DNA of 60,995 nt from Lachnospiraceae bacterium (lineage in GTDB: Bacteria; Bacillota; Clostridia; Lachnospirales; Lachnospiraceae): positions 1 to 60,995 of the forward strand of contig JAFTAP010000082.1 in the NCBI GenBank assembly GCA_017455525.1, written 5' to 3'. Under the pieces are notes generated by a model. It was not told the origin of the DNA. It searched no databases and was given only the letters and a program-made list of their open reading frames with translations. Of the stretch, positions 1 to 60,995 are shown one piece after another. The position numbers and the translations under genes are program-made. The first letter of the stretch is position 1. Each line of letters opens with the position of its first letter.

Positions 1-92
1 CTATGCGCATCAGCATCCCGAAGGAAGTAGCAATTTGCGTAGCAAATTAGCGGCTTCCGGTGCTAAACAGCCAGTGGCTGTTTGCTTAGCAC
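1..92. repeat. Cluster of palindromic repeat modules
   Basis: Three modules lie side by side. Positions 1-20 read, on the minus strand, CGGGATGCTGATGCGCATAG, which differs at two positions from the repeat unit at 17088-17107. Positions 24-58 form a hairpin whose core is AATTTGC-gta-GCAAATT inside an outer GGAAG/CTTCC stem. Positions 60-92 form a second hairpin, with AAACAGCC/GGCTGTTT around a 3-base loop and GTGCT/AGCAC outside it. The last hairpin contains the stop codon of the minus-strand reading frame at 63-260. No function is known to me; it resembles dispersed intergenic REP-like elements. Confidence 0.6.
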
Positions 93-260
93 CGACCGTA
101 GCGAAGCGAAGACGCCATGCGTAAGCATCATAAACAACGCAAAGGGGCTTTTGACCCCAGCATCATAATATGCGATAATATGATAAATAAGCATAGCGCA
201 CCCCATGTCCACAAGGAAATGAGCAAGGGTGTACCCTGCGAGAATCCTCTTTATATTCAT
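63..260 (-). pseudogene. Truncated membrane transporter-like gene (N-terminal fragment)
   Basis: This 65-codon frame starts with a hydrophobic stretch (residues about 8-30, containing AHFLVDMGCAMLIY) that resembles the first helix of major-facilitator-like transporters. A real transporter would be several hundred residues long. The homologous-looking part ends near residue 45; the final residues are encoded by the palindromic repeats at 60-92, where the stop codon lies. It starts 11 bases after the stop of the 56-codon gene at 272-442, so the two may have formed an operon. I infer a gene cut short by the repeat element or by a deletion whose scar carries it. The transporter resemblance is from pattern memory only. 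Confidence 0.35.
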
Positions 261-271
261 GCAGCGCTGCT

Positions 272-442
272 TTATTCTTTCATTTTCCAGACTACATTCA
301 CTATTATAAGAGCCACGGCAGCAACCACAAGCACCGCAGCTATCCCGAATAGCACGACTGCACCGGAGCCTGTCACCGACTCTGTAGTATACGGCTCCTC
401 GGTTATGATAACGTCGCCTAGTGTTTTAAGCATATTCATCAT
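272..442 (-). CDS. Small single-pass membrane peptide, 56 aa
   Basis: An intact short gene reads MMNMLKTLGDVIITEEPYTT at its start, followed by a hydrophobic helix (about residues 26-50, rich in Val/Ala/Ile) and a short basic-acidic tail ending WKMKE. A ribosome-binding site (GAGAGG) sits 6 bases before the double ATG. The layout, with a negatively charged N-terminal segment, one transmembrane helix and a short tail, fits a small membrane protein that partners a larger membrane protein. The truncated transporter-like frame follows 11 bases downstream. I do not recognise the family. An alternative start at the second or third Met changes little. Confidence 0.6.
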   Translation of the reverse strand: MMNMLKTLGDVIITEEPYTTESVTGSGAVVLFGIAAVLVVAAVALIIVNVVWKMKE

Positions 443-524
443 AAAAACCTCTCAATCATTAAAGCAACCATGTAAATCGCTTAAAATTCTATCATTTCCA
501 ACCGCATCAAACAACTTATCCCAT

Positions 525-1709
525 CTATTTCGCTACATAAGAATATATAAAATCACATATCCTTGCAAGCTCTTCATCCGAATATAACGGATCCGATGCG
601 TGTCCCATATCAGGGACAAGATTGAATACAAGCTTATCCTCCGGCAGCTTCATACTTAAGGCATCATAAAACCTCTCGCTCATAAGATAAGGTACGGTGA
701 TGTCACAGTCGCCATGAGTTATCCATACAGCCGGATCGTCCCCGTCTCCGAAATTCTCATCTATATAATAATACGGATTAAGCTTCTCTATCTCATCATC
801 AGATAAATCCTTTATATGCTGTCTTAAGAAATATGAATGCAGGTCTTCGTACTCTCCGTAATCCACAGAATTTTCCCATGAATTGCCTATGTCTATTACA
901 ATCTGCGGATACTTAAGCGTCTTCCAGTCATCATGCTGCTCTACCATCTCCGTATGACCGTAATAGTCAATAAGTACATCCACCTTTGCGGACACGAAGG
1001 TTCCCGCATCTGATGCTCCGTCGTCTAAGCCCTTGCTCATATCAAAACCGTCTGCAGATCCATTGTTTCCCGCCGTGCCCATATCAAAGCCATCCACCAC
1101 CCTGCTCTCCTGCCCGATATAAGACAGCTCCATAAATTCATCGTCATTAGTTATCGCAGCCATAGTAGCAAGATAACCGCCGGCGGACTCGCCCCATATA
1201 GCTATGTGCGAAGCATCATATCCATACTCGTCCTCGTGCGCCCGAAGAAATCTCACGGCAGCCTTTACATCAAGCAGTGCGGCAGGAAAGCCCGCCTCCT
1301 GAGCGAGACGGTAATTTACGCTGGCACAGGCAAATCCGCAGTCTCTGAAATACCTGTACATAAGCTTCGCCTGTCTCGACTGACTGTCATTAGTGATAAA
1401 GCCTCCGCCGTGAACCAGCACGAAAAGCGGCGGCTTCTCCTCAGAATATGGCACATACAGGTCAAGATATTCCGCATCAGATTCCAAAGCATAGGGAACT
1501 CTGATATAGCTTTCCCCTCCGCTCCATTCATCATTATTATTGAGCATATAAACAGGAGCGGTAAGATTACGATATACCGCATACACAGCATCACGAAAAA
1601 CAATAAGACAGATAATAACGACCGAAAGAAACACGCCCAGCACACATAATATTATTTTAATATTCTGGGGCATTTCCCAATCATTTTTATTCTCAAAGCC
1701 TTCAGACAT
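525..1709 (-). CDS. Membrane-anchored alpha/beta-hydrolase (esterase/lipase family)
   Basis: The 394-residue protein has an N-terminal membrane helix (about residues 16-38) and then an alpha/beta-hydrolase domain of the acetyl-esterase/hormone-sensitive-lipase type. Visible motifs are the oxyanion-hole HGGG (LVHGGGF), the nucleophile elbow GESAGG with the catalytic serine, an aspartate in HGDCDITVPY and a histidine in PDMGHAS. This family removes acetyl or aryl groups from glycans and small esters. Its start overlaps the end of the GH78 gene by 8 bases, so the two are probably translationally coupled, and it may deacetylate rhamnose-containing glycans for the rhamnosidase (inference). A polar Gly/Asp/Ser insert after the nucleophile, with two copies of DGFDM, is unusual. 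Topology (catalytic domain inside or outside) is not settled. Confidence 0.8.
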   Translation of the reverse strand: MSEGFENKNDWEMPQNIKIILCVLGVFLSVVIICLIVFRDAVYAVYRNLTAPVYMLNNNDEWSGGESYIRVPYALESDAEYLDLYVPYSEEKPPLFVLVHGGGFITNDSQSRQAKLMYRYFRDCGFACASVNYRLAQEAGFPAALLDVKAAVRFLRAHEDEYGYDASHIAIWGESAGGYLATMAAITNDDEFMELSYIGQESRVVDGFDMGTAGNNGSADGFDMSKGLDDGASDAGTFVSAKVDVLIDYYGHTEMVEQHDDWKTLKYPQIVIDIGNSWENSVDYGEYEDLHSYFLRQHIKDLSDDEIEKLNPYYYIDENFGDGDDPAVWITHGDCDITVPYLMSERFYDALSMKLPEDKLVFNLVPDMGHASDPLYSDEELARICDFIYSYVAK

Positions 1710-4353
1710 CAGCCTCTCTCCTGTGCGTCCCGCTTAAAAGCTCCTCACTACTCCCATCGGGCATCACCAATTCACAGGCACAACCCACAGGTACCTCGAC
1801 AGTTATCTCAAAATGCCCGTGCTTGATATGCCAGATATCATCCGTATCACTGTTTTCAAGCTCTGTAGCATCAGCCTCGCTCTTGTCGTCACGGACTTGA
1901 AGATTCCACGAAACCGCCGCCTTCCCATAAGGTGTCTCCACACTCGCATCTGCAGAGGTTATATCATACCACACCAAGGGAGCAGCCTTAAACCTCTTAT
2001 ATCCACCCTTGACAGGCTCTATCCCCGCAACTCTCCGGTATAAGAAATCACCTACCGCCCCGCTTGCGTAATGATTGAATGAAACCATTCCGCCCGTGCC
2101 GTCATCCTTTCCTGTGTTGCAGGTTTCATCCTCACGCAGCGCATCCCATCTCTCCCAGATAGTAGTGCCGCCCGTCTTAACCTCATAAAGCCACGAAGGA
2201 CAGGTGTCATTAAGAAGCATCCGGTAAGCGTCCTCCGCATAACCATTATCCGCAAGAGCGAATAATATATAAGGCGTACCCGGAAAGCCTGTTCCGATAT
2301 TATATCCGTTCTCACGGACAAGACGGCTTAAATGTCCCGCTGTCCGCTCTTTAGCTTTATCATCAAGCATCCCATAATATAAGGGCAAGACATAAGCCGT
2401 CTGAAACTCCCGCCTTACCCTGCACTTCCTGTTCATCAGTACCTTCCTGTAGGCTTCCGATGTTTCCTCTTTAAGCCTTTTATAATACAGTGCATCCATA
2501 GGCTCACCCAGTACCTTGGCAACCTTCTCCACTATCCCCGCAGAGTGTGCAAGACAGGCAGTCGCCGTATATTTCCCTCTCCTCATCCATGTGTGCATAT
2601 TAACTCCCGGAGCACACCAGTCGCCGTAATGATGCAGGAGCCTCCATATCCTCTTATGCCTGCCTATGCTGAAAAATGAAGCCCAGAAAACACAGGCCTT
2701 TATATATTTCTGCATCACGGGATACATACGCTTAAGTATCGCTTTCTCTCCATAAGCCTGATACATAGCCCACGGCACAAGGATGCAGGCGTCTCCCCAG
2801 TGATCCACCGCCATAGTAAATACAAGCTCTAACTGCCAGTATACCCTGGTAAATGGCACTATCATGGGTATGCCTCCGCCCTTCCTCTGCTCCGTCTTCA
2901 CATCCTTAAGCCACTTATCAAGAAACCGCCTCATATCGAAATTAAAGCAGGCGGTAGGAGCGAATAAAGCAATATCCCCTGTCCATCCGAGCCTCTCATC
3001 CCTCTGAGGACAATCCGTTGGAATATCTACGAAATTAGACCTTGCTCCCCAGCGTATATTCTCCTGAAGCCTGTTAAGCCTGTCATCAGAGCAATGAAAG
3101 CTTCCTATATCACCGACATCGGAATAAAGCGATACCGCCGTAAGCTCAATATCCTCCTCGTCTATCCCCGACACTCCCACATAGCGGAAGCCCATGTAGG
3201 TAAGCCTCGGCGTATAGCTCTGCTCTCCGTCCCTGCAGATATAAACCGCTTCCTGCTTCGCTGTTCGCAGCGGCTCCGTATAAAGCTCTCCCTCCATAAG
3301 CACTTCGGCATGTCGGAATACTATCCTCTGCCCGCTCTTGCCCTTATGGATCACGGCGGAAATAACTCCTGCCATATTCTGTCCGAAATCATAAATAAGT
3401 TCTCCGCTTGAGACCCTGCCCACAGACACAGCCTTAAATGTCTCATGTGCTTTAACAGGCGCTCCGATCTCCGCCTTAAGAGACGGCTTATTCTTAATCT
3501 TACAGACAGAAGCCTTTCGCCAGACAGCATCCTCAGGCTTCACCGAAGCGTCATAGATCTCTCCGTTATAAAACTCCGCCTCACGATAATTCCCATCCTC
3601 CGTGACCTCCCATGTATCGTCCGTTCCGATAATCGATACCGTGTCGTCTTCATACTCTATGCGCAGCTCTCCAAGTATCGCCTGTCTTTTTTCATATATC
3701 CTGTTACGGCTCTTATAGGTGAAGCGTCCTACCGCCCAGCCTCCGGCACAGACGGAGACAAGCTCTGCTTCATATACGTCATCAGACTGTTTCTTTTTTA
3801 AAGCCTCTGTCACATCATAGATCTGATACTGCAGATTATTCCTGTAATCGGTAAAGCCCGGAGCGAAGTAACGGTCGCCTATCTTATTACCGTCAAGCAT
3901 CAGCTCATAGATTCCCATAGCGGTAAACGAAAGTTTTGCGGATATTATCTTCCTGCCCTCATCAAGCCTTATAAGCCGTCTGAAGGTCATGGGCTTTGGA
4001 GATACCTTCTTCTCCTTAAATACATACCCGCCGTCAGTGATCCATTTTGCATGCCACGGTGTCTCATATCTTCCGGTATCAAAGGTGACATCGGCTTCGG
4101 CGTGATTCCCCGCATCATCCTCTGCGGCAATATGAGCCGTATATCTCGTAAAAGGTGTCAGCGGCTCTCCGCCATAAGGCACAAGGATCTGCTCCTCGGT
4201 CTCTGCTATCCAGTTACCAAGCGAAAGCTCCGCCTTTTTTATATACGCACCCTGCCTGTCGCTTACCGTATAAAATGAAAACCTCGGATGATGCCTGTCC
4301 GTCACAGCCCCTTCCGTAAGATTTTCCACCATGAATTTACCGATGCGAAACAT
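1702..4353 (-). CDS. Alpha-L-rhamnosidase, GH78 family
   Basis: At 883 residues this has the usual length of a bacterial GH78 rhamnosidase. N-terminal beta-sandwich domains (residues about 1-420, with a KWIT segment near 105 typical of the family) precede the (alpha/alpha)6 barrel. The signature DCPQRDERLGWTGD, which carries acidic active-site residues, is intact, as are later conserved segments (HYGDWCAPG, GTTIWERWDAL and SFNHYASGAVGDFLYR). A C-terminal beta domain closes the protein. There is no signal peptide, so it should act in the cytoplasm on imported rhamnosides. It overlaps the downstream esterase by 8 bases and sits below a terminator that ends the GH3 unit, so it needs its own promoter or read-through. 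Confidence 0.9.
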   Translation of the reverse strand: MFRIGKFMVENLTEGAVTDRHHPRFSFYTVSDRQGAYIKKAELSLGNWIAETEEQILVPYGGEPLTPFTRYTAHIAAEDDAGNHAEADVTFDTGRYETPWHAKWITDGGYVFKEKKVSPKPMTFRRLIRLDEGRKIISAKLSFTAMGIYELMLDGNKIGDRYFAPGFTDYRNNLQYQIYDVTEALKKKQSDDVYEAELVSVCAGGWAVGRFTYKSRNRIYEKRQAILGELRIEYEDDTVSIIGTDDTWEVTEDGNYREAEFYNGEIYDASVKPEDAVWRKASVCKIKNKPSLKAEIGAPVKAHETFKAVSVGRVSSGELIYDFGQNMAGVISAVIHKGKSGQRIVFRHAEVLMEGELYTEPLRTAKQEAVYICRDGEQSYTPRLTYMGFRYVGVSGIDEEDIELTAVSLYSDVGDIGSFHCSDDRLNRLQENIRWGARSNFVDIPTDCPQRDERLGWTGDIALFAPTACFNFDMRRFLDKWLKDVKTEQRKGGGIPMIVPFTRVYWQLELVFTMAVDHWGDACILVPWAMYQAYGEKAILKRMYPVMQKYIKACVFWASFFSIGRHKRIWRLLHHYGDWCAPGVNMHTWMRRGKYTATACLAHSAGIVEKVAKVLGEPMDALYYKRLKEETSEAYRKVLMNRKCRVRREFQTAYVLPLYYGMLDDKAKERTAGHLSRLVRENGYNIGTGFPGTPYILFALADNGYAEDAYRMLLNDTCPSWLYEVKTGGTTIWERWDALREDETCNTGKDDGTGGMVSFNHYASGAVGDFLYRRVAGIEPVKGGYKRFKAAPLVWYDITSADASVETPYGKAAVSWNLQVRDDKSEADATELENSDTDDIWHIKHGHFEITVEVPVGCACELVMPDGSSEELLSGTHRREADV

Positions 4354-4395
4354 AAACTAAATCTCCCCGATAAGACATAACAATAATAAAAACAA

Positions 4396-4430
4396 CAGGG
4401 AGCGGATAAAGAAAATCCTTCCGCTCCCTG
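4396..4430 (-). terminator. Rho-independent terminator after the GH3/membrane-protein pair
   Basis: On the minus strand an 11-base-pair stem (CAGGGAGCGGA paired with TCCGCTCCCTG) encloses a 13-base loop and is followed by TTGTTTTTATT. It lies 19 bases after the stop of the 129-residue membrane protein and 43 bases before the GH78 start, and so separates the GH3 unit from GH78-esterase. Confidence 0.8.
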
Positions 4431-4448
4431 CATAGAACTATAATTTCA

Positions 4449-4838
4449 TTAATCCACAGCTTCCTTCTGCTGACGCAGGAACGCCGACAGTATGCAGATA
4501 AGCATGGCAATCAGCGCAACAGCAACGAACACTATAAGCGGCTGTATCGTATCCATCGTATCAAGTCCCGCTATGACATAGCCTATCTGGTTTACCATCA
4601 CATAGAAGGACCTCGCCGCAGTAAAGCCCAGCAACGCAGCCTGTATGACGGGAAGCCAGTCGTTAAGGTATTTATTGTTCAGCGCCAGAGCACAAACCTC
4701 TATCAGTATGATAACGATAAGCAGAACAAAAACCGATACCATTTTATACATAACTCTCGTGTAAAGTATTATATCAATAAGAGCCAGCACGCAGGCAACA
4801 AGCGTAAGATAAAATCCGAATGCCCTGTTCTTCATCAT
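4449..4838 (-). CDS. Four-helix membrane protein, unknown function
   Basis: This 129-residue protein consists almost entirely of four predicted transmembrane helices (about residues 8-26, 33-53, 64-86 and 98-122) with short loops and a charged C-terminal tail. No known motif is visible. Its ATG overlaps the stop of the GH3 gene in an ATGATGA arrangement, so it is translationally coupled to the membrane-anchored beta-glucosidase and probably works with it, for instance as a membrane partner of the GH3 protein's terminal helices. That role is inference from coupling only. The transcript ends at the terminator at 4396-4430. Confidence 0.7.
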   Translation of the reverse strand: MMKNRAFGFYLTLVACVLALIDIILYTRVMYKMVSVFVLLIVIILIEVCALALNNKYLNDWLPVIQAALLGFTAARSFYVMVNQIGYVIAGLDTMDTIQPLIVFVAVALIAMLICILSAFLRQQKEAVD

Positions 4839-7800
4839 GACTCCACCTCCTTTGGCTCCTCAGTCCGGACAGCCATATCCTCAGCCTTCACCGCTTTCTT
4901 ATTCCTCACGCCATTCACTGCATACAGCCCGCCGAATAAAACCGTAAGGCACGCCATGACTGCGATCAACGCATAGATAAGCTTCTCCCACCATGTAGTG
5001 ATATGCTTAAGCTCGCTCGTATATGTAAGCCCGTTCATAGCATTGCTCTGCACTAAGCTGTAGAGCCAGTATTTGATTCCAAGCTTCATCTGCTTCTGGA
5101 ACTCCGTATCCTTTGCGATAGCCTTCTTCGATGCCGCCATAGTGCCTATCTGCGAGGTATCGTAAGCCGATGTCGTGAGACAGTTTCCGCCGCCTCCGAA
5201 TACAATGTTGCGCCAGTTCATATAGTCAGCGCCGTTTATCATATCGGTGACTATGCTTCCCATGTAGCCCCACTCGTTACGGATTATATTCACGAGCAGA
5301 TTATCATTCGCACCTACATACTCCGTTCCAACCCTGTTAAATGCAGTCATGATAGAAAGACAGGCGTTGCTCGACATTACCTCCTGGAAAGCGCGAAGCT
5401 CATTCTCACGAGCCGCCTGCTCCGACATGAAAGTAGATATTCCCGACCTGTTAGTCTCCTGATGGTTAAACGCCAGATGCTTCGGTTGTGCCTGCAAGCC
5501 CTTGGTCTTCATGGCAGCGCACACGGCAGTGCCCATTATGCTCGTAAGCATCGCATCCTCCGAATAATACTCATGATTCCTCGCGTTATAAGGAACCCTG
5601 TGAAGATTCATGCCGGGAGCGATTATCCCCGTCTCCTTCGACCACAGCGCAGCCTCTCCGTATAGCTCACCCTGCCTCTTGACAAGCTCCGTATTCCATG
5701 TAGCGGCAACCACAGGCTCGGTGGGCATAGTATTATCCGCATACTTCGCATATGGATCGGTTGAAGCAACATAGGTCGGGCGGCTGCTGTCGCTTGCGGA
5801 CCACCTTACATCATAACCCGCCACCTGATCGTAGGTGAAGCCTAAAGGTCCGTCGTTTTCATATAATCTCGGAAGCAATATTGAATTAATATTTTCTATA
5901 TCGTCTCCGCCCTTTTCTATGAACTGTATCGCCTCGTCGAGCGTCAGCTCGTCAAGCAGCTCATCCCATCTGGGATCGTCGAAGTCCGCAAAGCCCGTGA
6001 TCTTGCCATTCTTTATCGTGGCAAGGTCTATGAGCTTCAGGTCGCTGTCCTTGCCCCAAGTCACGCCGTCGCCGTTCTTCGTAAGCTCATACATGGAGTT
6101 CGTAAGGCCTACCATCATCTCATCGGTAGGCATGAGAGAATCAACCGTAGTCCATCCCTTGGACCAGTCAGACCTAGTCACATATTCGATAGTGCCCGGA
6201 AGGAAGGTATTTATATCCGCCTCTTGAAGCTGGTTCTCTACATTAGCTGAATATGTCTCTATATCCCTCGCTCCTATCTTCCACTCGACCACGTTATCAG
6301 GATTTATCACATCATCATCCGTGGTTGTCACAAGTGAATCCGAGGAGCCTAATTTCTTTGCGATTATATTATTAAGAGCCTCATGAGCTCCGTTACCGAT
6401 ACTGAAATAATAACTGCCCGAATCCAATATCCAGGCACCCTTCGTGCCGTCAGCTTTTACAGCCTCAGTATCATAGCTTGCCATATACCGGGGATCGAAG
6501 GACACCGTGACCGTCTCCGATGCTCCGGGCTCTATGATTCCTGTCTTTGCAAAGCCTAATAGCTGTACTGCGGATTTCTCTACCCCGCCCTCGATATAAG
6601 GTGCCTGCACATAAAGCTGTGCCACCGACTTGCCAGCAACGTCTCCCGTATTCTTCACGGTAACAGCAGCCTCGCCCGTACCGCCTACATCACCTGTCAC
6701 GTCGTCAAGCGTCTGCTCGAAGGTCGTATATGACAGACCGTATCCGAAGGGATAGCTCACTTCATTCTCATATTTCCATGCCGTTCCATTAGATGAGCCC
6801 GCGCTGTTGCTTGCGTTGCCCTGTCCTAAGACCTCATCCTCATAGCGGGTCTCATAATACTTATAGCCGACATAGATTCCCTCATTCTCGACCAGGAACC
6901 AGTCCGCCTTATTCGCTTCCGTAAGGTTCCCGCCTGCATTTGAAGCATTATCGTATGTATATACGCCGAAATTCATCATTGCAGGAGAAGATGTAGAGTT
7001 TACCGCATAAGTATCGCTGATATGCCCCGAAGGGTTCACGTCTCCCGATAGCACATCAGCAACCCCAAGGAAACCATTCATTCCCGGAGCGCCAACCCAG
7101 AGTATCGCATCTATGGCGGCATCCTTTTTAAGCTCGTCTATTTCTAAAGGATTATCAGCGTTTAGAAGCACTATGACCTTCGTGCTGTGTTTCTTCGCAA
7201 GCTCTATCATAGCCTTCTCATAATCAGAGAGCGCTAGAGGTCTCTCATAGCTGTCGCCCTCTGTCGTATTCTTCTCAGTAGGGTAATAATCCGCAGCTTC
7301 CGAGCTGTCTCTTGACAGCACAACGACAGCCGCCGTGCCGTCAGCGGATTTAAGTACGTCATCAGAATAAAGACTCGCGGGTATCTCTCCCACAGGATAT
7401 TCGGACTGATTCTCATAGGTCGCCGTGAAAGCGGGTGTAAGACCATGCCCCGGCTGACCGAAGCCCCTTCTCATGAATCCCTGCATGGGATCGCTTGAAT
7501 AAAGGTCTATCATGTCCTGATTAAGCGAAAAGCCTTTCTCAGTCATGGCTTCTTCTATGCCATAGGCGACTTGCCCCGTAGAGGGATCAAAGCCTGTAGA
7601 CGATCCTATCATTCCGCCAAGAGTAGGCGTGTGTGAATTCAAGCCCCAGAGCGTCACCTTCTCGGAGCCTTTATTCAAAGGCAGCGCTCCGTTATTCTTG
7701 AAAAGTACGCTTCCTTCCGAGGATATTTCTTCAGCAAGAGCATTCTTAGCCTTTACCATTTCCTCTAATGACGAAAACTCCGAGTCGTAATAGATGGAAT

Positions 7801-7975
7801 CGATCTCCCCCTCTCCTGTTTCCACTATTACGTCGCTCACAAGCCCCATCCTGACATTGATGATGGCTGCATTCGCATTAGCAATTCCAAGCCCTGCGAT
7901 AAGTATCGCAAGCAGTGACGCCGTGACGCTGCATAGCCCCCGCCACATGCGTCCGGATTTCCTACCTTTCCCCAT
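4835..7975 (-). CDS. GH3 beta-glucosidase with interchanged domain order, anchored by helices at both ends
   Basis: The 1046-residue protein starts with a basic segment and a hydrophobic helix (about 14-36), then carries the domain that normally forms the C-terminal half of GH3 enzymes (EEISSEGSVLFKNNGALPL near 85), next a fibronectin-III-like domain (about 430-530), and only then the usual N-terminal TIM-barrel half. In that half are the KHLAFNHQETNR segment and the catalytic aspartate in GSIVTDMING (Asp about 911). A second helix lies at about 998-1018. The same permuted order is established for rumen beta-glucosidases of Butyrivibrio and Ruminococcus albus. With two helices the catalytic body probably faces outside. 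The ATG has a strong site (AAAGGAGG) and the promoter at 8036-8064. Substrate (gluco-, galacto- or xyloside) cannot be told. Confidence 0.88.
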   Translation of the reverse strand: MGKGRKSGRMWRGLCSVTASLLAILIAGLGIANANAAIINVRMGLVSDVIVETGEGEIDSIYYDSEFSSLEEMVKAKNALAEEISSEGSVLFKNNGALPLNKGSEKVTLWGLNSHTPTLGGMIGSSTGFDPSTGQVAYGIEEAMTEKGFSLNQDMIDLYSSDPMQGFMRRGFGQPGHGLTPAFTATYENQSEYPVGEIPASLYSDDVLKSADGTAAVVVLSRDSSEAADYYPTEKNTTEGDSYERPLALSDYEKAMIELAKKHSTKVIVLLNADNPLEIDELKKDAAIDAILWVGAPGMNGFLGVADVLSGDVNPSGHISDTYAVNSTSSPAMMNFGVYTYDNASNAGGNLTEANKADWFLVENEGIYVGYKYYETRYEDEVLGQGNASNSAGSSNGTAWKYENEVSYPFGYGLSYTTFEQTLDDVTGDVGGTGEAAVTVKNTGDVAGKSVAQLYVQAPYIEGGVEKSAVQLLGFAKTGIIEPGASETVTVSFDPRYMASYDTEAVKADGTKGAWILDSGSYYFSIGNGAHEALNNIIAKKLGSSDSLVTTTDDDVINPDNVVEWKIGARDIETYSANVENQLQEADINTFLPGTIEYVTRSDWSKGWTTVDSLMPTDEMMVGLTNSMYELTKNGDGVTWGKDSDLKLIDLATIKNGKITGFADFDDPRWDELLDELTLDEAIQFIEKGGDDIENINSILLPRLYENDGPLGFTYDQVAGYDVRWSASDSSRPTYVASTDPYAKYADNTMPTEPVVAATWNTELVKRQGELYGEAALWSKETGIIAPGMNLHRVPYNARNHEYYSEDAMLTSIMGTAVCAAMKTKGLQAQPKHLAFNHQETNRSGISTFMSEQAARENELRAFQEVMSSNACLSIMTAFNRVGTEYVGANDNLLVNIIRNEWGYMGSIVTDMINGADYMNWRNIVFGGGGNCLTTSAYDTSQIGTMAASKKAIAKDTEFQKQMKLGIKYWLYSLVQSNAMNGLTYTSELKHITTWWEKLIYALIAVMACLTVLFGGLYAVNGVRNKKAVKAEDMAVRTEEPKEVES

Positions 7976-8035
7976 AAGCCCCTCCTTTATGTGCGTTTTT
8001 TTGTTAATAATGACGGTTTTTAGCCGTATTTAAAA

Positions 8036-8064
8036 ATTATATTGTAAATTATTAACAAAAACAA
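8036..8064 (-). promoter_or_regulatory. Promoter of the GH3 gene
   Basis: On the minus strand TTGTTT, a 17-base spacer and a perfect TATAAT precede the GH3 ATG by about 60 bases. The surrounding sequence is very A/T-rich. Confidence 0.65.
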
Positions 8065-8130
8065 GAAATAAATCACCCCAAAAAAATCTCGAAAAATCTC
8101 AAATAGCTGCAATTTTTTAATATGCGGCAT

Positions 8131-10644
8131 CTACGCAATTATAGTCATTTCAGATCGGGCAGCTTCTTTTTCATTTTCAGTCGCAATGATTTTAAGCGTG
8201 CCTTCTTTATCAGGGCGGATGATCGCAAGAGACTCGCCGTAGTAGGTATTGGTCTCATCTGTTAAGTATCCGTCCTTATTATATGGACAGCCGTTTCCAT
8301 ATCCTACTAGTTCACCGCCTGATACCGATAGTTTGATCCGGTGTTTCTCCATAGGCATCCATATACCGGACTTATCCGTATAGCGAAGTCTTACATAAAA
8401 AAGCTTTCCTGCCGACGGTCTTTCTTCTTCGGGTATAAGCCTAAGCTTAGCCTCTCCCTTAGCGGAATCAAGACAGTCCCTTCCTATCTCAAGACCCTTC
8501 TCATCATAAGCCACAGCCTGCAGCGTCCCTCTTTCATAAGGCACCTTAAATCTTACGACACAATCCTTATTTATTATCTTATTCCCGATAACCTTCCCGT
8601 TTAACAAAAGCTCGACACGGTACGCCCTCGCATAAACCTCTATCCGTGCCTCCAGTCCCTCGCAGTTCTTCCAAGCCCAGCTTCTTATCGCATCAGACAT
8701 CTTCCACGCTGACGGACTGTGCCTGCCTCTTTGATATACAGGCGATACCGCAAGGTAAGGGCCTATGTCCTGCTCCAAGGCAACCCTTGTATAATACGCC
8801 TCGCCGATAGGCTTCCCGGTAAGGTCGAGTCTCCCGCTTCCTGCAGCGATCCAGCCTGCCTTGCTGCCGTCCTTCGGTGCATAGTCCTCATACTCCCATG
8901 AACCTATGCCCGCTTCGCCCAGATAATCCATGCCCGCCCATACGAAATCACCGATTATCCTGGGATTTGCCTTTGCGATCTCATAGAAGCTGTAAGCGTC
9001 ACGGCAGAAGGTCTCACTTCCGAGTATAAGCCTCTTCGGGTAATTCTTAAGGTCCTTCATATACCTTAGTATGCCATAGTTATATCCTGCAATATCCATA
9101 TTTGCGAAGGCATCCCTTGTCTTCACATCACAGGCGTGAAGCGTTGCGCCTATCTTCATTGTCTTATCACCTAAGAGGCCCGCAAGCGTATTATAGAACT
9201 CACTCCCTACTGCCTTACGCTTTGCTTCCTTACCCTTAGCCGCAGCCTTCGCCGCCTTCTCTGCTTCCTTCTTCGCCTTTTCGTCACTGTATACGCCGAA
9301 GCCCATAGAGCTTAGGAGATTGAAGAATATATTTATTCCGCAGGTAACGGGACGTGAATCATCAAGGCTATGAAGATACTCCGTCATTGCACCCGTCAGC
9401 TCTATCCCTCTCTTCTGGGCAGTCTCAGCGACCTCATTACCAGTAGAATACATTATGACTGAAGGGTGGTTATAGTCCTTATCTACCATAGCTTTCAAGT
9501 CCGCCTCATACTGATCCGGCATGATACCCGCATAATCATGCCCGGTCTTATGTATATACCAGCAGTCAACGTACTCATCCATCATATACATCCCCAGCCT
9601 GTCGCAGGCATCAAGAAGATACCGGGAACAGGGATTATGGGCGCTCCTTATCGCATTGTAGCCGTTAGACTTAAGCAGTCTCACCCGTCTTACCTCAGCT
9701 TCAGGAAGTGTCACCGCTCCCAATAGCTGATTATCGGAATGAATGCAGGCTCCCTTAAGGATAACCCGTTTTCCGTTCACTGTAAGACCGTCCTTTTTAT
9801 TCCATGAAAGCGAACGTACTCCGAAGGTCTCCTCCATGCAGTCATTACCAAAATGAAGGATCGCTTTATATAGATAGGGATTTTCTTCATTCCACAGATG
9901 GGCGTTTGCTATATCACAGGTGATTGCTCCCTCATATGCTTCATCCAATATGTCTGTTTTTGCATCAGCTATGCTTTTATCATTTATACCTGTGCCATCT
10001 TGTGCCATTTCTGAATCATTTGTACCTCTGACGACGGCTTTTGCAGATACTATTCCGTTATATACAGTGTTTCCCTCTGCATCCCTTATTTCAAGCTCCG
10101 CATCCCCCGGCTTTGATGTCCTTACCTTAACTTCAATCCTTGCAGGCTCGTGGGATAATGTGCGTATCTTAAGCCCGCCTAAAGGAATATACCCATCCTT
10201 ATCCGCTTCATACATCCAAACAGGACGATATATGCCCGAACCCGTGTACCACCTGCTGTTTGGCTGATCAGCGTTCCTTGCAATGACTCTTATATTATTT
10301 TCTTCTCCATACTTTAAGAAAGCATCGGCATCCACAGCGAAATCCGTGTACCCGTAAAGACACCCCCCGGCTTTGGAACCATTTATATAAACCTCGGCGT
10401 TACGGTACACACCCTCAAAGAAAAATACGATATGTTTATTCTTATATGAATCGGGGATATTAATAGACTTTTTATATTCATAATCATAGCCCTCAAACCA
10501 GCCTATATTATGAATCCCGGCACTCTTCTCGCTGCGGGCTTCAAGGAGCATGGCATCATGCGGCAGATTTATCTCTTTCCACTCACCCTCTCCTAAGTGT
10601 CTGTAGCTCCATCCGATGTTAAAATCCTGCCTGTTCATATACAC
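8131..10644 (-). CDS. Beta-galactosidase, GH2 family
   Basis: The 837-residue protein shows the GH2 plan: jelly-roll sugar-binding domain (about 1-170), immunoglobulin-like domain, TIM barrel (about 280-590) and C-terminal beta domains. The barrel has IRSAHNP, the acid/base glutamate in YSTGNEVAE and a nucleophile-type glutamate in LGSETF. The region after the barrel (WKNCEGLEARIEVYARAYRV and following) matches the DUF4982-type domain found in many Firmicute and Bacteroidete GH2 beta-galactosidases. A lysine/alanine-rich insert (KKEAEKAAKAAAKGKEAKR) interrupts the barrel. No signal peptide is seen, so it acts on imported oligosaccharides. It lies upstream of GH3 on the same strand with 155 bases between them. 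GH2 enzymes can also be glucuronidases or mannosidases; beta-galactosidase is the best guess. Confidence 0.85.
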   Translation of the reverse strand: MYMNRQDFNIGWSYRHLGEGEWKEINLPHDAMLLEARSEKSAGIHNIGWFEGYDYEYKKSINIPDSYKNKHIVFFFEGVYRNAEVYINGSKAGGCLYGYTDFAVDADAFLKYGEENNIRVIARNADQPNSRWYTGSGIYRPVWMYEADKDGYIPLGGLKIRTLSHEPARIEVKVRTSKPGDAELEIRDAEGNTVYNGIVSAKAVVRGTNDSEMAQDGTGINDKSIADAKTDILDEAYEGAITCDIANAHLWNEENPYLYKAILHFGNDCMEETFGVRSLSWNKKDGLTVNGKRVILKGACIHSDNQLLGAVTLPEAEVRRVRLLKSNGYNAIRSAHNPCSRYLLDACDRLGMYMMDEYVDCWYIHKTGHDYAGIMPDQYEADLKAMVDKDYNHPSVIMYSTGNEVAETAQKRGIELTGAMTEYLHSLDDSRPVTCGINIFFNLLSSMGFGVYSDEKAKKEAEKAAKAAAKGKEAKRKAVGSEFYNTLAGLLGDKTMKIGATLHACDVKTRDAFANMDIAGYNYGILRYMKDLKNYPKRLILGSETFCRDAYSFYEIAKANPRIIGDFVWAGMDYLGEAGIGSWEYEDYAPKDGSKAGWIAAGSGRLDLTGKPIGEAYYTRVALEQDIGPYLAVSPVYQRGRHSPSAWKMSDAIRSWAWKNCEGLEARIEVYARAYRVELLLNGKVIGNKIINKDCVVRFKVPYERGTLQAVAYDEKGLEIGRDCLDSAKGEAKLRLIPEEERPSAGKLFYVRLRYTDKSGIWMPMEKHRIKLSVSGGELVGYGNGCPYNKDGYLTDETNTYYGESLAIIRPDKEGTLKIIATENEKEAARSEMTIIA

Positions 10645-10683
10645 CTCCGCTTATATATCTGAAACAACAGCCGGTAATATGTA

Positions 10684-12135
10684 TTAATTATTCTTAGACT
10701 TCATAGCCTTCTTGCGGGCATACATCTCCTCGTCCGCCCGATTAAATACATCCTCGAATGAGGAATCTTTTGAAGCGTCAAAAAGAGCATAGCCCAGTGC
10801 AGCCGATATACGCTCGGCGGGTTCAAATGAGCTGTCAGATGAAAGGTCTGCTATACTTTCATCGAAGAGCTTTGCCAGACTCTCAATATTATTATAGTCG
10901 CGTTTTCTTAATATTACTGTGAACTCATCCCCTCCGATCCTGAATACAGGAGAGTGCGCGAAAATACCGCAGGTCAGGTGGCATAGCTTCTGTATGGATA
11001 TGTTGCCCGCCTCATGACCGTAGGTATCATTGGTCTGTTTAAGGTAATTCAGATCAATCATCACTACGCCGAAGCGTTTATTGCTGCGAGAGATATCATC
11101 GTTTATCTTCCGGACCTCTTCATCGTAGGCTCTCTTATTCCTGACTCCGGTAAGAGCATCCCTGTTGGCCATGTAATCCATCCTGTCCGCTTCTTCCCTT
11201 GTCTGCCTTAGCTCCTCCATCGTGGCGGTAAGGGTTGCAATATGCTCGTTGATATCATGCTCCATCTGCTTCATGGAATCAGCAAGAGTCTCTATCTCAT
11301 CTCCTGTCTTGATCTCAAGCTTCTCGAATTCCCGCATTGATTCCACTGAATCACCGTTACAGTATCTGTCAGAAGCGTCGGACAATAGATTTATAGGCTG
11401 TACTATAAGCCTGTTTACAAGGATTATGCCTATTACGCACATGATTATGGTAAGAATAGTCTGCACCAAAGCCGCAGTGAGAACGAATCTTCTCTGCTGT
11501 GCCCGTACTTCATCCATTGATATATCTACTGCCGCAAAGCAGACGACATTGCCATTGATATCATGAACCGGAGATCCTGCAGTAACCAGGCTTCCGTACT
11601 GTTCGGAATATGTTATATTAGCCCTAAAGCCTGCCTCCGGGTTTGCAAGCGCTTCCGCGTTATTGTCATCTATAGGATCTATAAGCCCCGGAGGACAGGG
11701 ATCCTCGGGATCTGTATCTACCATATAGACACAATCCCCGGTCTCCGGCTCAAGATAAACAAGGTATATACAGTAAACGCTATTCTTATCATAGATGAGC
11801 TGCAGTGAATTCAGCAGGCTTTTATATCCCATTGATTCGGTAAGATGAGAGTAATTCTGAAGATATGCCTCAAACCGGGGATCTTCTTCATCAACAATCC
11901 TTTCCTCAGCAGGAATCGTCTCGTATATGTTTGATATGGCTCTCCTTAGGGAATCTGCATATCCCGAATCAACAGCAACCGAAACCGTGCCCGCAAGCTC
12001 AGTCGCAACCTTCCTGTAATGAGTATCTATGATATCGGTAATGATATGACTGCTGAAAAACAAAGAAGTACCGCTTAATATGACTGCGATAAGCACTATC
12101 AATACCATGGTTTTTCTCTTCAGCGGAAATCTCAT
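10684..12135 (-). CDS. Membrane-bound diguanylate cyclase with extracellular sensor, HAMP and GGDEF
   Basis: From the ATG at 12135 this encodes 483 residues: transmembrane helix (about 9-29), a large extracytoplasmic Cache-like sensor, a second helix (about 219-241), a HAMP linker, a short coiled coil and a C-terminal GGDEF domain with intact RIGGDEF, so it should make cyclic di-GMP. The usual RxxD inhibitory site before GGDEF is absent (the sequence there is FAHSPVF), so product inhibition may be weak. A TTG at 12171 could add 12 residues but would overlap the preceding gene by 20 bases and lacks a clear ribosome site, so I prefer the ATG. It lies directly behind the truncated MocR gene and 39 bases before GH2, suggesting read-through transcription. 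Confidence 0.85.
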   Translation of the reverse strand: MRFPLKRKTMVLIVLIAVILSGTSLFFSSHIITDIIDTHYRKVATELAGTVSVAVDSGYADSLRRAISNIYETIPAEERIVDEEDPRFEAYLQNYSHLTESMGYKSLLNSLQLIYDKNSVYCIYLVYLEPETGDCVYMVDTDPEDPCPPGLIDPIDDNNAEALANPEAGFRANITYSEQYGSLVTAGSPVHDINGNVVCFAAVDISMDEVRAQQRRFVLTAALVQTILTIIMCVIGIILVNRLIVQPINLLSDASDRYCNGDSVESMREFEKLEIKTGDEIETLADSMKQMEHDINEHIATLTATMEELRQTREEADRMDYMANRDALTGVRNKRAYDEEVRKINDDISRSNKRFGVVMIDLNYLKQTNDTYGHEAGNISIQKLCHLTCGIFAHSPVFRIGGDEFTVILRKRDYNNIESLAKLFDESIADLSSDSSFEPAERISAALGYALFDASKDSSFEDVFNRADEEMYARKKAMKSKNN

Positions 12136-12151
12136 GAATGGAATTATACCA

Positions 12152-13252
12152 CTATTGCGGATTTTTACCAATCTTTAACTGCCTGATCTTTCGTCTCATC
12201 CTGTTAATATGCCGCTCGAAATCACCGTTTTTAAGGAGATTTGCAAGAACGTACTGATCAAAAATGGGAACGGTGCAGGAATAAAAGCCTAGCTTGCGGT
12301 TATATTCTTCGACCATGCCCACAGGCAAGACCATATATCCGATCCTCATGGACGGAGCGATAGTTCTTGAAAAAGTATTCAGATAAATGACATTGACATC
12401 ACTTGACATAGAATACAGCGGTTCTTCCGATTTTCTTGAAATGGTAAGCTCCGAATCATAGTTGTCCTCTATAAGTATCCCTTTCCGCTTCCTTGCCCAC
12501 CTTAAGTATTCCTGTCTTTTTGATATATCGGCGGTAACGCCTGTGGGGAAGCTGTTAAAAGGTGTCACATGCAGTATTTTCGCTTCTGTTCTTTCAAGCT
12601 CTTCCGTGGCAATCCCGCTAGGGGTCATTAAAAGCTGGTCACAGCTTATCCCCATAGCTTCATATACCTGTCTTATCTTATTATAGGATGGCTTTTCTAT
12701 GGCATAGGTCTTGTCTGTTCCAAGCATCTGCACGATAAGTCCATACAAATATTCCGAGCCGGAACCTATGATTATCTGATTCGGCCTAACATGAAGCCCC
12801 CTGCTTCTTTTAAGATAAGCGCTTATCTCACCTCGAAGCTCCGGACAGCCATGATTCGGGGATTTAACGAGAATCTTTTCGCCGTAATCGAGCAATACCT
12901 TCCGCATGGTTTTCGCAAGGACAGAATATGGAAATTCACCGGTACTGTGATTCTGCTTAGACACATCATATACAATTTCTTCGTCTGTTTTATTATCTCC
13001 AAGAAAATCTTCTCCTCTGTACGTAACATATACACCGCTTCTTTGCCTGCTCTGAACATAACCCTCTTCATTAAGTAACGTCATGGCATGCTCCACAGTG
13101 ATAACGCTCACTCCTGTGTCATCAGCTATGGTTCTCTTAGATGGGAGCTTACTGTCATAAGGATAAACACCTGTTATAATGTCTTTTACGAAATAACGGT
13201 AAAGCTGAATATATGCCGGCGTGTCGGAATTTGTTTCAATTAAATATCTCAT
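12152..13252 (-). CDS. MocR/GntR-type regulator, C-terminally truncated, PLP lysine replaced by arginine
   Basis: Residues about 1-75 form a GntR winged helix (LPSKRTIADDTGVSVITVEHA). Residues about 90-360 match the fold-type-I aminotransferase domain of MocR regulators (SPNHGCPELR, TPFNSFPTG, IEDNYDSEL). The segment NTFSRTIAPSMRIGYMVLP aligns with the family motif where a lysine follows TFS and forms the Schiff base with pyridoxal phosphate; here it is Arg296, while Asp263 and Tyr265 of the cofactor pocket remain. At 366 residues it lacks roughly 100 residues of the usual C-terminal subdomain and ends KIRQLKIGKNPQ. It faces the ECF transporter gene across an intergenic region with CTGGTCAT direct repeats, its likely operators. 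It may bind free PLP-like ligand or be a decaying gene. Confidence 0.8.
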   Translation of the reverse strand: MRYLIETNSDTPAYIQLYRYFVKDIITGVYPYDSKLPSKRTIADDTGVSVITVEHAMTLLNEEGYVQSRQRSGVYVTYRGEDFLGDNKTDEEIVYDVSKQNHSTGEFPYSVLAKTMRKVLLDYGEKILVKSPNHGCPELRGEISAYLKRSRGLHVRPNQIIIGSGSEYLYGLIVQMLGTDKTYAIEKPSYNKIRQVYEAMGISCDQLLMTPSGIATEELERTEAKILHVTPFNSFPTGVTADISKRQEYLRWARKRKGILIEDNYDSELTISRKSEEPLYSMSSDVNVIYLNTFSRTIAPSMRIGYMVLPVGMVEEYNRKLGFYSCTVPIFDQYVLANLLKNGDFERHINRMRRKIRQLKIGKNPQ

Positions 13253-13304
13253 CTGGTCATATCATTTATATCAAAACTGGTCATTGTTGTATATCCAGTT
13301 TGAT
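13253..13304. promoter_or_regulatory. Direct-repeat and inverted-repeat operator of the MocR-type regulator
   Basis: Two identical CTGGTCAT copies lie at 13253-13260 and 13277-13284, 24 bases apart. The second is also part of an imperfect inverted repeat, ATCAAAACTGG (13270-13280) against CCAGTTTGAT (13295-13304). The downstream half falls inside the -35/-10 spacer of the plus-strand promoter and the upstream half abuts its -35. Repeats placed like this between a MocR gene and its divergent target are the normal binding-site pattern of the family. Confidence 0.6.
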
Positions 13305-13312
13305 AATATACT
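13284..13312 (+). promoter_or_regulatory. Promoter of the ECF transporter/YwlG operon
   Basis: TTGTTG, a 17-base spacer and TATACT lie about 75 bases before the ECF gene. The spacer contains one half of the inverted repeat described for the regulator, so binding should directly affect polymerase access. Confidence 0.6.
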
Positions 13313-13387
13313 TTCTGATGTTATTTGTAAAGGATGAAGTTATGGGGAAAAGATACTTTGAACCTTTAACAAGACAGGAGGTATAAA

Positions 13388-13900
13388 ATGACAACGAGCG
13401 TATCTATTAAAGCAAAAGACATTACTCTCACAGCGGTTTTCATGGCTCTTAATATAGTAATGTCTTCCTTCGGCCTACCGGTACCCGGCGGACATCTGTA
13501 TCTGTGCGATGCAGTAATATGCCTCGCTTCAATATTGCTGAATCCTCTTGAGGCTTTCGTGGTCGGAGGAATAGGATCTTTTATAGGCGATATGATATTT
13601 TATCCGCTTCCTATGTTCGTATCACTTGTAACTCATGGTCTGCAGGCTCTGGTGATCTCGCAGATTTCACATCATACGTTTAAGCATAATCCGCAGCTTG
13701 CTTCAGGAATCGGCGTAGCTGTTGGCGGCATCATAATGGTGACAGGATATACGCTTGGAAAGATTTTCGTATACAGCACACTGGAATATGCGATCATCAA
13801 GCTTCCGTATGAGATAGCGCAGGCTGTACTCGGAGCAGTGCTTGGAATGATACTTTGCTGGAAATGCAGGATATACGCACTATATGAAAAGTATATATAA
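13388..13900 (+). CDS. ECF transporter substrate-binding (S) component
   Basis: The 170-residue protein has about five or six hydrophobic helices and the look of an ECF vitamin-transporter S component: a helix-1 region with TLTAVFMALNIVMSSFG, a GHLYLCDAVICL segment and FVVGGIGSFIGDMIFYP. S components bind the vitamin and pair with shared energising proteins (EcfA, EcfA', EcfT), none of which is in this window, so it is a group-II type. The start follows a strong site (AGGAGG, 6 bases). It is transcribed divergently from a MocR-type regulator and followed by a YwlG-family gene. MocR proteins of the PdxR type control vitamin B6 genes, so a pyridoxine-type or hydroxymethylpyrimidine-type substrate is plausible, but this is inference. 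Confidence 0.8.
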   Translation: MTTSVSIKAKDITLTAVFMALNIVMSSFGLPVPGGHLYLCDAVICLASILLNPLEAFVVGGIGSFIGDMIFYPLPMFVSLVTHGLQALVISQISHHTFKHNPQLASGIGVAVGGIIMVTGYTLGKIFVYSTLEYAIIKLPYEIAQAVLGAVLGMILCWKCRIYALYEKYI

Positions 13901-13921
13901 AAACTTGTCAAAGGAGATGAT

Positions 13922-14473
13922 ATGGTAATGTACGAAGAAATAAAAGAGCAGGCATCAAAACTAACCGAGGAATTATTCGAAAAGGCAAAGCTTAAAGCAG
14001 GTCAGATATTGGTTGTAGGCTGTTCAAGCTCCGAAGTCTGCGGTGATATGATTGGGAAGAATTCAAATTTAGAAGTAGCTAAAGCCGTTTTCTCAGGAAT
14101 ATACGAAGTAACTAAAAAGCATGGCATATATCTTGCAGCCCAGTGCTGTGAACACTTGAACCGTGCAATAATAATCGAGCGGAAGGCTGTTCCCGGACAG
14201 GATATAGTAAACGTAGTTCCCCAGCCGAAAGCCGGAGGATCGTTTGCGACTACAGCCTATGAAACATTCGAAGATCCAGTCGCAATCGAGGAAATAAGAG
14301 CAGACGCAGGTCTTGATATCGGCGATACTCTTATTGGCATGCATCTTAAAAAAGTGGCAGTACCCGTAAGGCTTGAAGCAACTGAATTAGGCAAGGCTCA
14401 TATTGCCGCCGCAAGAGTCCGTCCAAAGTTTATCGGTGGAGTCAGGGCGCATTATGATGAAGATCTATTGTAA
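13922..14473 (+). CDS. ywlG: YwlG/TIGR01440 family protein (DUF436), function unknown
   Basis: The 183-residue protein is close to full family length. Typical segments are VGCSSSEVCGDMIGKNSN near residue 40, AAQCCEHLNRA near 77 and the C-terminal IGMHLKKVAVPVR followed by RPKFIGGVRAHYD. The family is widespread in Firmicutes, structurally known but without an assigned reaction; its conserved cysteines and His suggest a binding or catalytic pocket. A strong site (AAAGGAG) precedes ATG 13922; ATG 13928 is also possible. It follows the ECF S component by 21 bases, so the two share a promoter, which links this orphan family to uptake of a small cofactor precursor in this organism. Confidence 0.85.
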   Translation: MVMYEEIKEQASKLTEELFEKAKLKAGQILVVGCSSSEVCGDMIGKNSNLEVAKAVFSGIYEVTKKHGIYLAAQCCEHLNRAIIIERKAVPGQDIVNVVPQPKAGGSFATTAYETFEDPVAIEEIRADAGLDIGDTLIGMHLKKVAVPVRLEATELGKAHIAAARVRPKFIGGVRAHYDEDLL

Positions 14474-14479
14474 GGAAAC

Positions 14480-15070
14480 TTAACCGATACTTTTCATTGC
14501 GAATATCTCAATTCCGATCGCAATCAAAATAAGACCGCCGAGCACGGAAGCTCCCCACGAAAGCTTCATGCCTGCCTTACGTCCTATGATAAGCCCGAAA
14601 AAGCTTATGAAAAATGTCACGACAGCTATTATCAATGCCGCAGCATTCGCCATGGTTATGTTGTAATCCGCTAAAGTAAACCCCACGGATAAAGCGTCTA
14701 TTGATGTAGCTATTCCTTGAATAAGTAAATCCCTAAGAGGCAATACCCTTTCCGATTTATTCTCTGATGCCGTATTTTTCTCTCTTATACCCTCGATTAA
14801 CATTTTTCCGCCAATATAGAGAAGCAGTATCAGGGCAATCCACGGAATATAAATGCTGACTGTCTCAAAAATTTCCACTATGAAATAAACGCAAAGCCAG
14901 CCGATCATTGGCATCGCATACTGAAAGAAAGCATAAACGCTTGCAATCATGCACATTCTTTTCTTAGGCATATAAGGCTCATGCAGTCCGTTAGCCATAG
15001 ACACGGAAAATGCGTCCATAGCAAGCCCCACGCCTAATATGATGCTGTTTATTATAAAAACAAATGACAT
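14480..15070 (-). CDS. mntP: Manganese efflux pump MntP
   Basis: The 196-residue, six-helix membrane protein has the two internally repeated motifs of the MntP (DUF204) family, GLAMDAFSVSMANG in helix 1 and GIATSIDALSVGFTLAD in helix 4, whose aspartates are needed for Mn export. A charged cytoplasmic loop (GIREKNTASENKSER) separates the halves, as expected. Its stop converges on the YwlG gene with only 6 bases between them. I looked at the 155-base upstream region for the yybP-ykoY manganese riboswitch that often precedes mntP and saw no convincing one; the region is shared with the divergent promoter at 15183-15212. Confidence 0.88.
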   Translation of the reverse strand: MSFVFIINSIILGVGLAMDAFSVSMANGLHEPYMPKKRMCMIASVYAFFQYAMPMIGWLCVYFIVEIFETVSIYIPWIALILLLYIGGKMLIEGIREKNTASENKSERVLPLRDLLIQGIATSIDALSVGFTLADYNITMANAAALIIAVVTFFISFFGLIIGRKAGMKLSWGASVLGGLILIAIGIEIFAMKSIG

Positions 15071-15182
15071 ACCTATATAATAACAGAAACCGTTGATGAT
15101 TACACTTCTGACTAAAAAAAACGGCTGAATTTCCTAATATTATAGCAAACGACAGAATTCTTTTTTCTTTGACGAGAATAGT

Positions 15183-15212
15183 TTGCACATAGTTATTCCT
15201 ATGTAATATAAT
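15183..15212 (+). promoter_or_regulatory. Promoter of the AAA/PD-(D/E)XK gene
   Basis: TTGCAC, an 18-base spacer and a perfect TATAAT lie 44 bases before the preferred ATG at 15256. Confidence 0.6.
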
Positions 15213-15255
15213 ATCATTCAATACGGTGTTCTTAAATCACAGCATGAGGTGGAGC

Positions 15256-17022
15256 ATGAAAAAAATCGGTGTCGGTTACGAGGATTACAGAGAGTTCATA
15301 GATAATAAAATGTACTATGTCGACAAAACTCTGCTCATACGCGACATCATAGATAAGGGCGGTAAAGTTACTCTCTTCACCAGACCTAGACGTTTCGGTA
15401 AGACGCTTGCGCTTTCAATGCTGCGCACCTTCTTCGAGCTTGAATATGACCGGGACGGAAACATCATCGAAAAAAAACGCTACTTCGAGGGAATGAAGAT
15501 AATGGATGCCGGGGACGGGGTGCTGTCAATGATGGGTCAGTATCCTGTAATAAAGATGTCGCTTAAATCCGCAAAACAGCCAGACTTCTACGGATCCTTC
15601 TTAAGACTCCGCGAGGAGATAATCGGTGAGTTCAGTCGCCATGAGTATATAATGGATTCCGATAAAATCGGAGATGACGATAAGAAGACTTTCAAAGAAT
15701 TCCGAAGCGGACTGTCAATATGGCGCGAGAAAGAAAAAACCTTCCAAAGCAAGGAAGAAGAAGATAAAGAATTTGAGAAAGAGTGCGCCAAATATGCCAC
15801 GGCAATAAAAACACTATCTGAATGCCTCATGAAACATCATGGAAGAAAAGTCATAATCCTCCTTGATGAATACGACGTGCCACTTGAGAACTCATACTTC
15901 TCAGGCTTCTATGATAAGATGGTAGGGTTCATACGCTCGCTCTTTGAGTCGGCGCTTAAGACGAATGACGCATTGGAGCTCGCAGTAGTGACAGGATGCT
16001 TAAGGATCAGTAAGGAGAGCATATTCACAGGTCTTAATAACCTACAGGTTAACTCAATAAGGAGCAGGGACTTCGTGGAATACTTCGGCTTCACGCAGGA
16101 GGAGACCGAGGCGATGCTTATCGAATACGGACTGACCGACAACATAGAGGAAGTGAAGGACTGGTACGACGGATACCTGTTTGGTGAAGCGGATGTATAT
16201 AACCCGTGGAGTGTCATACAATATGTTTATAACCACAGGAATTCCCCGGAGCTATTCCCGGAGCCGTATTGGTCGAACACGTCATCCAATTCGATAATAA
16301 AAGACCTCGTAGAGAAGTCAGATGAAGGCATGAAGGAAGAGATAGAGACGCTCATTGACGGGGGAACTATAGAGAAGAGAATACATGAAGATATAACCTA
16401 TGGCGACATAGACTATGATGACGTTAGAAAATCAGAGGATAATTTATGGAACTTCCTCTTCTTCACGGGATATATGAGAAAGGTATCAGAAAGGTTCGAG
16501 GGAGAAAATATATACGTGACCATGAGGATACCGAATAAAGAAGTGAAGTATATATACAGCAATCAGATAAGGAACTGGTTCGATGATATAGTGAGGGAAG
16601 CTAACCGCAAGGTTCTTTATGATGCAATTTTATCAAAAGACACGGAAGCCATTACCGATTTCGTGACTACATTGCTTGAAAAGAGCATAAGCACTTTCGA
16701 TAGCTCGGAAAGCTTTTATCACGGCATACTGCTTTCGCTATTATACGGCATGCCGGGCTACGTCCCAAAGTCCAACCGCGAGGAAGGAATCGGCAGGCCT
16801 GACATCGTGTTGGAGCCCAAGAGACCAAAGAACCCGGCATACATAATAGAGATAAAAGTAAGAAAGAAATTCAACGAAATGCAGGACGGCATCGACGAGG
16901 CTATTACACAGATAACAGACATGAAATACGAAGAAGGCGTGCTTGACGACGGCTACATAGGAGTAATCTCATATGCGATCTGCTTCTGCAAAAAAGCCTG
17001 CATCGCAGAATTAAAAAAATAA
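15256..17022 (+). CDS. AAA-ATPase-like protein with C-terminal PD-(D/E)XK nuclease domain
   Basis: From ATG 15256 this encodes 588 residues starting MKKIGVGYEDYREF; a GTG at 15226 is in frame, but GAGGTGG sits 6 bases before the ATG, so I chose the latter. An N-terminal AAA domain has Walker A RPRRFGKTLALSML and Walker B VIILLDEYDVPL. The C-terminal domain contains GRPDIVLEP followed by AYIIEIKVRK, the PD-(D/E)XK pattern. This architecture (AAA-ATPase_like plus PDDEXK_9, often called DUF1703) is abundant in Lachnospiraceae and Bacteroidales, often in many copies per genome; its role is unknown and defence or mobile-DNA functions have been proposed. It is monocistronic, with a good promoter before and a bidirectional hairpin after it. 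Confidence 0.85.
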   Translation: MKKIGVGYEDYREFIDNKMYYVDKTLLIRDIIDKGGKVTLFTRPRRFGKTLALSMLRTFFELEYDRDGNIIEKKRYFEGMKIMDAGDGVLSMMGQYPVIKMSLKSAKQPDFYGSFLRLREEIIGEFSRHEYIMDSDKIGDDDKKTFKEFRSGLSIWREKEKTFQSKEEEDKEFEKECAKYATAIKTLSECLMKHHGRKVIILLDEYDVPLENSYFSGFYDKMVGFIRSLFESALKTNDALELAVVTGCLRISKESIFTGLNNLQVNSIRSRDFVEYFGFTQEETEAMLIEYGLTDNIEEVKDWYDGYLFGEADVYNPWSVIQYVYNHRNSPELFPEPYWSNTSSNSIIKDLVEKSDEGMKEEIETLIDGGTIEKRIHEDITYGDIDYDDVRKSEDNLWNFLFFTGYMRKVSERFEGENIYVTMRIPNKEVKYIYSNQIRNWFDDIVREANRKVLYDAILSKDTEAITDFVTTLLEKSISTFDSSESFYHGILLSLLYGMPGYVPKSNREEGIGRPDIVLEPKRPKNPAYIIEIKVRKKFNEMQDGIDEAITQITDMKYEEGVLDDGYIGVISYAICFCKKACIAELKK

Positions 17023-17048
17023 GGTCTTGGGAAATTCCCAAGACCTTA
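17020..17048 (-). terminator. Perfect palindrome terminating enolase (possibly bidirectional)
   Basis: A 14-base-pair perfect inverted repeat (AAGGTCTTGGGAA paired with TTCCCAAGACCTT) has a one-base centre. On the minus strand it is followed by TTTTTTTAA, a textbook terminator for enolase. It overlaps the stop codon of the plus-strand gene and can also fold in that transcript, though without a U-run next to it. Confidence 0.8.
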
Positions 17049-17078
17049 TCAGTGATTACATAGTTATTTTAACCTGTC

Positions 17079-18513
<1,435 letters not shown>

Positions 18514-18556
18514 TTATTCCCGGCATGACGCCGGATAGATTTTTTACGTAAATGCT

Positions 18557-18585
18557 ATATTACCACAATTAACCCTTAACTACAA
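18557..18585 (-). promoter_or_regulatory. Promoter of enolase
   Basis: On the minus strand TTGTAG, a 17-base spacer and TAATAT precede the enolase ATG by about 65 bases. The untranslated leader contains a small CCGGC-GTCAT-GCCGG hairpin. Confidence 0.6.
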
Positions 18586-18642
18586 CCGACTTGAATAACA
18601 TGAGCATCTAAGCCTTAAGTACCGGGCAATAAAGCACCGATA

Positions 18643-19320
18643 TTATTTGTCAGTCTTAGCCACTATGCTTTCCTGATCCTTGAAAATACTGTTTTCCGGT
18701 ATCACTCCTCTGACACAGGACACAGGATAGATATTCGTATTTTTCCCGACTACCGTACCCGGATTAAGGACTGAATTGCACCCTACCTCTACATGGTCGC
18801 CGAGCATTGCTCCGAACTTCTTTAAGCCTGTCTCTATCTTCTCTCCCGACACAGTATCCTTAACCACCACAAGCTGTTTGTCGGACTTCACGTTAGAAGT
18901 AATCGAGCCTGCTCCCATATGGGAATAAAAACCCAGTATCGAATCTCCCACGTAGTTATAATGCGGCACCTGCACATGATTGAATAAGATCACGTTCTTT
19001 AATTCCGTGGAATTTCCTACCACGCAGTCATTTCCTACAAGGGCATTTCCACGAATGAAGGCGCACTGCCTGACCTCCGTGTTCTCGCCTATTATGCAGG
19101 GTCCTGTGACTGATACCGTAGGCCAGACCTTAGCGGATCTTGCTATCCAGATATCCTCTCCGCGCTTCTCATAGATATCCATGTCAAGATGCCTTGACAG
19201 CTTCTTGATTATATAGCCTATCTCCTTCAAGGCTTCCCAGGGATATTCAAATCCCGAAAGCCACTCCCCCGCCATGCTCTCGCTTAGAGTATATAAGTTC
19301 TTAACCAATGCGCTGTCCAT
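18643..19320 (-). CDS. Left-handed beta-helix (hexapeptide repeat) protein, GlmU-like acyltransferase fold
   Basis: After an alpha-helical N-terminus (about 1-60), residues about 62-215 consist of hexapeptide repeats (for example VWPTVSVTGPCIIGENTEVR and AMLGDHVEVGCNSVLNPGTV) that build a left-handed beta helix as in the GlmU C-terminal domain. GHMGAGSITSNVK-like sequence (SHMGAGSITSNVK here) resembles the acetyl-CoA site of that domain, but the uridylyltransferase domain is missing. At 225 residues it matches the Firmicute proteins annotated as UDP-N-acetylglucosamine pyrophosphorylase-related. It could acetylate or bind a nucleotide sugar; the substrate is unknown. It follows the Hpt remnant by 14 bases in what looks like one operon with topB. 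Confidence 0.75.
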   Translation of the reverse strand: MDSALVKNLYTLSESMAGEWLSGFEYPWEALKEIGYIIKKLSRHLDMDIYEKRGEDIWIARSAKVWPTVSVTGPCIIGENTEVRQCAFIRGNALVGNDCVVGNSTELKNVILFNHVQVPHYNYVGDSILGFYSHMGAGSITSNVKSDKQLVVVKDTVSGEKIETGLKKFGAMLGDHVEVGCNSVLNPGTVVGKNTNIYPVSCVRGVIPENSIFKDQESIVAKTDK

Positions 19321-19334
19321 AATGATCCCCCTCT

Positions 19335-19526
19335 CTATCCCTGCTGCTCATCCCAGATCTCAACAACCCTCTCCAAAGGCTCCTTAAGGCTTCTGTACAT
19401 ATCAAGAAGCTCCGGCGTCTTGCTGTCTATTAGCTTCATATCTCCGTCCTTCCCGGCTTGCTCAAGCGCAAATGCCATCTCAGACAGCTCCGTCGCGCCT
19501 GTAAGCTCGAATTTTCCGTTAAACAT
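19335..19526 (-). pseudogene. Remnant of an Hpt phosphotransfer domain, 63 aa
   Basis: The sequence reads MFNGKFELTGATELSEMAFA and then LEQAGKDGDMKLIDSK. The part from GATELSEMA onward matches the second half of histidine-phosphotransfer domains, where this helix follows the HxLK(S/G) phosphorylation motif. That motif is absent, because the gene starts just before it, so the product cannot accept a phosphate. It begins 1 base after the topB stop (TGAGATG) with a usable AAGAGG site, so it may still be translated. I interpret it as the tail of a lost hybrid sensor kinase; a short protein with another role is the alternative. Confidence 0.55.
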
Positions 19527-19527
19527 C

Positions 19528-21603
19528 TCATGCCTCTTTCCGTATGCTTCCTTTTGAGGGATCCTGTGCCTGCTTTGCCTGCCCTTTTCTGCTCTTAGCC
19601 GGAGACTTCGCATATATCCCTGAAACCGCCCTAAGTCTCCCCGATATCGTACCGCTTAAGTCCTTCGCCTTCACCATGTTCACATACTTCGCAACATAGG
19701 CTTCAAGCTTCTGCCTGAATACATCCATCTCTATCTCGCCATGTTCAAGCTGTGACAGCCCCTTCTCCCAGCTTGCGGTCATCTTGGGTTCAAGCATTGA
19801 AGGAAGAGTCAGCAGCACTATCTCGAATATCATCTCGCCCATAGCGGACGGAGTCAAGACCTGCGTCTTCTTATTAAGCTTTAAGTAATCATTCTTCACA
19901 AGCTTCTCTATTATCCCTGCCCTCGTAGCGGATGTGCCGATCCCCGCCCCCTTTATCTGTGCCCGAAGCTCCTCGTCCTCTATCAGCTGACCGGCATTTT
20001 CCATAGCAAGGATCATAGAGCCTGATGTATATCTCTTAGGCGGAGTAGTCTTTCCCTCTTTTATCGTAATATCCGTTAAATCAACAATATCGCCCTTTTT
20101 AAGACTTGTAAGCAATTCAAGCAGCTCTCCACTTGCGGATTCCTCATCTTCCTCGCCTGACTTATCTTCTTCCTCCGTTTCCTTCTTTGGCTTATCCTGT
20201 CCCGTTATCTCATAAAATCCGGAGCTTTTAAGCACCTTTACATTGGTGAAGAATTTCTCCTTGCTTACAGCCGTTGTCAGCTGTACCTTCTCAAATACCG
20301 CAGGCGGATAGAATATGGACAGGAACCGCCTGACTATCATATCATACACCGACCTCTGCAGATCGGACAGCGAGCCAAGCCTTGACACATCTCCCGTAGG
20401 TATTATCGCATAATGATCCGTAACCTTTGAATCATCCACATACATAGTCTTTTCAAGGTTCTCATACAGCTTCTCATCTCTTATGCGAAGCACATAATCC
20501 TTTACAGGGGCATAGCGGTAAAGCCCTCCGAGATTCTTCGTTATCTCCTTCGCAACCGCAGTCGTTAAAACCCTTGCATCCGTCCTTGGATAGGTCGTAA
20601 GCTTCGCCTCATACAAGGTCTGCGCTATATCAAGCGTCTGGTCGGGACTTATCTTGAATCTTTTACTGCACGCCGCCTGAAGCTCTGCAAGGTTATACAA
20701 TAAAGGCGGCTTCTTATTCTCCTCCTTCTTATCAACCTTGAATATAAGCCCGCTGTGAAAATCAGCTAAAGATGAGATAAATGCCTCTGCGTCTTTCTTC
20801 TCCTTAAATCCTTTTTCCGAATAAAGAAGCGGGGACTCGAAATACTCGGAGCCCTTGACAGCCTTCCACTCTCCCGTAAATCCTGCCTCACCCTTCTTAA
20901 ATAAACCCTGTAACTTGAAAAAAGGAGTCTCCTTGAAATCCCTGATCTCCCTCTCACGCCTCACGACCATCCCAAGCACGCAGGACATAACCCTGCCTAC
21001 CGCTATCGCAGCATATTTCTTATTTCCCGCAGCGTCATTCATCATCCGTCCGTATTTCACGGACAAGGCTCTTGAGAAATTGATCCCCATCGAATAATCC
21101 TCAATGCCGCGCATAATTCCCGCATTGGCAAGATTACGGTATGCCTCATAAGGCTTCGCTTCAGACATTCCCCGCCTTATCTCATCCTCCGTGGTAGAAT
21201 CAATCCATACCCTCCGCTCCGACATGCCGTCACGTACTCCGCCCTGCATACGGATAAGCTCCTCTATGACCTGTCCCTCGCGTCCTGAGTCGCCAGCCCA
21301 TAGTACCTCTGACACATCGTTTCTGTGCAGGCAGTTATTTACTATCTTATATTGCTTCTTTGAAGACGGAATGACGGCATATTTATATTCCGCAGGAAGA
21401 AAAGGCAGATCGCAAAGATTCCATTTCTTATATTTCTCATCGTAAGCATCAGGATATGACATCTCGACGAGATGCCCGTAGCACCATGTGATAACATAGG
21501 ATTCATTTTCGATAACCCCGTCGCCCCTGCCGTTCACTTGAAGAATCGAGGCGTATTCCCTTGCAACAGAAGGCTTCTCCGTGATGATAAGAGTCTTTCC
21601 CAA
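19528..21603 (-). CDS. topB: DNA topoisomerase III (type IA)
   Basis: The enzyme relaxes and decatenates DNA through a transient 5' tyrosyl link. The 691 residues begin MGKTLIITEKPSVAREYASI (TTG start, directly behind the previous gene, with GGGAGA 9 bases upstream). The Toprim acidic motif is present as AGDSGREGQVIEELI: where classic TopB has DPDREGE, the second aspartate is glycine and the last glutamate is glutamine. The active tyrosine is intact in TTYPRTDARVL, and GIGTSATRAGIIEKL is typical. No C-terminal zinc fingers are seen; a basic tail (SPAKSRKGQAKQAQ) replaces them. It overlaps nothing but abuts the GGDEF-EAL gene and the Hpt remnant. Confidence 0.92.
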   Translation of the reverse strand: MGKTLIITEKPSVAREYASILQVNGRGDGVIENESYVITWCYGHLVEMSYPDAYDEKYKKWNLCDLPFLPAEYKYAVIPSSKKQYKIVNNCLHRNDVSEVLWAGDSGREGQVIEELIRMQGGVRDGMSERRVWIDSTTEDEIRRGMSEAKPYEAYRNLANAGIMRGIEDYSMGINFSRALSVKYGRMMNDAAGNKKYAAIAVGRVMSCVLGMVVRREREIRDFKETPFFKLQGLFKKGEAGFTGEWKAVKGSEYFESPLLYSEKGFKEKKDAEAFISSLADFHSGLIFKVDKKEENKKPPLLYNLAELQAACSKRFKISPDQTLDIAQTLYEAKLTTYPRTDARVLTTAVAKEITKNLGGLYRYAPVKDYVLRIRDEKLYENLEKTMYVDDSKVTDHYAIIPTGDVSRLGSLSDLQRSVYDMIVRRFLSIFYPPAVFEKVQLTTAVSKEKFFTNVKVLKSSGFYEITGQDKPKKETEEEDKSGEEDEESASGELLELLTSLKKGDIVDLTDITIKEGKTTPPKRYTSGSMILAMENAGQLIEDEELRAQIKGAGIGTSATRAGIIEKLVKNDYLKLNKKTQVLTPSAMGEMIFEIVLLTLPSMLEPKMTASWEKGLSQLEHGEIEMDVFRQKLEAYVAKYVNMVKAKDLSGTISGRLRAVSGIYAKSPAKSRKGQAKQAQDPSKGSIRKEA

Positions 21604-21604
21604 A

Positions 21605-23311
21605 TCAGCCGTCTCCCATAGCTATAGGCTTAAAAGGTCTTTCCTCTAAAAGCTTCGTAGTTGTATCAAAATCAGACGGCCTGCTGTAATAAAAGCCCTG
21701 AGCTATATTACAGCCCAGATTCATAAGCGTCTTTCCCTCATCAGCAGTCTCAACTCCCTCTGCGACCAGATCCATGCCAAGCCTTTTTGCGATATTGATG
21801 ATGCTCTCAACTAATACCTCTGTCTTGGTATCCTTCTGTATCGCAGTCACGAAGCTCTTGTCAATCTTTATCACGTCGGCGTTTATATTATGAATAAGAG
21901 ACAGCGAGGAATACCCTGTCCCGAAATCATCTATCGCTATCCTAAAGCCCATATTTTTAAGGTTCTTCGTAAAATCAATGATACGCGCATACTCGGACTC
22001 CGTAGCGGTCTCCGTTATCTCTATCTCCACATACTCCGTGCTGATGCCGTAATGATCCACGACCTTCTTTATTTCTTCCTCAACCTCAGGCACGAAGATA
22101 TCCTTCCTTGAGAAATTAACGGAAAGTATTGGCGGATTAAGCCCCATGTCGAGCCACTTCCTGATGGACTCACAAGTAAGACGCAGTATCTCCATGTCAA
22201 GCTCGTAGGTAAGTCCGAGTCTGTCTATTACCGGTATGAACTGATCCGGAAAGATAAACTCTCCGTCATGCCTCCATCGGCAGAGCGTCTCAAAGCCCGC
22301 AAGCTCTCCCGTCTCCATGTCAACCTTCGCCTGAAAATAAGACATGAACTCATGCTTTGCAAGCGCAGGCATGAAAAGTGATGCGATCCTCTTATTATGA
22401 TTGAGCATATCCTTGAACTGATCGGAATAATAAACGACAGCCTGCTTAAGCCTCTGCTTTGCGAACATATTCGCTATGCTTGCATGCTCGATCCTCGTGC
22501 CGAAGTCCTCATTCTCATCGCCAACAGCTATTCCCAGCCATGCTGAAAGCGTGAAAGTCTTATCGGGTGCTTCGCTTAGGTTATCAATATTAAACTGTGA
22601 TAGCCTGTGTATGATCTTATCAAGATTCTCAGGCTTTACGAAAAGCACGAAGTTATCCCCGCCCAGCCTGCATACTCCCTCGTCCACATCTACGCAAAGC
22701 GTCAGTCTTCTTGCATACTGCACTATTGCTTCGTCTCCGCCCTTAGCGCCTATGCGTTCATTTATGTATTTGAAATTTTGTAAATTCACATAGATGACGG
22801 CATACTTCGTATCAGGATTAGTCTCAATAGCCTCCCTGAAAAGCTTCCTTATCCCGACTCCGTTAGGTATGCCGGACTGCGGATCGTGATTCCTTGCGAA
22901 ATCCAGCATCTTACGCATATTGGATATACTCTGCATAAGGTAAAGCTTTTCAGCGAAACCTACATATTTATCCTTATCAATATCTGCAGGCTTTGTCTTA
23001 TTGCTAAGATACCATTTGCATTTAATATCGTCCGCTTCCTGCCTCGGGAAAGAAAACTCAAGTACCTCACCGGGCTCTGCGCCTTTATCATACAGAACTA
23101 TCGAGCCGTCGTCCGTCTTGTCCGCTTCCACGACAAACTCAGGTCCCATAGCCCTTGACATAGGATCCTTTTCAAAAAGCATGGTGAAGGTCACCTTGGT
23201 AACGCCCAGAAGATCATAGACCTCCCTGTAATCTTCTCTCTCTACTTTGCTCCTTATGAACTTATGAATGATGTCCTCTATCTTGGACTCAATCTTTGCG
23301 TAATCAGGCAT
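21605..23311 (-). CDS. GGDEF-EAL protein, probable cyclic-di-GMP phosphodiesterase with degenerate GGDEF
   Basis: The 568-residue cytoplasmic protein has an N-terminal unrecognised domain (about 1-125), a GGDEF-fold domain (about 140-290) whose signature is GGDNF and so is unlikely to be an active cyclase, and an EAL domain (about 300-555). The EAL signature reads ETL (GFETLCRWRH), keeping the metal-binding glutamate; DDFGTGYSS, IKIDKSFV and VAEGVET are intact, so hydrolysis of cyclic di-GMP is expected and the GGDNF domain may sense GTP. A run of G (TTGGGGGGGT) directly before the ATG serves as the ribosome site. It is followed by topB after 1 base and preceded by asd by 56 bases; no functional link to either is evident. 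Confidence 0.85.
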   Translation of the reverse strand: MPDYAKIESKIEDIIHKFIRSKVEREDYREVYDLLGVTKVTFTMLFEKDPMSRAMGPEFVVEADKTDDGSIVLYDKGAEPGEVLEFSFPRQEADDIKCKWYLSNKTKPADIDKDKYVGFAEKLYLMQSISNMRKMLDFARNHDPQSGIPNGVGIRKLFREAIETNPDTKYAVIYVNLQNFKYINERIGAKGGDEAIVQYARRLTLCVDVDEGVCRLGGDNFVLFVKPENLDKIIHRLSQFNIDNLSEAPDKTFTLSAWLGIAVGDENEDFGTRIEHASIANMFAKQRLKQAVVYYSDQFKDMLNHNKRIASLFMPALAKHEFMSYFQAKVDMETGELAGFETLCRWRHDGEFIFPDQFIPVIDRLGLTYELDMEILRLTCESIRKWLDMGLNPPILSVNFSRKDIFVPEVEEEIKKVVDHYGISTEYVEIEITETATESEYARIIDFTKNLKNMGFRIAIDDFGTGYSSLSLIHNINADVIKIDKSFVTAIQKDTKTEVLVESIINIAKRLGMDLVAEGVETADEGKTLMNLGCNIAQGFYYSRPSDFDTTTKLLEERPFKPIAMGDG

Positions 23312-23367
23312 ACCCCCCCAATTCTGATCCAGAGTGACTGAAAACCTCTAAAAAATCTCTGTCAAGC

Positions 23368-24456
23368 TCACTTTTTTTCAATAAATCCCTTAGCCTTAAG
23401 CAGCTCCGCGCCAAGTACCGCTCCGCCTGCGGCGCCCCTCACGGTATTATGCGCAAGCCCTACGAACTTATAATCAAAAAGCGTATCTTCTCTTAGCCTT
23501 CCGATCGATATACCGAAGCCCCTCTCGAAGTCCACGTCAAGAGTCACCTGAGGTCTGTTATCGTCCTCAAGATATTGTATGAACTGCTTCGGAGCAGAAG
23601 GAAGCTCCAGCTTCTGCGGTTCCCCCTTATAGGAAATAAGGGCATCTATAAGCTCCTCTTTAGTAGGCTCTCCCTCGAAATCAATAAACACTGAAGCAGT
23701 ATGTCCGTTAAGCACGGGTATCCTTATGCACTGTGAGGTGATAAGCGGTCCCTCTGCAGGGATTATGGTTCCGCTTGCGCTGTCGATATGACCGTAAATC
23801 TTCAACGGCTCCTTCTCACTCTTTTCTTCCTCTCCGCCTATGTATGGTATCACGTTTCCAACCATTTCCGGCCAGTCCTTAAAGGTCTTTCCCGCGCCCG
23901 ATATAGCCTGATAAGTTGAAACGACGAGCTTCACAGGTCCCCACTTATGCCAGATATGCACGGCGGGAGCATAAGCCTGTATAGAGCAGTTAGGCTTTAC
24001 GGCTACAAAGCCCCTTGCGGTTCCAAGCCTCTTCCTCTGATACTCTATGACATCCGCATGCTCAGGATTTATCTCAGGGATAAGCATAGGCACATCGGGA
24101 GTCCATCTGTGAGCGGAATTATTAGATACCACGGGAGTCTCCGCCTTAGCGTATTCCTCCTCGATCCTTCTTATCTCATCCTTTGTCATATCGACAGCCG
24201 AGAAGCAGAAATCCACGTCCTCCGCCACGGCCTTTACATCGGACACGTCCTTTACCACGATATCCTTTGCGTTTTCAGGCATAGGGCTATCAAGCTTCCA
24301 TCTGTCTCCTACGGCCTCCTCATACGTCTTACCCGCAGATCTGGGGCTTGCGGCTATAGTCTTAACCTCAAACCAGGGATGATCTTCTAAAAGAGATATG
24401 AACCTCTGTCCGACCATTCCCGTACCGCCAAGTATTGCGACCTTTAATTTATCCAT
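23368..24456 (-). CDS. asd: Aspartate-semialdehyde dehydrogenase (archaeal/fungal-type)
   Basis: It reduces aspartyl phosphate with NADPH to aspartate semialdehyde, the branch point to threonine, methionine and lysine. The 362 residues show the nucleotide-binding GGTGMVGQRF at the N-terminus, the catalytic cysteine in AVKPNCSIQ, GAGKTFKDWPEM and the histidine-bearing IPVLNGHTASVF. The length and these motifs place it in the archaeal-like ASADH class rather than the shorter common bacterial class. ATG has GAGGTGG upstream. The gene stands 103 bases after argH and may have its own promoter there. Confidence 0.95.
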   Translation of the reverse strand: MDKLKVAILGGTGMVGQRFISLLEDHPWFEVKTIAASPRSAGKTYEEAVGDRWKLDSPMPENAKDIVVKDVSDVKAVAEDVDFCFSAVDMTKDEIRRIEEEYAKAETPVVSNNSAHRWTPDVPMLIPEINPEHADVIEYQRKRLGTARGFVAVKPNCSIQAYAPAVHIWHKWGPVKLVVSTYQAISGAGKTFKDWPEMVGNVIPYIGGEEEKSEKEPLKIYGHIDSASGTIIPAEGPLITSQCIRIPVLNGHTASVFIDFEGEPTKEELIDALISYKGEPQKLELPSAPKQFIQYLEDDNRPQVTLDVDFERGFGISIGRLREDTLFDYKFVGLAHNTVRGAAGGAVLGAELLKAKGFIEKK

Positions 24457-24559
24457 TATCCTCCACCTCTGTATTAAATATCATTCACAAAACAAAATTA
24501 ATGTAGCAAAGCTTGCATTACTTATCCTCTTTGCCGTAATTTTGTAAGTGTGTCTATTG

Positions 24560-25948
24560 TTATAAACTATTTTTCTCAAGATACCCTTTATAATAGCTTA
24601 TAGTTTCCATCATCTTGTCTTTAGCAGGAGCCCCCTTTGTAAGCCGCTTATCCACGCAGGTCTTCATGGATATCGCCTCATATATATCATCCTCAAAAGA
24701 GTCGCATTCCGCCTTATAATCCTCAATAGACAGATCGTCCATAGCGATTCCCCGCTCCACGCACCTAAGCACCAGCCTTCCGACTATAGAATGTGCATCC
24801 CTGAATGGAACGCCCTTCTTTACAAGATAATCCGCAGCGTCAGTGGCATTGGTAAAGCCCTTTTTTGCGCTCTCCTCCATGACCTCATTATTAAAGCGTA
24901 TCGTGCGGATCATTCCCGTAAACTCCCTGAGACAGTCCTGCACCGTATCCATAGCGTCAAAGGCTATCTCCTTATCCTCCTGCATGTCCTTATTATATGC
25001 AAGAGGGATGCCCTTCATCGTAGTAAGCAGTGAAATAAGAGAGCCATACACCCTGCCGGTCTTGCCCCTTGCAAGTTCCGCTATGTCGGGGTTCTTCTTC
25101 TGCGGCATTATTGAAGAGCCTGTGCTGTATCTGTCGTCTATCTCCACAAACCTGTATTCATTCGAGTTCCAGATGATGATCTCCTCACAGGATCTTGACA
25201 GATGCATCATAATAATTGATAAAGCCGACATGAACTCTATAAGATAATCCCTGTCAGATACCGAGTCCATAGAGTTCCTCGTAGCCCCGCCCTTAAAGTC
25301 AAGAAGCTCTGCCGTCATATCCCTGTCAAGGTCATAGGTAGTGCCGGCAAGAGCCCCTGCCCCAAGAGGGCACGTATCCATCCTCTCATAAATATCGGAA
25401 AGCCTCGACCTGTCCCTTATAAACATCTCAAAATAAGCCCCTAAATGATGCGCAAGCGTAACAGGCTGTGCCTTCTGCAGATGCGTGAAGCCCGGCATAT
25501 AAGTCTCGGTATTAGCCTCCATTATAACTAATAAAGCACTCTGAAGCTCTTTTATCAGCTTATCCGTCTCCTTAATCTGCCGTCTAGTGTAAAGCTTCAT
25601 ATCAAGCGCCACCTGGTCGTTCCTTGACCTTCCTGTATGAAGCTTCTTTCCCGCATCTCCTATACGCCTTGTAAGCTCCGCCTCTACAAAGCTGTGTATA
25701 TCCTCTGCTTCCTCTGATATCATAAGCTTCCCGCTGTCGATATCCTCTTTTATTCCTTTGAGTCCGTCTGTTATCTGCCTGCTCTCATCTAAGGAAATGA
25801 TCCCCTGCCTTCCGAGCATTGTCGCATGGGCGATTGAGCCCTCTATATCATCGGCATAAAGCCTCTTGTCAAAGGAAATCGACTGATTGAACTTATAAGC
25901 CGAAGCGTCCGTAGCCTCCGTGAATCTTCCGCCCCAGAGATTAGCCAT
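24560..25948 (-). CDS. argH: Argininosuccinate lyase
   Basis: This enzyme makes the last step of arginine synthesis, splitting argininosuccinate into arginine and fumarate. From ATG 25948 it has 462 residues, the standard length, starting MANLWGGRFTEATD. The superfamily signature GSSIMPQKKNPD with the mobile catalytic loop is intact, as are HTGRSRNDQVALD and GFTHLQKAQPVTLAHH. A GTG nine bases upstream would overlap the preceding gene; GGGGTGAG fits the ATG, which lies one base after that gene's stop (TAGCATG), so the two are translationally coupled. argG is not in the window. Confidence 0.96.
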   Translation of the reverse strand: MANLWGGRFTEATDASAYKFNQSISFDKRLYADDIEGSIAHATMLGRQGIISLDESRQITDGLKGIKEDIDSGKLMISEEAEDIHSFVEAELTRRIGDAGKKLHTGRSRNDQVALDMKLYTRRQIKETDKLIKELQSALLVIMEANTETYMPGFTHLQKAQPVTLAHHLGAYFEMFIRDRSRLSDIYERMDTCPLGAGALAGTTYDLDRDMTAELLDFKGGATRNSMDSVSDRDYLIEFMSALSIIMMHLSRSCEEIIIWNSNEYRFVEIDDRYSTGSSIMPQKKNPDIAELARGKTGRVYGSLISLLTTMKGIPLAYNKDMQEDKEIAFDAMDTVQDCLREFTGMIRTIRFNNEVMEESAKKGFTNATDAADYLVKKGVPFRDAHSIVGRLVLRCVERGIAMDDLSIEDYKAECDSFEDDIYEAISMKTCVDKRLTKGAPAKDKMMETISYYKGYLEKNSL

Positions 25949-25949
25949 G

Positions 25950-26393
25950 CTACTCACCCCTTATTATAAGCGATGCAGCGATAAGCATCGCAGTTCCAAG
26001 CGCAACAGCAGGGAATAATGACGTGTCCGTCCCGAAGGATGTGATGCCTCCGACTATAAGAAGGAGCGCAGAAATCACGACCGACGCAAAGCCCGGTGCG
26101 CCCGCAAGCAATACGCCCATTATGGTACAGAAAATAAGGATGATAAGGTAAACGGGTACGCTCATGCCAAGCTCTTTTATCCCAAAGATAAGCGCCATAG
26201 CAAACATAAGGACAAGAGAAATTATCCCCACAGTTGACTTAGGCAGAGTGCCGAAAACCAGATCGTCATCCCTGTCAGAAGAATGACTGTATTCCCTCCT
26301 GCTCTGTATCCTCTGTCTGTTAAAAGGCTTCCTCCTGTCATTTACGTGAGTAATTACATCAGTAGTCTCAGGCTCGACCCGCTTAATCTCCAA
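25950..26393 (-). CDS. Four-helix membrane protein, unknown function
   Basis: A charged cytoplasmic N-terminus (about 1-50, rich in Arg, Asp and Glu) precedes four predicted transmembrane helices (about 53-70, 77-95, 101-118 and 126-143). Nothing in it is catalytic by eye. It shares a promoter (26479-26507) and a one-base junction with argH. I do not recognise the family. The pairing with argH may be accidental or may indicate a small membrane protein with a metabolic role. Confidence 0.65.
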   Translation of the reverse strand: MEIKRVEPETTDVITHVNDRRKPFNRQRIQSRREYSHSSDRDDDLVFGTLPKSTVGIISLVLMFAMALIFGIKELGMSVPVYLIILIFCTIMGVLLAGAPGFASVVISALLLIVGGITSFGTDTSLFPAVALGTAMLIAASLIIRGE

Positions 26394-26478
26394 GATACCC
26401 CTCCGAATAATCCATTACCGCCCGATCGTACAGCGGGCATAGGTAATTCACAAAATAAGCCATCACAAATAACACTTT

Positions 26479-26507
26479 ATAATACCTTATTTCGTTTTAT
26501 TATTCAA
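26479..26507 (-). promoter_or_regulatory. Promoter of the membrane protein-argH operon
   Basis: On the minus strand TTGAAT, a 17-base spacer and TATTAT lie about 90 bases before the ATG at 26393. Confidence 0.55.
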
Positions 26508-26510
26508 GAA

Positions 26511-26523
26511 GGGCTCTCAGCCC
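26511..26523 (-). terminator. Short hairpin directly after the GH36 stop
   Basis: GGGCT-GAG-AGCCC followed by TTCTTG starts right behind the GH36 stop codon. The 5-base-pair stem is short, so it is a weak terminator at best. Confidence 0.45.
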
Positions 26524-28632
26524 CTATTCCTTTTCAAGATATAATCCCAATGCGCTCATGTCATCCTTAAAACAATACCTGAGCTTACCGTCATCTATAG
26601 ATACGATCTCATTCTCATAAGAGTATATATCATTTATTTTATATCCGCATGGAATACGCATCTCTATCTCCTTGCCTACAGCATTATTGAAACCATGAAG
26701 AGTAATATATGCCTTGTTTTTCTCCATGTCCTCCCTGAATATGCCCTGCCAGCCCTCTGGGTGCCTGTAGCTTTTTATCTTCGGCCCATAAAAATAAGTC
26801 CTGCCTGACTTTATTATGGGTGATATCTTCTTATAAAAAGCAATGCCATCATCAATAAGCTTCCATTGTCTGTTATTAAGAAGCCACGCATCCCCCGAAA
26901 TGCACATCCTGCCTAAGAAAGTATTCACTATAGAATACACGATCCTCTTATCCCCATCCTCTTTCCTTATCACAGCCCATATCTGGCTCTGTCTCGGAAG
27001 TATTGTCCTGTGCAGGTTTGCGGCAATTATAGGTATCTCCTCGCACTCATGGGCATCTGAAAAAGACGCCATAGAACATCTTGACATCATGAGGGGTTCC
27101 AGCTTATGACCGCCTGAAGCACAGTTTTCTATGATGATACCCGGTATCTCATTCCTTATACTGTCAATAAAATCTATCGAAGCCGCCTGATTCTGCCTGA
27201 GACCTTCTCCCATGGACTCCGCTCCGTCGCATCCTATGCCTATCGTATCGTTGCAGTCTATTTTTAAATACTCAAAACCGTATTTCTTCAGCGTGCCTAT
27301 TACCCTTTCATTAAGATAATCACGAACCTCAGCCTGCCTTAAATCCCAGAACCGTCTCATAGTGGTAGTGAGTACCTTACCGTCTCGCTTCAACAGATGC
27401 CCGGTATCCTGATATGCTTTAGATTCAGAGCCTACATTATCTATTTCAAACCAGATGCCGGGCTTCATTCCTGCATTCTTTATTAACTCGACAGTCTTTT
27501 CAAGTCCCTTGGGAAAAAGCTCCTTTGAAACCTCGTAATCACCCATAGAAATATCCCAGGGAACCTCCGGCCTTTTATACCATCCGCAGTCTATCACGAA
27601 GTATTCAAAGCCTTTCCCTCTGACTGTGTTTACTATCTCTGAAATATTCTCGTGCGAGGGATTTCCCCATGTGGTGCAGTATTCATTGAATAAAATCGGA
27701 AGGCTTTGCTCTGATTCAGGAATCTTCTTTAAAGCCGCCTCCTGCATTGATGTGAGCCTTCTGAATATCTCTTCTTCATCCTCCGTATGACAGACGGAAA
27801 TATACGCCTCGGGTGTCTCAAACTCCTCTCCCTGCCTCACATCCTTCATCCAGTGTCCGAATTCACGATCTGCCAATCCTCCTGATATCTGCACATCCAT
27901 GCCTCGCCTATATACTTCCATCTGCCATGATGCGTTATGGGCGATAGACGCTCCCCAGAATACATGATGAGCGCTGTCTTCAACCGCCATGAAAGGAAAG
28001 AATTTATTTACCGCATACGAACCTACAGAGCCAAATCTTTCACATCTGACCGCATGCCCGCCCCACGATGGTTCCAGCTGCAGATTCTCTAACGGTATTA
28101 TTTCCTTGCGTCCTTCCATGCTCCACACGCTTCTTATCCTGTGAAGCCGGATGGTATCATGACTGTCATTTACCGTCATCGGAGATATCCTTCCAAGAGA
28201 AAAGCTCGAAAGAAGCTCAAGGCTCACCTTGCTATCAGAATGATTTTTGAACACGCTGCGGCTTCTCAATGCCTTATCACCCTTAGAATAAACGAGATGA
28301 TGCTCCGCAAGCAGGCCTCTTTTATCCTGTAATAGCGTGACTATTTCTTTATTCGAACTTTTATCATAAACCTTTTGATTCACATACTTGAAAGGACAGA
28401 ACTTTGTATCATTACGCATGGATACTCCCGGAGAATATGCTCCCGTATACATATCTCCGGCAAGCTTTATCTGTACTACGGAATCGGAATGGTCATGCCA
28501 GATGTCCGTTATCTTATCTATATATTCCATCCCAGCAGGCAGGAGCAGAAGTTCCGCATTTTCCCTTTCTTTATCCGAAAAATAAAGTGCCTGCATATCG
28601 CCCAATTCAAATTTGCTGATAAGTTCAGTCAT
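26524..28632 (-). CDS. Alpha-galactosidase, GH36 family
   Basis: The 702 residues fit GH36: an N-terminal beta-supersandwich (about 1-300), a TIM barrel (about 310-610) and a C-terminal beta domain. The nucleophile aspartate lies in FEYLKIDCND, the acid/base aspartate in ASFSDAHECEE, and the family triplet ENCASGG precedes it. GIWFEIDNVG resembles the GxWxEP-type segment. It hydrolyses alpha-1,6-galactosides such as melibiose and raffinose and has no signal peptide, so it works on imported sugar. It is the last gene of the operon with two permeases and a binding lipoprotein (4 bases after the MalG-like permease), which strongly implies an alpha-galactoside uptake system. Confidence 0.9.
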   Translation of the reverse strand: MTELISKFELGDMQALYFSDKERENAELLLLPAGMEYIDKITDIWHDHSDSVVQIKLAGDMYTGAYSPGVSMRNDTKFCPFKYVNQKVYDKSSNKEIVTLLQDKRGLLAEHHLVYSKGDKALRSRSVFKNHSDSKVSLELLSSFSLGRISPMTVNDSHDTIRLHRIRSVWSMEGRKEIIPLENLQLEPSWGGHAVRCERFGSVGSYAVNKFFPFMAVEDSAHHVFWGASIAHNASWQMEVYRRGMDVQISGGLADREFGHWMKDVRQGEEFETPEAYISVCHTEDEEEIFRRLTSMQEAALKKIPESEQSLPILFNEYCTTWGNPSHENISEIVNTVRGKGFEYFVIDCGWYKRPEVPWDISMGDYEVSKELFPKGLEKTVELIKNAGMKPGIWFEIDNVGSESKAYQDTGHLLKRDGKVLTTTMRRFWDLRQAEVRDYLNERVIGTLKKYGFEYLKIDCNDTIGIGCDGAESMGEGLRQNQAASIDFIDSIRNEIPGIIIENCASGGHKLEPLMMSRCSMASFSDAHECEEIPIIAANLHRTILPRQSQIWAVIRKEDGDKRIVYSIVNTFLGRMCISGDAWLLNNRQWKLIDDGIAFYKKISPIIKSGRTYFYGPKIKSYRHPEGWQGIFREDMEKNKAYITLHGFNNAVGKEIEMRIPCGYKINDIYSYENEIVSIDDGKLRYCFKDDMSALGLYLEKE

Positions 28633-28636
28633 TTCA

Positions 28637-29503
28637 TCATCCTTTCACTGCGCCTACGGTCATTCCTTTTATAAAATACTTCTGCAGGCTTAAAAATAGT
28701 ATCGCTATCGGAAGCACTGATATCACTATCGCAGCCATAGCCGTAGTATAATCGCTCGTCTGTGACGAAAACAGCGACTGTATAACGACAGTCAGCGTCT
28801 TAAGATCCTTCTTGCTCACATAAAGGCTTGCAAGCAGATAGTCATTCCATATCTGGAAGGATTGCATTATAATGAGCGTCGCCATAGCAGGTCTTAGAAG
28901 CGGGAGCACCACGCTGAAATAAGTCCTGAAAACTGAGCATCCATCTATGCGGGCCGCTTCCTCAAGCTCCAATGGAACAGTTGACATGAAGCTCGTCATG
29001 AGGAACACTCCGAAGGATATTCCCGTCGCCACATACATGAATATAATACCATATCTCGTATTAGTAAGGTGGAAATTATACCCGATTATATAAATAGGCA
29101 GGAATAAAGCCTGATACGGTATCAGTATCCCGATAATAAAATAAATATAGCAGAACTTGAAAAACTTTGTTTTGCATCTTGCTATAGCCCATGCGGTAAT
29201 GCTGCAGAGTATGGCTAGTATCGCAACCGACAAAGCCGTATAAAGCAGCGTATTAAAGAATGTCGTAGAAAGGTTCAGCTTATCGAATGCCTTCCTATAG
29301 TTCTCCATCTGCAATGATGAAGGCAAGGTAAGCGCGCTTGTAAGATAAAGCTCCCTCTTAGTCTTAAAAGAATAGTTGAATACTATAAGTATCGGAAGCA
29401 GGAAGGCAATCCCTATAACGGTCATGACTGCCTGTATCGCAAATGTTCCCTTGGTATATCTCTGCCCGGTGGCATCCTCACTTTTATTTTTTCTTTTAAT
29501 CAT
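28637..29503 (-). CDS. Sugar ABC transporter permease (MalG/MsmG type)
   Basis: This 288-residue inner-membrane permease has six predicted helices and the EAA loop (EEAARIDGCSVFRTYFSVVL) that docks the ATPase. A cytoplasmic N-terminus precedes helix 1 (about 24-44). The C-terminal sequence GMTVGAVKG is typical of MalG relatives. Its ATG overlaps the stop of the MalF-like permease by 4 bases. No ATPase gene is in the operon; such importers usually share a MsmK/MalK-type ATPase encoded elsewhere. With the GH36 gene behind it, alpha-galactosides are the likely cargo. Confidence 0.92.
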   Translation of the reverse strand: MIKRKNKSEDATGQRYTKGTFAIQAVMTVIGIAFLLPILIVFNYSFKTKRELYLTSALTLPSSLQMENYRKAFDKLNLSTTFFNTLLYTALSVAILAILCSITAWAIARCKTKFFKFCYIYFIIGILIPYQALFLPIYIIGYNFHLTNTRYGIIFMYVATGISFGVFLMTSFMSTVPLELEEAARIDGCSVFRTYFSVVLPLLRPAMATLIIMQSFQIWNDYLLASLYVSKKDLKTLTVVIQSLFSSQTSDYTTAMAAIVISVLPIAILFLSLQKYFIKGMTVGAVKG

Positions 29504-30396
29504 TGCTGTACCTCCCTGTTCTTAAGAGACCTGACCTGAATAAGAGCCACCAGAAGCAGGACAATGACTAAGGATACCGACATCGCCGAGCCATATCCGT
29601 ACTGTCTTCCGCTTATAGCCGTATTATAAGTGTGCAGTATCACAGATGTAGACGATCTGCCCGGTCCTCCGCTTGTTGATGACACGAGCAGGTCATACAC
29701 CTTGAGCGAGCCTGTGGTTATGCCTACCACGCATATTGTTATAGAGGGTGCTAGCATCGGGATCGTCACATGCAGGAATCTGCTGAAAGCTCCTGCACCA
29801 TCAACCTTTGCTGCCTCATACAGCTCCGCCGGAATAGACTGAAGCCCTGCCAGATATATAAGCATCCAATAACCTATCCATTGCCAGTTATTCGCTATGA
29901 GCAAGCCTGAGAGAACTGTCGAGCTGCTGCCGAATAAAAGAAAGTTAATATTAGTCCCAAGTATTTCATTAAACTCAGGAAGCACGTTTGAAAACATCTT
30001 AAGCCAGATGAAGCCGACTATGACCGAGCTTATGAGACATGGAATGAAAAATACAGTCCTGTACGCCTTCTGCATTTTTATTCCGCTGTCTAAGGCTATA
30101 GCAAGGAGCAGAGCGCATACATTCTGAATTATCGTATTCGCTATGGTAAACTTAAAGGTAAAGACCCATGCCTGCATGAAATTGCTGTCATGCAACAGAT
30201 TTATATAATTCTGTATCCCGACAAAAGGTTTTTCGGCAGTAAGACCATCCCAGCTTGTAAGCGAATACCTGAATGCCATTAGCGTAGGAATTATAAGTCC
30301 TATGGTGAATATTATGAATCCAGGAATGACGATCATAAGATACTGGATTTCCATCTTCCTGTCCATCCCGCTTTTCTTCTTTCTTTCCATACCCAT
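29500..30396 (-). CDS. Sugar ABC transporter permease (MalF/MsmF type)
   Basis: The 298-residue permease has six predicted helices, an extracellular first loop (LTSWDGLTAEKPFVGIQNY, a standard segment of the family) and an EAA loop YEAAKVDGAGAFSRFLHVTI. It forms a heterodimer with the MalG-like permease, whose gene it overlaps by 4 bases. The start follows AAGGAG with 6 bases between. A hairpin at 30418-30440 lies in the 61-base gap to the binding-protein gene and probably lowers permease expression relative to it. Confidence 0.92.
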   Translation of the reverse strand: MGMERKKKSGMDRKMEIQYLMIVIPGFIIFTIGLIIPTLMAFRYSLTSWDGLTAEKPFVGIQNYINLLHDSNFMQAWVFTFKFTIANTIIQNVCALLLAIALDSGIKMQKAYRTVFFIPCLISSVIVGFIWLKMFSNVLPEFNEILGTNINFLLFGSSSTVLSGLLIANNWQWIGYWMLIYLAGLQSIPAELYEAAKVDGAGAFSRFLHVTIPMLAPSITICVVGITTGSLKVYDLLVSSTSGGPGRSSTSVILHTYNTAISGRQYGYGSAMSVSLVIVLLLVALIQVRSLKNREVQQ

Positions 30397-30417
30397 CTCC
30401 TTAAACTCCTTAAAAAA

Positions 30418-30440
30418 GGGCTGCCTTTTTATGACAGCCC
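30418..30440 (-). terminator. Intra-operon hairpin between binding protein and permeases
   Basis: On the minus strand GGGCTG pairs with CAGCCC across an 11-base loop and is followed by TTTTTTAA. As a partial terminator or RNA-end stabiliser it would give more binding protein than permease, as is usual in sugar ABC operons. Confidence 0.65.
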
Positions 30441-30457
30441 GCTTGTTTTAAGCCTTA

Positions 30458-31819
30458 TTATTCCGTCGAGCTTGAGCTTGCGCCTACTCTTGCATCAGAT
30501 GCCGCAAGACATTGCTCAAAGCTTTCATCTCCCTGAAGATAAGCAGCTATGTCGGCAGCATTTTCATCCTGAAAACCGCCCCATACCAGCTGGTTATTGC
30601 CGAGGTTCACGTCTACGACCATACCTTCAGCAGCATACTTGTCTATATCGCTCTGGCTAGGATTCGGATATGTCGGAGACACGCCCTTAATCATGGATGC
30701 CGTCTTCGTGTAATCATATATCTCCACAGCAAGATCCTGATCGCTTGTAAGCACATCAAGCACACAGTTCACGGCATCCTGATTCTTAGTCTCGGCACTT
30801 GTCATTACCGCTATGTTAGGCTCAAAGATAAGCTTAGAATCACCGGTCTGATTCGGGAAAGGGAATACACCGAAATCAAAGCTCTCATCTATGTCAAGAA
30901 AATTCTGTATCGACCAGGAGCCAGAAACCTTCATGGCTGCCTCTCCGGTCACCATCTTAGCATCACAATCCGTCTGCTCCAAAGAGAAGGTCTCAGGGAA
31001 GGTGTTGTCATATATGAGCTTGTTGTACTGATAGCATGTCTTGGCGTCATTGTCATCAGAGAAAGATACCTTGCCCGCCCTGAAATCATCTCCCCAAGAG
31101 GGATTTTTATTAAATACATCATTCATCATGAACTGCATCGTCACATTTCCGATAGACCATGTATCAACCATGTGTGACGCAAACGGGGTTATCCCTTTAT
31201 TATGGCAGTCATCTATTATAGCCTGAAGGTCATCCTGAGTCTTAGGAATTTCCCAGCCATTCTCTTTGAACATAGTCCTGTTATAATATACGCCCTGATA
31301 CAGCGCATTATATACCAGCCCGTATATCTTGCCGTCAAAGGTCACATTTTCGTTTGCCGCATCAAGAACCCTGTCCGTATAAGTGCTGTCTATATCCTTC
31401 AATATCCCGAGGCTCTGATATGTAGCCACATCCTGTCCTTTTCCTATGATGATATCCGGTACCCCGGTCTGGAGATACTGCTGCATCTTGGGATGGAACT
31501 CACCGTCCCAGCCTACGCATTCCCACTCAAGTGTTATATTCGGGTATTTCTCAGCTAAAGCCTCATCTATCATATCCTCTATGCCGGCATCAGTGGTAGA
31601 CTGTCCTGCAAGTACCGTAAGAGTCACCTTGTCTCCTGATGATGCGCTTTCCGTATCAGAATCAGAAGCCCCGGCCTCACTTGTATCCGATGTTTCTGCT
31701 TTGCCTGCAACTGTCTGAGATCCTTCAGACGTAACTGCTTCCGTACTGCCGCCGCAGCCTGTAAGAGCCGATACCGCTAAAGCTGTGCCTAGAATCAGGC
31801 TTAAAAGTTTCTTTTTCAT
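30458..31819 (-). CDS. Sugar-binding lipoprotein of an ABC importer
   Basis: From ATG 31819 it has 453 residues with a lipoprotein signal: MKKKLLSLILGT, hydrophobic core, then LTGCGG with the lipidated cysteine. An acidic Ser/Glu/Thr linker (about 25-55) follows, then a family-1 solute-binding fold (VTLTVLAGQSTTDAGIEDM near the start). An in-frame ATG 18 bases upstream exists, but GAGGAGGG directly before MKKK decides the start. Operon position ahead of two permeases and GH36 and behind a YesM/YesN pair points to alpha-galactosides such as raffinose or melibiose as ligand. Transcription is likely activated by the adjacent AraC-type regulator. Confidence 0.93.
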   Translation of the reverse strand: MKKKLLSLILGTALAVSALTGCGGSTEAVTSEGSQTVAGKAETSDTSEAGASDSDTESASSGDKVTLTVLAGQSTTDAGIEDMIDEALAEKYPNITLEWECVGWDGEFHPKMQQYLQTGVPDIIIGKGQDVATYQSLGILKDIDSTYTDRVLDAANENVTFDGKIYGLVYNALYQGVYYNRTMFKENGWEIPKTQDDLQAIIDDCHNKGITPFASHMVDTWSIGNVTMQFMMNDVFNKNPSWGDDFRAGKVSFSDDNDAKTCYQYNKLIYDNTFPETFSLEQTDCDAKMVTGEAAMKVSGSWSIQNFLDIDESFDFGVFPFPNQTGDSKLIFEPNIAVMTSAETKNQDAVNCVLDVLTSDQDLAVEIYDYTKTASMIKGVSPTYPNPSQSDIDKYAAEGMVVDVNLGNNQLVWGGFQDENAADIAAYLQGDESFEQCLAASDARVGASSSSTE

Positions 31820-31908
31820 TTCTTCCCTCCTCGTCATGAAAGAATTTGCCTTACGGATATTAAATTATTACATTATGAATATAAGCTGATAGAACAAAAC
31901 AGGAATTA

Positions 31909-33507
31909 TCAGTTGGACTTTTTTGACAAATGCATCTGGCGGTATTCGCTCGGACTCATTCCGTTGAACTTCTTGAAAACCCTGTTGAAATAATTATAAT
32001 CGTCATAACCCACCATAAAGGCAATTTCGGTAAGGTTTATGCTTTCATTCTCCATATAGGCGACAGCCTTTTCCATCCTAAGCCTTGCTATATACTGCAT
32101 CACATTACTTCCGGTCTCCTGCTTGAAAACCCTTGAAAAATACGAGTTCTCTATATTGAACTGCTTCGCAAGCAAATTGAGTGATATCTCTTCAAAGTAA
32201 TTGTTTTCAATATATTCTGCCGCTTTGTGTACAGCATCTTTTATGCTTCCCGTGTCAGCCTTTAAGACCGGAGCTAAAGTCTGCCCTACGAACTCATCTA
32301 ATAGCTCACAGAGCAAAGATATGTCAAGCTTTTCTATGCTCTTGTCTATATGCTCAGCCTCTGACTCGATATCTTCTATTTCCTGCGGCGCGATCTCCTT
32401 CGCTGCGCATTCAATAAGCGCCGAGCATATTCTTTTTACAGTCTGCTTGACTTCAATATACCTCCAGCCCTCCTTAGAAGCCCTGATGATCCCTGTCTCG
32501 TTTCGTATCAGGATCTTTAGTGCTTCTTCATTGCCTGTCTGATAAAGCTGCTTAAGACGCATCTCTATTTCAGGGGTTATTTTATTTATCGCATCGCTTT
32601 TGCTCTCATTCTTCTCATCATTGAAATATATTACCTCATTGCACTTCCTATATGTCCTCATCATATAAGCCGATACGCTTTCATTATATGCTCCATGCAG
32701 CGTATCCATATTATAGCCTCTGGTGCTTATTGCGACAGTAACCGGACTTCCTGTTTCTATAGAAAGACCGTCCGCCACCCTCTTTGCCATATCGGACAAC
32801 TCCTTAAATTCCGTACCGCTTACGACGATGAACTCATTCGCCCTGTATATATAATTAAAGGCAATATCGCCTTCCTTGCCTGATATTTCCCTGATCTTCA
32901 TCTTAATATCATAAGATAAAGCATTTATATCGCCTCTGTTCCTTGCCGCATATCCGTACATATCATGTATTTTTATAAGAATAAGGCTATGTCCTGATGT
33001 TCCGTCGGCATCATACTCTTTCATAGGATTAAATAAGGCAGGCTCTCTCTCAACAAGAAAACTAAGTTCCCTGTCATTAATCAAGGATGACACCCGCAGG
33101 GCTTCATTCTTTTCGGATTCCTTCTTTGCGATTATCTCCAATGCCTTGGATATTACGGCTACAATATCTATTTTATTTATTTGTTTAAGAAGATAGTCTG
33201 TCGCACCTGTAGTAAGGGCTTCCTTTACATATTTGAAATCGTCATATCCGCTTACGACGAAAATAACAATATCGGGATAGGCTTCATGTACCCTTTTTAT
33301 AAGCTCGATACCATCGACATAAGGCATATTGATATCGGTTATCAGGATGTCGCATTCTTCCTCTGAAAGCCTTTCAAGCACTTCCTCTCCATTTTCCGCA
33401 GGCTTCATGAAGTCAATATCATATTTTTCCCATTTTATAACGGAACGGAGTTTTTCTCTTATCCAATATTCATCATCCGCCGCCAATAGCCTATATGATC
33501 TCATCAA
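31909..33507 (-). CDS. YesN-type response regulator with AraC DNA-binding domain
   Basis: The 532-residue protein has a receiver domain (1-125) with acidic pair DDE near residue 10, phospho-acceptor aspartate in DILITDINMPYVDG and the lysine in YLLKQ. A central helical region of unknown role follows (about 130-420), and then an AraC-type double helix-turn-helix (LLAKQFNIENSYFSRVFKQE and IAFMVGYDDYNYFNRVFKKF). Its start overlaps the kinase gene by 17 bases. Members of this type activate adjacent sugar-uptake operons, here the alpha-galactoside importer that begins 90 bases downstream. Confidence 0.93.
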   Translation of the reverse strand: MMRSYRLLAADDEYWIREKLRSVIKWEKYDIDFMKPAENGEEVLERLSEEECDILITDINMPYVDGIELIKRVHEAYPDIVIFVVSGYDDFKYVKEALTTGATDYLLKQINKIDIVAVISKALEIIAKKESEKNEALRVSSLINDRELSFLVEREPALFNPMKEYDADGTSGHSLILIKIHDMYGYAARNRGDINALSYDIKMKIREISGKEGDIAFNYIYRANEFIVVSGTEFKELSDMAKRVADGLSIETGSPVTVAISTRGYNMDTLHGAYNESVSAYMMRTYRKCNEVIYFNDEKNESKSDAINKITPEIEMRLKQLYQTGNEEALKILIRNETGIIRASKEGWRYIEVKQTVKRICSALIECAAKEIAPQEIEDIESEAEHIDKSIEKLDISLLCELLDEFVGQTLAPVLKADTGSIKDAVHKAAEYIENNYFEEISLNLLAKQFNIENSYFSRVFKQETGSNVMQYIARLRMEKAVAYMENESINLTEIAFMVGYDDYNYFNRVFKKFNGMSPSEYRQMHLSKKSN

Positions 33508-35278
33508 GCCTTCTTTCTGGTATCACGATCTTAACCTCTGCCCCCTCTCCCATATTGCTTTCGACTAAAACGCCGTATTCATCCCCATAAAGCAGCTTCA
33601 TTCGGGCGTTTATGTTATAAAGACCTATGGAACGTCCGTTATCGGCCGTGCTGCTGTCGTTCTCATTAAGTCTTTTATTTATCGAATCCTCATCCATGCC
33701 TACGCCGTTATCCCTGACATTTATACAAAGTCTTCCGTCATCATTCTTCGCTGATATCCATATATCCTTGTCCCCGTGCTTATTCTTAAGACCATGACTT
33801 ATGGCATTCTCTACCAGGGGCTGCAGCGATATCCTGGGTATGCTGTCTTGCAGCACCTCATCGTCAATATCATAATGATACCTTATCTTGTCTGTCATCC
33901 TGACATTCATGACGAATATATAATTTTTCAGGTGATTAAGCTCCTTTGCAACGGTAGAATACGGGTGCTTCATATCAAGGCTGTATCTGAAAATCCCTGA
34001 AAGCGACTGACACAGGCTGCTTACTATCTCGCAGTCCTGTATGCTTGCTATGCTGCTCATGGTATCAAGAGTGTTGTATAAAAAATGGGGATTTATCTGC
34101 GCCTGTAAAGCTTTGTATTCCGCCTTATTCAGTAAAAGCTCATTCTCATACTGCTTTCTGATAAGAGCCTCGACTTCATCCAGCATATGGTTGAATTCAA
34201 AACCCAGCTTGCCTATCTCATCCTCTGCTGTGTGCAAAACCCTTAACTCTGTCTCGCCCTTTCCTATCCTCGTGACTGTATCAGACAAGCTCTCCAAGGG
34301 TTCAGTGAGAGTCTTGGTCAGATAGAAGAAAAGCAGGGCAAGCACCGATATCGTGACTATGGCTATAAGGATAAGGTTCCTTGTGAGCATCCTCTGATTT
34401 TGCATAAGCAGGCTTTGAGGGGCCAGTGAATATGCTGTCAGATTAAATCTTTCCTGGTCTACATAGAAAAGCTCATTGCTCTTGCCATATCCGCTTTCTA
34501 TTTCAGAACGATCGCCGCTTTCTATATATTTGCAAAGCTCAAGGAAATATTCCCTGCTAGCTCCGTTTTTATCCTCAGTCACGCATACAGGTATGTCACC
34601 TAAAGGCTGCAGCCATGTATATGTGTTGTAGCTTATATTGTACTTATTCATTATTTTCCTTATGGACTTACTATCAACATCACATAACACATAGCCAATC
34701 TTATCCCCTAGCCTGTTAATCCTGTGAAGCTTTATCGCGAACCTTATGATATCCCTGTTAAGCGCAGAATTATAGTAGCCTGATATGAGCATCGTATTTA
34801 CATCGGACTCTGCGTAGTTCTTGACCCTTTCTATATTGTAGTCCCCCTCCTCTGCATATATGTCCTTGGGATAGTGATGCTTCGGAGTGCTGAATTTTCT
34901 GTAATTGCTGATTATCTCGTGATCTTCATTATATATGTATAAAGCAAGCACTCCTTCTGATATCTCAAATCTGTCGGTCGCAAGCTCCTCCGCTCTCGAA
35001 TAATATTTATCCCTAAGATAATCCGTATCTTCGCTCTCTGCGAGATCTCTTAGAAATTCAGTGTCATTATATATCAGCACCATATTAGACTCTATACCTC
35101 TGCAGAAAGACTCAAGCTCATTCTGCATATTCCGGAGCGAGTTATAGCTTTCATTCTTTGCCTGCGAATAGATAAGCTTAGATGAAGTCTCCTGAAAAAG
35201 AACGGTCTGCACAAGAAGTGCCACCACAGCGCATATCATACTCATTAGAAGGATTTTTGTCCTTAGCTTTAATTTCAT
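33491..35278 (-). CDS. YesM-type sensor histidine kinase
   Basis: The 595 residues comprise an N-terminal helix (about 9-27), an extracytoplasmic Cache-like domain (about 30-290), a second helix (about 298-320), a HAMP linker, a His_kinase domain with the phospho-accepting histidine in INPHFLYNTLDTM, and an ATPase domain with N-box LVENAISHGLKNK and G-box RDNGVGMDE. It should sense an extracellular sugar and phosphorylate the YesN partner. The gene begins only 49 bases behind tRNA-Thr, with a hairpin in the gap and no room for an ordinary promoter, so it may be transcribed from the tRNA promoter. Confidence 0.93.
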   Translation of the reverse strand: MKLKLRTKILLMSMICAVVALLVQTVLFQETSSKLIYSQAKNESYNSLRNMQNELESFCRGIESNMVLIYNDTEFLRDLAESEDTDYLRDKYYSRAEELATDRFEISEGVLALYIYNEDHEIISNYRKFSTPKHHYPKDIYAEEGDYNIERVKNYAESDVNTMLISGYYNSALNRDIIRFAIKLHRINRLGDKIGYVLCDVDSKSIRKIMNKYNISYNTYTWLQPLGDIPVCVTEDKNGASREYFLELCKYIESGDRSEIESGYGKSNELFYVDQERFNLTAYSLAPQSLLMQNQRMLTRNLILIAIVTISVLALLFFYLTKTLTEPLESLSDTVTRIGKGETELRVLHTAEDEIGKLGFEFNHMLDEVEALIRKQYENELLLNKAEYKALQAQINPHFLYNTLDTMSSIASIQDCEIVSSLCQSLSGIFRYSLDMKHPYSTVAKELNHLKNYIFVMNVRMTDKIRYHYDIDDEVLQDSIPRISLQPLVENAISHGLKNKHGDKDIWISAKNDDGRLCINVRDNGVGMDEDSINKRLNENDSSTADNGRSIGLYNINARMKLLYGDEYGVLVESNMGEGAEVKIVIPERRLDEII

Positions 35279-35291
35279 ACTAATTTAAATC

Positions 35292-35319
35292 ACCCGCAAA
35301 GCATTCTTGCCCTGCGGGT
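35292..35319 (-). terminator. Hairpin between tRNA-Thr and the sensor-kinase gene
   Basis: On the minus strand ACCCGCA pairs with TGCGGGT around a 14-base loop, followed by GATTTAAATT. It is a weak terminator or processing stem; the only Shine-Dalgarno-like sequence for the kinase (GGGTGA) lies on its 3' side. Confidence 0.5.
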
Positions 35320-35327
35320 TTAATTTC

Positions 35328-35400
<73 letters not shown>

Positions 35401-35418
35401 ATTTCTTAACGCCCGATT

Positions 35419-35447
35419 ATATTACCATTCAAAACCTAAACCGTCAA
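35419..35447 (-). promoter_or_regulatory. Promoter of tRNA-Thr
   Basis: On the minus strand TTGACG, a 17-base spacer and TAATAT are followed about 18 bases later by the tRNA 5' end. It may also drive the YesM/YesN genes by read-through. Confidence 0.75.
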
Positions 35448-35519
35448 GTGGTTATATTTGCTTATCTTCCGCCATGTCGTCAAGCAAATCTTCTCCCTAT
35501 ACAGCTATTCCTGCGCAGA

Positions 35520-37598
35520 CTACTTTGTTCCGCCCTTTGACGGAGCGTACTTGAATACGGACACGGAAAGTGGCGCAACCCTTATGCGGATTGAGTCGTC
35601 CCTGCCGTCGCACTCCGAGGCCTCCGTCTGCATCGGGTTCTTATTCACGAAGCCGAAGCCGTCATACTTCTCACTGTCGGAGCAGAATATCTCGGTATAT
35701 TTGCCTGCCCTCGGCACCCCTATCTTATATCCCTTATGCGGCACGTTCGCAAAGTTCGCAACGACCACGAAAAGCTCGTCCTTCTTAACTCCCCGCCTTG
35801 CGAATACAAGGATGTTCTCCCTTGCGGAGATATTATTTATCCACTCAAAGCCTGCCTGCTCCATTTCCTTTGCATAGAGCGTCTCATTTTTATTATAGAA
35901 ATCGAATACGTCCTTTATAAGCGTCTGAACTGCCTGTATGTCCTTGCCCTTACCGTCTGTCGGACTTACTGAGAGAAGTTTCTTTCCCGGATGAACCATG
36001 AAATAAGAAAGCAGAGCCTTAAGGTTTCCGAACTTCTCGTCGCGGTCTCCCGGCATATCCTTCCATATATCCGCAATATCATAAAGCGGAAGTATGAATT
36101 TCTCATTATACTGATATATCATCGGGAAGCATATCTCGTTGTAATGATTTGACCTGCCGAGAGGCTCCTGCTTAAGATATCCCAGCACATCCCTGCTCCA
36201 TCCGTGATTTATCTTATAATCAAAACCCAGACCTTCCTCGTCAACAGGCAGCGTGATCCCCGAATATGCCGTATCGTCGTCAGATATCAGAATAATATCA
36301 GGCGAATATTTATGCAAGGTCGTAGAAAGAAGCCTAAAGAAATCAATAGCGTCAAGGTTCTCATTCCCGCCGTACATATTAGGAGTCCAGCCCGTGTCCT
36401 GCTTCCCATAGTCAAGATAGAGCATTCTCGCCACGTCAGACACCACAAGTCCGTCAAAGTGGAACACGTCAAGCAGATATATAGCGTTTGCAAGCAGATA
36501 ATCCTTAACCCCTGCGCTGCCTAAATTAAAATACTTCCTGTCAGAACCCGGTACATAAGAGCGATTGCCGTCGCCGTCCTCATAAAGACAGGTACCGTCA
36601 TAGGATGAAAGTCCGCCCTCTGAAATCGGGAAAGTAGCCGGACACCATCTTACAAGCACCGATAACCCAGCTTTATGAAGCATGTCCGTAAAGGATGAAA
36701 TATCGTTTGGATCGCCCGACGCTATATAGAGCGGATCAAAATCGGCGCTCACCAGCACATGACTATATCCGTAATCATTAGCATACTTTATTATTTCCTT
36801 TGCGTCCTTCTTTGAAAAGTCCGTAGTCTTATGCTCGTATATGGTTATGGGAGCGTCAGGACTCTGTTTTTCTCCCCTCTCCTCAAGCCATGCTCCGTCA
36901 GCTCCGGGAAGCTGATTGAAGTCATATACCGTGCTTGCTCCGTCTTCCTTCTCCTCGCGCATGAGAGAATAAGGATCTCTCTTCATAAGCGTCTGTCCGT
37001 TATGAAGCTTTATCTCATATTTATAATTATCACCCTCGGACACTCCGGGAATGAAAAGCTCAAAAATCCCCGAATCAAAAACCCTTTCCATCTGATGGCA
37101 TCTTCCATCCCAGTCATTGAAGTCGCCGACAACCGAAACCCTCATCGCATTTGGAGCCCACACTGCGAATCTAACGCCGGGCACGCCGTTAAGCTTCATT
37201 ACATGGGAACCAAGCAGCTCATATACCTTGTAATGTATGCCCGAATTGAACTTCTGTATATCCCGTTTCGTAATACTGTCGGGGAATGAATACGGATCGC
37301 ACTCCGTAACGGTCTTTCCGTCCTTGTCCTTTACCTCAAGCTCATATTCAAAGGGTTCCTTATTCTTAACGAGTGCCGCAAAGTAGCCATCCTCGTCTGC
37401 AAGCTCCATTTTGACCGCACTCCTTGAACCCTTGACCTTAACTGAAACTTCAGTCGCTCCGGGCTTATATGCGGTCACAAGCGTCTGTCCGCCTCTTACG
37501 GGGTGCGCTCCGAGCACCGCCTTCGGGTGATCCTCTTCGGCGTAGGTCACGGCCTCTATCTCTGCCCAGTCCATAAGGTTATAAAGCTTCTTAGTCAT
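35520..37598 (-). CDS. GlgB-like protein lacking branching-enzyme catalytic residues
   Basis: The 692 residues align over their length with glycogen branching enzyme: N-terminal domain, CBM48 (FAVWAPNAMRVSVVGDFNDW at about 144-163), barrel (about 250-560) and C-terminal beta domain. The catalytic positions are changed. The nucleophile in the RVDAV motif reads VVSDV (Ser387), the acid/base AEEST reads SDDDT (Asp440), the third acid in LPLSHDE reads LPLYDIA (Ile508), and region I DWVPAH reads RWCPAT (Arg317, Thr322). Surrounding family sequence (ARMLYLDYGKQ, MYGGNENLDAIDF, HPGKKLL) is well kept, so the protein is maintained, not decaying. I infer a non-catalytic glycogen-binding or regulatory paralogue. 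It stands alone between the tRNA and the DUF1015 gene. Confidence 0.85.
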   Translation of the reverse strand: MTKKLYNLMDWAEIEAVTYAEEDHPKAVLGAHPVRGGQTLVTAYKPGATEVSVKVKGSRSAVKMELADEDGYFAALVKNKEPFEYELEVKDKDGKTVTECDPYSFPDSITKRDIQKFNSGIHYKVYELLGSHVMKLNGVPGVRFAVWAPNAMRVSVVGDFNDWDGRCHQMERVFDSGIFELFIPGVSEGDNYKYEIKLHNGQTLMKRDPYSLMREEKEDGASTVYDFNQLPGADGAWLEERGEKQSPDAPITIYEHKTTDFSKKDAKEIIKYANDYGYSHVLVSADFDPLYIASGDPNDISSFTDMLHKAGLSVLVRWCPATFPISEGGLSSYDGTCLYEDGDGNRSYVPGSDRKYFNLGSAGVKDYLLANAIYLLDVFHFDGLVVSDVARMLYLDYGKQDTGWTPNMYGGNENLDAIDFFRLLSTTLHKYSPDIILISDDDTAYSGITLPVDEEGLGFDYKINHGWSRDVLGYLKQEPLGRSNHYNEICFPMIYQYNEKFILPLYDIADIWKDMPGDRDEKFGNLKALLSYFMVHPGKKLLSVSPTDGKGKDIQAVQTLIKDVFDFYNKNETLYAKEMEQAGFEWINNISARENILVFARRGVKKDELFVVVANFANVPHKGYKIGVPRAGKYTEIFCSDSEKYDGFGFVNKNPMQTEASECDGRDDSIRIRVAPLSVSVFKYAPSKGGTK

Positions 37599-37668
37599 CT
37601 GTCACATCTCCTCGAAAAACATTTTATCTAAAACATAATAAATCCGCACACATCTGTCATTTATGTCT

Positions 37669-38922
37669 TTATTTACGGAATCTGTTAATAAACAGCCCCG
37701 ACCTGAGCTTAGGCTCAAACCATGTAGACTTAGGCGGCATAAGCCTTCCTGCATCAGCTACCGCAAATAACTCATCTATCGAAGTAGGATGCATCGCAAA
37801 GGCAACCTCGTATTCGCCGCTATCCACAAGCCTCACAAGCTCCTTTAAGCCCCTTATCCCGCCTACGAAGCTGATCCTCTGATCAGTCTTCGGGTCCTCG
37901 ATATTAAGTATAGGCGACAGCACCTCATTCTGAAGAATCGCAACGTCAAGCGAGCTTACGGGATCGTTTACGACAAACTCATCTTTTATCGTGAGCCGGT
38001 ACCAGACTCCGCTTATATACATCGTCATCTCGCCTTTTTTACCGGGCTTTGCTATCTCACTCCCTAATCTTTCAACCGTATACTTCTTTCTGAGCCTGTC
38101 AAAAAATCTGCTCTCGGAAAGTCCGTTAAGGTCACGCACTACCCGGTTATAATCATAGATCTTAAGCTCACTGTCAGGGAAAAGCACGGACATGAAATAC
38201 CGGTCCTTTTCCGGAAGCGCCTCCATCTTTGCTCCGTCAAAGCCTGTCGCACCTCCGTTGCAGACACGGACTGCCGAAGCGCATCTGTGATGACCGTCCG
38301 CTATATAAATCTCCTGTATCCCCTTAAAGCTCCCGCTTATTTTTTCTATGTCGGAATCCTTAGATATTATCCATACCCTGTGCGTTATATCATCGGGAGA
38401 AGTAAAATCGTATACCGGCTTATCTGCCTTATATTTATTTACGATATCATCTATCTCACTCTCCCTCCTGTATGCGAGGAAAATAGGCCCCGTCTGCGCT
38501 CCTAAGGTGCTTATATGCCTTATCCTGTCCTGCTCCTTAGCCGCAAGCGTGTTCTCGTGCTTCTTTATGATATTATTCTCATAATCAGAGGCAGAGCATA
38601 CAGCGACTATCCCTGTCTGCGACCTGCCATCCATAGTAAGCTCATAGATGTAATAACAGCTCTTATCGTCCTCTATGAAATCGCCTTCCGCTATCATGCG
38701 GTCAAGTATTTCCTTAGCCTTATCGTATACCTCAGGAGCATACATATCATATCCGTCAGGGAAATTTGTCTCCGGTCTGTCTATCGCAAGGAATGAAAGC
38801 GGCTCACGGTCTATCTCCGCCTTTGCCTCTGCGGTGTTCATCACATCATAAGGAAGCGCAGCGATATGCTCCGCCTTATCATGCGCAGGTCTTATTGCCT
38901 TAAATGGTTTTACGTCAGCCAA
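37669..38922 (-). CDS. DUF1015 family protein of the serine-biosynthesis cluster
   Basis: The 417 residues match the DUF1015 (COG4198) family from the start (VKPFKAIRPAHDKAEHIAAL-type opening) to the conserved YIADGHHRCASAVRV and the C-terminal MHPTSIDELFAVADAG and PPKSTWFEPKLRSGL. The family travels with serA and serC in many Clostridia, as here (64 bases after serA). The DGHHR motif recalls the DGHTR motif of ParB-like/SerK proteins, which include a free-serine kinase, so a role in serine or phosphoserine metabolism is plausible; the reaction is not established. Confidence 0.85.
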   Translation of the reverse strand: MADVKPFKAIRPAHDKAEHIAALPYDVMNTAEAKAEIDREPLSFLAIDRPETNFPDGYDMYAPEVYDKAKEILDRMIAEGDFIEDDKSCYYIYELTMDGRSQTGIVAVCSASDYENNIIKKHENTLAAKEQDRIRHISTLGAQTGPIFLAYRRESEIDDIVNKYKADKPVYDFTSPDDITHRVWIISKDSDIEKISGSFKGIQEIYIADGHHRCASAVRVCNGGATGFDGAKMEALPEKDRYFMSVLFPDSELKIYDYNRVVRDLNGLSESRFFDRLRKKYTVERLGSEIAKPGKKGEMTMYISGVWYRLTIKDEFVVNDPVSSLDVAILQNEVLSPILNIEDPKTDQRISFVGGIRGLKELVRLVDSGEYEVAFAMHPTSIDELFAVADAGRLMPPKSTWFEPKLRSGLFINRFRK

Positions 38923-38986
38923 TCAGTAACCTCCGATCGTATCACAAGCAACGCTCAAAGCTATATGCTCGGTGGAACTTATAATG

Positions 38987-40150
38987 TCATTTTACAACTC
39001 TTACCCTGTAAACATCATCAATCGTAGAAAGCTTCTCCAATATCTCATCCGACACCGCCGAATCAATATCAAGCATAGTAACAGCATTGTCTCCCCGGCT
39101 CTTATTATTCATCTCGGAAATATTGATACCGGCGTTACCGAAGCAGGCGGAGAACTTCGTTATCATGTTAGCCTTATTCTTATGGAAGATCATGATACGC
39201 CCTACCTTATCACAAACTCCCATGTTGATAGCAGGGAAGTTCACGGAATTTTTGATATTTCCGTTTTCCATATAATCGGTAAGCTCCTGCACGGCCATAA
39301 CCGCACAATTATCCTCGGACTCCTCCGTAGACGCTCCAAGATGCGGTATGACAATGACGCCCTCCTGTCCTACCGTCGTAGGATTCGGGAAATCAGAGAC
39401 ATACTTCGCAAGCTTCCCTATCTTAAGCGCTGAAATAACCGCTTCCTCATCAACTAAAAGATCTCTTGCAAGATTGATGAGTATTACGTCATTCTTCATA
39501 AGCTTTATCGCATCGGCGTTTATCATCTTCTTGGTGGAATCAAGGAGAGGCACATGGATAGTTATGATGTCGCAGTTGGCATATATCTCCTCGGCTGTCT
39601 TCACATGCTTTACCGATCTTGAAAGGTTCCATGCCGCATCGACAGAAATATAAGGATCATAGCCGTATACCTCCATGCCCAGATTAACCGCAGTATTCGC
39701 AACCTTTATACCTATAGCTCCAAGCCCTATGACGCCAAGCTTCTTTCCTGCTATCTCATGCCCCGCATACTGCTTCTTCTGCTTCTCTGCATCCTTTGCG
39801 ATATTCTCATTATCCTTCTGCGTAGCAACCCAGTTAATCCCGCCTACGACATCACGGAAAGCAAGCAGCATTGCAGCTATCACAAGCTCCTTAACTCCGT
39901 TGGCATTAGCTCCGGGAGTATTGAATACTACTATTCCTTTCTCCGCACACTTATCAAGAGGGATATTATTTACTCCCGCACCCGCCCTTGCGATAGCAAG
40001 CAGGCTGTCAGGCAGCTCCATATCATGCATTGCAGCAGACCTTACCAAAGCGCAATCCGCATCATTAAAATCATCAACCTGCACGAAATTACTGTCAAAC
40101 CCGTCCAGCCCGACTTTTGCGATATTATTCAGACAATTATACTTAAACAT
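38987..40150 (-). CDS. serA: D-3-phosphoglycerate dehydrogenase
   Basis: It oxidises 3-phosphoglycerate to 3-phosphohydroxypyruvate, the first step of serine synthesis. The 387 residues show the catalytic and NAD domains (KLGVIGLGAIGIKVANTAVN; VHVPLLDSTKKMI; IPHLGASTEESEDNCA with the active histidine) and a C-terminal ACT domain (about 315-387, MIFHKNKANMITKFSACFGN) for possible serine feedback. Its ATG shares one base with the serC stop (TAATG), so translation is coupled. The order serC-serA-DUF1015 is typical of Lachnospiraceae. Confidence 0.95.
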   Translation of the reverse strand: MFKYNCLNNIAKVGLDGFDSNFVQVDDFNDADCALVRSAAMHDMELPDSLLAIARAGAGVNNIPLDKCAEKGIVVFNTPGANANGVKELVIAAMLLAFRDVVGGINWVATQKDNENIAKDAEKQKKQYAGHEIAGKKLGVIGLGAIGIKVANTAVNLGMEVYGYDPYISVDAAWNLSRSVKHVKTAEEIYANCDIITIHVPLLDSTKKMINADAIKLMKNDVILINLARDLLVDEEAVISALKIGKLAKYVSDFPNPTTVGQEGVIVIPHLGASTEESEDNCAVMAVQELTDYMENGNIKNSVNFPAINMGVCDKVGRIMIFHKNKANMITKFSACFGNAGINISEMNNKSRGDNAVTMLDIDSAVSDEILEKLSTIDDVYRVRVVK

Positions 40151-41232
40151 TATTTATTCTCTCCCTCAAATTTATCCATGAATTCAACCAGCTTCTTTAC
40201 GCCCTCGATCGGCATAGCGTTATATATCGAAGCCCTCATGCCTCCGACCGTCCTGTGTCCCTTGAGGTTCACGAAGCCTGCCTTTGTAGCCTCGTCTATG
40301 AACTTCTTATTAAGCTCATCGGAATCCGTGACAAAAGGCACATTCATAAGTGAACGATATTCAGGCACGACGGTTCCCTTAAACATCTTCGAGCTGTCCA
40401 GATAATCGTACAGCACCTTAGCCTTCTCCTCGTTTATCTTCTGCATCTCTTTAAGACCGCCCATCTTCTTAAGCCACTTAAAGACGAGACCGCAGACATA
40501 GATATTATATGCAGGCGGAGTATTGTAAAGAGAATCGTTATCCGCATGCGTCTTATATTTCAGCATAATAGGCGTACCCGGAAGCACATCATCTGTAATA
40601 AGGTCTTCCCTTATAACTACTATCGTAACGCCCGCAGGTCCCACGTTCTTCTGCACTCCGCCGTACACTATGCCATATTTCGTAACGTCCATAGGCTCCG
40701 ATAAGAACATTGAAGACACATCAGATACAAGCAGCTTTCCCTTGGTATCCGGAAGCTCCTTATACCTCGTGCCGTATATCGTATTATTCTGGCAGATATA
40801 CACATAGTCTGCGTTGTCGCTTATCGGAAGATCTGACACATCGGGGATATAGCTGAAGGTCTTATCCTCTGACGAAGCTATCTTATTCGCCGTTCCGAAA
40901 TTAGAAGCTTCCTGCCATGCCTTCTTAGCCCACTGTCCCGTGACTATATAGTCGGCGACCTTATTCTTCATGAGGTTCATGGGTATCATGGCGAACTGCG
41001 TGGACGCTCCGCCCTGAAGGAATAAAACCTTATAGTTATCCGGCACTCCCGCAAGCTCTCTGAAGTCCGCCTCAGCCGTCTTTATTATATCGTCATAGAC
41101 CTTCGACCTGTGGGACATCTCCATGACCGACTGTCCCGATCCGTTGTAATCAAGCATCTCCTTCTGCGCCGTCTCAAGCACCTCAAGCGGCAGCATCGAA
41201 GGTCCCGCCGAAAAATTATAAACTCTGCTCAT
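40150..41232 (-). CDS. serC: Phosphoserine aminotransferase
   Basis: A PLP enzyme converting 3-phosphohydroxypyruvate and glutamate to phosphoserine. From ATG 41232 it has 360 residues, the standard length, starting MSRVYNFSAGPSMLPLEVLE; GAGGAGG lies 6 bases upstream, so the in-frame ATG at 41271 is not the start. The PLP lysine is in YGGVQKNVGPAGV, and MSHRSKVYDDI and HRTVGGMRASIYNAM are family segments. Upstream lies the inverted-repeat cluster at 41276-41415. No phosphoserine phosphatase gene is in the window. Confidence 0.96.
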   Translation of the reverse strand: MSRVYNFSAGPSMLPLEVLETAQKEMLDYNGSGQSVMEMSHRSKVYDDIIKTAEADFRELAGVPDNYKVLFLQGGASTQFAMIPMNLMKNKVADYIVTGQWAKKAWQEASNFGTANKIASSEDKTFSYIPDVSDLPISDNADYVYICQNNTIYGTRYKELPDTKGKLLVSDVSSMFLSEPMDVTKYGIVYGGVQKNVGPAGVTIVVIREDLITDDVLPGTPIMLKYKTHADNDSLYNTPPAYNIYVCGLVFKWLKKMGGLKEMQKINEEKAKVLYDYLDSSKMFKGTVVPEYRSLMNVPFVTDSDELNKKFIDEATKAGFVNLKGHRTVGGMRASIYNAMPIEGVKKLVEFMDKFEGENK

Positions 41233-41275
41233 ATATAGCCTCCTCAATGAATAAAATTCAAAACACCGCAATATG

Positions 41276-41415
41276 ATACCATATTTCTAAACTCGAAACC
41301 ACCTCGCCAAGAAATATGGTATGACTCGCACGTAAGCGAGCAAAATACGCTCGCTAAGTGCTAATGTTATACCATATTTCTAAACTCGAAACCACCTCGT
41401 TAAGAAATATGATAC
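41276..41415. repeat. Nested inverted-repeat cluster between serC and the A-T-C synthase gene
   Basis: Two copies of a 47-base unit (41276-41322 and 41369-41415) each have a 13-base arm ATACCATATTTCT and its complement AGAAATATGGTAT around a 21-base loop that is almost identical in both (CTCGAAACCACCTCG core). The second copy has two changes in its right arm. The right arm of copy 1 and the left arm of copy 2 are also complementary, so several mutually exclusive hairpins can form. Between them are a 7-base-pair hairpin (AGCGAGC/GCTCGCT) and a smaller CTCGC/GCGAG one. It looks like a non-coding palindromic element, not a simple terminator. Confidence 0.75.
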
Positions 41416-41420
41416 TGTGA

Positions 41421-44400
41421 TCAGATGTCTGCTCCATTAACCGTAATGATCTCCGGTGCCATGAATTTTCCCAGCTTTTCCGTCACAAACTGCTGCAGTG
41501 CTTCCTTTTCTATGTCCCCTGCCGCTTTAAGAGACGCCTTGACATAGAAAAGATTGTTCTCTCCGTACTCCAGGGAAGCCTCCGCTTCCTCTATTCCTGG
41601 ATATGTCTTCAACAGACGCTCAAGCTCAAACAGATTGATGAAGGATCTTCCCGCAAGCGTCTCCCTCATTACTGTCCGTCCGGCCTGATACAAAGCCTCT
41701 ACCTTATTATCCGGAGTGATCCTCGCATCGATCCCCGTGTCATAGAGGGTTCCCGGAGTATAAAGGCTCTCGATCTTCTCTGTACAGCCATTTACAGGCT
41801 GATCCAGCAGATAAAGCCTCCCCCAGGCTCCATATGGCTTTTTCATTCCGTATTCATCAAGCACATACGGCTTTACTGTCATTCCCTCCGTCACATCCGG
41901 TACGACCTCATATCCGATGGATGCGTTCAGTCTTTCGGCAGATATGCTTATATGCGTCGGATAAAGCTTTGCCGCAAGGTGATCCTTAAGCTTCCTGACA
42001 GAAGTCTCATCCTGCATAGCTATGATTATATTCTCCATGGCCGCAAGGAATATCTCGAGCATATCCCGGTCATAACGGTTTTCCCAATACCTGAGCTCAT
42101 AGGTATAGCCCTTGCCTCCGGCATAGATCATGAGATGGAACGGCAGGGAATCAAGCTGGATCTTGATGCCCTCTGCAGGCTCTCCGCCGATCTGTGGGAT
42201 CTCAAGGAGGTCTCCCTGATACTGTATGAACATCTCGTCAGCATGCTGGCTGGACATATGTGTTTCCATGGTATGAAGTATCTGATCCGCATTTCTCTTC
42301 AGGAGATGCTCGACGGTTTCATGAAGGATCCTCTTGTATCTGAACACATAGGTTGCGAAGAACGATCCCGCAAGACGGACCCATCTTCCGTCAGTCCTTC
42401 CGTTATGTATGCTGGTGATGACAACATCATCGGAAGCTCCGAAAAGCCCTACGGCATAACTGAATGCCGTCAGGAACAGCGCGTTCTCGGATATACCGAT
42501 TTTCGAACAGAAGCCCTGCAGTGTCTTTTGATTCAGTCCCGCGAATTTCCCCTTTACTACAGCATTATGCGCCGTAGCAAGGTCGTAGCTGTCCATCTTG
42601 GCCAGTATGCTCTTCTTTATGTTGCAATCCTTTAAAAGCTCCTTAAAGAAGGCTATATCCTTATCCCTGAGTCCTGCTTCATCCCTCGCATATTCATCAA
42701 GGATATACTCATAGAAGCTGTAATCCGAGCCCTTTACCGGATTACCCAGATAGAGGTTGTTCAGATCCTCAAGCAGGATGTTCATGGTCATACCGTCGCC
42801 TATGATATGTGCCACATCGAAGAATATATATTTATCGGTATCCGTCTGGTAAAGTCCTATGTGATAGAGATCATCACCGGGCATATACATATACGGAACT
42901 ACAAGAGTCTTTCTTTTCTTCTCCCACTCATCATTGGAGAGGGTAAGCCTCTCTATGGTGACCTCCCGGCTGTCGTCACGGAAATTGTACATCCGCTTGT
43001 CTTCACCGGGCTCGATCCTGTCAGACAGAATGGGATGGATCTTAAAGAGCTCCCTTACAGCCTTCTCCATACGGTCCAGATCTATCTTATTGCTGAGTCT
43101 GAAGAAGAAGGGAAGGTTTGCTGTGGTATTCCCCCGCATTACATACGCAAAATACATCTGCAGCCTTGTAAGCGGGTATTTATCACGCAGGGTATAATCG
43201 ACCTTGCTCTGCTTTGTCTTCTCTTTAAGAAACGCGGCGATCTTTTCCACGGTGGAGTTTTCCATAAGCTCTGAAAGCGTCAGTGAAAAACCGTAGGATT
43301 CCTGCAGGGCGGTAAGAAGCATGATGCTTCCAAAGGAATCCAGACCTGCACTGTAGAGATCCGTATCTATGCTGAACTTCCTGTGTGCCAGAACCGAGGC
43401 GCAGGCTTCATATATCTTCTTCTGCTCTTCATTTTCAGGCAGACGCATGTTTGCGGTCTGCTCCTTTACAGCAGCCTTTTCCTTAAAGAAGGCGTCACGT
43501 ATGATCTTCTTGGAGGTTGTTTTCTGGAAGGGGGCTCTGCGGACTCCCGTCTGCATGATACGCTTGAAGGGAGGCAGCTTCTTATTGTGCTCCTTTATAA
43601 GCTCTTCAACCTCGAGCTCTATGTTCTTTACACCGCTCGCCTCAGCGTACTTGAAGTCAGGGTAGACCTCACATTTGATCATATCGTCTTCGCCGTATAC
43701 AAGAATCTCCGAGATCAGAGGCTCTGTGGTAAAGCCTGCTTCGATCTCCTCCGGTGCCACATTTTCACCGTTGCTTAGGATGATAAGGTTCTTTATGCGA
43801 CCTGTGAGATACAGGAAATCCTCATCATCCAGATATCCCACATCGCCCGTCTTAAGCCAGCCGTCCTCCGTAAAGGTCTCTGCGGTAAGCTCGGGATCGC
43901 CGTAATATCCCTGCATAACGAAGGGTGAGCGCACCTGAACCTCGTTCTCCTCTCCGATCCTTACCTCCACATGCTTCATAACCTTACCGGCCGAGAGCAC
44001 CTTATCGGGTCTGCCGTAAACCGGTTCTGAGATTATGGGCGAATGCTCGCTCATACCGTAGCCCTGTCCGATGCGGACTCCCATATTATAGTATTTTTCC
44101 GCAAGATCCTTTGCGAGGCCTCCGCCTCCGCAGACTATGCGTGATATCCTCCTGCCGTACACCTGGTAAAGCGCATCTCTCTCAGTAAGCCCCGGATCAG
44201 CGCTTACCATTGCAAGGATCTTATTATAGAGGGCCTTTGCGATCATGGGAACCAGATGGATTACGACCGGCTCAAACATCCGCAGATGCTTGCCGAGCTG
44301 CGACAGAGGTCCGTTGATGCATATAGTTGCTCCCTTATGGATCATGGCAAAGATATCCGCTTCTATGCAGTATACATGATGGATGGGAAGCACGTTCAGA

Positions 44401-45056
44401 ACAACCGTAGGCTGCGGATCATCTACCTCATCCTGGGCAAGTGCATTACCCACGAGATTGAAATTGGAAAGCATGACGCCCTTGCTGTGCCCTGTTGTAC
44501 CGGAGGTGAAAAGTATCATCGCAAGATCATCAGGCTCGATCTTATAATCATCACCTGATGCTACCCAGCTCTTCCCCGTGTATTTTATATCTGTCAATAT
44601 ATCATTTAAGCAGGGTGTCTTTTTGACTGACTGCAGGGAATAATAATCCGTGATCTTCGGACAGAGCTCCTTCGCATCACTTATAAGCGGAACATGCTCC
44701 CAGTCATAAAAGAGTATATCGACATCCGATCTGTTAAGGCAGTCCGTCAGATGCTCAAGATCCATCTGATAATCCAGTGGAACGGCGACATTTCCCGAGG
44801 CCATGGCTCCTAACAGCACGGAAATATAATATGCGCTTGATGAACCGAATAAACCTACCTTAATCTGTCTGCCAAGCTTTGCTCTTCTTTCATTCAAAAA
44901 AGCTCCTACTATGCGGCAAAGCTCTCCGAACCGTTCGTAACTGATATCATAGATCAGATCGTCCCTCTCATAGCGAAGAAAAGAATTCTCTTTGAACTCT
45001 TCGATGCTTTTTTCCAGCATTTCACGAATGGTTCTTGTGTTTTCGTAAGTGATCAT
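41421..45056 (-). CDS. NRPS-like synthase: adenylation-carrier-condensation-partial adenylation (candidate N-acyl amide synthase)
   Basis: The 1211-residue protein contains an adenylate-forming domain (about 1-530; ATP-binding ILFTSGTTGHSKGVMLSN, GYGMSEHSP, WLKTGDVGYLD and a C-terminal lysine in QKTTSKKIIRD), a carrier domain (about 540-615; phosphopantetheine serine Ser574 in GLDSFGS), a condensation domain (about 625-1040; AHIIGDG, the first histidine of HHxxxDG being Ala but the catalytic His750 present), and a final segment (about 1050-1211) that aligns with only the last third of an adenylation domain (YDTGIDARITPDNKVEALYQ; NLFELERLLKTYPGIEEAEA). The first domain resembles fatty-acyl ligases more than amino-acid adenylation domains. 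I infer loading of a fatty acid and transfer to a free amine. Start ATG 45056 follows GGAGGGGG. Confidence 0.85.
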   Translation of the reverse strand: MITYENTRTIREMLEKSIEEFKENSFLRYERDDLIYDISYERFGELCRIVGAFLNERRAKLGRQIKVGLFGSSSAYYISVLLGAMASGNVAVPLDYQMDLEHLTDCLNRSDVDILFYDWEHVPLISDAKELCPKITDYYSLQSVKKTPCLNDILTDIKYTGKSWVASGDDYKIEPDDLAMILFTSGTTGHSKGVMLSNFNLVGNALAQDEVDDPQPTVVLNVLPIHHVYCIEADIFAMIHKGATICINGPLSQLGKHLRMFEPVVIHLVPMIAKALYNKILAMVSADPGLTERDALYQVYGRRISRIVCGGGGLAKDLAEKYYNMGVRIGQGYGMSEHSPIISEPVYGRPDKVLSAGKVMKHVEVRIGEENEVQVRSPFVMQGYYGDPELTAETFTEDGWLKTGDVGYLDDEDFLYLTGRIKNLIILSNGENVAPEEIEAGFTTEPLISEILVYGEDDMIKCEVYPDFKYAEASGVKNIELEVEELIKEHNKKLPPFKRIMQTGVRRAPFQKTTSKKIIRDAFFKEKAAVKEQTANMRLPENEEQKKIYEACASVLAHRKFSIDTDLYSAGLDSFGSIMLLTALQESYGFSLTLSELMENSTVEKIAAFLKEKTKQSKVDYTLRDKYPLTRLQMYFAYVMRGNTTANLPFFFRLSNKIDLDRMEKAVRELFKIHPILSDRIEPGEDKRMYNFRDDSREVTIERLTLSNDEWEKKRKTLVVPYMYMPGDDLYHIGLYQTDTDKYIFFDVAHIIGDGMTMNILLEDLNNLYLGNPVKGSDYSFYEYILDEYARDEAGLRDKDIAFFKELLKDCNIKKSILAKMDSYDLATAHNAVVKGKFAGLNQKTLQGFCSKIGISENALFLTAFSYAVGLFGASDDVVITSIHNGRTDGRWVRLAGSFFATYVFRYKRILHETVEHLLKRNADQILHTMETHMSSQHADEMFIQYQGDLLEIPQIGGEPAEGIKIQLDSLPFHLMIYAGGKGYTYELRYWENRYDRDMLEIFLAAMENIIIAMQDETSVRKLKDHLAAKLYPTHISISAERLNASIGYEVVPDVTEGMTVKPYVLDEYGMKKPYGAWGRLYLLDQPVNGCTEKIESLYTPGTLYDTGIDARITPDNKVEALYQAGRTVMRETLAGRSFINLFELERLLKTYPGIEEAEASLEYGENNLFYVKASLKAAGDIEKEALQQFVTEKLGKFMAPEIITVNGADI

Positions 45057-45182
45057 ATACCCCCTCCTTAATAAAAATGATCAAAATAACTCGTTTATGA
45101 ATGCAGTCCTGCGCTCCATGGATTTCTTCAGCACCGCGCTCCTCTATCATACCAAAAAAAAGGCAGATAATAAAAGTATTTA

Positions 45183-45735
45183 CTATCCTCCGACTGACAC
45201 GTACTTTTTCGCTACTGCGCCTTTATCATCCAATACAAAGACATATGATCCGCCATCGTCGGTAAACAGGCACTCCGTAGGAACCCTCAATACCCCGTCA
45301 GCCTTCTCCAGATCCAGAGTGACATCCGCATCCAGTCCGACTATGAGATCTTCGTCCGTGTCTATCTTTATCTCTATGCTTGCCTTGGCCTTGCCGGAGG
45401 AATCATTTTCGGCAGACTGATTGATCTTTGAAACCTTTCCGGTATATTTCTGGTTTCCGATCTTTATTTCCGCCTCCTGCCCCTCCTTTACGGAAGCAAT
45501 GTCATATTTTGACACCATCATCCTGACTATATAGCTATCATCGGACTGCATCTCACAGATGGGCACTCCCTTTTCAACATAAGCGCCTATATCTACAAGA
45601 CAGTTTGTTATTATACCGTCTGTAGGAGCTACTGTTCCGCTCTCAGCCCTTGCAGGCTCCTTTTCTGCCTTGGTAAGCGTGATCTTGCTGCGCTCCACCT
45701 GCTGCTGATCCGAAACGATCTCCTTGTAAGCCGGC
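45183..45735 (-). pseudogene. Truncated efflux membrane-fusion protein (HlyD/RND adaptor type)
   Basis: The readable part encodes a fragment of a periplasmic-adaptor-like protein: coiled-coil end (SDQQQVERSKITLTKAEKEP), lipoyl half-motif (GTVAPTDGIITNCLVDIGAY), and beta-barrel domain (VSKYDIASVKEGQEAEIKIG). The normal N-terminus with membrane helix and first lipoyl half is missing, and the C-terminus stops early after KKYVSVGG. Upstream, the frame runs into out-of-frame hsdM sequence near 45735. No transporter gene for it is nearby. I read it as the remnant of a larger ABC-type efflux locus. Confidence 0.75.
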
Positions 45736-45876
45736 AAGATACTTTGCTTCCTTATCCGATAGGAACTTGTAGAATATGAACCCCAGTATATAATCCTTGT
45801 ATTCATTCGCTTCGATCTTAGACCGCATCTTATTAGCGGATTCCCATACCTTCGCTGCAAGCTGCTGTTTATTCAT
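45736..45876 (-). pseudogene. N-terminal fragment of a type I restriction-modification methyltransferase (hsdM)
   Basis: The first about 47 codons (MNKQQLAAKVWESANKMR, then YKDYILGFIFYKFLSDKE) are a typical HsdM N-terminus with its own ribosome site (AGGAG). They then break off into sequence of the efflux-protein fragment in another frame. The methyltransferase catalytic part, hsdS and hsdR are all absent. It marks a deletion or recombination junction. Confidence 0.75.
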
Positions 45877-45918
45877 TCAATTGCTCCTGTTCTTATGATT
45901 TACCTCAAAGCGGATGTT

Positions 45919-46332
45919 TTATGCTAAAAGAGATTCATGCAATTCATTAAGATTCTCGATCGCAAGCTCTGGTGACAGGCAATGAAGGCCCGTATATGAT
46001 TTCACGAGGACATGCATAGGAGCGCACTCTATGATTTCTAATGCACAGGTACCGTATGTCATATGCCAGTACATGAAAAGATACCCCACCCAGTGCATGA
46101 ATTCTGATTCGAGCGGTTCGCCCTTTTTTAGAGATATATCTTCCTCGATAACGCTCATCACATAGGTTTCTCCAAGCCATATATTCGTATTGCTGCGGTT
46201 AAAGATTATCTCGTTGCCGAGTCTTGAAGTCATCAGCGAATCAGTGAAATCATACGAGTCGTACCCCTTAATGACGGACAATTCAAAAAGCTTCGCACAC
46301 ATTCGGCAATAATGCAGATCCGGATTATGCAT
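45919..46332 (-). CDS. Probable antitoxin/partner of the ADP-ribosyltransferase-like protein
   Basis: The 137-residue soluble protein has a mixed alpha/beta look, with TSRLGNEIIF and EFMHWVGYLFMYWHMTYG as its most distinctive segments. I do not recognise a named family. Its start overlaps the end of the upstream gene by 8 bases, so the two are translated together, as in toxin-antitoxin pairs. In many gut Firmicutes DUF3990-type proteins come in short cassettes with small partner proteins. The antitoxin role is inferred from that coupling only. Confidence 0.6.
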   Translation of the reverse strand: MHNPDLHYCRMCAKLFELSVIKGYDSYDFTDSLMTSRLGNEIIFNRSNTNIWLGETYVMSVIEEDISLKKGEPLESEFMHWVGYLFMYWHMTYGTCALEIIECAPMHVLVKSYTGLHCLSPELAIENLNELHESLLA

Positions 46333-46969
46333 TCCATTCCTCCATCAGCTCGTCATAATATTTCACGCCTGATGCCCGTCTGTATCTGGTCCGAAGCTGA
46401 CTTATGATACCTGACATCTCATTCTTTCTTGTCTCATTCTGCGCTGTGGCACTACGTACCTCTGCATCCGTCAGAGTCCTGTCTGAGATGATATGTATCC
46501 TGCTGCATGCCGACTCTGTCTTAAACACATATTGCCTGCCAAGCCTCGCCCGCATGAGCCCGTCTATCAATGCCCTGTCGCATATCGTACCGTCAAAGAA
46601 TTCGTCAATAAGCTCGTAAATCTTATCATTGGCAATAAGACCTGATATCAAGTCATAATCTGCATCATATGATGCGTATCTCTTGCAGAGTTCCCCATAG
46701 GATTCATAAGACTGCCTCATGCGGTGATATCCGATATACAGTGCCCAGTCTATCTGTGATTCGTAATTCTCTCCGAATTCAAGTTTTCTAAGACCGTCAA
46801 GCTCACATTCCAGCTCATAGAAGCGGCTTCCTCTCCACGCTGCAATAAGTCCTATCGGCTGCTCCTTCATATCCCCCGTATAGAATCCAGTCCCGAAATC
46901 ACATATGCTCCTGCTTTCAGGACGTATATTTCCTTTTATCCCTTTTTTTGAGCCATGATATAAAAGCAT
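46325..46969 (-). CDS. DUF3990-type ADP-ribosyltransferase-fold protein, probable toxin
   Basis: The 214-residue protein begins MLLYHGSKKGIKGNIRPES and continues with DFGTGFYTGDMKEQP, the pattern of DUF3990 proteins, which carry an ADP-ribosyltransferase fold (strand-1 YHGS segment and the GFY(T/L) segment of the NAD pocket). A helical C-terminal part (about 95-214) may be specific to this subgroup. No signal peptide is present. It overlaps its partner by 8 bases and sits behind ilvB in a small accessory island with other remnants. Toxicity and target are not known from sequence. Confidence 0.7.
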   Translation of the reverse strand: MLLYHGSKKGIKGNIRPESRSICDFGTGFYTGDMKEQPIGLIAAWRGSRFYELECELDGLRKLEFGENYESQIDWALYIGYHRMRQSYESYGELCKRYASYDADYDLISGLIANDKIYELIDEFFDGTICDRALIDGLMRARLGRQYVFKTESACSRIHIISDRTLTDAEVRSATAQNETRKNEMSGIISQLRTRYRRASGVKYYDELMEEWNA

Positions 46970-46998
46970 GTCCGTCCTTATGTCTGCTATGGAATTTT

Positions 46999-48675
46999 TT
47001 ATAAATCGCTCTCGTCAAATGCGTCTGCTATGGCGCCTCCGGGGTTTACCATCGGGAAGACCTTGTCGTCCTCGTGGATCACGGCATCTATGAGTACCGG
47101 CGTATCCTTTGACGCAAGCGCCTCTTTAAGCACCCTGTCAACCTCGTCCGTGCTCTTAATGCGGTACGCCTTACAGCCCATTGCCTCTGCCGCCTTGCAG
47201 TAGTCAGTCTCGTCCTCTATCACGGTATTGGAGTATCTCTGTCCGTAGAATAAGGTCTGCCACTGACGGACCATGCCGAGCACCCGGTTATCTATCACTA
47301 TCTCCACTATCGGGAGGTGGTTTCTGCTTGCGGTCATAAGCTCATTCATATTCATGCGGAAGCAGCCGTCGCCCGCAATATTCACGCAGATACGGTCGGG
47401 ATTTGCGACCTTCGCCCCTATGCAGGCTCCCAAGCCGTAGCCCATAGTGCCAAGCCCGCCCGATGTAAGGAACTGTCTCGGTGACTTGAACTTATAAAAC
47501 TGCGCCGTCCACATCTGATGCTGCCCTACATCAGTTGACACTATGGCATCAGAACCGGTCAGCGCATCCAGCCTCTCTATAAGATACTGACAGGTGAGCC
47601 GGTCCTTAGGATAAGTCATAGGGAAGTCCTTCTTATAGCCTTGTATCGTCTTCATCCATTCGTCATGCTTCTTCTCATCAAGCATCGGAATAAGATCCTT
47701 CAGAACATCTTTCATATCTCCGACTATATGTGCATCAGTCGCAACGTTCTTATTTATCTCCGCATCGTCTATATCGATATGGATTATATTAGCCTCACTT
47801 GCGAAAGTATTCACATTACCCGTAACCCTGTCGGAAAATCTTGCGCCAAGCGTAAGGAGCATATCGCAGCCGCTTACTCCCTTATTTGAAGCCTTCGTGC
47901 CGTGCATACCGATCATGCCCGTATAATGAGGGTCTGTCGCATCGACGACGCCCTTTCCGAGAAGCGAGTCGCAGGCAGGGGAATCTATCTTATTCATAAG
48001 CTCCCTCACCTCATCGGAAGCTCCTGATATAACCGCGCCTCCGCCTACATACAGATAAGGTCTCTTGGAAGCGTTTATCATATCCGCAACCTTCTTAAGA
48101 TCTTCTTTCGTGTAATGATCGAACTTATTCCTGTCGGGTATCTCCGGTTTCTTTGAAGTAAATTCGCACTTATCCGCTGTAGCGTTCTTCGTTATATCCA
48201 CGACCACAGGACCGGGACGACCGGAACGGGCGATCTTAAAGGCACGGCGAAGCGTGTCCGCAAGGTCTGCCACATCCTTTACGATAAAGCCATGCTTAGT
48301 AATAGGCATCGTGATACCTACGATATCGACCTCCTGAAACGTGTCCTTGCCGAGCAGATTTATTCCCACATTTGCGGTGATCGCAACAATCGGCACTGAA
48401 TCCATATATGCCGTAGCTATGCCCGTGACAAGATTTGTAGCGCCGGGTCCCGATGTAGCCATGCAGACTCCGACCCTGCCTGTACTCCTCGCATATCCGT
48501 CAGCCGCATGGCTCGCTCCCTGCTCATGGGAAACCAGCACATGTCGTATCTCATCACTGTGCTTATAAAGTTCATCGTAAATATTGAGGATGGCTCCGCC
48601 CGGATACCCGAATATAGTATCCACGCCCTCTTCCTTCATAACCTCGACTACAATCTCCGAACCGTTAAGTAACAT
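46999..48675 (-). CDS. ilvB: Acetolactate synthase, catalytic subunit
   Basis: A thiamine-diphosphate enzyme condensing pyruvate (or pyruvate and 2-oxobutyrate), first common step of branched-chain amino-acid synthesis. The 558 residues show the activating glutamate in VSHEQGASHAADGYAR, the FAD-domain segment GMIGMHGTKASN, and the thiamine motif beginning NIAGDGCFRMNMNEL. Start MLLNGSEIVVEVMKEEGVDT is standard. It follows ilvD by 11 bases. The regulatory subunit gene (ilvN/ilvH) is not adjacent, so it must be elsewhere or dispensable. Confidence 0.95.
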   Translation of the reverse strand: MLLNGSEIVVEVMKEEGVDTIFGYPGGAILNIYDELYKHSDEIRHVLVSHEQGASHAADGYARSTGRVGVCMATSGPGATNLVTGIATAYMDSVPIVAITANVGINLLGKDTFQEVDIVGITMPITKHGFIVKDVADLADTLRRAFKIARSGRPGPVVVDITKNATADKCEFTSKKPEIPDRNKFDHYTKEDLKKVADMINASKRPYLYVGGGAVISGASDEVRELMNKIDSPACDSLLGKGVVDATDPHYTGMIGMHGTKASNKGVSGCDMLLTLGARFSDRVTGNVNTFASEANIIHIDIDDAEINKNVATDAHIVGDMKDVLKDLIPMLDEKKHDEWMKTIQGYKKDFPMTYPKDRLTCQYLIERLDALTGSDAIVSTDVGQHQMWTAQFYKFKSPRQFLTSGGLGTMGYGLGACIGAKVANPDRICVNIAGDGCFRMNMNELMTASRNHLPIVEIVIDNRVLGMVRQWQTLFYGQRYSNTVIEDETDYCKAAEAMGCKAYRIKSTDEVDRVLKEALASKDTPVLIDAVIHEDDKVFPMVNPGGAIADAFDESDL

Positions 48676-48686
48676 GATCCTACCTC

Positions 48687-50348
48687 TTAAATCTCCAATA
48701 TAGCTCCCCTGTTTCCACTTGTTACCATCTTCTCATATCTTGCAAGATAGCCGTCCGTGACCTTTGCAGGCTTAGGCTGCCACTTCTTCTTACGCTCGGC
48801 AAGCACTTCATCCGATACATCTACATCAAGCTTGTTTGCCGGAATATCGATCTTTATTATATCGCCCTCCTCGATCAAGGCGATCGGACCGCCTACCGCA
48901 GCCTCAGGCGATACATGCCCGATCGATGCTCCCCTTGAAGCTCCGGAAAATCTTCCATCCGTAATAAGCGCGACAGACGCTCCAAGTCCCATGCCGGCAA
49001 TCGCAGAGGTAGGATTAAGCATCTCCCTCATTCCCGGACCGCCTTTAGGTCCTTCATATCTTATAACGACCACATCTCCCGCATTTATCTTTCCGTCATA
49101 GATAGCTTTTATAGCGTCTTCCTCACAGTCAAACACCCTCGCAGGCCCCTCATGCTTCATCATTTCGGGAGCAACCGCCGAACGCTTGACTATACCGGTA
49201 TCGGGAGCGATATTTCCCTTTAGCACCGCTATACCGCCCTCATTCATGAAGGGATTGTCTATAGGTCTTATAACCTCGGTATCACGATTCTTCACATTCG
49301 CTATATTTTCACCAACCGTATGCCCTGTCACGGTCATGCAGTCAAGATTCAATAAATTCTTCTTTGAAAGCTCGTTCATTACGGCATACACACCACCCGC
49401 CTCATTCAGGTCTTCCATATAAGTATGCCCCGCAGGAGCAAGGTGGCAGAGATTAGGCGTCCTGTCAGATACCTCGTTCGCTATCTCCATATTAAGCTCT
49501 ATGCCTGCCTCATGCGCTATGGCAGGAAGATGAAGCATAGTATTAGTGGAACAGCCAAGAGCCATATCGACGGTAAGCGCATTCATGAAGGCTTCCTTTG
49601 TCATGATATCCCTAGGTCTTATATTCTTCTCAAGCATCTCCATGACAGCATAGCCCGCCATCTTCGCAAGACGGAGCCTCTCGGAATAAACGGCGGGTAT
49701 CGTGCCGTTGCCTCTAAGCCCCATGCCGATCGCTTCCGTAAGGCAGTTCATTGAATTAGCCGTGTACATGCCGGAGCATGAGCCACAGGTAGGGCAGGTA
49801 TGCTCGTCATAATATCTTAGCTCTTCTTCGTCTATAGTACCCGCTTTCTTGGCTCCCACAGCCTCGAACATGGATGATAACGAGGTCTTCTTGCCATGCA
49901 CATGCCCTGCAAGCATAGGTCCGCCGGACACGAATACCGTAGGCACGTTTACCCTGGCCGCAGCCATTAAAAGCCCCGGCACGTTCTTATCACAGTTAGG
50001 TACCATGACCAACGCATCAAACTGATGAGCCCTCGCCATGCACTCCGTAGAATCAGCAATAAGGTCGCGCGTCACCAGCGAATATTTCATGCCGATATGC
50101 CCCATTGCTATTCCGTCGCATACGGCTATGGCAGGGAATACAACCGGCATCCCGCCGGCCTCTGCCACGCCAAGCTTCACGGCATCGACAATCTTATCTA
50201 TATTCATATGCCCCGGCACTATCTCATTATATGAGCTTACTATGCCTATCATGGGTTTTCTCATCTCATCCTTCGTGAAGCCTAAAGCATTGAATAGGCT
50301 CCTGTGCGGCGCATGCTCGTCGCCAAGCTTTACATTATCGCTTAACAT
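48687..50348 (-). CDS. ilvD: Dihydroxy-acid dehydratase
   Basis: It dehydrates dihydroxy-isovalerate and dihydroxy-methylvalerate to the 2-oxo acids of valine and isoleucine. The 553 residues keep the iron-sulfur cysteines ([31 protein letters not shown]), the magnesium-binding segments and the C-terminal [27 protein letters not shown] precedes the ATG. The 221-base gap to leuB holds the leader peptide and pairing elements described separately, so it may be controlled on its own within the leuB-ilvD-ilvB unit. Confidence 0.96.
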
Positions 50349-50407
50349 ACAACTCTCCTTTCTTCCCGTCCGGCATATACTTTATATTATTTTTTTCAAG
50401 CATCGCC

Positions 50408-50567
50408 ATGCCTCATCTGAACTAATCATCACGCATTACTATGCTTCAATAAAAATGTCAATAAATTTCCATTTTTATTTCAGCAAGTAATTGCGGATGA
50501 TGGATTTCATCTGAGGCATAAACGGCTCCAAATTGCTTGCAAAAAACAATACAAAGCATATGCCTCA
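50408..50567 (-). promoter_or_regulatory. Leader with three mutually pairing segments before ilvD
   Basis: Segment A (TGAGGCATA, 50559-50567) begins two bases after the leuB stop. Segment A' (TATGCCTCA, 50512-50520) is its perfect complement and contains the leader-peptide start codon. Segment A'' (TGAGGCAT, 50408-50415) repeats A and can compete for A'. A separate inverted repeat (AATAAAAATG/CATTTTTATT, 50448-50479) covers the leader stop codon. A TTGACA (50456-50461) suggests a promoter between A' and A'', but its -10 is poor. No T-box sequence and no U-run terminator is visible. Confidence 0.5.
50475..50519 (-). CDS. Putative leader peptide of ilvD (14 aa)
   Basis: The short frame encodes MPQMKSIIRNYLLK, with two consecutive isoleucines and two consecutive leucines, preceded by GGAG 6 bases before the ATG. 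Ribosome position on it would decide whether segment A' is free to pair with A or A''. Codon runs for the pathway end products are the hallmark of attenuator leader peptides, but four hydrophobic codons of fourteen could be chance. Confidence 0.4.
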   Translation of the reverse strand: MPQMKSIIRNYLLK

Positions 50568-50569
50568 CA

Positions 50570-51652
50570 CTATAGTTTACCTGCAATTAAATTTCCCATC
50601 TCATCGGTATTAACTTTCGTACAGCCATCTGACATTATATCCCCTGTCCTGTAACCATCCTTCAGCACCTGCTTCACGGCTGCGTCTATAGCATCCGACG
50701 CCTCGTCCTGATCGAGACTGTAGCGGAGCATCATCGAAGCGGAAAGTATAGTAGCTATGGGATTGGCAACATTCTTTCCGGCTATATCAGGCGCAGATCC
50801 GCCGGACGGCTCATAAAGTCCGAACTTCGTATCATTAAGAGAAGCACTTGGAAGCATGCCTATAGAGCCTGTTATCATGGCAGCCTCATCGGAAAGTATG
50901 TCTCCGAACATATTCTCCGTAAGTATCACATCGAACTGGGCAGGATCTTTTACAAGCTGCATTGCGGCATTATCAACCAGCATCGTGTCATAGTCCACAT
51001 CGGGATAGCTCTCCGCAACCTTCGCAGTCACCTTCCTCCAAAGTCTGGAGGAATCAAGGACATTCGCCTTATCAACGAGCGTTACCTTCCTATTCCGCTT
51101 CATTGCGATATCAAAGGCTTTTATAGCAGCCCGCCTTATCTCGACCTCATCATAAGAGAGCGTATCTACAGCCGTCTCTATGCCGTGAGAATTCTTCGTG
51201 TACCTCTCCCCGAAATATAGACCGCCCGTAAGCTCACGCACGATGATCATGTCAAAGCCCTTATCCGCCGTAACCTCGGAAAGAGGGCAGGCTCCTTTAA
51301 GCTCGTCGTACAGCATTGAAGGCCTTAGATTAGCAAATAGATTAAGCTCCTTCCTTATAGCAAGAAGCCCTGCCTCCGGTCTTTTAGAAGGCTCCAGCTT
51401 ATACCAGGAAGACGTCTTAGCATCTCCGCCGATGGAACCCATAAGCACGGCATCGGAAGCCTTCGCAGCATCTATAGCCTCGTCTGTCAGTGGAACTCCG
51501 TACTTATCTATGGAGCAGCCGCCCATATCTATGTCAGTATATTTTAAGGTAAAGCCATATTTACCGGATACCGCATCAAGTACCTTGACCGCCTCATTCA
51601 CGATCTCAGGACCTATGCCGTCACCCCTTATAACGCCAATCTTATATTCCAT
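50570..51652 (-). CDS. leuB: 3-isopropylmalate dehydrogenase
   Basis: An NAD enzyme of leucine synthesis that oxidises and decarboxylates 3-isopropylmalate. The 360 residues show IGVIRGDGIGPEIV at the N-terminus, the substrate-binding arginines in LNLFANLRPS, RELTGGLYFGER, catalytic Tyr/Lys/Asp segments (VDKANVLDSSRLWR; VDNAAMQLVKDPAQFDVILT) and GSAPDIAGKNVANPIATILS. The start lies 7 bases after the stop of a 46-codon frame and has only a weak ribosome site, suggesting coupling to it. leuA, leuC and leuD are not in the window. Confidence 0.96.
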   Translation of the reverse strand: MEYKIGVIRGDGIGPEIVNEAVKVLDAVSGKYGFTLKYTDIDMGGCSIDKYGVPLTDEAIDAAKASDAVLMGSIGGDAKTSSWYKLEPSKRPEAGLLAIRKELNLFANLRPSMLYDELKGACPLSEVTADKGFDMIIVRELTGGLYFGERYTKNSHGIETAVDTLSYDEVEIRRAAIKAFDIAMKRNRKVTLVDKANVLDSSRLWRKVTAKVAESYPDVDYDTMLVDNAAMQLVKDPAQFDVILTENMFGDILSDEAAMITGSIGMLPSASLNDTKFGLYEPSGGSAPDIAGKNVANPIATILSASMMLRYSLDQDEASDAIDAAVKQVLKDGYRTGDIMSDGCTKVNTDEMGNLIAGKL

Positions 51653-51659
51653 ATCTGCA

Positions 51660-51800
51660 CTAATCCTTATTCACATCCATTCTGTCAATCACTTCGATTA
51701 TCTCATCTGTGCTGTATTTTACCTTATCAGCATTGGAAAATCTCAATCGTAATTCATACAGAGTTGCCATTATCACATCTTGCCTTTCTATATCCCCCAT
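51660..51800 (-). CDS. Small 46-residue frame upstream of leuB
   Basis: Reads MGDIERQDVIMATLYELRLR and then a charged helical segment (STDEIIEVIDRM) ending DVNKD. A shorter version could start at the inner Met (MATLYELR), which has AGGCAAG nine bases before it. It ends 7 bases before the leuB ATG, whose own ribosome site (AAGGA) lies in the last codons of this frame. It begins 9 bases after yajC. I do not recognise it; it may be a small protein or simply a translational coupler for leuB. Confidence 0.4.
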   Translation of the reverse strand: MGDIERQDVIMATLYELRLRFSNADKVKYSTDEIIEVIDRMDVNKD

Positions 51801-51809
51801 TACGATACT

Positions 51810-52151
51810 TTACTTTTTCTTGTCGGTCTCTGTGGTTGTCTCCTCCGGCTTCTCTATCTGCGCGATAGCCTCCTTCTTCATGGGTATACGGCAGTTCTTA
51901 TTATTACCGAACTCCACGATGACCGTATCGTCAGTCACGTCTATGACCATGCCATAGAACCCGCCTGTCGTGCATACGCTGTCACCTACCTCTAAGGATG
52001 CAAGCATATCCTTCATCCTGCTCTGCTCCTTCTTCTGAGGACGGATCATGATAAAATAAAGGAAAGCGACGATCGCCACGATATAAACCACCGTCACGAC
52101 AACGCCTCCCGTTCCGTTAGCCATAGCTCCGCTTGTAAGTAAGATATTCAT
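51810..52151 (-). CDS. yajC: Preprotein translocase accessory subunit YajC
   Basis: The 113-residue protein has one N-terminal transmembrane helix (about 16-38, VVVTVVYIVAIVAFLYFIMI) directly followed by RPQKKEQSRMKDMLASLEVG, the YajC signature, then a small beta domain (VCTTGGFYGMVIDV) and an acidic/basic tail. It binds SecDF-SecYEG. AAGGAGG precedes the ATG. Its neighbour tgt (341 bases upstream on the same strand) is a common genomic partner, here split by a plus-strand small gene. Confidence 0.92.
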   Translation of the reverse strand: MNILLTSGAMANGTGGVVVTVVYIVAIVAFLYFIMIRPQKKEQSRMKDMLASLEVGDSVCTTGGFYGMVIDVTDDTVIVEFGNNKNCRIPMKKEAIAQIEKPEETTTETDKKK

Positions 52152-52221
52152 AATTCCATAAGACCTCCTTGATTTCTCGTAAACATCACAAGATTATAGC
52201 ATACATTATTCAATAATTAAA

Positions 52222-52250
52222 TTGGCAAATATTTACATTTGAATTATAAT
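52222..52250 (+). promoter_or_regulatory. Promoter of the 63-residue plus-strand gene
   Basis: TTGGCA, a 17-base spacer and a perfect TATAAT lie just 21 bases before the ATG, so the transcript has a very short leader. Confidence 0.75.
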
Positions 52251-52271
52251 ATGTAATAGGAGGTGAGGATT

Positions 52272-52463
52272 ATGGCTAACGGTTTAGAGATTACAAGAGA
52301 TTCATTAAATGATTTCATGAAAATACAACGATACATGCTTCTTGCAAAAGAAGAAAATGCAACAAAAACATACGAGGAATTAAAAGAAGAATATCTTTTC
52401 CTCAAAGCCTTACTCATGACAGCAGGCGTAAATCTTACAGACATCGATAAGATAAAAGAATAA
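52272..52463 (+). CDS. Small soluble protein, 63 aa, unknown function
   Basis: The start MANGLEITRDSLNDFMKIQR follows a perfect AGGAGGTG site; a GTG nine bases upstream overlaps that site and is rejected. The protein is helical and charged (KEENATKTYEELKEEYLFLK) with an amphipathic C-terminal half, and has no Cys or membrane segment. It is the only plus-strand gene in a long minus-strand stretch, inserted between tgt and yajC, with its own strong promoter and a shared terminator. I do not recognise the family. A regulatory or adaptor role is possible. Confidence 0.7.
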   Translation: MANGLEITRDSLNDFMKIQRYMLLAKEENATKTYEELKEEYLFLKALLMTAGVNLTDIDKIKE

Positions 52464-52473
52464 AACAGAAATT

Positions 52474-52509
52474 AAGAAACTTCGCCGTATCATTACAGCG
52501 GAGTTTCTT
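52474..52509. terminator. Shared bidirectional hairpin between the small gene and tgt
   Basis: AAGAAACT pairs with AGTTTCTT, extended by CGC/GCG, around a 12-base loop. It lies just after the small plus-strand gene and overlaps the last codons of tgt on the minus strand. U-rich sequence follows on the minus strand (AATTTCTGTTTTATT). Confidence 0.6.
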
Positions 52510-53632
52510 CGTACTCTGAAATAAATTCATCATGGAAGCTCTGATATCTTCCCTCATCTATCGCTTCCCTGATCTCTTCCATGAGATGATTATAGAAATA
52601 TAGATTATGAAGCACGCATAGCCTGAGTCCCAGCATCTCTCCGGCTTTTATCAAATGCCTTATATACGCCCTGCTGTATGTCCTGCAGGCAGGGCAGTTG
52701 CAGCCCCCCTCGATCGGACGCATATCCTCGGCGTACTTCGCATTCTTTATATTGAATTTCCCGTGATGCGTATATAGCTGTCCGTGCCTTGCATTCCTTG
52801 AAGGATATACGCAGTCAAAGAAATCAACGCCCCTGTATACCGCCTCCACTATATTAACGGGCGTTCCTACGCCCATGAGATATACGGGCTTATCCTCCGG
52901 CAGATGCGGCACGGTGATGTCCAATATATGGTACATCTCCTCGTGAGTCTCACCGACCGCAAGCCCTCCTATAGCATAGCCGTCAAGGTCAAGCTCAGTT
53001 ATATATTCCGCATTTTCTATCCTGACATCGTCAAAGACCGCCCCCTGATTTATCCCGAAAAGCATCTGCTCCTTATTGATGGTATCAGACAGCGAGTTAA
53101 GCCTGTCAAGCTCCGTCTTGCACCGTACAAGCCATCTCTGGGTCCTGTGTACGGAATCTATGACATAGTCCCTCTCTGACCTTGCATCGGGACATTCATC
53201 GAAAGCCATCGCTATGGTAGAGCCAAGATTTGACTGTATCCTTATGCTCTCCTCCGGTCCCATGAAAATCTTATGACCGTCTATATGCGAAGCAAAGGTC
53301 ACGCCCTCTTCCTTTATTTTACGGAGCGTCGCAAGCGAGAATACCTGAAATCCTCCGGAATCAGTAAGTATCGGCCTGTCCCATACCATGAACTTATGAA
53401 GACCGCCGAGCCTTTTTATTACCTCATCCCCGGTGCGAACATGCAAGTGGTAGGTGTTGGAAAGCTCTATCTGACACCCTATATCCTTAAGATCTTCCGT
53501 AGATACCGCACCCTTTATCGCCCCAACGGTTCCGACATTCATAAAAACAGGCGTCTCCACGGTGCCATGTACCGTCTCAAGACGCCCTCTTCTTGCTCTT
53601 CCGTCCTTTTTGATTAAAGTATATTTATTCAT
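52493..53632 (-). CDS. tgt: Queuine tRNA-ribosyltransferase (tRNA-guanine transglycosylase)
   Basis: The enzyme swaps the wobble guanine of GUN tRNAs for preQ1. From ATG 53632 it has 379 residues. The nucleophile/acid segments are present (LTDSGGFQVFSL with catalytic Asp; GVDFFDCVYPSRNARHG with the second Asp), as is the zinc site CNCPACRTYSRAYIRHL plus LHNLYFYNHL. A TTG two codons upstream is in frame, but the ATG overlaps the VanY stop by 8 bases in a normal coupling arrangement. Confidence 0.96.
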   Translation of the reverse strand: MNKYTLIKKDGRARRGRLETVHGTVETPVFMNVGTVGAIKGAVSTEDLKDIGCQIELSNTYHLHVRTGDEVIKRLGGLHKFMVWDRPILTDSGGFQVFSLATLRKIKEEGVTFASHIDGHKIFMGPEESIRIQSNLGSTIAMAFDECPDARSERDYVIDSVHRTQRWLVRCKTELDRLNSLSDTINKEQMLFGINQGAVFDDVRIENAEYITELDLDGYAIGGLAVGETHEEMYHILDITVPHLPEDKPVYLMGVGTPVNIVEAVYRGVDFFDCVYPSRNARHGQLYTHHGKFNIKNAKYAEDMRPIEGGCNCPACRTYSRAYIRHLIKAGEMLGLRLCVLHNLYFYNHLMEEIREAIDEGRYQSFHDEFISEYEETPL

Positions 53633-54560
53633 CGACAAGACCTATCATCTGATCATATTCCTCCAGCGTCAGCCCCAGTCTCTCCATCTCCTGAGCCGCC
53701 TTTACTCCGACATAGCGGTAATGCCATGGCTCGAACTCTATCTTGGTGATATCCTCCCTGCCTTTAGGATATCTGAGAATAAAGCCGTAATCCGGTCCGT
53801 TCTCCTTGAGCCACTTCCCGCCTTCCGTATCCGCAAAGCCCTCATCAAGCTTCCAGTAACCGTCCGTCACGAAATCAAAGGCAAGCCCTATCTGATGCTC
53901 CGATGTACCGGGAGGAGCCACAGTCTCGCTCGCTATTTCATACGCCTCATCATACTCATAGCCTTCAGCCATGACGGATTTAAGCTTGCGGTTGAACACA
54001 TAAGTCTGCCTCTCCAAATCCCTAAACGGAGAAGCAACATAGAGATATACATTGTCGTCCTTTGCGGCTTTGATCATCTCAACCAAGGCACTTGCACATC
54101 TTACATCCGACTTCACCTTGTCAGTTATAGTCGCAAGCTCGAAGGAATAATCATCAGGTATCAGATGGTCCTTATTCACAAGGATCAGCGACCAGTCTTC
54201 ATCAAAGGTAGGGTTCACGAGATTTCCTTCCTCGTCCTCTATAAGCATATCGGCGTTCTCGCCGTTGTTATTCCTTTTATTGAAGTCCTCTGCCGCCTTC
54301 TTTGAATCCTCTGCTATCTGGTCGAGCTCCTCGTCCTCTAAGGCTACGGCATCTTCCTCGATATCGTCCACTGTCTCATCCGTCTTGATTATGTCGGACT
54401 TTGCTACGGCTATCTTCTTGCCGTCATCGTTCACTATCACGACATCCTTATCCAAGACAGTCGCCGTAGCGGTACCGGAAAAGCTGGCAGTCGATGCGAA
54501 TGCCAGTACGGTGAGGATAAGCGCTATTATCTTCCTTCCAAAATGCCTTTTCTTTTTCAT
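53625..54560 (-). CDS. Exported D-alanyl-D-alanine carboxypeptidase, VanY/LAS family
   Basis: The 311-residue protein has a signal peptide (basic MKKKRHFGRK then a hydrophobic core to about residue 30), a low-complexity acidic linker (about 45-105) and a zinc peptidase domain (about 120-300). Metal and catalytic motifs are intact: SEHQIGLAFDF (SxHxxGxAxD) and EPWHYRYVG. It should trim terminal D-Ala from peptidoglycan stem peptides outside the membrane. It overlaps tgt by 8 bases, which is probably an operon accident. Confidence 0.9.
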   Translation of the reverse strand: MKKKRHFGRKIIALILTVLAFASTASFSGTATATVLDKDVVIVNDDGKKIAVAKSDIIKTDETVDDIEEDAVALEDEELDQIAEDSKKAAEDFNKRNNNGENADMLIEDEEGNLVNPTFDEDWSLILVNKDHLIPDDYSFELATITDKVKSDVRCASALVEMIKAAKDDNVYLYVASPFRDLERQTYVFNRKLKSVMAEGYEYDEAYEIASETVAPPGTSEHQIGLAFDFVTDGYWKLDEGFADTEGGKWLKENGPDYGFILRYPKGREDITKIEFEPWHYRYVGVKAAQEMERLGLTLEEYDQMIGLVDE

Positions 54561-54690
54561 AGATGTTTTAGATTAACATAAATATAGGTCTATTTCAAGA
54601 GTCATGATTGATGCCATAACCATTATTTGTTACATTTCAGCGTCCTGCCAGCTCGCAAAATCACAACACGCGCACCGCAATGCAACGGAA

Positions 54691-55098
54691 TCAAAGAGAC
54701 TCCGGGCCGAAGGAATAAGGCAATAATTCGCTAAGTTTATGAACCGAATAGCTCATGTCATTATGCACGACAATAACATCGAACTCGTCTCCTTTCACGA
54801 ATTCATTCATGAACTGCCTGCATATACCACAGGGATAAGCGTCATTAGGCTTCTCCCCCTTGGGTCCGCCCGCTATCGCTATCGCCGAAAACTCCCTCTC
54901 CCCTTCGCTTATAGCCTTTGAAAAAGCCGTCCTCTCGGCGCATATCCCGGCAGGATATGAAGCGTTCTCGATATTGCATCCCTGATAAACCTTGCCGCCC
55001 TTTGTTAATAAAGCCGCTCCTACGGAAAAATCAGAATAGATGCAATAAGAGTTTTCCCTAGCCTCATCTGCCATGACACTTAATTCTGCGTAATCCAT
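54691..55098 (-). CDS. cdd: Cytidine deaminase
   Basis: The 135-residue protein matches homotetrameric cytidine deaminases that turn cytidine and deoxycytidine into uridine forms. Zinc and proton-shuttle motifs are CAERTAFSKAISEGE and PCGICRQFMNEF, and the N-terminal SYCIYSDFSVGAALLT and GCNIENASYPAGICAER are typical. The start follows GGAGG. The gene begins right after a terminator-like hairpin (55121-55149), so it may be attenuated from the upstream side. Confidence 0.95.
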   Translation of the reverse strand: MDYAELSVMADEARENSYCIYSDFSVGAALLTKGGKVYQGCNIENASYPAGICAERTAFSKAISEGEREFSAIAIAGGPKGEKPNDAYPCGICRQFMNEFVKGDEFDVIVVHNDMSYSVHKLSELLPYSFGPESL

Positions 55099-55306
55099 TA
55101 TCTGTCCTCCATGATAAAAGCCCCGCAGCTATCATAAATATCTGCGGGGGAAAATTGAACTGACTATTTCTGTTTTTATCTTTCTGATCCTTATTCTCTT
55201 CCATTGTCAGCTGATCCAGATATTCGATAAGCTCTTCTTTGGGAGTATCCTTCTTAATCAGAGCTTTGATCATATTGATCACGCCTGTGAATTGCATATT
55301 ATTCAT
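55064..55306 (-). CDS. Possible small protein, 80 aa, unknown function
   Basis: The frame begins MNNMQFTGVINMIKALIKKD and its first about 50 residues look like a genuine helical small protein (TPKEELIEYLDQLTMEE). The remaining codons run through the hairpin at 55121-55149 and 35 bases into cdd, which is unusual. Either the gene ends in the hairpin region with the tail coding by chance, or a coupled gene reads into cdd. The evidence is only composition and the plausible start. Confidence 0.4.
   Translation of the reverse strand: MNNMQFTGVINMIKALIKKDTPKEELIEYLDQLTMEENKDQKDKNRNSQFNFPPQIFMIAAGLLSWRTDNGLRRIKCHGR
55121..55149 (-). terminator. Terminator-like hairpin in front of cdd
   Basis: CCCCGCAG pairs with CTGCGGGG around a 13-base A/T-rich loop; on the minus strand CTTTTATC follows. 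It lies 23 bases before the cdd start. Confidence 0.65.
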
Positions 55307-55355
55307 TTCATAAACCTACATCTCAGGCTCCCTTATAGGATTTTAATTCCAACCA

Positions 55356-55428
55356 TGGGCGCAACGGGGCTCGAACCCGTGACCTTTCGCGTGTGAGGCG
55401 AACGCTCTCCCAGCTGAGCTATGCTCCC
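55356..55428 (-). tRNA. tRNA-Val (anticodon CAC) with an acceptor-stem mismatch
   Basis: A 73-base cloverleaf reads GGGAGCA...TGCGCCC plus A, D arm GCTC/GAGC, anticodon arm TTCGC-CTCACAC-GCGAA and T arm ACGGG-TTCGAGC-CCCGT. The fourth acceptor pair is A opposite G instead of a Watson-Crick pair; all other pairs are normal. CCA is not encoded next to it. A near-consensus promoter is at 55442-55470. Confidence 0.93.
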
Positions 55429-55441
55429 TTGAATATCCTAC

Positions 55442-55470
55442 AGTATACTCTCATGCATCTTTCCGGTCAA
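55442..55470 (-). promoter_or_regulatory. Promoter of tRNA-Val
   Basis: On the minus strand TTGACC, a 17-base spacer and TATACT lie 13 bases before the tRNA 5' end. Confidence 0.75.
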
Positions 55471-55482
55471 ATAAAATATTTA

Positions 55483-55504
55483 CGGCTGCCGCAAGCGGCA
55501 GCCG
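55483..55504 (-). terminator. Strong terminator after the transglutaminase-like remnant
   Basis: A 9-base-pair perfect G/C stem (CGGCTGCCG/CGGCAGCCG) with a 4-base loop is followed on the minus strand by TAAATATTTTATTT. Confidence 0.8.
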
Positions 55505-55514
55505 CATCGTTATT

Positions 55515-55925
55515 CTACTTATAGTTCTTCTTGCATGCCGGTACTGTTCCTTTGACGGCATCATGAACGGTAAGCCATTTGTTGAGTTTCTTTATCTTTG
55601 CATCGCTCTTTAAGAAATAATTGAACGTGCAGCTCTTCTTCGTGAGGCTCTCATGCGCGGGAGCCAGATTATACCACTTGCCTCCGATGCTGACCTTGTT
55701 ATAGACTCTTTCATACTGTCCCGGTACCGTCACGACATTAAGCCCCGAAAGCCTTGCAAGCGCCGTGTATGATTTGCCATACCCATATGCGTTCGTAGCA
55801 TGGGGAGAGCTTCCCGTGAAGGTGCTCAGGATAGACCTCTCATAATAGTAGTTTCCTCTTTTCATATTCTTCCATTCTTTCTCAGAGGCCGTATCCTTCC
55901 TGTTCCATGCATAGGCATCGAAAGC
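55515..55925 (-). pseudogene. Remnant of a transglutaminase-like domain protein
   Basis: The open frame (no stop up to 55925) has the layout of a transglutaminase-like domain: YYYERSILSTFTG, then the segment where a catalytic Cys would be (ATNAYGYGKSYTALARLSGL), a WY strand (IGGKWYNLAP) and a C-terminal YFLKSD. The catalytic cysteine and the histidine of the usual HAWN motif are both missing (the latter region reads ERVYNKV). A Met at 55865 allows a 116-residue product, but homologous-looking sequence continues upstream of it to a stop codon at 55926-55928. I read it as a 5'-truncated, inactive relic that still has its terminator. Confidence 0.55.
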
Positions 55926-56034
55926 TCATCGTCTGACCTCCCTATGTCATCATATATGTTTTCGCAATGCTTCAATGCGTATGCAGAAGCATGATGATAA
56001 GGTATGTCAATTTTTTATGGATTTCAATACTTCT

Positions 56035-56067
56035 GTGCCGAGTGGCACGTTTTTGTGCTAAGTGGCA
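56035..56067. repeat. Short tandem hairpin repeat
   Basis: Two copies of a 13-base unit, GTGCCGAGTGGCA (56035-56047) and GTGCTAAGTGGCA (56055-56067), lie 20 bases apart. The first forms a perfect GTGCC-GAGT-GGCAC hairpin followed by GTTTTTG on the plus strand. The remainder of the gene-free stretch 55926-56134 shows nothing else except the terminator at 56087-56116. Confidence 0.5.
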
Positions 56068-56086
56068 AAAAGAACTTATATGACAA

Positions 56087-56116
56087 AAAAGACACCTACA
56101 GAAGTAAGTGCCTTTT
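56087..56116 (-). terminator. Terminator of the DUF4143 ATPase gene
   Basis: On the minus strand AAAAGGCAC pairs with GTGTCTTTT (one G-U pair) around a 12-base loop, with further Ts following. Confidence 0.7.
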
Positions 56117-56134
56117 AACAACATGAGTAATATA

Positions 56135-57430
56135 TCATTTCAAAAGATCTTCATCCAAAAGGAATTGCTCTATGCCTACATAAGTGATACCGTTTTCATC
56201 CTGCCACGGTTTCAGATAATCCCTTACAACAACAATCTTTGCGAAAGAATCGGGGATCCGCTTTAAGGATGCTATCTCCTGCTCCTTTTTCTCCGGATCC
56301 GCTATAGACAGAGCTGACTGTATATAGAACCGCTTATCACCCTTGTTCACAACAAAGTCTACCTCCAATTGCTTCCGGATCTTCTTTCCGTCCGGATCCT
56401 TCGTGTTGTATTCCACTACTCCGACATCAACATTCATGCCTCTTCGGATCAGATCATTATACAGCACGTTTTCCATGATGTGAGTTTCTTCTAATTGTCT
56501 GAAGCCCAGTCTGGCATTTCTAAGCCCAAGATCCGTATAATAATACTTGGCAGGAGTTCCGATATATTTCCTTCCTTTTACATCATAACGAACAGCCTTT
56601 TTAATCAGGAATGATTCCTCAAAATAGCCGATATATCTTTCGATTGTTTCGGATCCAATGGCAATCTGTCTCTCACTCTTAAAAGTATTGGATAGTTTAG
56701 TCGGATTGGTAAGCGAACCTATTCCCGATGCCAGAATGTCAAGCAGAACGGATAACACTTCTTCATCGTTCTTTATTTCGTGGCGTTCCAAGACATCTTT
56801 AATATATGTCCTATCAAAAAGATCTTTCAGATATTGACTCTTTTCTTCATGAGTCTCAAGCGAGGCAGCGAGAGGCATACCTCCATAGGTGTAATAATCC
56901 TGCCATGCACCACGTTTATCTCCCTCATATTTATTATAGAATTCCGCGAAGGAAAGCGGGTACACACGTATCTCATCACCTCTGTCCCTGAACTGTGTCA
57001 GAATATCGGAAGATAGCATTTTTGAATTACTTCCGGTCACATATACGTCTGCGTTTTTCATCTGCATAAAGCCAAGGACAACATCAATAAACGTTATCTT
57101 GGCATCTGTATTATCTACATAGGGATTTTGTATTTCGGAAACAAACTGGATCTCATCTATTAAGATATAGTATCTTTCTCCATCTTCGGTCATACGTTCC
57201 CTAACGTATTTATCAAGTTCGATCGGATTACGATACTTTGTATTCTCCAATACATCCAATGCCAAGGCAATGATATGATCCTCGTGAACGTCTTCACTTA
57301 TAAGCCAATCACGGTATAACTCAAAAAGCAGGACAGACTTTCCGCTTCTGCGAAGGCCGGTTATTATCTTTATCCGTCCATTGTCCTTCTTCGATTTTAT
57401 CTTGTTCAGATATTGTTCCCTTGGATACAT
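56135..57430 (-). CDS. ATP-binding protein with AAA_14 and DUF4143 domains
   Basis: From ATG 57430 it has 431 residues beginning MYPREQYLNKIKSKKD. The AAA domain has Walker A ITGLRRSGKSVLL, Walker B RYYILIDEIQFV and the sensor-like VYVTGSNSKML; the C-terminal DUF4143 domain includes AKYYYTDLGLRNARLGF and QLEVDFVVNKG, a nuclease-like EVDFV segment. The longer frame to 57553 is rejected because a strong promoter (57482-57511) lies inside it and family members start at this point. These proteins are common, often in multiple copies, in gut anaerobes; their role is unknown, with toxin-antitoxin or defence functions suggested. Two copies of a palindrome flank its promoter. Confidence 0.88.
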   Translation of the reverse strand: MYPREQYLNKIKSKKDNGRIKIITGLRRSGKSVLLFELYRDWLISEDVHEDHIIALALDVLENTKYRNPIELDKYVRERMTEDGERYYILIDEIQFVSEIQNPYVDNTDAKITFIDVVLGFMQMKNADVYVTGSNSKMLSSDILTQFRDRGDEIRVYPLSFAEFYNKYEGDKRGAWQDYYTYGGMPLAASLETHEEKSQYLKDLFDRTYIKDVLERHEIKNDEEVLSVLLDILASGIGSLTNPTKLSNTFKSERQIAIGSETIERYIGYFEESFLIKKAVRYDVKGRKYIGTPAKYYYTDLGLRNARLGFRQLEETHIMENVLYNDLIRRGMNVDVGVVEYNTKDPDGKKIRKQLEVDFVVNKGDKRFYIQSALSIADPEKKEQEIASLKRIPDSFAKIVVVRDYLKPWQDENGITYVGIEQFLLDEDLLK

Positions 57431-57454
57431 GCACAATCGCCTCATGATATTTTT

Positions 57455-57542
57455 GCGGATAACCGCAAATATTTCATGCATAGTATATCTCGTATTTCCC
57501 TCACTTGTCAATCTTACGTGTGATTTTTTTGCGGATAACCGC
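57455..57542. promoter_or_regulatory. Paired identical palindromes flanking the ATPase promoter
   Basis: GCGGATAACCGC occurs at 57455-57466 and again at 57531-57542, in both cases with a T-run on its left side. One copy lies about 10-20 bases after the expected transcription start, the other 20 bases before the -35. Identical copies so placed suggest a repressor bridging the promoter, perhaps autoregulation. Confidence 0.65.
57482..57511 (-). promoter_or_regulatory. Promoter of the DUF4143 ATPase gene
   Basis: On the minus strand a perfect TTGACA, an 18-base spacer and TATACT lie 52 bases before the ATG at 57430. Confidence 0.75.
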
Positions 57543-57649
57543 ATTTTTTTCATATTTCATTTGCTTTCACTTTTTGTGTTGGCTCCGGATCGTCATCTTC
57601 GGCCTTTGGTTGATGGCATAAAATAATTTCAGAATTAAAGAGTTTTTGA

Positions 57650-60600
57650 CTACTTCACCGTTACCTTGCAGGTGGCTTTTTTCTTTCCATCCTTTGTCGT
57701 TACCGTAATGGTGGTCGTGCCTTTCTTTAAGGCTGTTACTTTGCCGTTTTTATCAACCTTTGCTATCTTCGGCTTGCTGCTCTTCCATGTGACTTCGGTA
57801 TTAGTTGCATTCTTCGGCGCTATGGTCGCTTTGAGCTTAAGCGTTTTGCCTTTCTTTACAGTCGCTTTTGTCTTGTTAAGCTTTACGCTCTTTACTTTTA
57901 CGGGGTTCTTTACCGTCACAGTGCATGAAGCCGTCTTTTTACCGTCTGCTGTGGTGACGGTTATCTTTACCGTACCTTTCTTCTTCCCCGTGACCACTCC
58001 CTTTGAGGATACCGTGGCAATCTTCTTGTTGCTGCTCTTCCATGTGACCTTCTGGTTTGTGGCATTCTTTGGCGATACCGTTGCTTTAAGGGTTATCTTG
58101 TATCCTTTCACGACGGTCGCTTTCTTCTTGTTAAGCTTTACGCTCTTAACCGCGACTTTCTTAATAGACACGGTTAGCTTGTTTGCCGCCGTGTCGGTAT
58201 GATCGTTGTCTCCCTTTGCCATGTAATACACATAATAAGTACCGGCATTCTTCCCCGTGGGAATGGTAGTCTTGTAAGCGGATGCCGCAGGTGCCGCAGC
58301 CGATGTCGTAACGGCATAGTACATGGTTCCGCCCTTTGCCTCTCCTGCGGTAATCAATGCCTGTGCTTTACCGGTATACACAAGGTTCGTGATAGCTTTA
58401 GGCGCTTTTGTGATCTCCGCCGGTGTTTTGGTAGTCTCCGGATCTGTGGAGCCGCCTCCGCCTCCACCGCCGGTACCGCCGCCACCTGATGAACCGCCAC
58501 CGCCACCGGATCCGCCTCCGCCGGAGGAATTCTTAGTCCAATGCGCATAGTAGATTGCATTATCTGATATAACAGTCGTAGTAGTGAGCTGCGTCCCGCC
58601 CGTTGCTGCCGTGAACCAGCCGTCAAATGTGTAACCTGACTTTGTTGTTGTCGGAAGCGTGCTTATAGTTCCACCATTCTTTACGATCATCGGAGCCACC
58701 TCGCTACCTCCCTGAGCATCAAAGGTCACCTTGTATGAGGATGCGGTCGCATAGGCTATTGAGTATGTGGAAAAGAATTGGGAATAAATGTATATCACAT
58801 TATTTGTTCTATCCACGTAATATGTACCGTCCACATAGCCTGAATCCGGTCTTGCATCAAGCTCCGTAAAGACCTTTACTGCTCCCTTATGCTCACGGAT
58901 AACTACCGGATTGAATTTACCTGCAAGGTCGTATTTTAAGGAAATCTCTATTACCCTGCCAACATCATCAACTGCATTCTGAGAGCCGCTATTAACCTGC
59001 TTTGTTACATTTAATTCTATATATTCTGTTTTCGTACTTCCATCATCTGTGTTAATGAAAACCTTTTTAACCTGATCATCAATATTGCTCTTGACCGTAT
59101 TGTCTTCAGGTGCGCTCTCCGATTTTACATCAAGTACCACCTTTACAGAGGTGCCGTTTTGCTCATTAGTATAATCAGACAGTCCCTTTACTTCTGCTCC
59201 CTGAATACCACTTGAACCACTCTCGGAGGACTCTACGACAACTTCTGTGGTTTTTGCCTGTACCTTGACAGGAATCGTCAGCCCTAAGCCTTTATAATTA
59301 GATGAATCTACTGTCAGGATAATTTTGCCCTCGCCGCCCTCACTGCATGTTGTCTTAAAAGTCAGCGTATTACCGGTAAGCGCAATATCAGAAAATGTAA
59401 TCTTATTATCCATCGAGCTGCTTTCAGAGCTGCTTAAAGGACTGCCAGCAAGAGTAGATGCATCTCCCAGATACATTCCAAGATTCACTTTCGTTTCCAC
59501 ATTGGTTCCAATCTGCGCCTCAACTGCTGAATCCACTGTCTTTGCAGCAGGGTTTGTATCTTTCCCGATTGAAGCATCTATACTCTGGGGAGCGCTGTCA
59601 TAATGATTACTATCCCCCACAACCTTATACCAAACATAATAGGTTCCGGCATTGGTTGCTGTAGGGATGGATGTGGTATAAGATTCAGCGTATGGTTCCG
59701 TATTCTCTGTTGTGACCGCATACCACATCGTGCCGCCTGTGGCGCTTCCCGCCTCAACAAGCGCCTGCGCGCTTCCGGTATAAGTCAGGTCTGTCTTTGC
59801 TGTAGGAGCAGTAACAGCCACATCCGCCTTTGCAATCGTAAATGTCTGTGTCTTATCGGATGGCAGTTTATAATTGCTATTGGAAAGCCCTGTTGCAGTT
59901 GCAGTATAGATAGTTCCGTCCACATTTGCGTTGATCTGTCCGCCGGTAACAGTTACCGTACAAGAATCTGTGCCTACCAGATTGCCTGCTGTTGCCGTAG
60001 GACAATGCTCGGTTCCGTCATAGGTAAATTCCGCGGTTCCCCAACTTATACTTACTTCTTTTGGTGCGATAGTATAGCCCACGGAGGCCGCCTTGCTCTG
60101 AAGCGTAATTTCGGCGATGTAATCGCCCGCACCCGTGGGTGAGCCCGTGAGCGCATTGCCGCTCTTGGTATAGGTATTTCCATTCTTTGTGGCGGCAAAA
60201 TACACGATATCCGTCGTACCTACGTTCAAACCCGTGGCGGTGTTGAACGTACCCAGCCCCGTCAGCGTCGCTGCCTTTGCCGTGCTGTCATAGGTGAGAT
60301 TGCCTGTCGGCGCGTTGATCGTCAACGTCGCCTGATGGTTTGTAAGCGGGCAGTCGTTCGAGCACGTCGCCGTGATGGTCGCGCCGCTTGCGGAGTAGGT
60401 AAAGCTGTGGGTGTGCGGCGGCGTAATGATTTTATGGTTGCCGCTCTCGCTGATGGTGAAGTAGTCAGTCTTGCTGGCGGTTACGTTGGTTTCTGTCCCG
60501 CCGTCCACGTGCATATAAACCACGTTACCGAAGTCCTTGATGCTCGATGCGTCAACCAAGTCGATGCCGTCGTAGATGGTCACGGTGCCGATGGCGTTGG

Positions 60601-60995
60601 TACAGCCGGAATAAGTGTAGCCCGTGCCGATACCGTTGGAATCCGAGCCGCCGGTAGCCTTTACCGAGCCGCCCTTGATGGTGATGTTGCCGATTCGGGC
60701 GGTCTTTGCGTTGCCGTTTCCATAGACAACGCCCGTGCCGATGCCTGCGCCCCATTCGCTGCCGCCACTGGCAGTAATGTTGCCGCCCTCGATGACAATA
60801 TCGCCGCCGATGACATCATTGGCAGGATCCCAAGCACAGCTTAGACCGATGCCAGCAGACTGAGCGCCGCCGTTTGCCGTCAGCGAGCCGTCGCCCGTGA
60901 TGGTGAGCGTGGTGCCGCTGCCGCCAATCTGTATGCCGGCGGATTGATAATCTATGCCTGTCGCACTGTTCGTACCGACAAGGGTGATCGTCGCC
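57650..60995 (-). CDS. Giant repeat-rich surface protein, C-terminal part (5' end beyond the window)
   Basis: The frame stays open to the right edge, so only the last about 1115 residues are seen. In order they are: beta-helix-like Gly/Ser repeats (GGSVKATGGSDSNGIGTGY and similar); MBG/YDG-type domains (FTYDGTEHCPTATAGNLVG); a first copy of a module containing TYTGSAQALVEAGSATGGTM; a threonine-rich region; an InlB/Listeria-Bacteroides repeat (VTFDAQGGSEVAPMIV and GYTFDGWFTAATGG); a Gly/Ser linker; a second copy of the module (VYTGKAQALITAGEAKGGTM); and two Big_2 immunoglobulin-like domains at the C-terminus, very lysine-rich. No LPXTG anchor or membrane helix ends the protein. It is an adhesin or matrix-type surface protein; the basic Big_2 domains may hold it to the wall. 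Confidence 0.85.
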   Translation of the reverse strand, partial: ATITLVGTNSATGIDYQSAGIQIGGSGTTLTITGDGSLTANGGAQSAGIGLSCAWDPANDVIGGDIVIEGGNITASGGSEWGAGIGTGVVYGNGNAKTARIGNITIKGGSVKATGGSDSNGIGTGYTYSGCTNAIGTVTIYDGIDLVDASSIKDFGNVVYMHVDGGTETNVTASKTDYFTISESGNHKIITPPHTHSFTYSASGATITATCSNDCPLTNHQATLTINAPTGNLTYDSTAKAATLTGLGTFNTATGLNVGTTDIVYFAATKNGNTYTKSGNALTGSPTGAGDYIAEITLQSKAASVGYTIAPKEVSISWGTAEFTYDGTEHCPTATAGNLVGTDSCTVTVTGGQINANVDGTIYTATATGLSNSNYKLPSDKTQTFTIAKADVAVTAPTAKTDLTYTGSAQALVEAGSATGGTMWYAVTTENTEPYAESYTTSIPTATNAGTYYVWYKVVGDSNHYDSAPQSIDASIGKDTNPAAKTVDSAVEAQIGTNVETKVNLGMYLGDASTLAGSPLSSSESSSMDNKITFSDIALTGNTLTFKTTCSEGGEGKIILTVDSSNYKGLGLTIPVKVQAKTTEVVVESSESGSSGIQGAEVKGLSDYTNEQNGTSVKVVLDVKSESAPEDNTVKSNIDDQVKKVFINTDDGSTKTEYIELNVTKQVNSGSQNAVDDVGRVIEISLKYDLAGKFNPVVIREHKGAVKVFTELDARPDSGYVDGTYYVDRTNNVIYIYSQFFSTYSIAYATASSYKVTFDAQGGSEVAPMIVKNGGTISTLPTTTKSGYTFDGWFTAATGGTQLTTTTVISDNAIYYAHWTKNSSGGGGSGGGGGSSGGGGTGGGGGGGSTDPETTKTPAEITKAPKAITNLVYTGKAQALITAGEAKGGTMYYAVTTSAAAPAASAYKTTIPTGKNAGTYYVYYMAKGDNDHTDTAANKLTVSIKKVAVKSVKLNKKKATVVKGYKITLKATVSPKNATNQKVTWKSSNKKIATVSSKGVVTGKKKGTVKITVTTADGKKTASCTVTVKNPVKVKSVKLNKTKATVKKGKTLKLKATIAPKNATNTEVTWKSSKPKIAKVDKNGKVTALKKGTTTITVTTKDGKKKATCKVTVK

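Follow-up and report, generated by a model that had tools for sequence, protein, structure and literature searches.

A fused adenylation, carrier and condensation protein with a conserved adenylation stump, a candidate N-acyl amide synthase of Lachnospiraceae

What might be the product of an assembly line that consists of a single protein, loads one carrier, condenses, and then ends in a fragment of another adenylation domain? The question is raised by an open reading frame of 1211 amino acids (41421-45056, minus strand) in a contig of a Lachnospiraceae bacterium, within the stretch of 60,995 nucleotides that was analysed here and that we call the window. We consider it fairly probable that the protein is a self-contained N-acyl amide synthase, joining a fatty acid to a free amine or amino acid. 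The case starts from what is observed, namely the order of the domains, their catalytic residues, the ancestry of the parts and their conservation.

Layout, spread and conservation of the fused protein

By eye, a ribosome-binding site, AAGGAGGGG (45061-45069, minus strand), lies 4 bases ahead of the ATG at 45056. Gene fragments of HsdM and HlyD are found just upstream in the window, and a serC-like and a serA-like gene, likewise identified by eye, follow. The protein opens with an acyl-type adenylation (A) domain at residues 1-530 (43467..45056, minus strand), assigned from Pfam, a tree and conserved catalytic residues, with a core at about 1-420 and a subdomain at about 421-530; Pfam places AMP-binding at residues 17-385 (4e-49) and AMP-binding_C_3 at 423-526, the P-loop reads TSGTTGHSKG, and the A10 lysine is Lys517. 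A carrier (T/PCP) follows at residues 547-610 (43227..43418, minus strand; Pfam PP-binding, 1.5e-10), with its phosphopantetheine site at Ser574 in the motif GLDS. The condensation (C) domain, placed at residues ~618-1030 (41967..43205, minus strand) by Pfam, fits of the AF2 model and trees, matches Pfam Condensation at residues 624-931 (4e-33), where the match stops at profile position 325 of 456, and in the AF2 model its fold runs beyond that Pfam end, to about 1027-1030. Its active-site motif, AHIIGDG at residues 749-755 (42792..42812, minus strand), has alanine in place of the first histidine, as read in a 37-row alignment of the window protein and 36 relatives. The chain ends in a stump of a second A domain, of the amino-acid type, at residues ~1056-1204 (41445..41891, minus strand), delimited by phmmer, the alignment, dN/dS and AF2. 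The initial annotation had set this partial domain at residues 1040-1211; it is there, with narrower limits, because the C domain extends to about 1030. Lys517, Ser574 and the pair His750 and Asp754 are each present in 37/37 rows, so that the carrier serine and the condensation histidine noted at the outset hold for the family, with the first histidine of the motif being Ala. As also noted then, Pfam finds no thioesterase or reductase in the 1211-residue protein; nor does it find a second carrier there.

This order of domains had been called unusual, and that judgement stands in part. Pfam and phmmer confirm the succession of A, T, C and partial A, which recurs in 36/36 relatives. The A-T-C order is not rare as such, and we rejected it as a novelty, since other single-chain A-T-C proteins occur in the same genus: 13 other open reading frames of 952-1057 amino acids all match A and C profiles, 10 of them also the carrier profile, and the three that were run through Pfam each gave AMP-binding, PP-binding and Condensation. 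The unusual feature is the acyl-type A domain together with the stump.

How widely is this layout found? A contig scan yielded 53 stretches, and relatives are encoded in 36 of them, one locus each; all are fused and share the layout, each in one open frame that is 40-94% identical to the window protein through T, C and stump, with the relatives in L003, L005 and L023 cut by contig ends. Most are from rumen and gut, and 29/36 are recorded as Lachnospiraceae, the rest including Ruminococcus, Oscillospiraceae, Eubacteriaceae, Eubacterium, Anaerobutyricum and Clostridiales. Within the genus, the fused gene occurs in 27 of 48 genomes (24 nearly full length, 3 cut), with pieces only in G020; a sample of the family, searched at E 1e-100 with at most two candidates scored per genome, has it in 15 of 397 genomes, the gene's own genome included.

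Why keep the end of a second adenylation domain? The tail of the protein has no Pfam match, and phmmer against solved NRPS A structures aligns it with SrfA-C 787-936 (4.8e-5, a single stretch), BmdB 815-911 (1.4e-6) and TycB 791-937 (3.9e-6), the last two E-values being for whole chains and including a second stretch, and with the GrsA A domain 396-503 at only 0.18. We take the stump to start at motif A6, to hold remnants of A7 and A8 and to span A6-A9, with A1-A5 and A10 absent. The position of the A7 aspartate holds Ile, Lys, Leu, Arg or His in 37/37 rows, and to judge from its sequence there is very little chance that the stump still adenylates. No T domain follows it. Conservation is nonetheless marked: Trp1078, Arg1112 and Glu1146 are found in 37/37 rows, and mean modal frequency at 1076-1130 is 0.73, against 0.71-0.73 in the C domain, with a lower 0.60 at 1131-1204. 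The AF2 model gives the stump a pLDDT of 79-95 in blocks of ten; rows of VIA-align cover mainly model residues 13-594, and few bear on the fold of the stump. Of 10 pairs compared, 3 are saturated; in the other 7 the stump has a dN/dS of 0.025-0.096 and the C domain one of 0.007-0.050, with the stump higher in 4/7; these figures are rough, because dS exceeds 1 in 4/7 pairs. The stump is thus under purifying selection and is probably a working part of the protein. The initial annotation had allowed that it might be a structural relic, one that would complete the C domain or position the amine. Either role is conjectural, and as a mere relic it is hard to reconcile with its presence in 36/36 relatives at low dN/dS. 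A stronger form of the same idea, that the truncated A domain marks a decaying NRPS remnant on its way out, could draw on the replaced A7 aspartate, the missing A10 and the HsdM and HlyD fragments upstream; set against it are the same dN/dS values, a layout identical across the relatives, and intact catalytic residues in A, T and C. Conservation and dN/dS led us to reject decay for the family, and we regard it as highly improbable.

Ancestry of the adenylation and condensation domains

In the A-domain tree, 20 fused A domains, 15 from fatty acid amide (FAA) clusters and one from a RiPP-like locus (L053) form one group (96/96), within which the fused domains are a clade (99/99) and the FAA-cluster domains are not resolved as a single clade. 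On the opposite side (98/87) lie 8/8 NRPS A domains, EntF and EntE, while FadD and an acyl-CoA ligase fall on the fused/FAA side. A grouping with amino-acid A domains, which the initial annotation had named as refuting its proposal, was looked for and not found: 20/20 fused A domains stand apart from 8/8 NRPS ones; they group with stand-alone acyl-type A domains, which bears out the proposal that the loading domain is of the acyl-CoA-ligase type. Sequence identity follows the same lines, at 33-40% to FAA-cluster A domains, 23% to E. coli FadD and 18-20% to NRPS A domains. Outside the family, the nearest relatives are stand-alone A domains of ~500 amino acids, and where 16 of these were fetched with their surroundings, a carrier lies beside 16/16 and a free-standing C domain also beside 15/16; six of those carriers and six of the C domains were used to build the carrier and C profiles.

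How close does this bring the loader to described FAA systems? The free C domain of L054 matches the crystal structure of OaaC (PDB 12KH) at 2e-170, which places its cluster with the systems of PMC13142362, and the other FAA-like C domains are tied to that of L054 by profile and tree. The link of the fused A domain to OaaA accordingly runs via OaaC-like neighbours, not via the sequence of OaaA. The A domain closest to the fused clade is that of L053 (92/96), whose locus has a carrier and no C domain, and those of L060, L063 and L064 come next (80/75); the C domains of these three are only ~25% identical to that of L054, which makes their FAA label weaker. Acyl loading by the A domain is well supported by these comparisons; that the acid would be a fatty acid we infer from the relatives.

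The C domain has other kin. All 15 FAA C domains lie beyond a branch (100/99) from the fused and NRPS C domains, and when 12 A-T-C proteins are added the FAA split stands at 99/97, with EntF on the FAA side; the EntF C domain, the sole possible starter-like reference in these trees, sits on a long branch. The fused C domains are a clade (100/100), grouped with 14 NRPS C domains, one A-T-C C domain and one free C domain at only 80/87; their branch is long (1.4), their exact sister is not resolved and the finer order is unsure. The motif is AHxxxDG in 36/37 and SHxxxDG in 1/37, with the second His, the Asp and the Gly in 37/37, while 14/14 NRPS C domains have HHxxxDG and 15/15 FAA C domains DHxxxD(S/A) or NHxxxD(G/A). 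A profile of the fused C domain scores 95-198 bits on the NRPS C domains of L089-L092 and L095-L099, whereas it misses most FAA C domains and gives none of them more than 33 bits; identity of the window C domain is 19-26% to NRPS and 12-17% to FAA C domains. The carrier profile gives 12-61 bits on NRPS carriers and 15-19 bits on three FAA carriers. The AF2 model superposes its C domain on that of SrfA-C at rmsd 2.5 over 388 residues, and fits TycC PCP-C at 3.0 over 436. Trees, motif and profile scores led us to reject an OaaC-type C domain of the FAA group; the sequences place this C domain nearer modular NRPS C domains than FAA ones. The equivalence to FAA enzymes of gut Clostridia that the initial annotation had suggested is therefore not supported, because the C domain lies beyond the FAA group (100/99) and has a different active-site motif. 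The simplest account of these sequences is a chimera, in which an FAA-type loader would have become attached to a T-C-A piece of an NRPS, the core of that second A domain having been lost.

Neighbouring genes and possible partners

Does the protein act alone? No gene adjoins the fused gene in all loci, several of which are cut off on one side by the end of the contig. The one recurrent neighbour is a hydrolase of the Abhydrolase_3 family (PF07859 in 6/6 scanned), which adjoins the fused gene in 15/36 loci, 8 times on the same strand at a distance of no more than 25 bases and 7 times divergently; immediate neighbours in L009, L014 and L026 were judged by eye only. In G021 the hydrolase and A-T-C-stump form one open frame of 1727 amino acids. 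Across the genus 18/48 genomes have the hydrolase, and the fused gene is present in 16 of these 18 and in 11 of the 30 that lack the hydrolase (Fisher p 0.0007, kinship ignored). It is not beside the window gene, nor in its own genome (93% complete) at E 1e-30, and in the closest relative (L003, 94%) it lies ~18 bases upstream of the fused gene. The structural model of the hydrolase is weak (mean pLDDT 69), and its N-terminal domain has no Pfam match in 4/5 proteins, with the fifth at E 0.15. The hydrolase could supply the fatty acid or break down the product.

No other neighbour occurs in more than 5 of the 37 clustered loci, and no recurring amine-supply gene was seen among the annotated part of the neighbours. 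In two genomes the fused gene stands directly upstream of an FAA-type cluster: in G044 it is followed on one strand by genes for a free C domain, a carrier and an A domain, the longest frames being separated by 27, 42 and 9 bases, and in G032 it overlaps the free C gene by 4 bases, carrier and A genes again following on the same strand. Over the genus, FAA C domains are equally frequent with and without the fused gene (9/27 and 7/21; p 1.0). In its own genome the fused protein holds the sole C domain above the family cut-off. That genome also has a phosphopantetheinyl transferase domain on contig C41, and three small carrier-like open reading frames and an A-T protein on contig C57.

These further carriers and the A-T protein might present an acceptor in trans. 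A lipopeptide could then begin with the C domain acylating an aminoacyl group that another carrier holds, a reading in keeping with the nearness of the C domain to those of modular NRPSs, which take carrier-bound acceptors, and with the carriers and the A-T protein on C57. Relatives of that A-T protein occur in just 9/48 genus genomes, however, 4 of them with the fused gene, and since it does not track with the fused family we rejected it as the partner; the hydrolase is, moreover, the only neighbour that recurs in more than 5 of the clustered loci. We judge initiation of a lipopeptide in trans to be unlikely. Might the acceptor instead be a free amino acid, so that N-acyl amino acids, and not amides of other amines, are made? 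The C domain and stump look derived from a C-A module that used amino acids, and the serC-like and serA-like genes follow in the window; yet in the flanking sequence fetched for the 36 relatives neither gene has an open reading frame that clusters with it, and FAA C domains are reported (PMC13142362) to exclude amino acids, a report on a group other than that of the fused C domain. An acceptor confined to amino acids seems to us quite unlikely.

A proposed mechanism and its relation to known systems

We therefore return to the self-contained amide synthase. In this proposal the A domain would activate a free fatty acid with ATP to the acyl-adenylate and load the acyl group onto the phosphopantetheine of the protein's own carrier, two steps for which ancestry and intact residues argue. 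The C domain would then acylate a small acceptor at its amine, with no downstream carrier holding that acceptor; no thioesterase would be needed, because the acyl transfer itself frees the product. That amide step we infer from the intact His-Asp pair, the lack of a second carrier in the chain and of a partner that tracks with the family; because the fused C domain is nearer to C domains with carrier-bound acceptors, its ancestry does not imply a free amine. The stump, catalytically dead yet kept, probably covers the surface at which the C domain of a modular NRPS would pack against its A domain, and may shape acceptor access. Conjectural in this scheme are the length of the acid chain, the identity of acceptor and product, and the part played by the stump. 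More tentatively, and as something we hold to be possible but doubtful, the family could be a second, separately assembled class of bacterial N-acyl amide synthases, in which the stump turns a carrier-dependent C domain to soluble amines. The fullest form of such a class would be the single protein of G021, which would start from a fatty ester, release the acid and carry it through activation to the amide.

Why does it matter? Gut FAA enzymes are reported to make host-receptor ligands (PMC13142362), and the fused enzyme may be another route to lipid signal molecules of gut microbes. When FAA C domains were surveyed in that paper, only proteins of 300-520 amino acids were kept, a filter that would leave the fused family outside it, so likely lipid-amide producers (27/48 genus genomes) may go uncounted. 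The FAA systems described there (OaaA, OaaACP and OaaC of Coprococcus eutactus) are reported as separate proteins, with OaaC making fatty acid amides; the parts of PMC13303155 and PMC8241843 considered here hold nothing on the fused form. In nature, the family may also show what becomes of a C domain of carrier-dependent lineage once its acceptor module is gone and its A partner is reduced to a stump, which bears on the mutual dependence of C and A domains and on NRPS engineering.

Set beside known systems, the fused protein resembles FAA systems in its related acyl-type A domain, in having a carrier and a C domain and no thioesterase, and in the presence of FAA-like clusters in the same genus, in two genomes beside the fused gene on one strand. 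It differs from them in being one chain, in its C domain of another group (AHxxxDG, 12-17% identity) and in the extra stump. With the T-C-A part of LgrA (linear gramicidin synthetase) it shares a course of the chain, the AF2 T-C-stump aligning over up to 608-617 of 682 residues at rmsd 6.0-6.9, but an estimated ~350-400 residues of the second A domain and the next T domain are missing, and the first A domain is of the acyl type. Unlike canonical modular NRPSs, it has Ala or Ser for the first His of HHxxxDG in 37/37, and a stump only where a complete acceptor A and T would stand. VibH and terminating C domains use a free amine, and the chemistry proposed here is alike, an acyl or peptidyl carrier thioester meeting a soluble amine. 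A single-chain hybrid with a C domain of another lineage and a conserved stump was not found among the literature matches listed from one open-licence library, several of these listings being cut short, one of them to 15 of 4,171. The proposed chemistry is known from FAA systems, and what is new relative to the matches listed is the single-chain hybrid, the lineage of its C domain and the stump.

The hydrolase partner and its N-terminal domain

The partner hydrolase, an Abhydrolase_3 protein adjoining the fused gene elsewhere in the family, is joined in frame to an A-T-C-stump protein at L088 (3922-9105, minus strand), giving a single reading frame of 1727 aa (also covered by L043). Partner hydrolases of the other loci carry an N-terminal domain of about 250 aa, for which four of five proteins scanned returned no Pfam match and the fifth a single match at E 0.15. 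At L114 (526-2952 on G000:C57), the window's own genome encodes a stand-alone relative of this domain, a 209-aa protein with 28% identity; it adjoins a gene that, by eye, resembles a MATE transporter.

Related proteins and the DNA flanking the finding

A 1022-aa protein of the window's own genome (L113; G000:C57:10969-14034) comprises an A domain, a carrier and a stretch that weakly resembles the end of a C domain, scoring under the cut-off; it is perhaps a mirror case of a partial NRPS domain. A tandem pair of A-T-C proteins of 978 and 1057 aa is encoded at L120 (2224-8323 on G044:C57) by genes overlapping by 11 bases; 13 single A-T-C proteins of this kind were observed across 10 genomes of the genus.

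Immediately upstream of the finding (window 45183-45876, minus strand), a 77-aa ORF matching the N-terminal part of HsdM overlaps an HlyD-family fragment in a different frame, a stretch that resembles either gene debris or the scar of an insertion. Downstream, two identical 30-base repeats (window 41276-41305 and 41369-41398, minus strand) separate the finding from the next gene; these are the only copies genome-wide, allowing up to 3 mismatches. Between them lies a stretch that appears hairpin-like by eye.

The locus of the closest stand-alone A domain

In the A-domain tree, the fused family's closest stand-alone A domain is that of L053 (G015:C32, 7594-15102), where its gene shares a 4-base overlap with that of a 78-aa carrier. 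Three proteins encoded there have Radical_SAM matches, one of them under the Pfam cut-off. The locus also encodes an Rce1-like CAAX protease, and a further ORF of 103 aa weakly matches Frankia_peptide and nitrile-hydratase-alpha, both under their cut-offs. The system may serve in peptide lipidation, and in gene content the locus looks like a RiPP locus.
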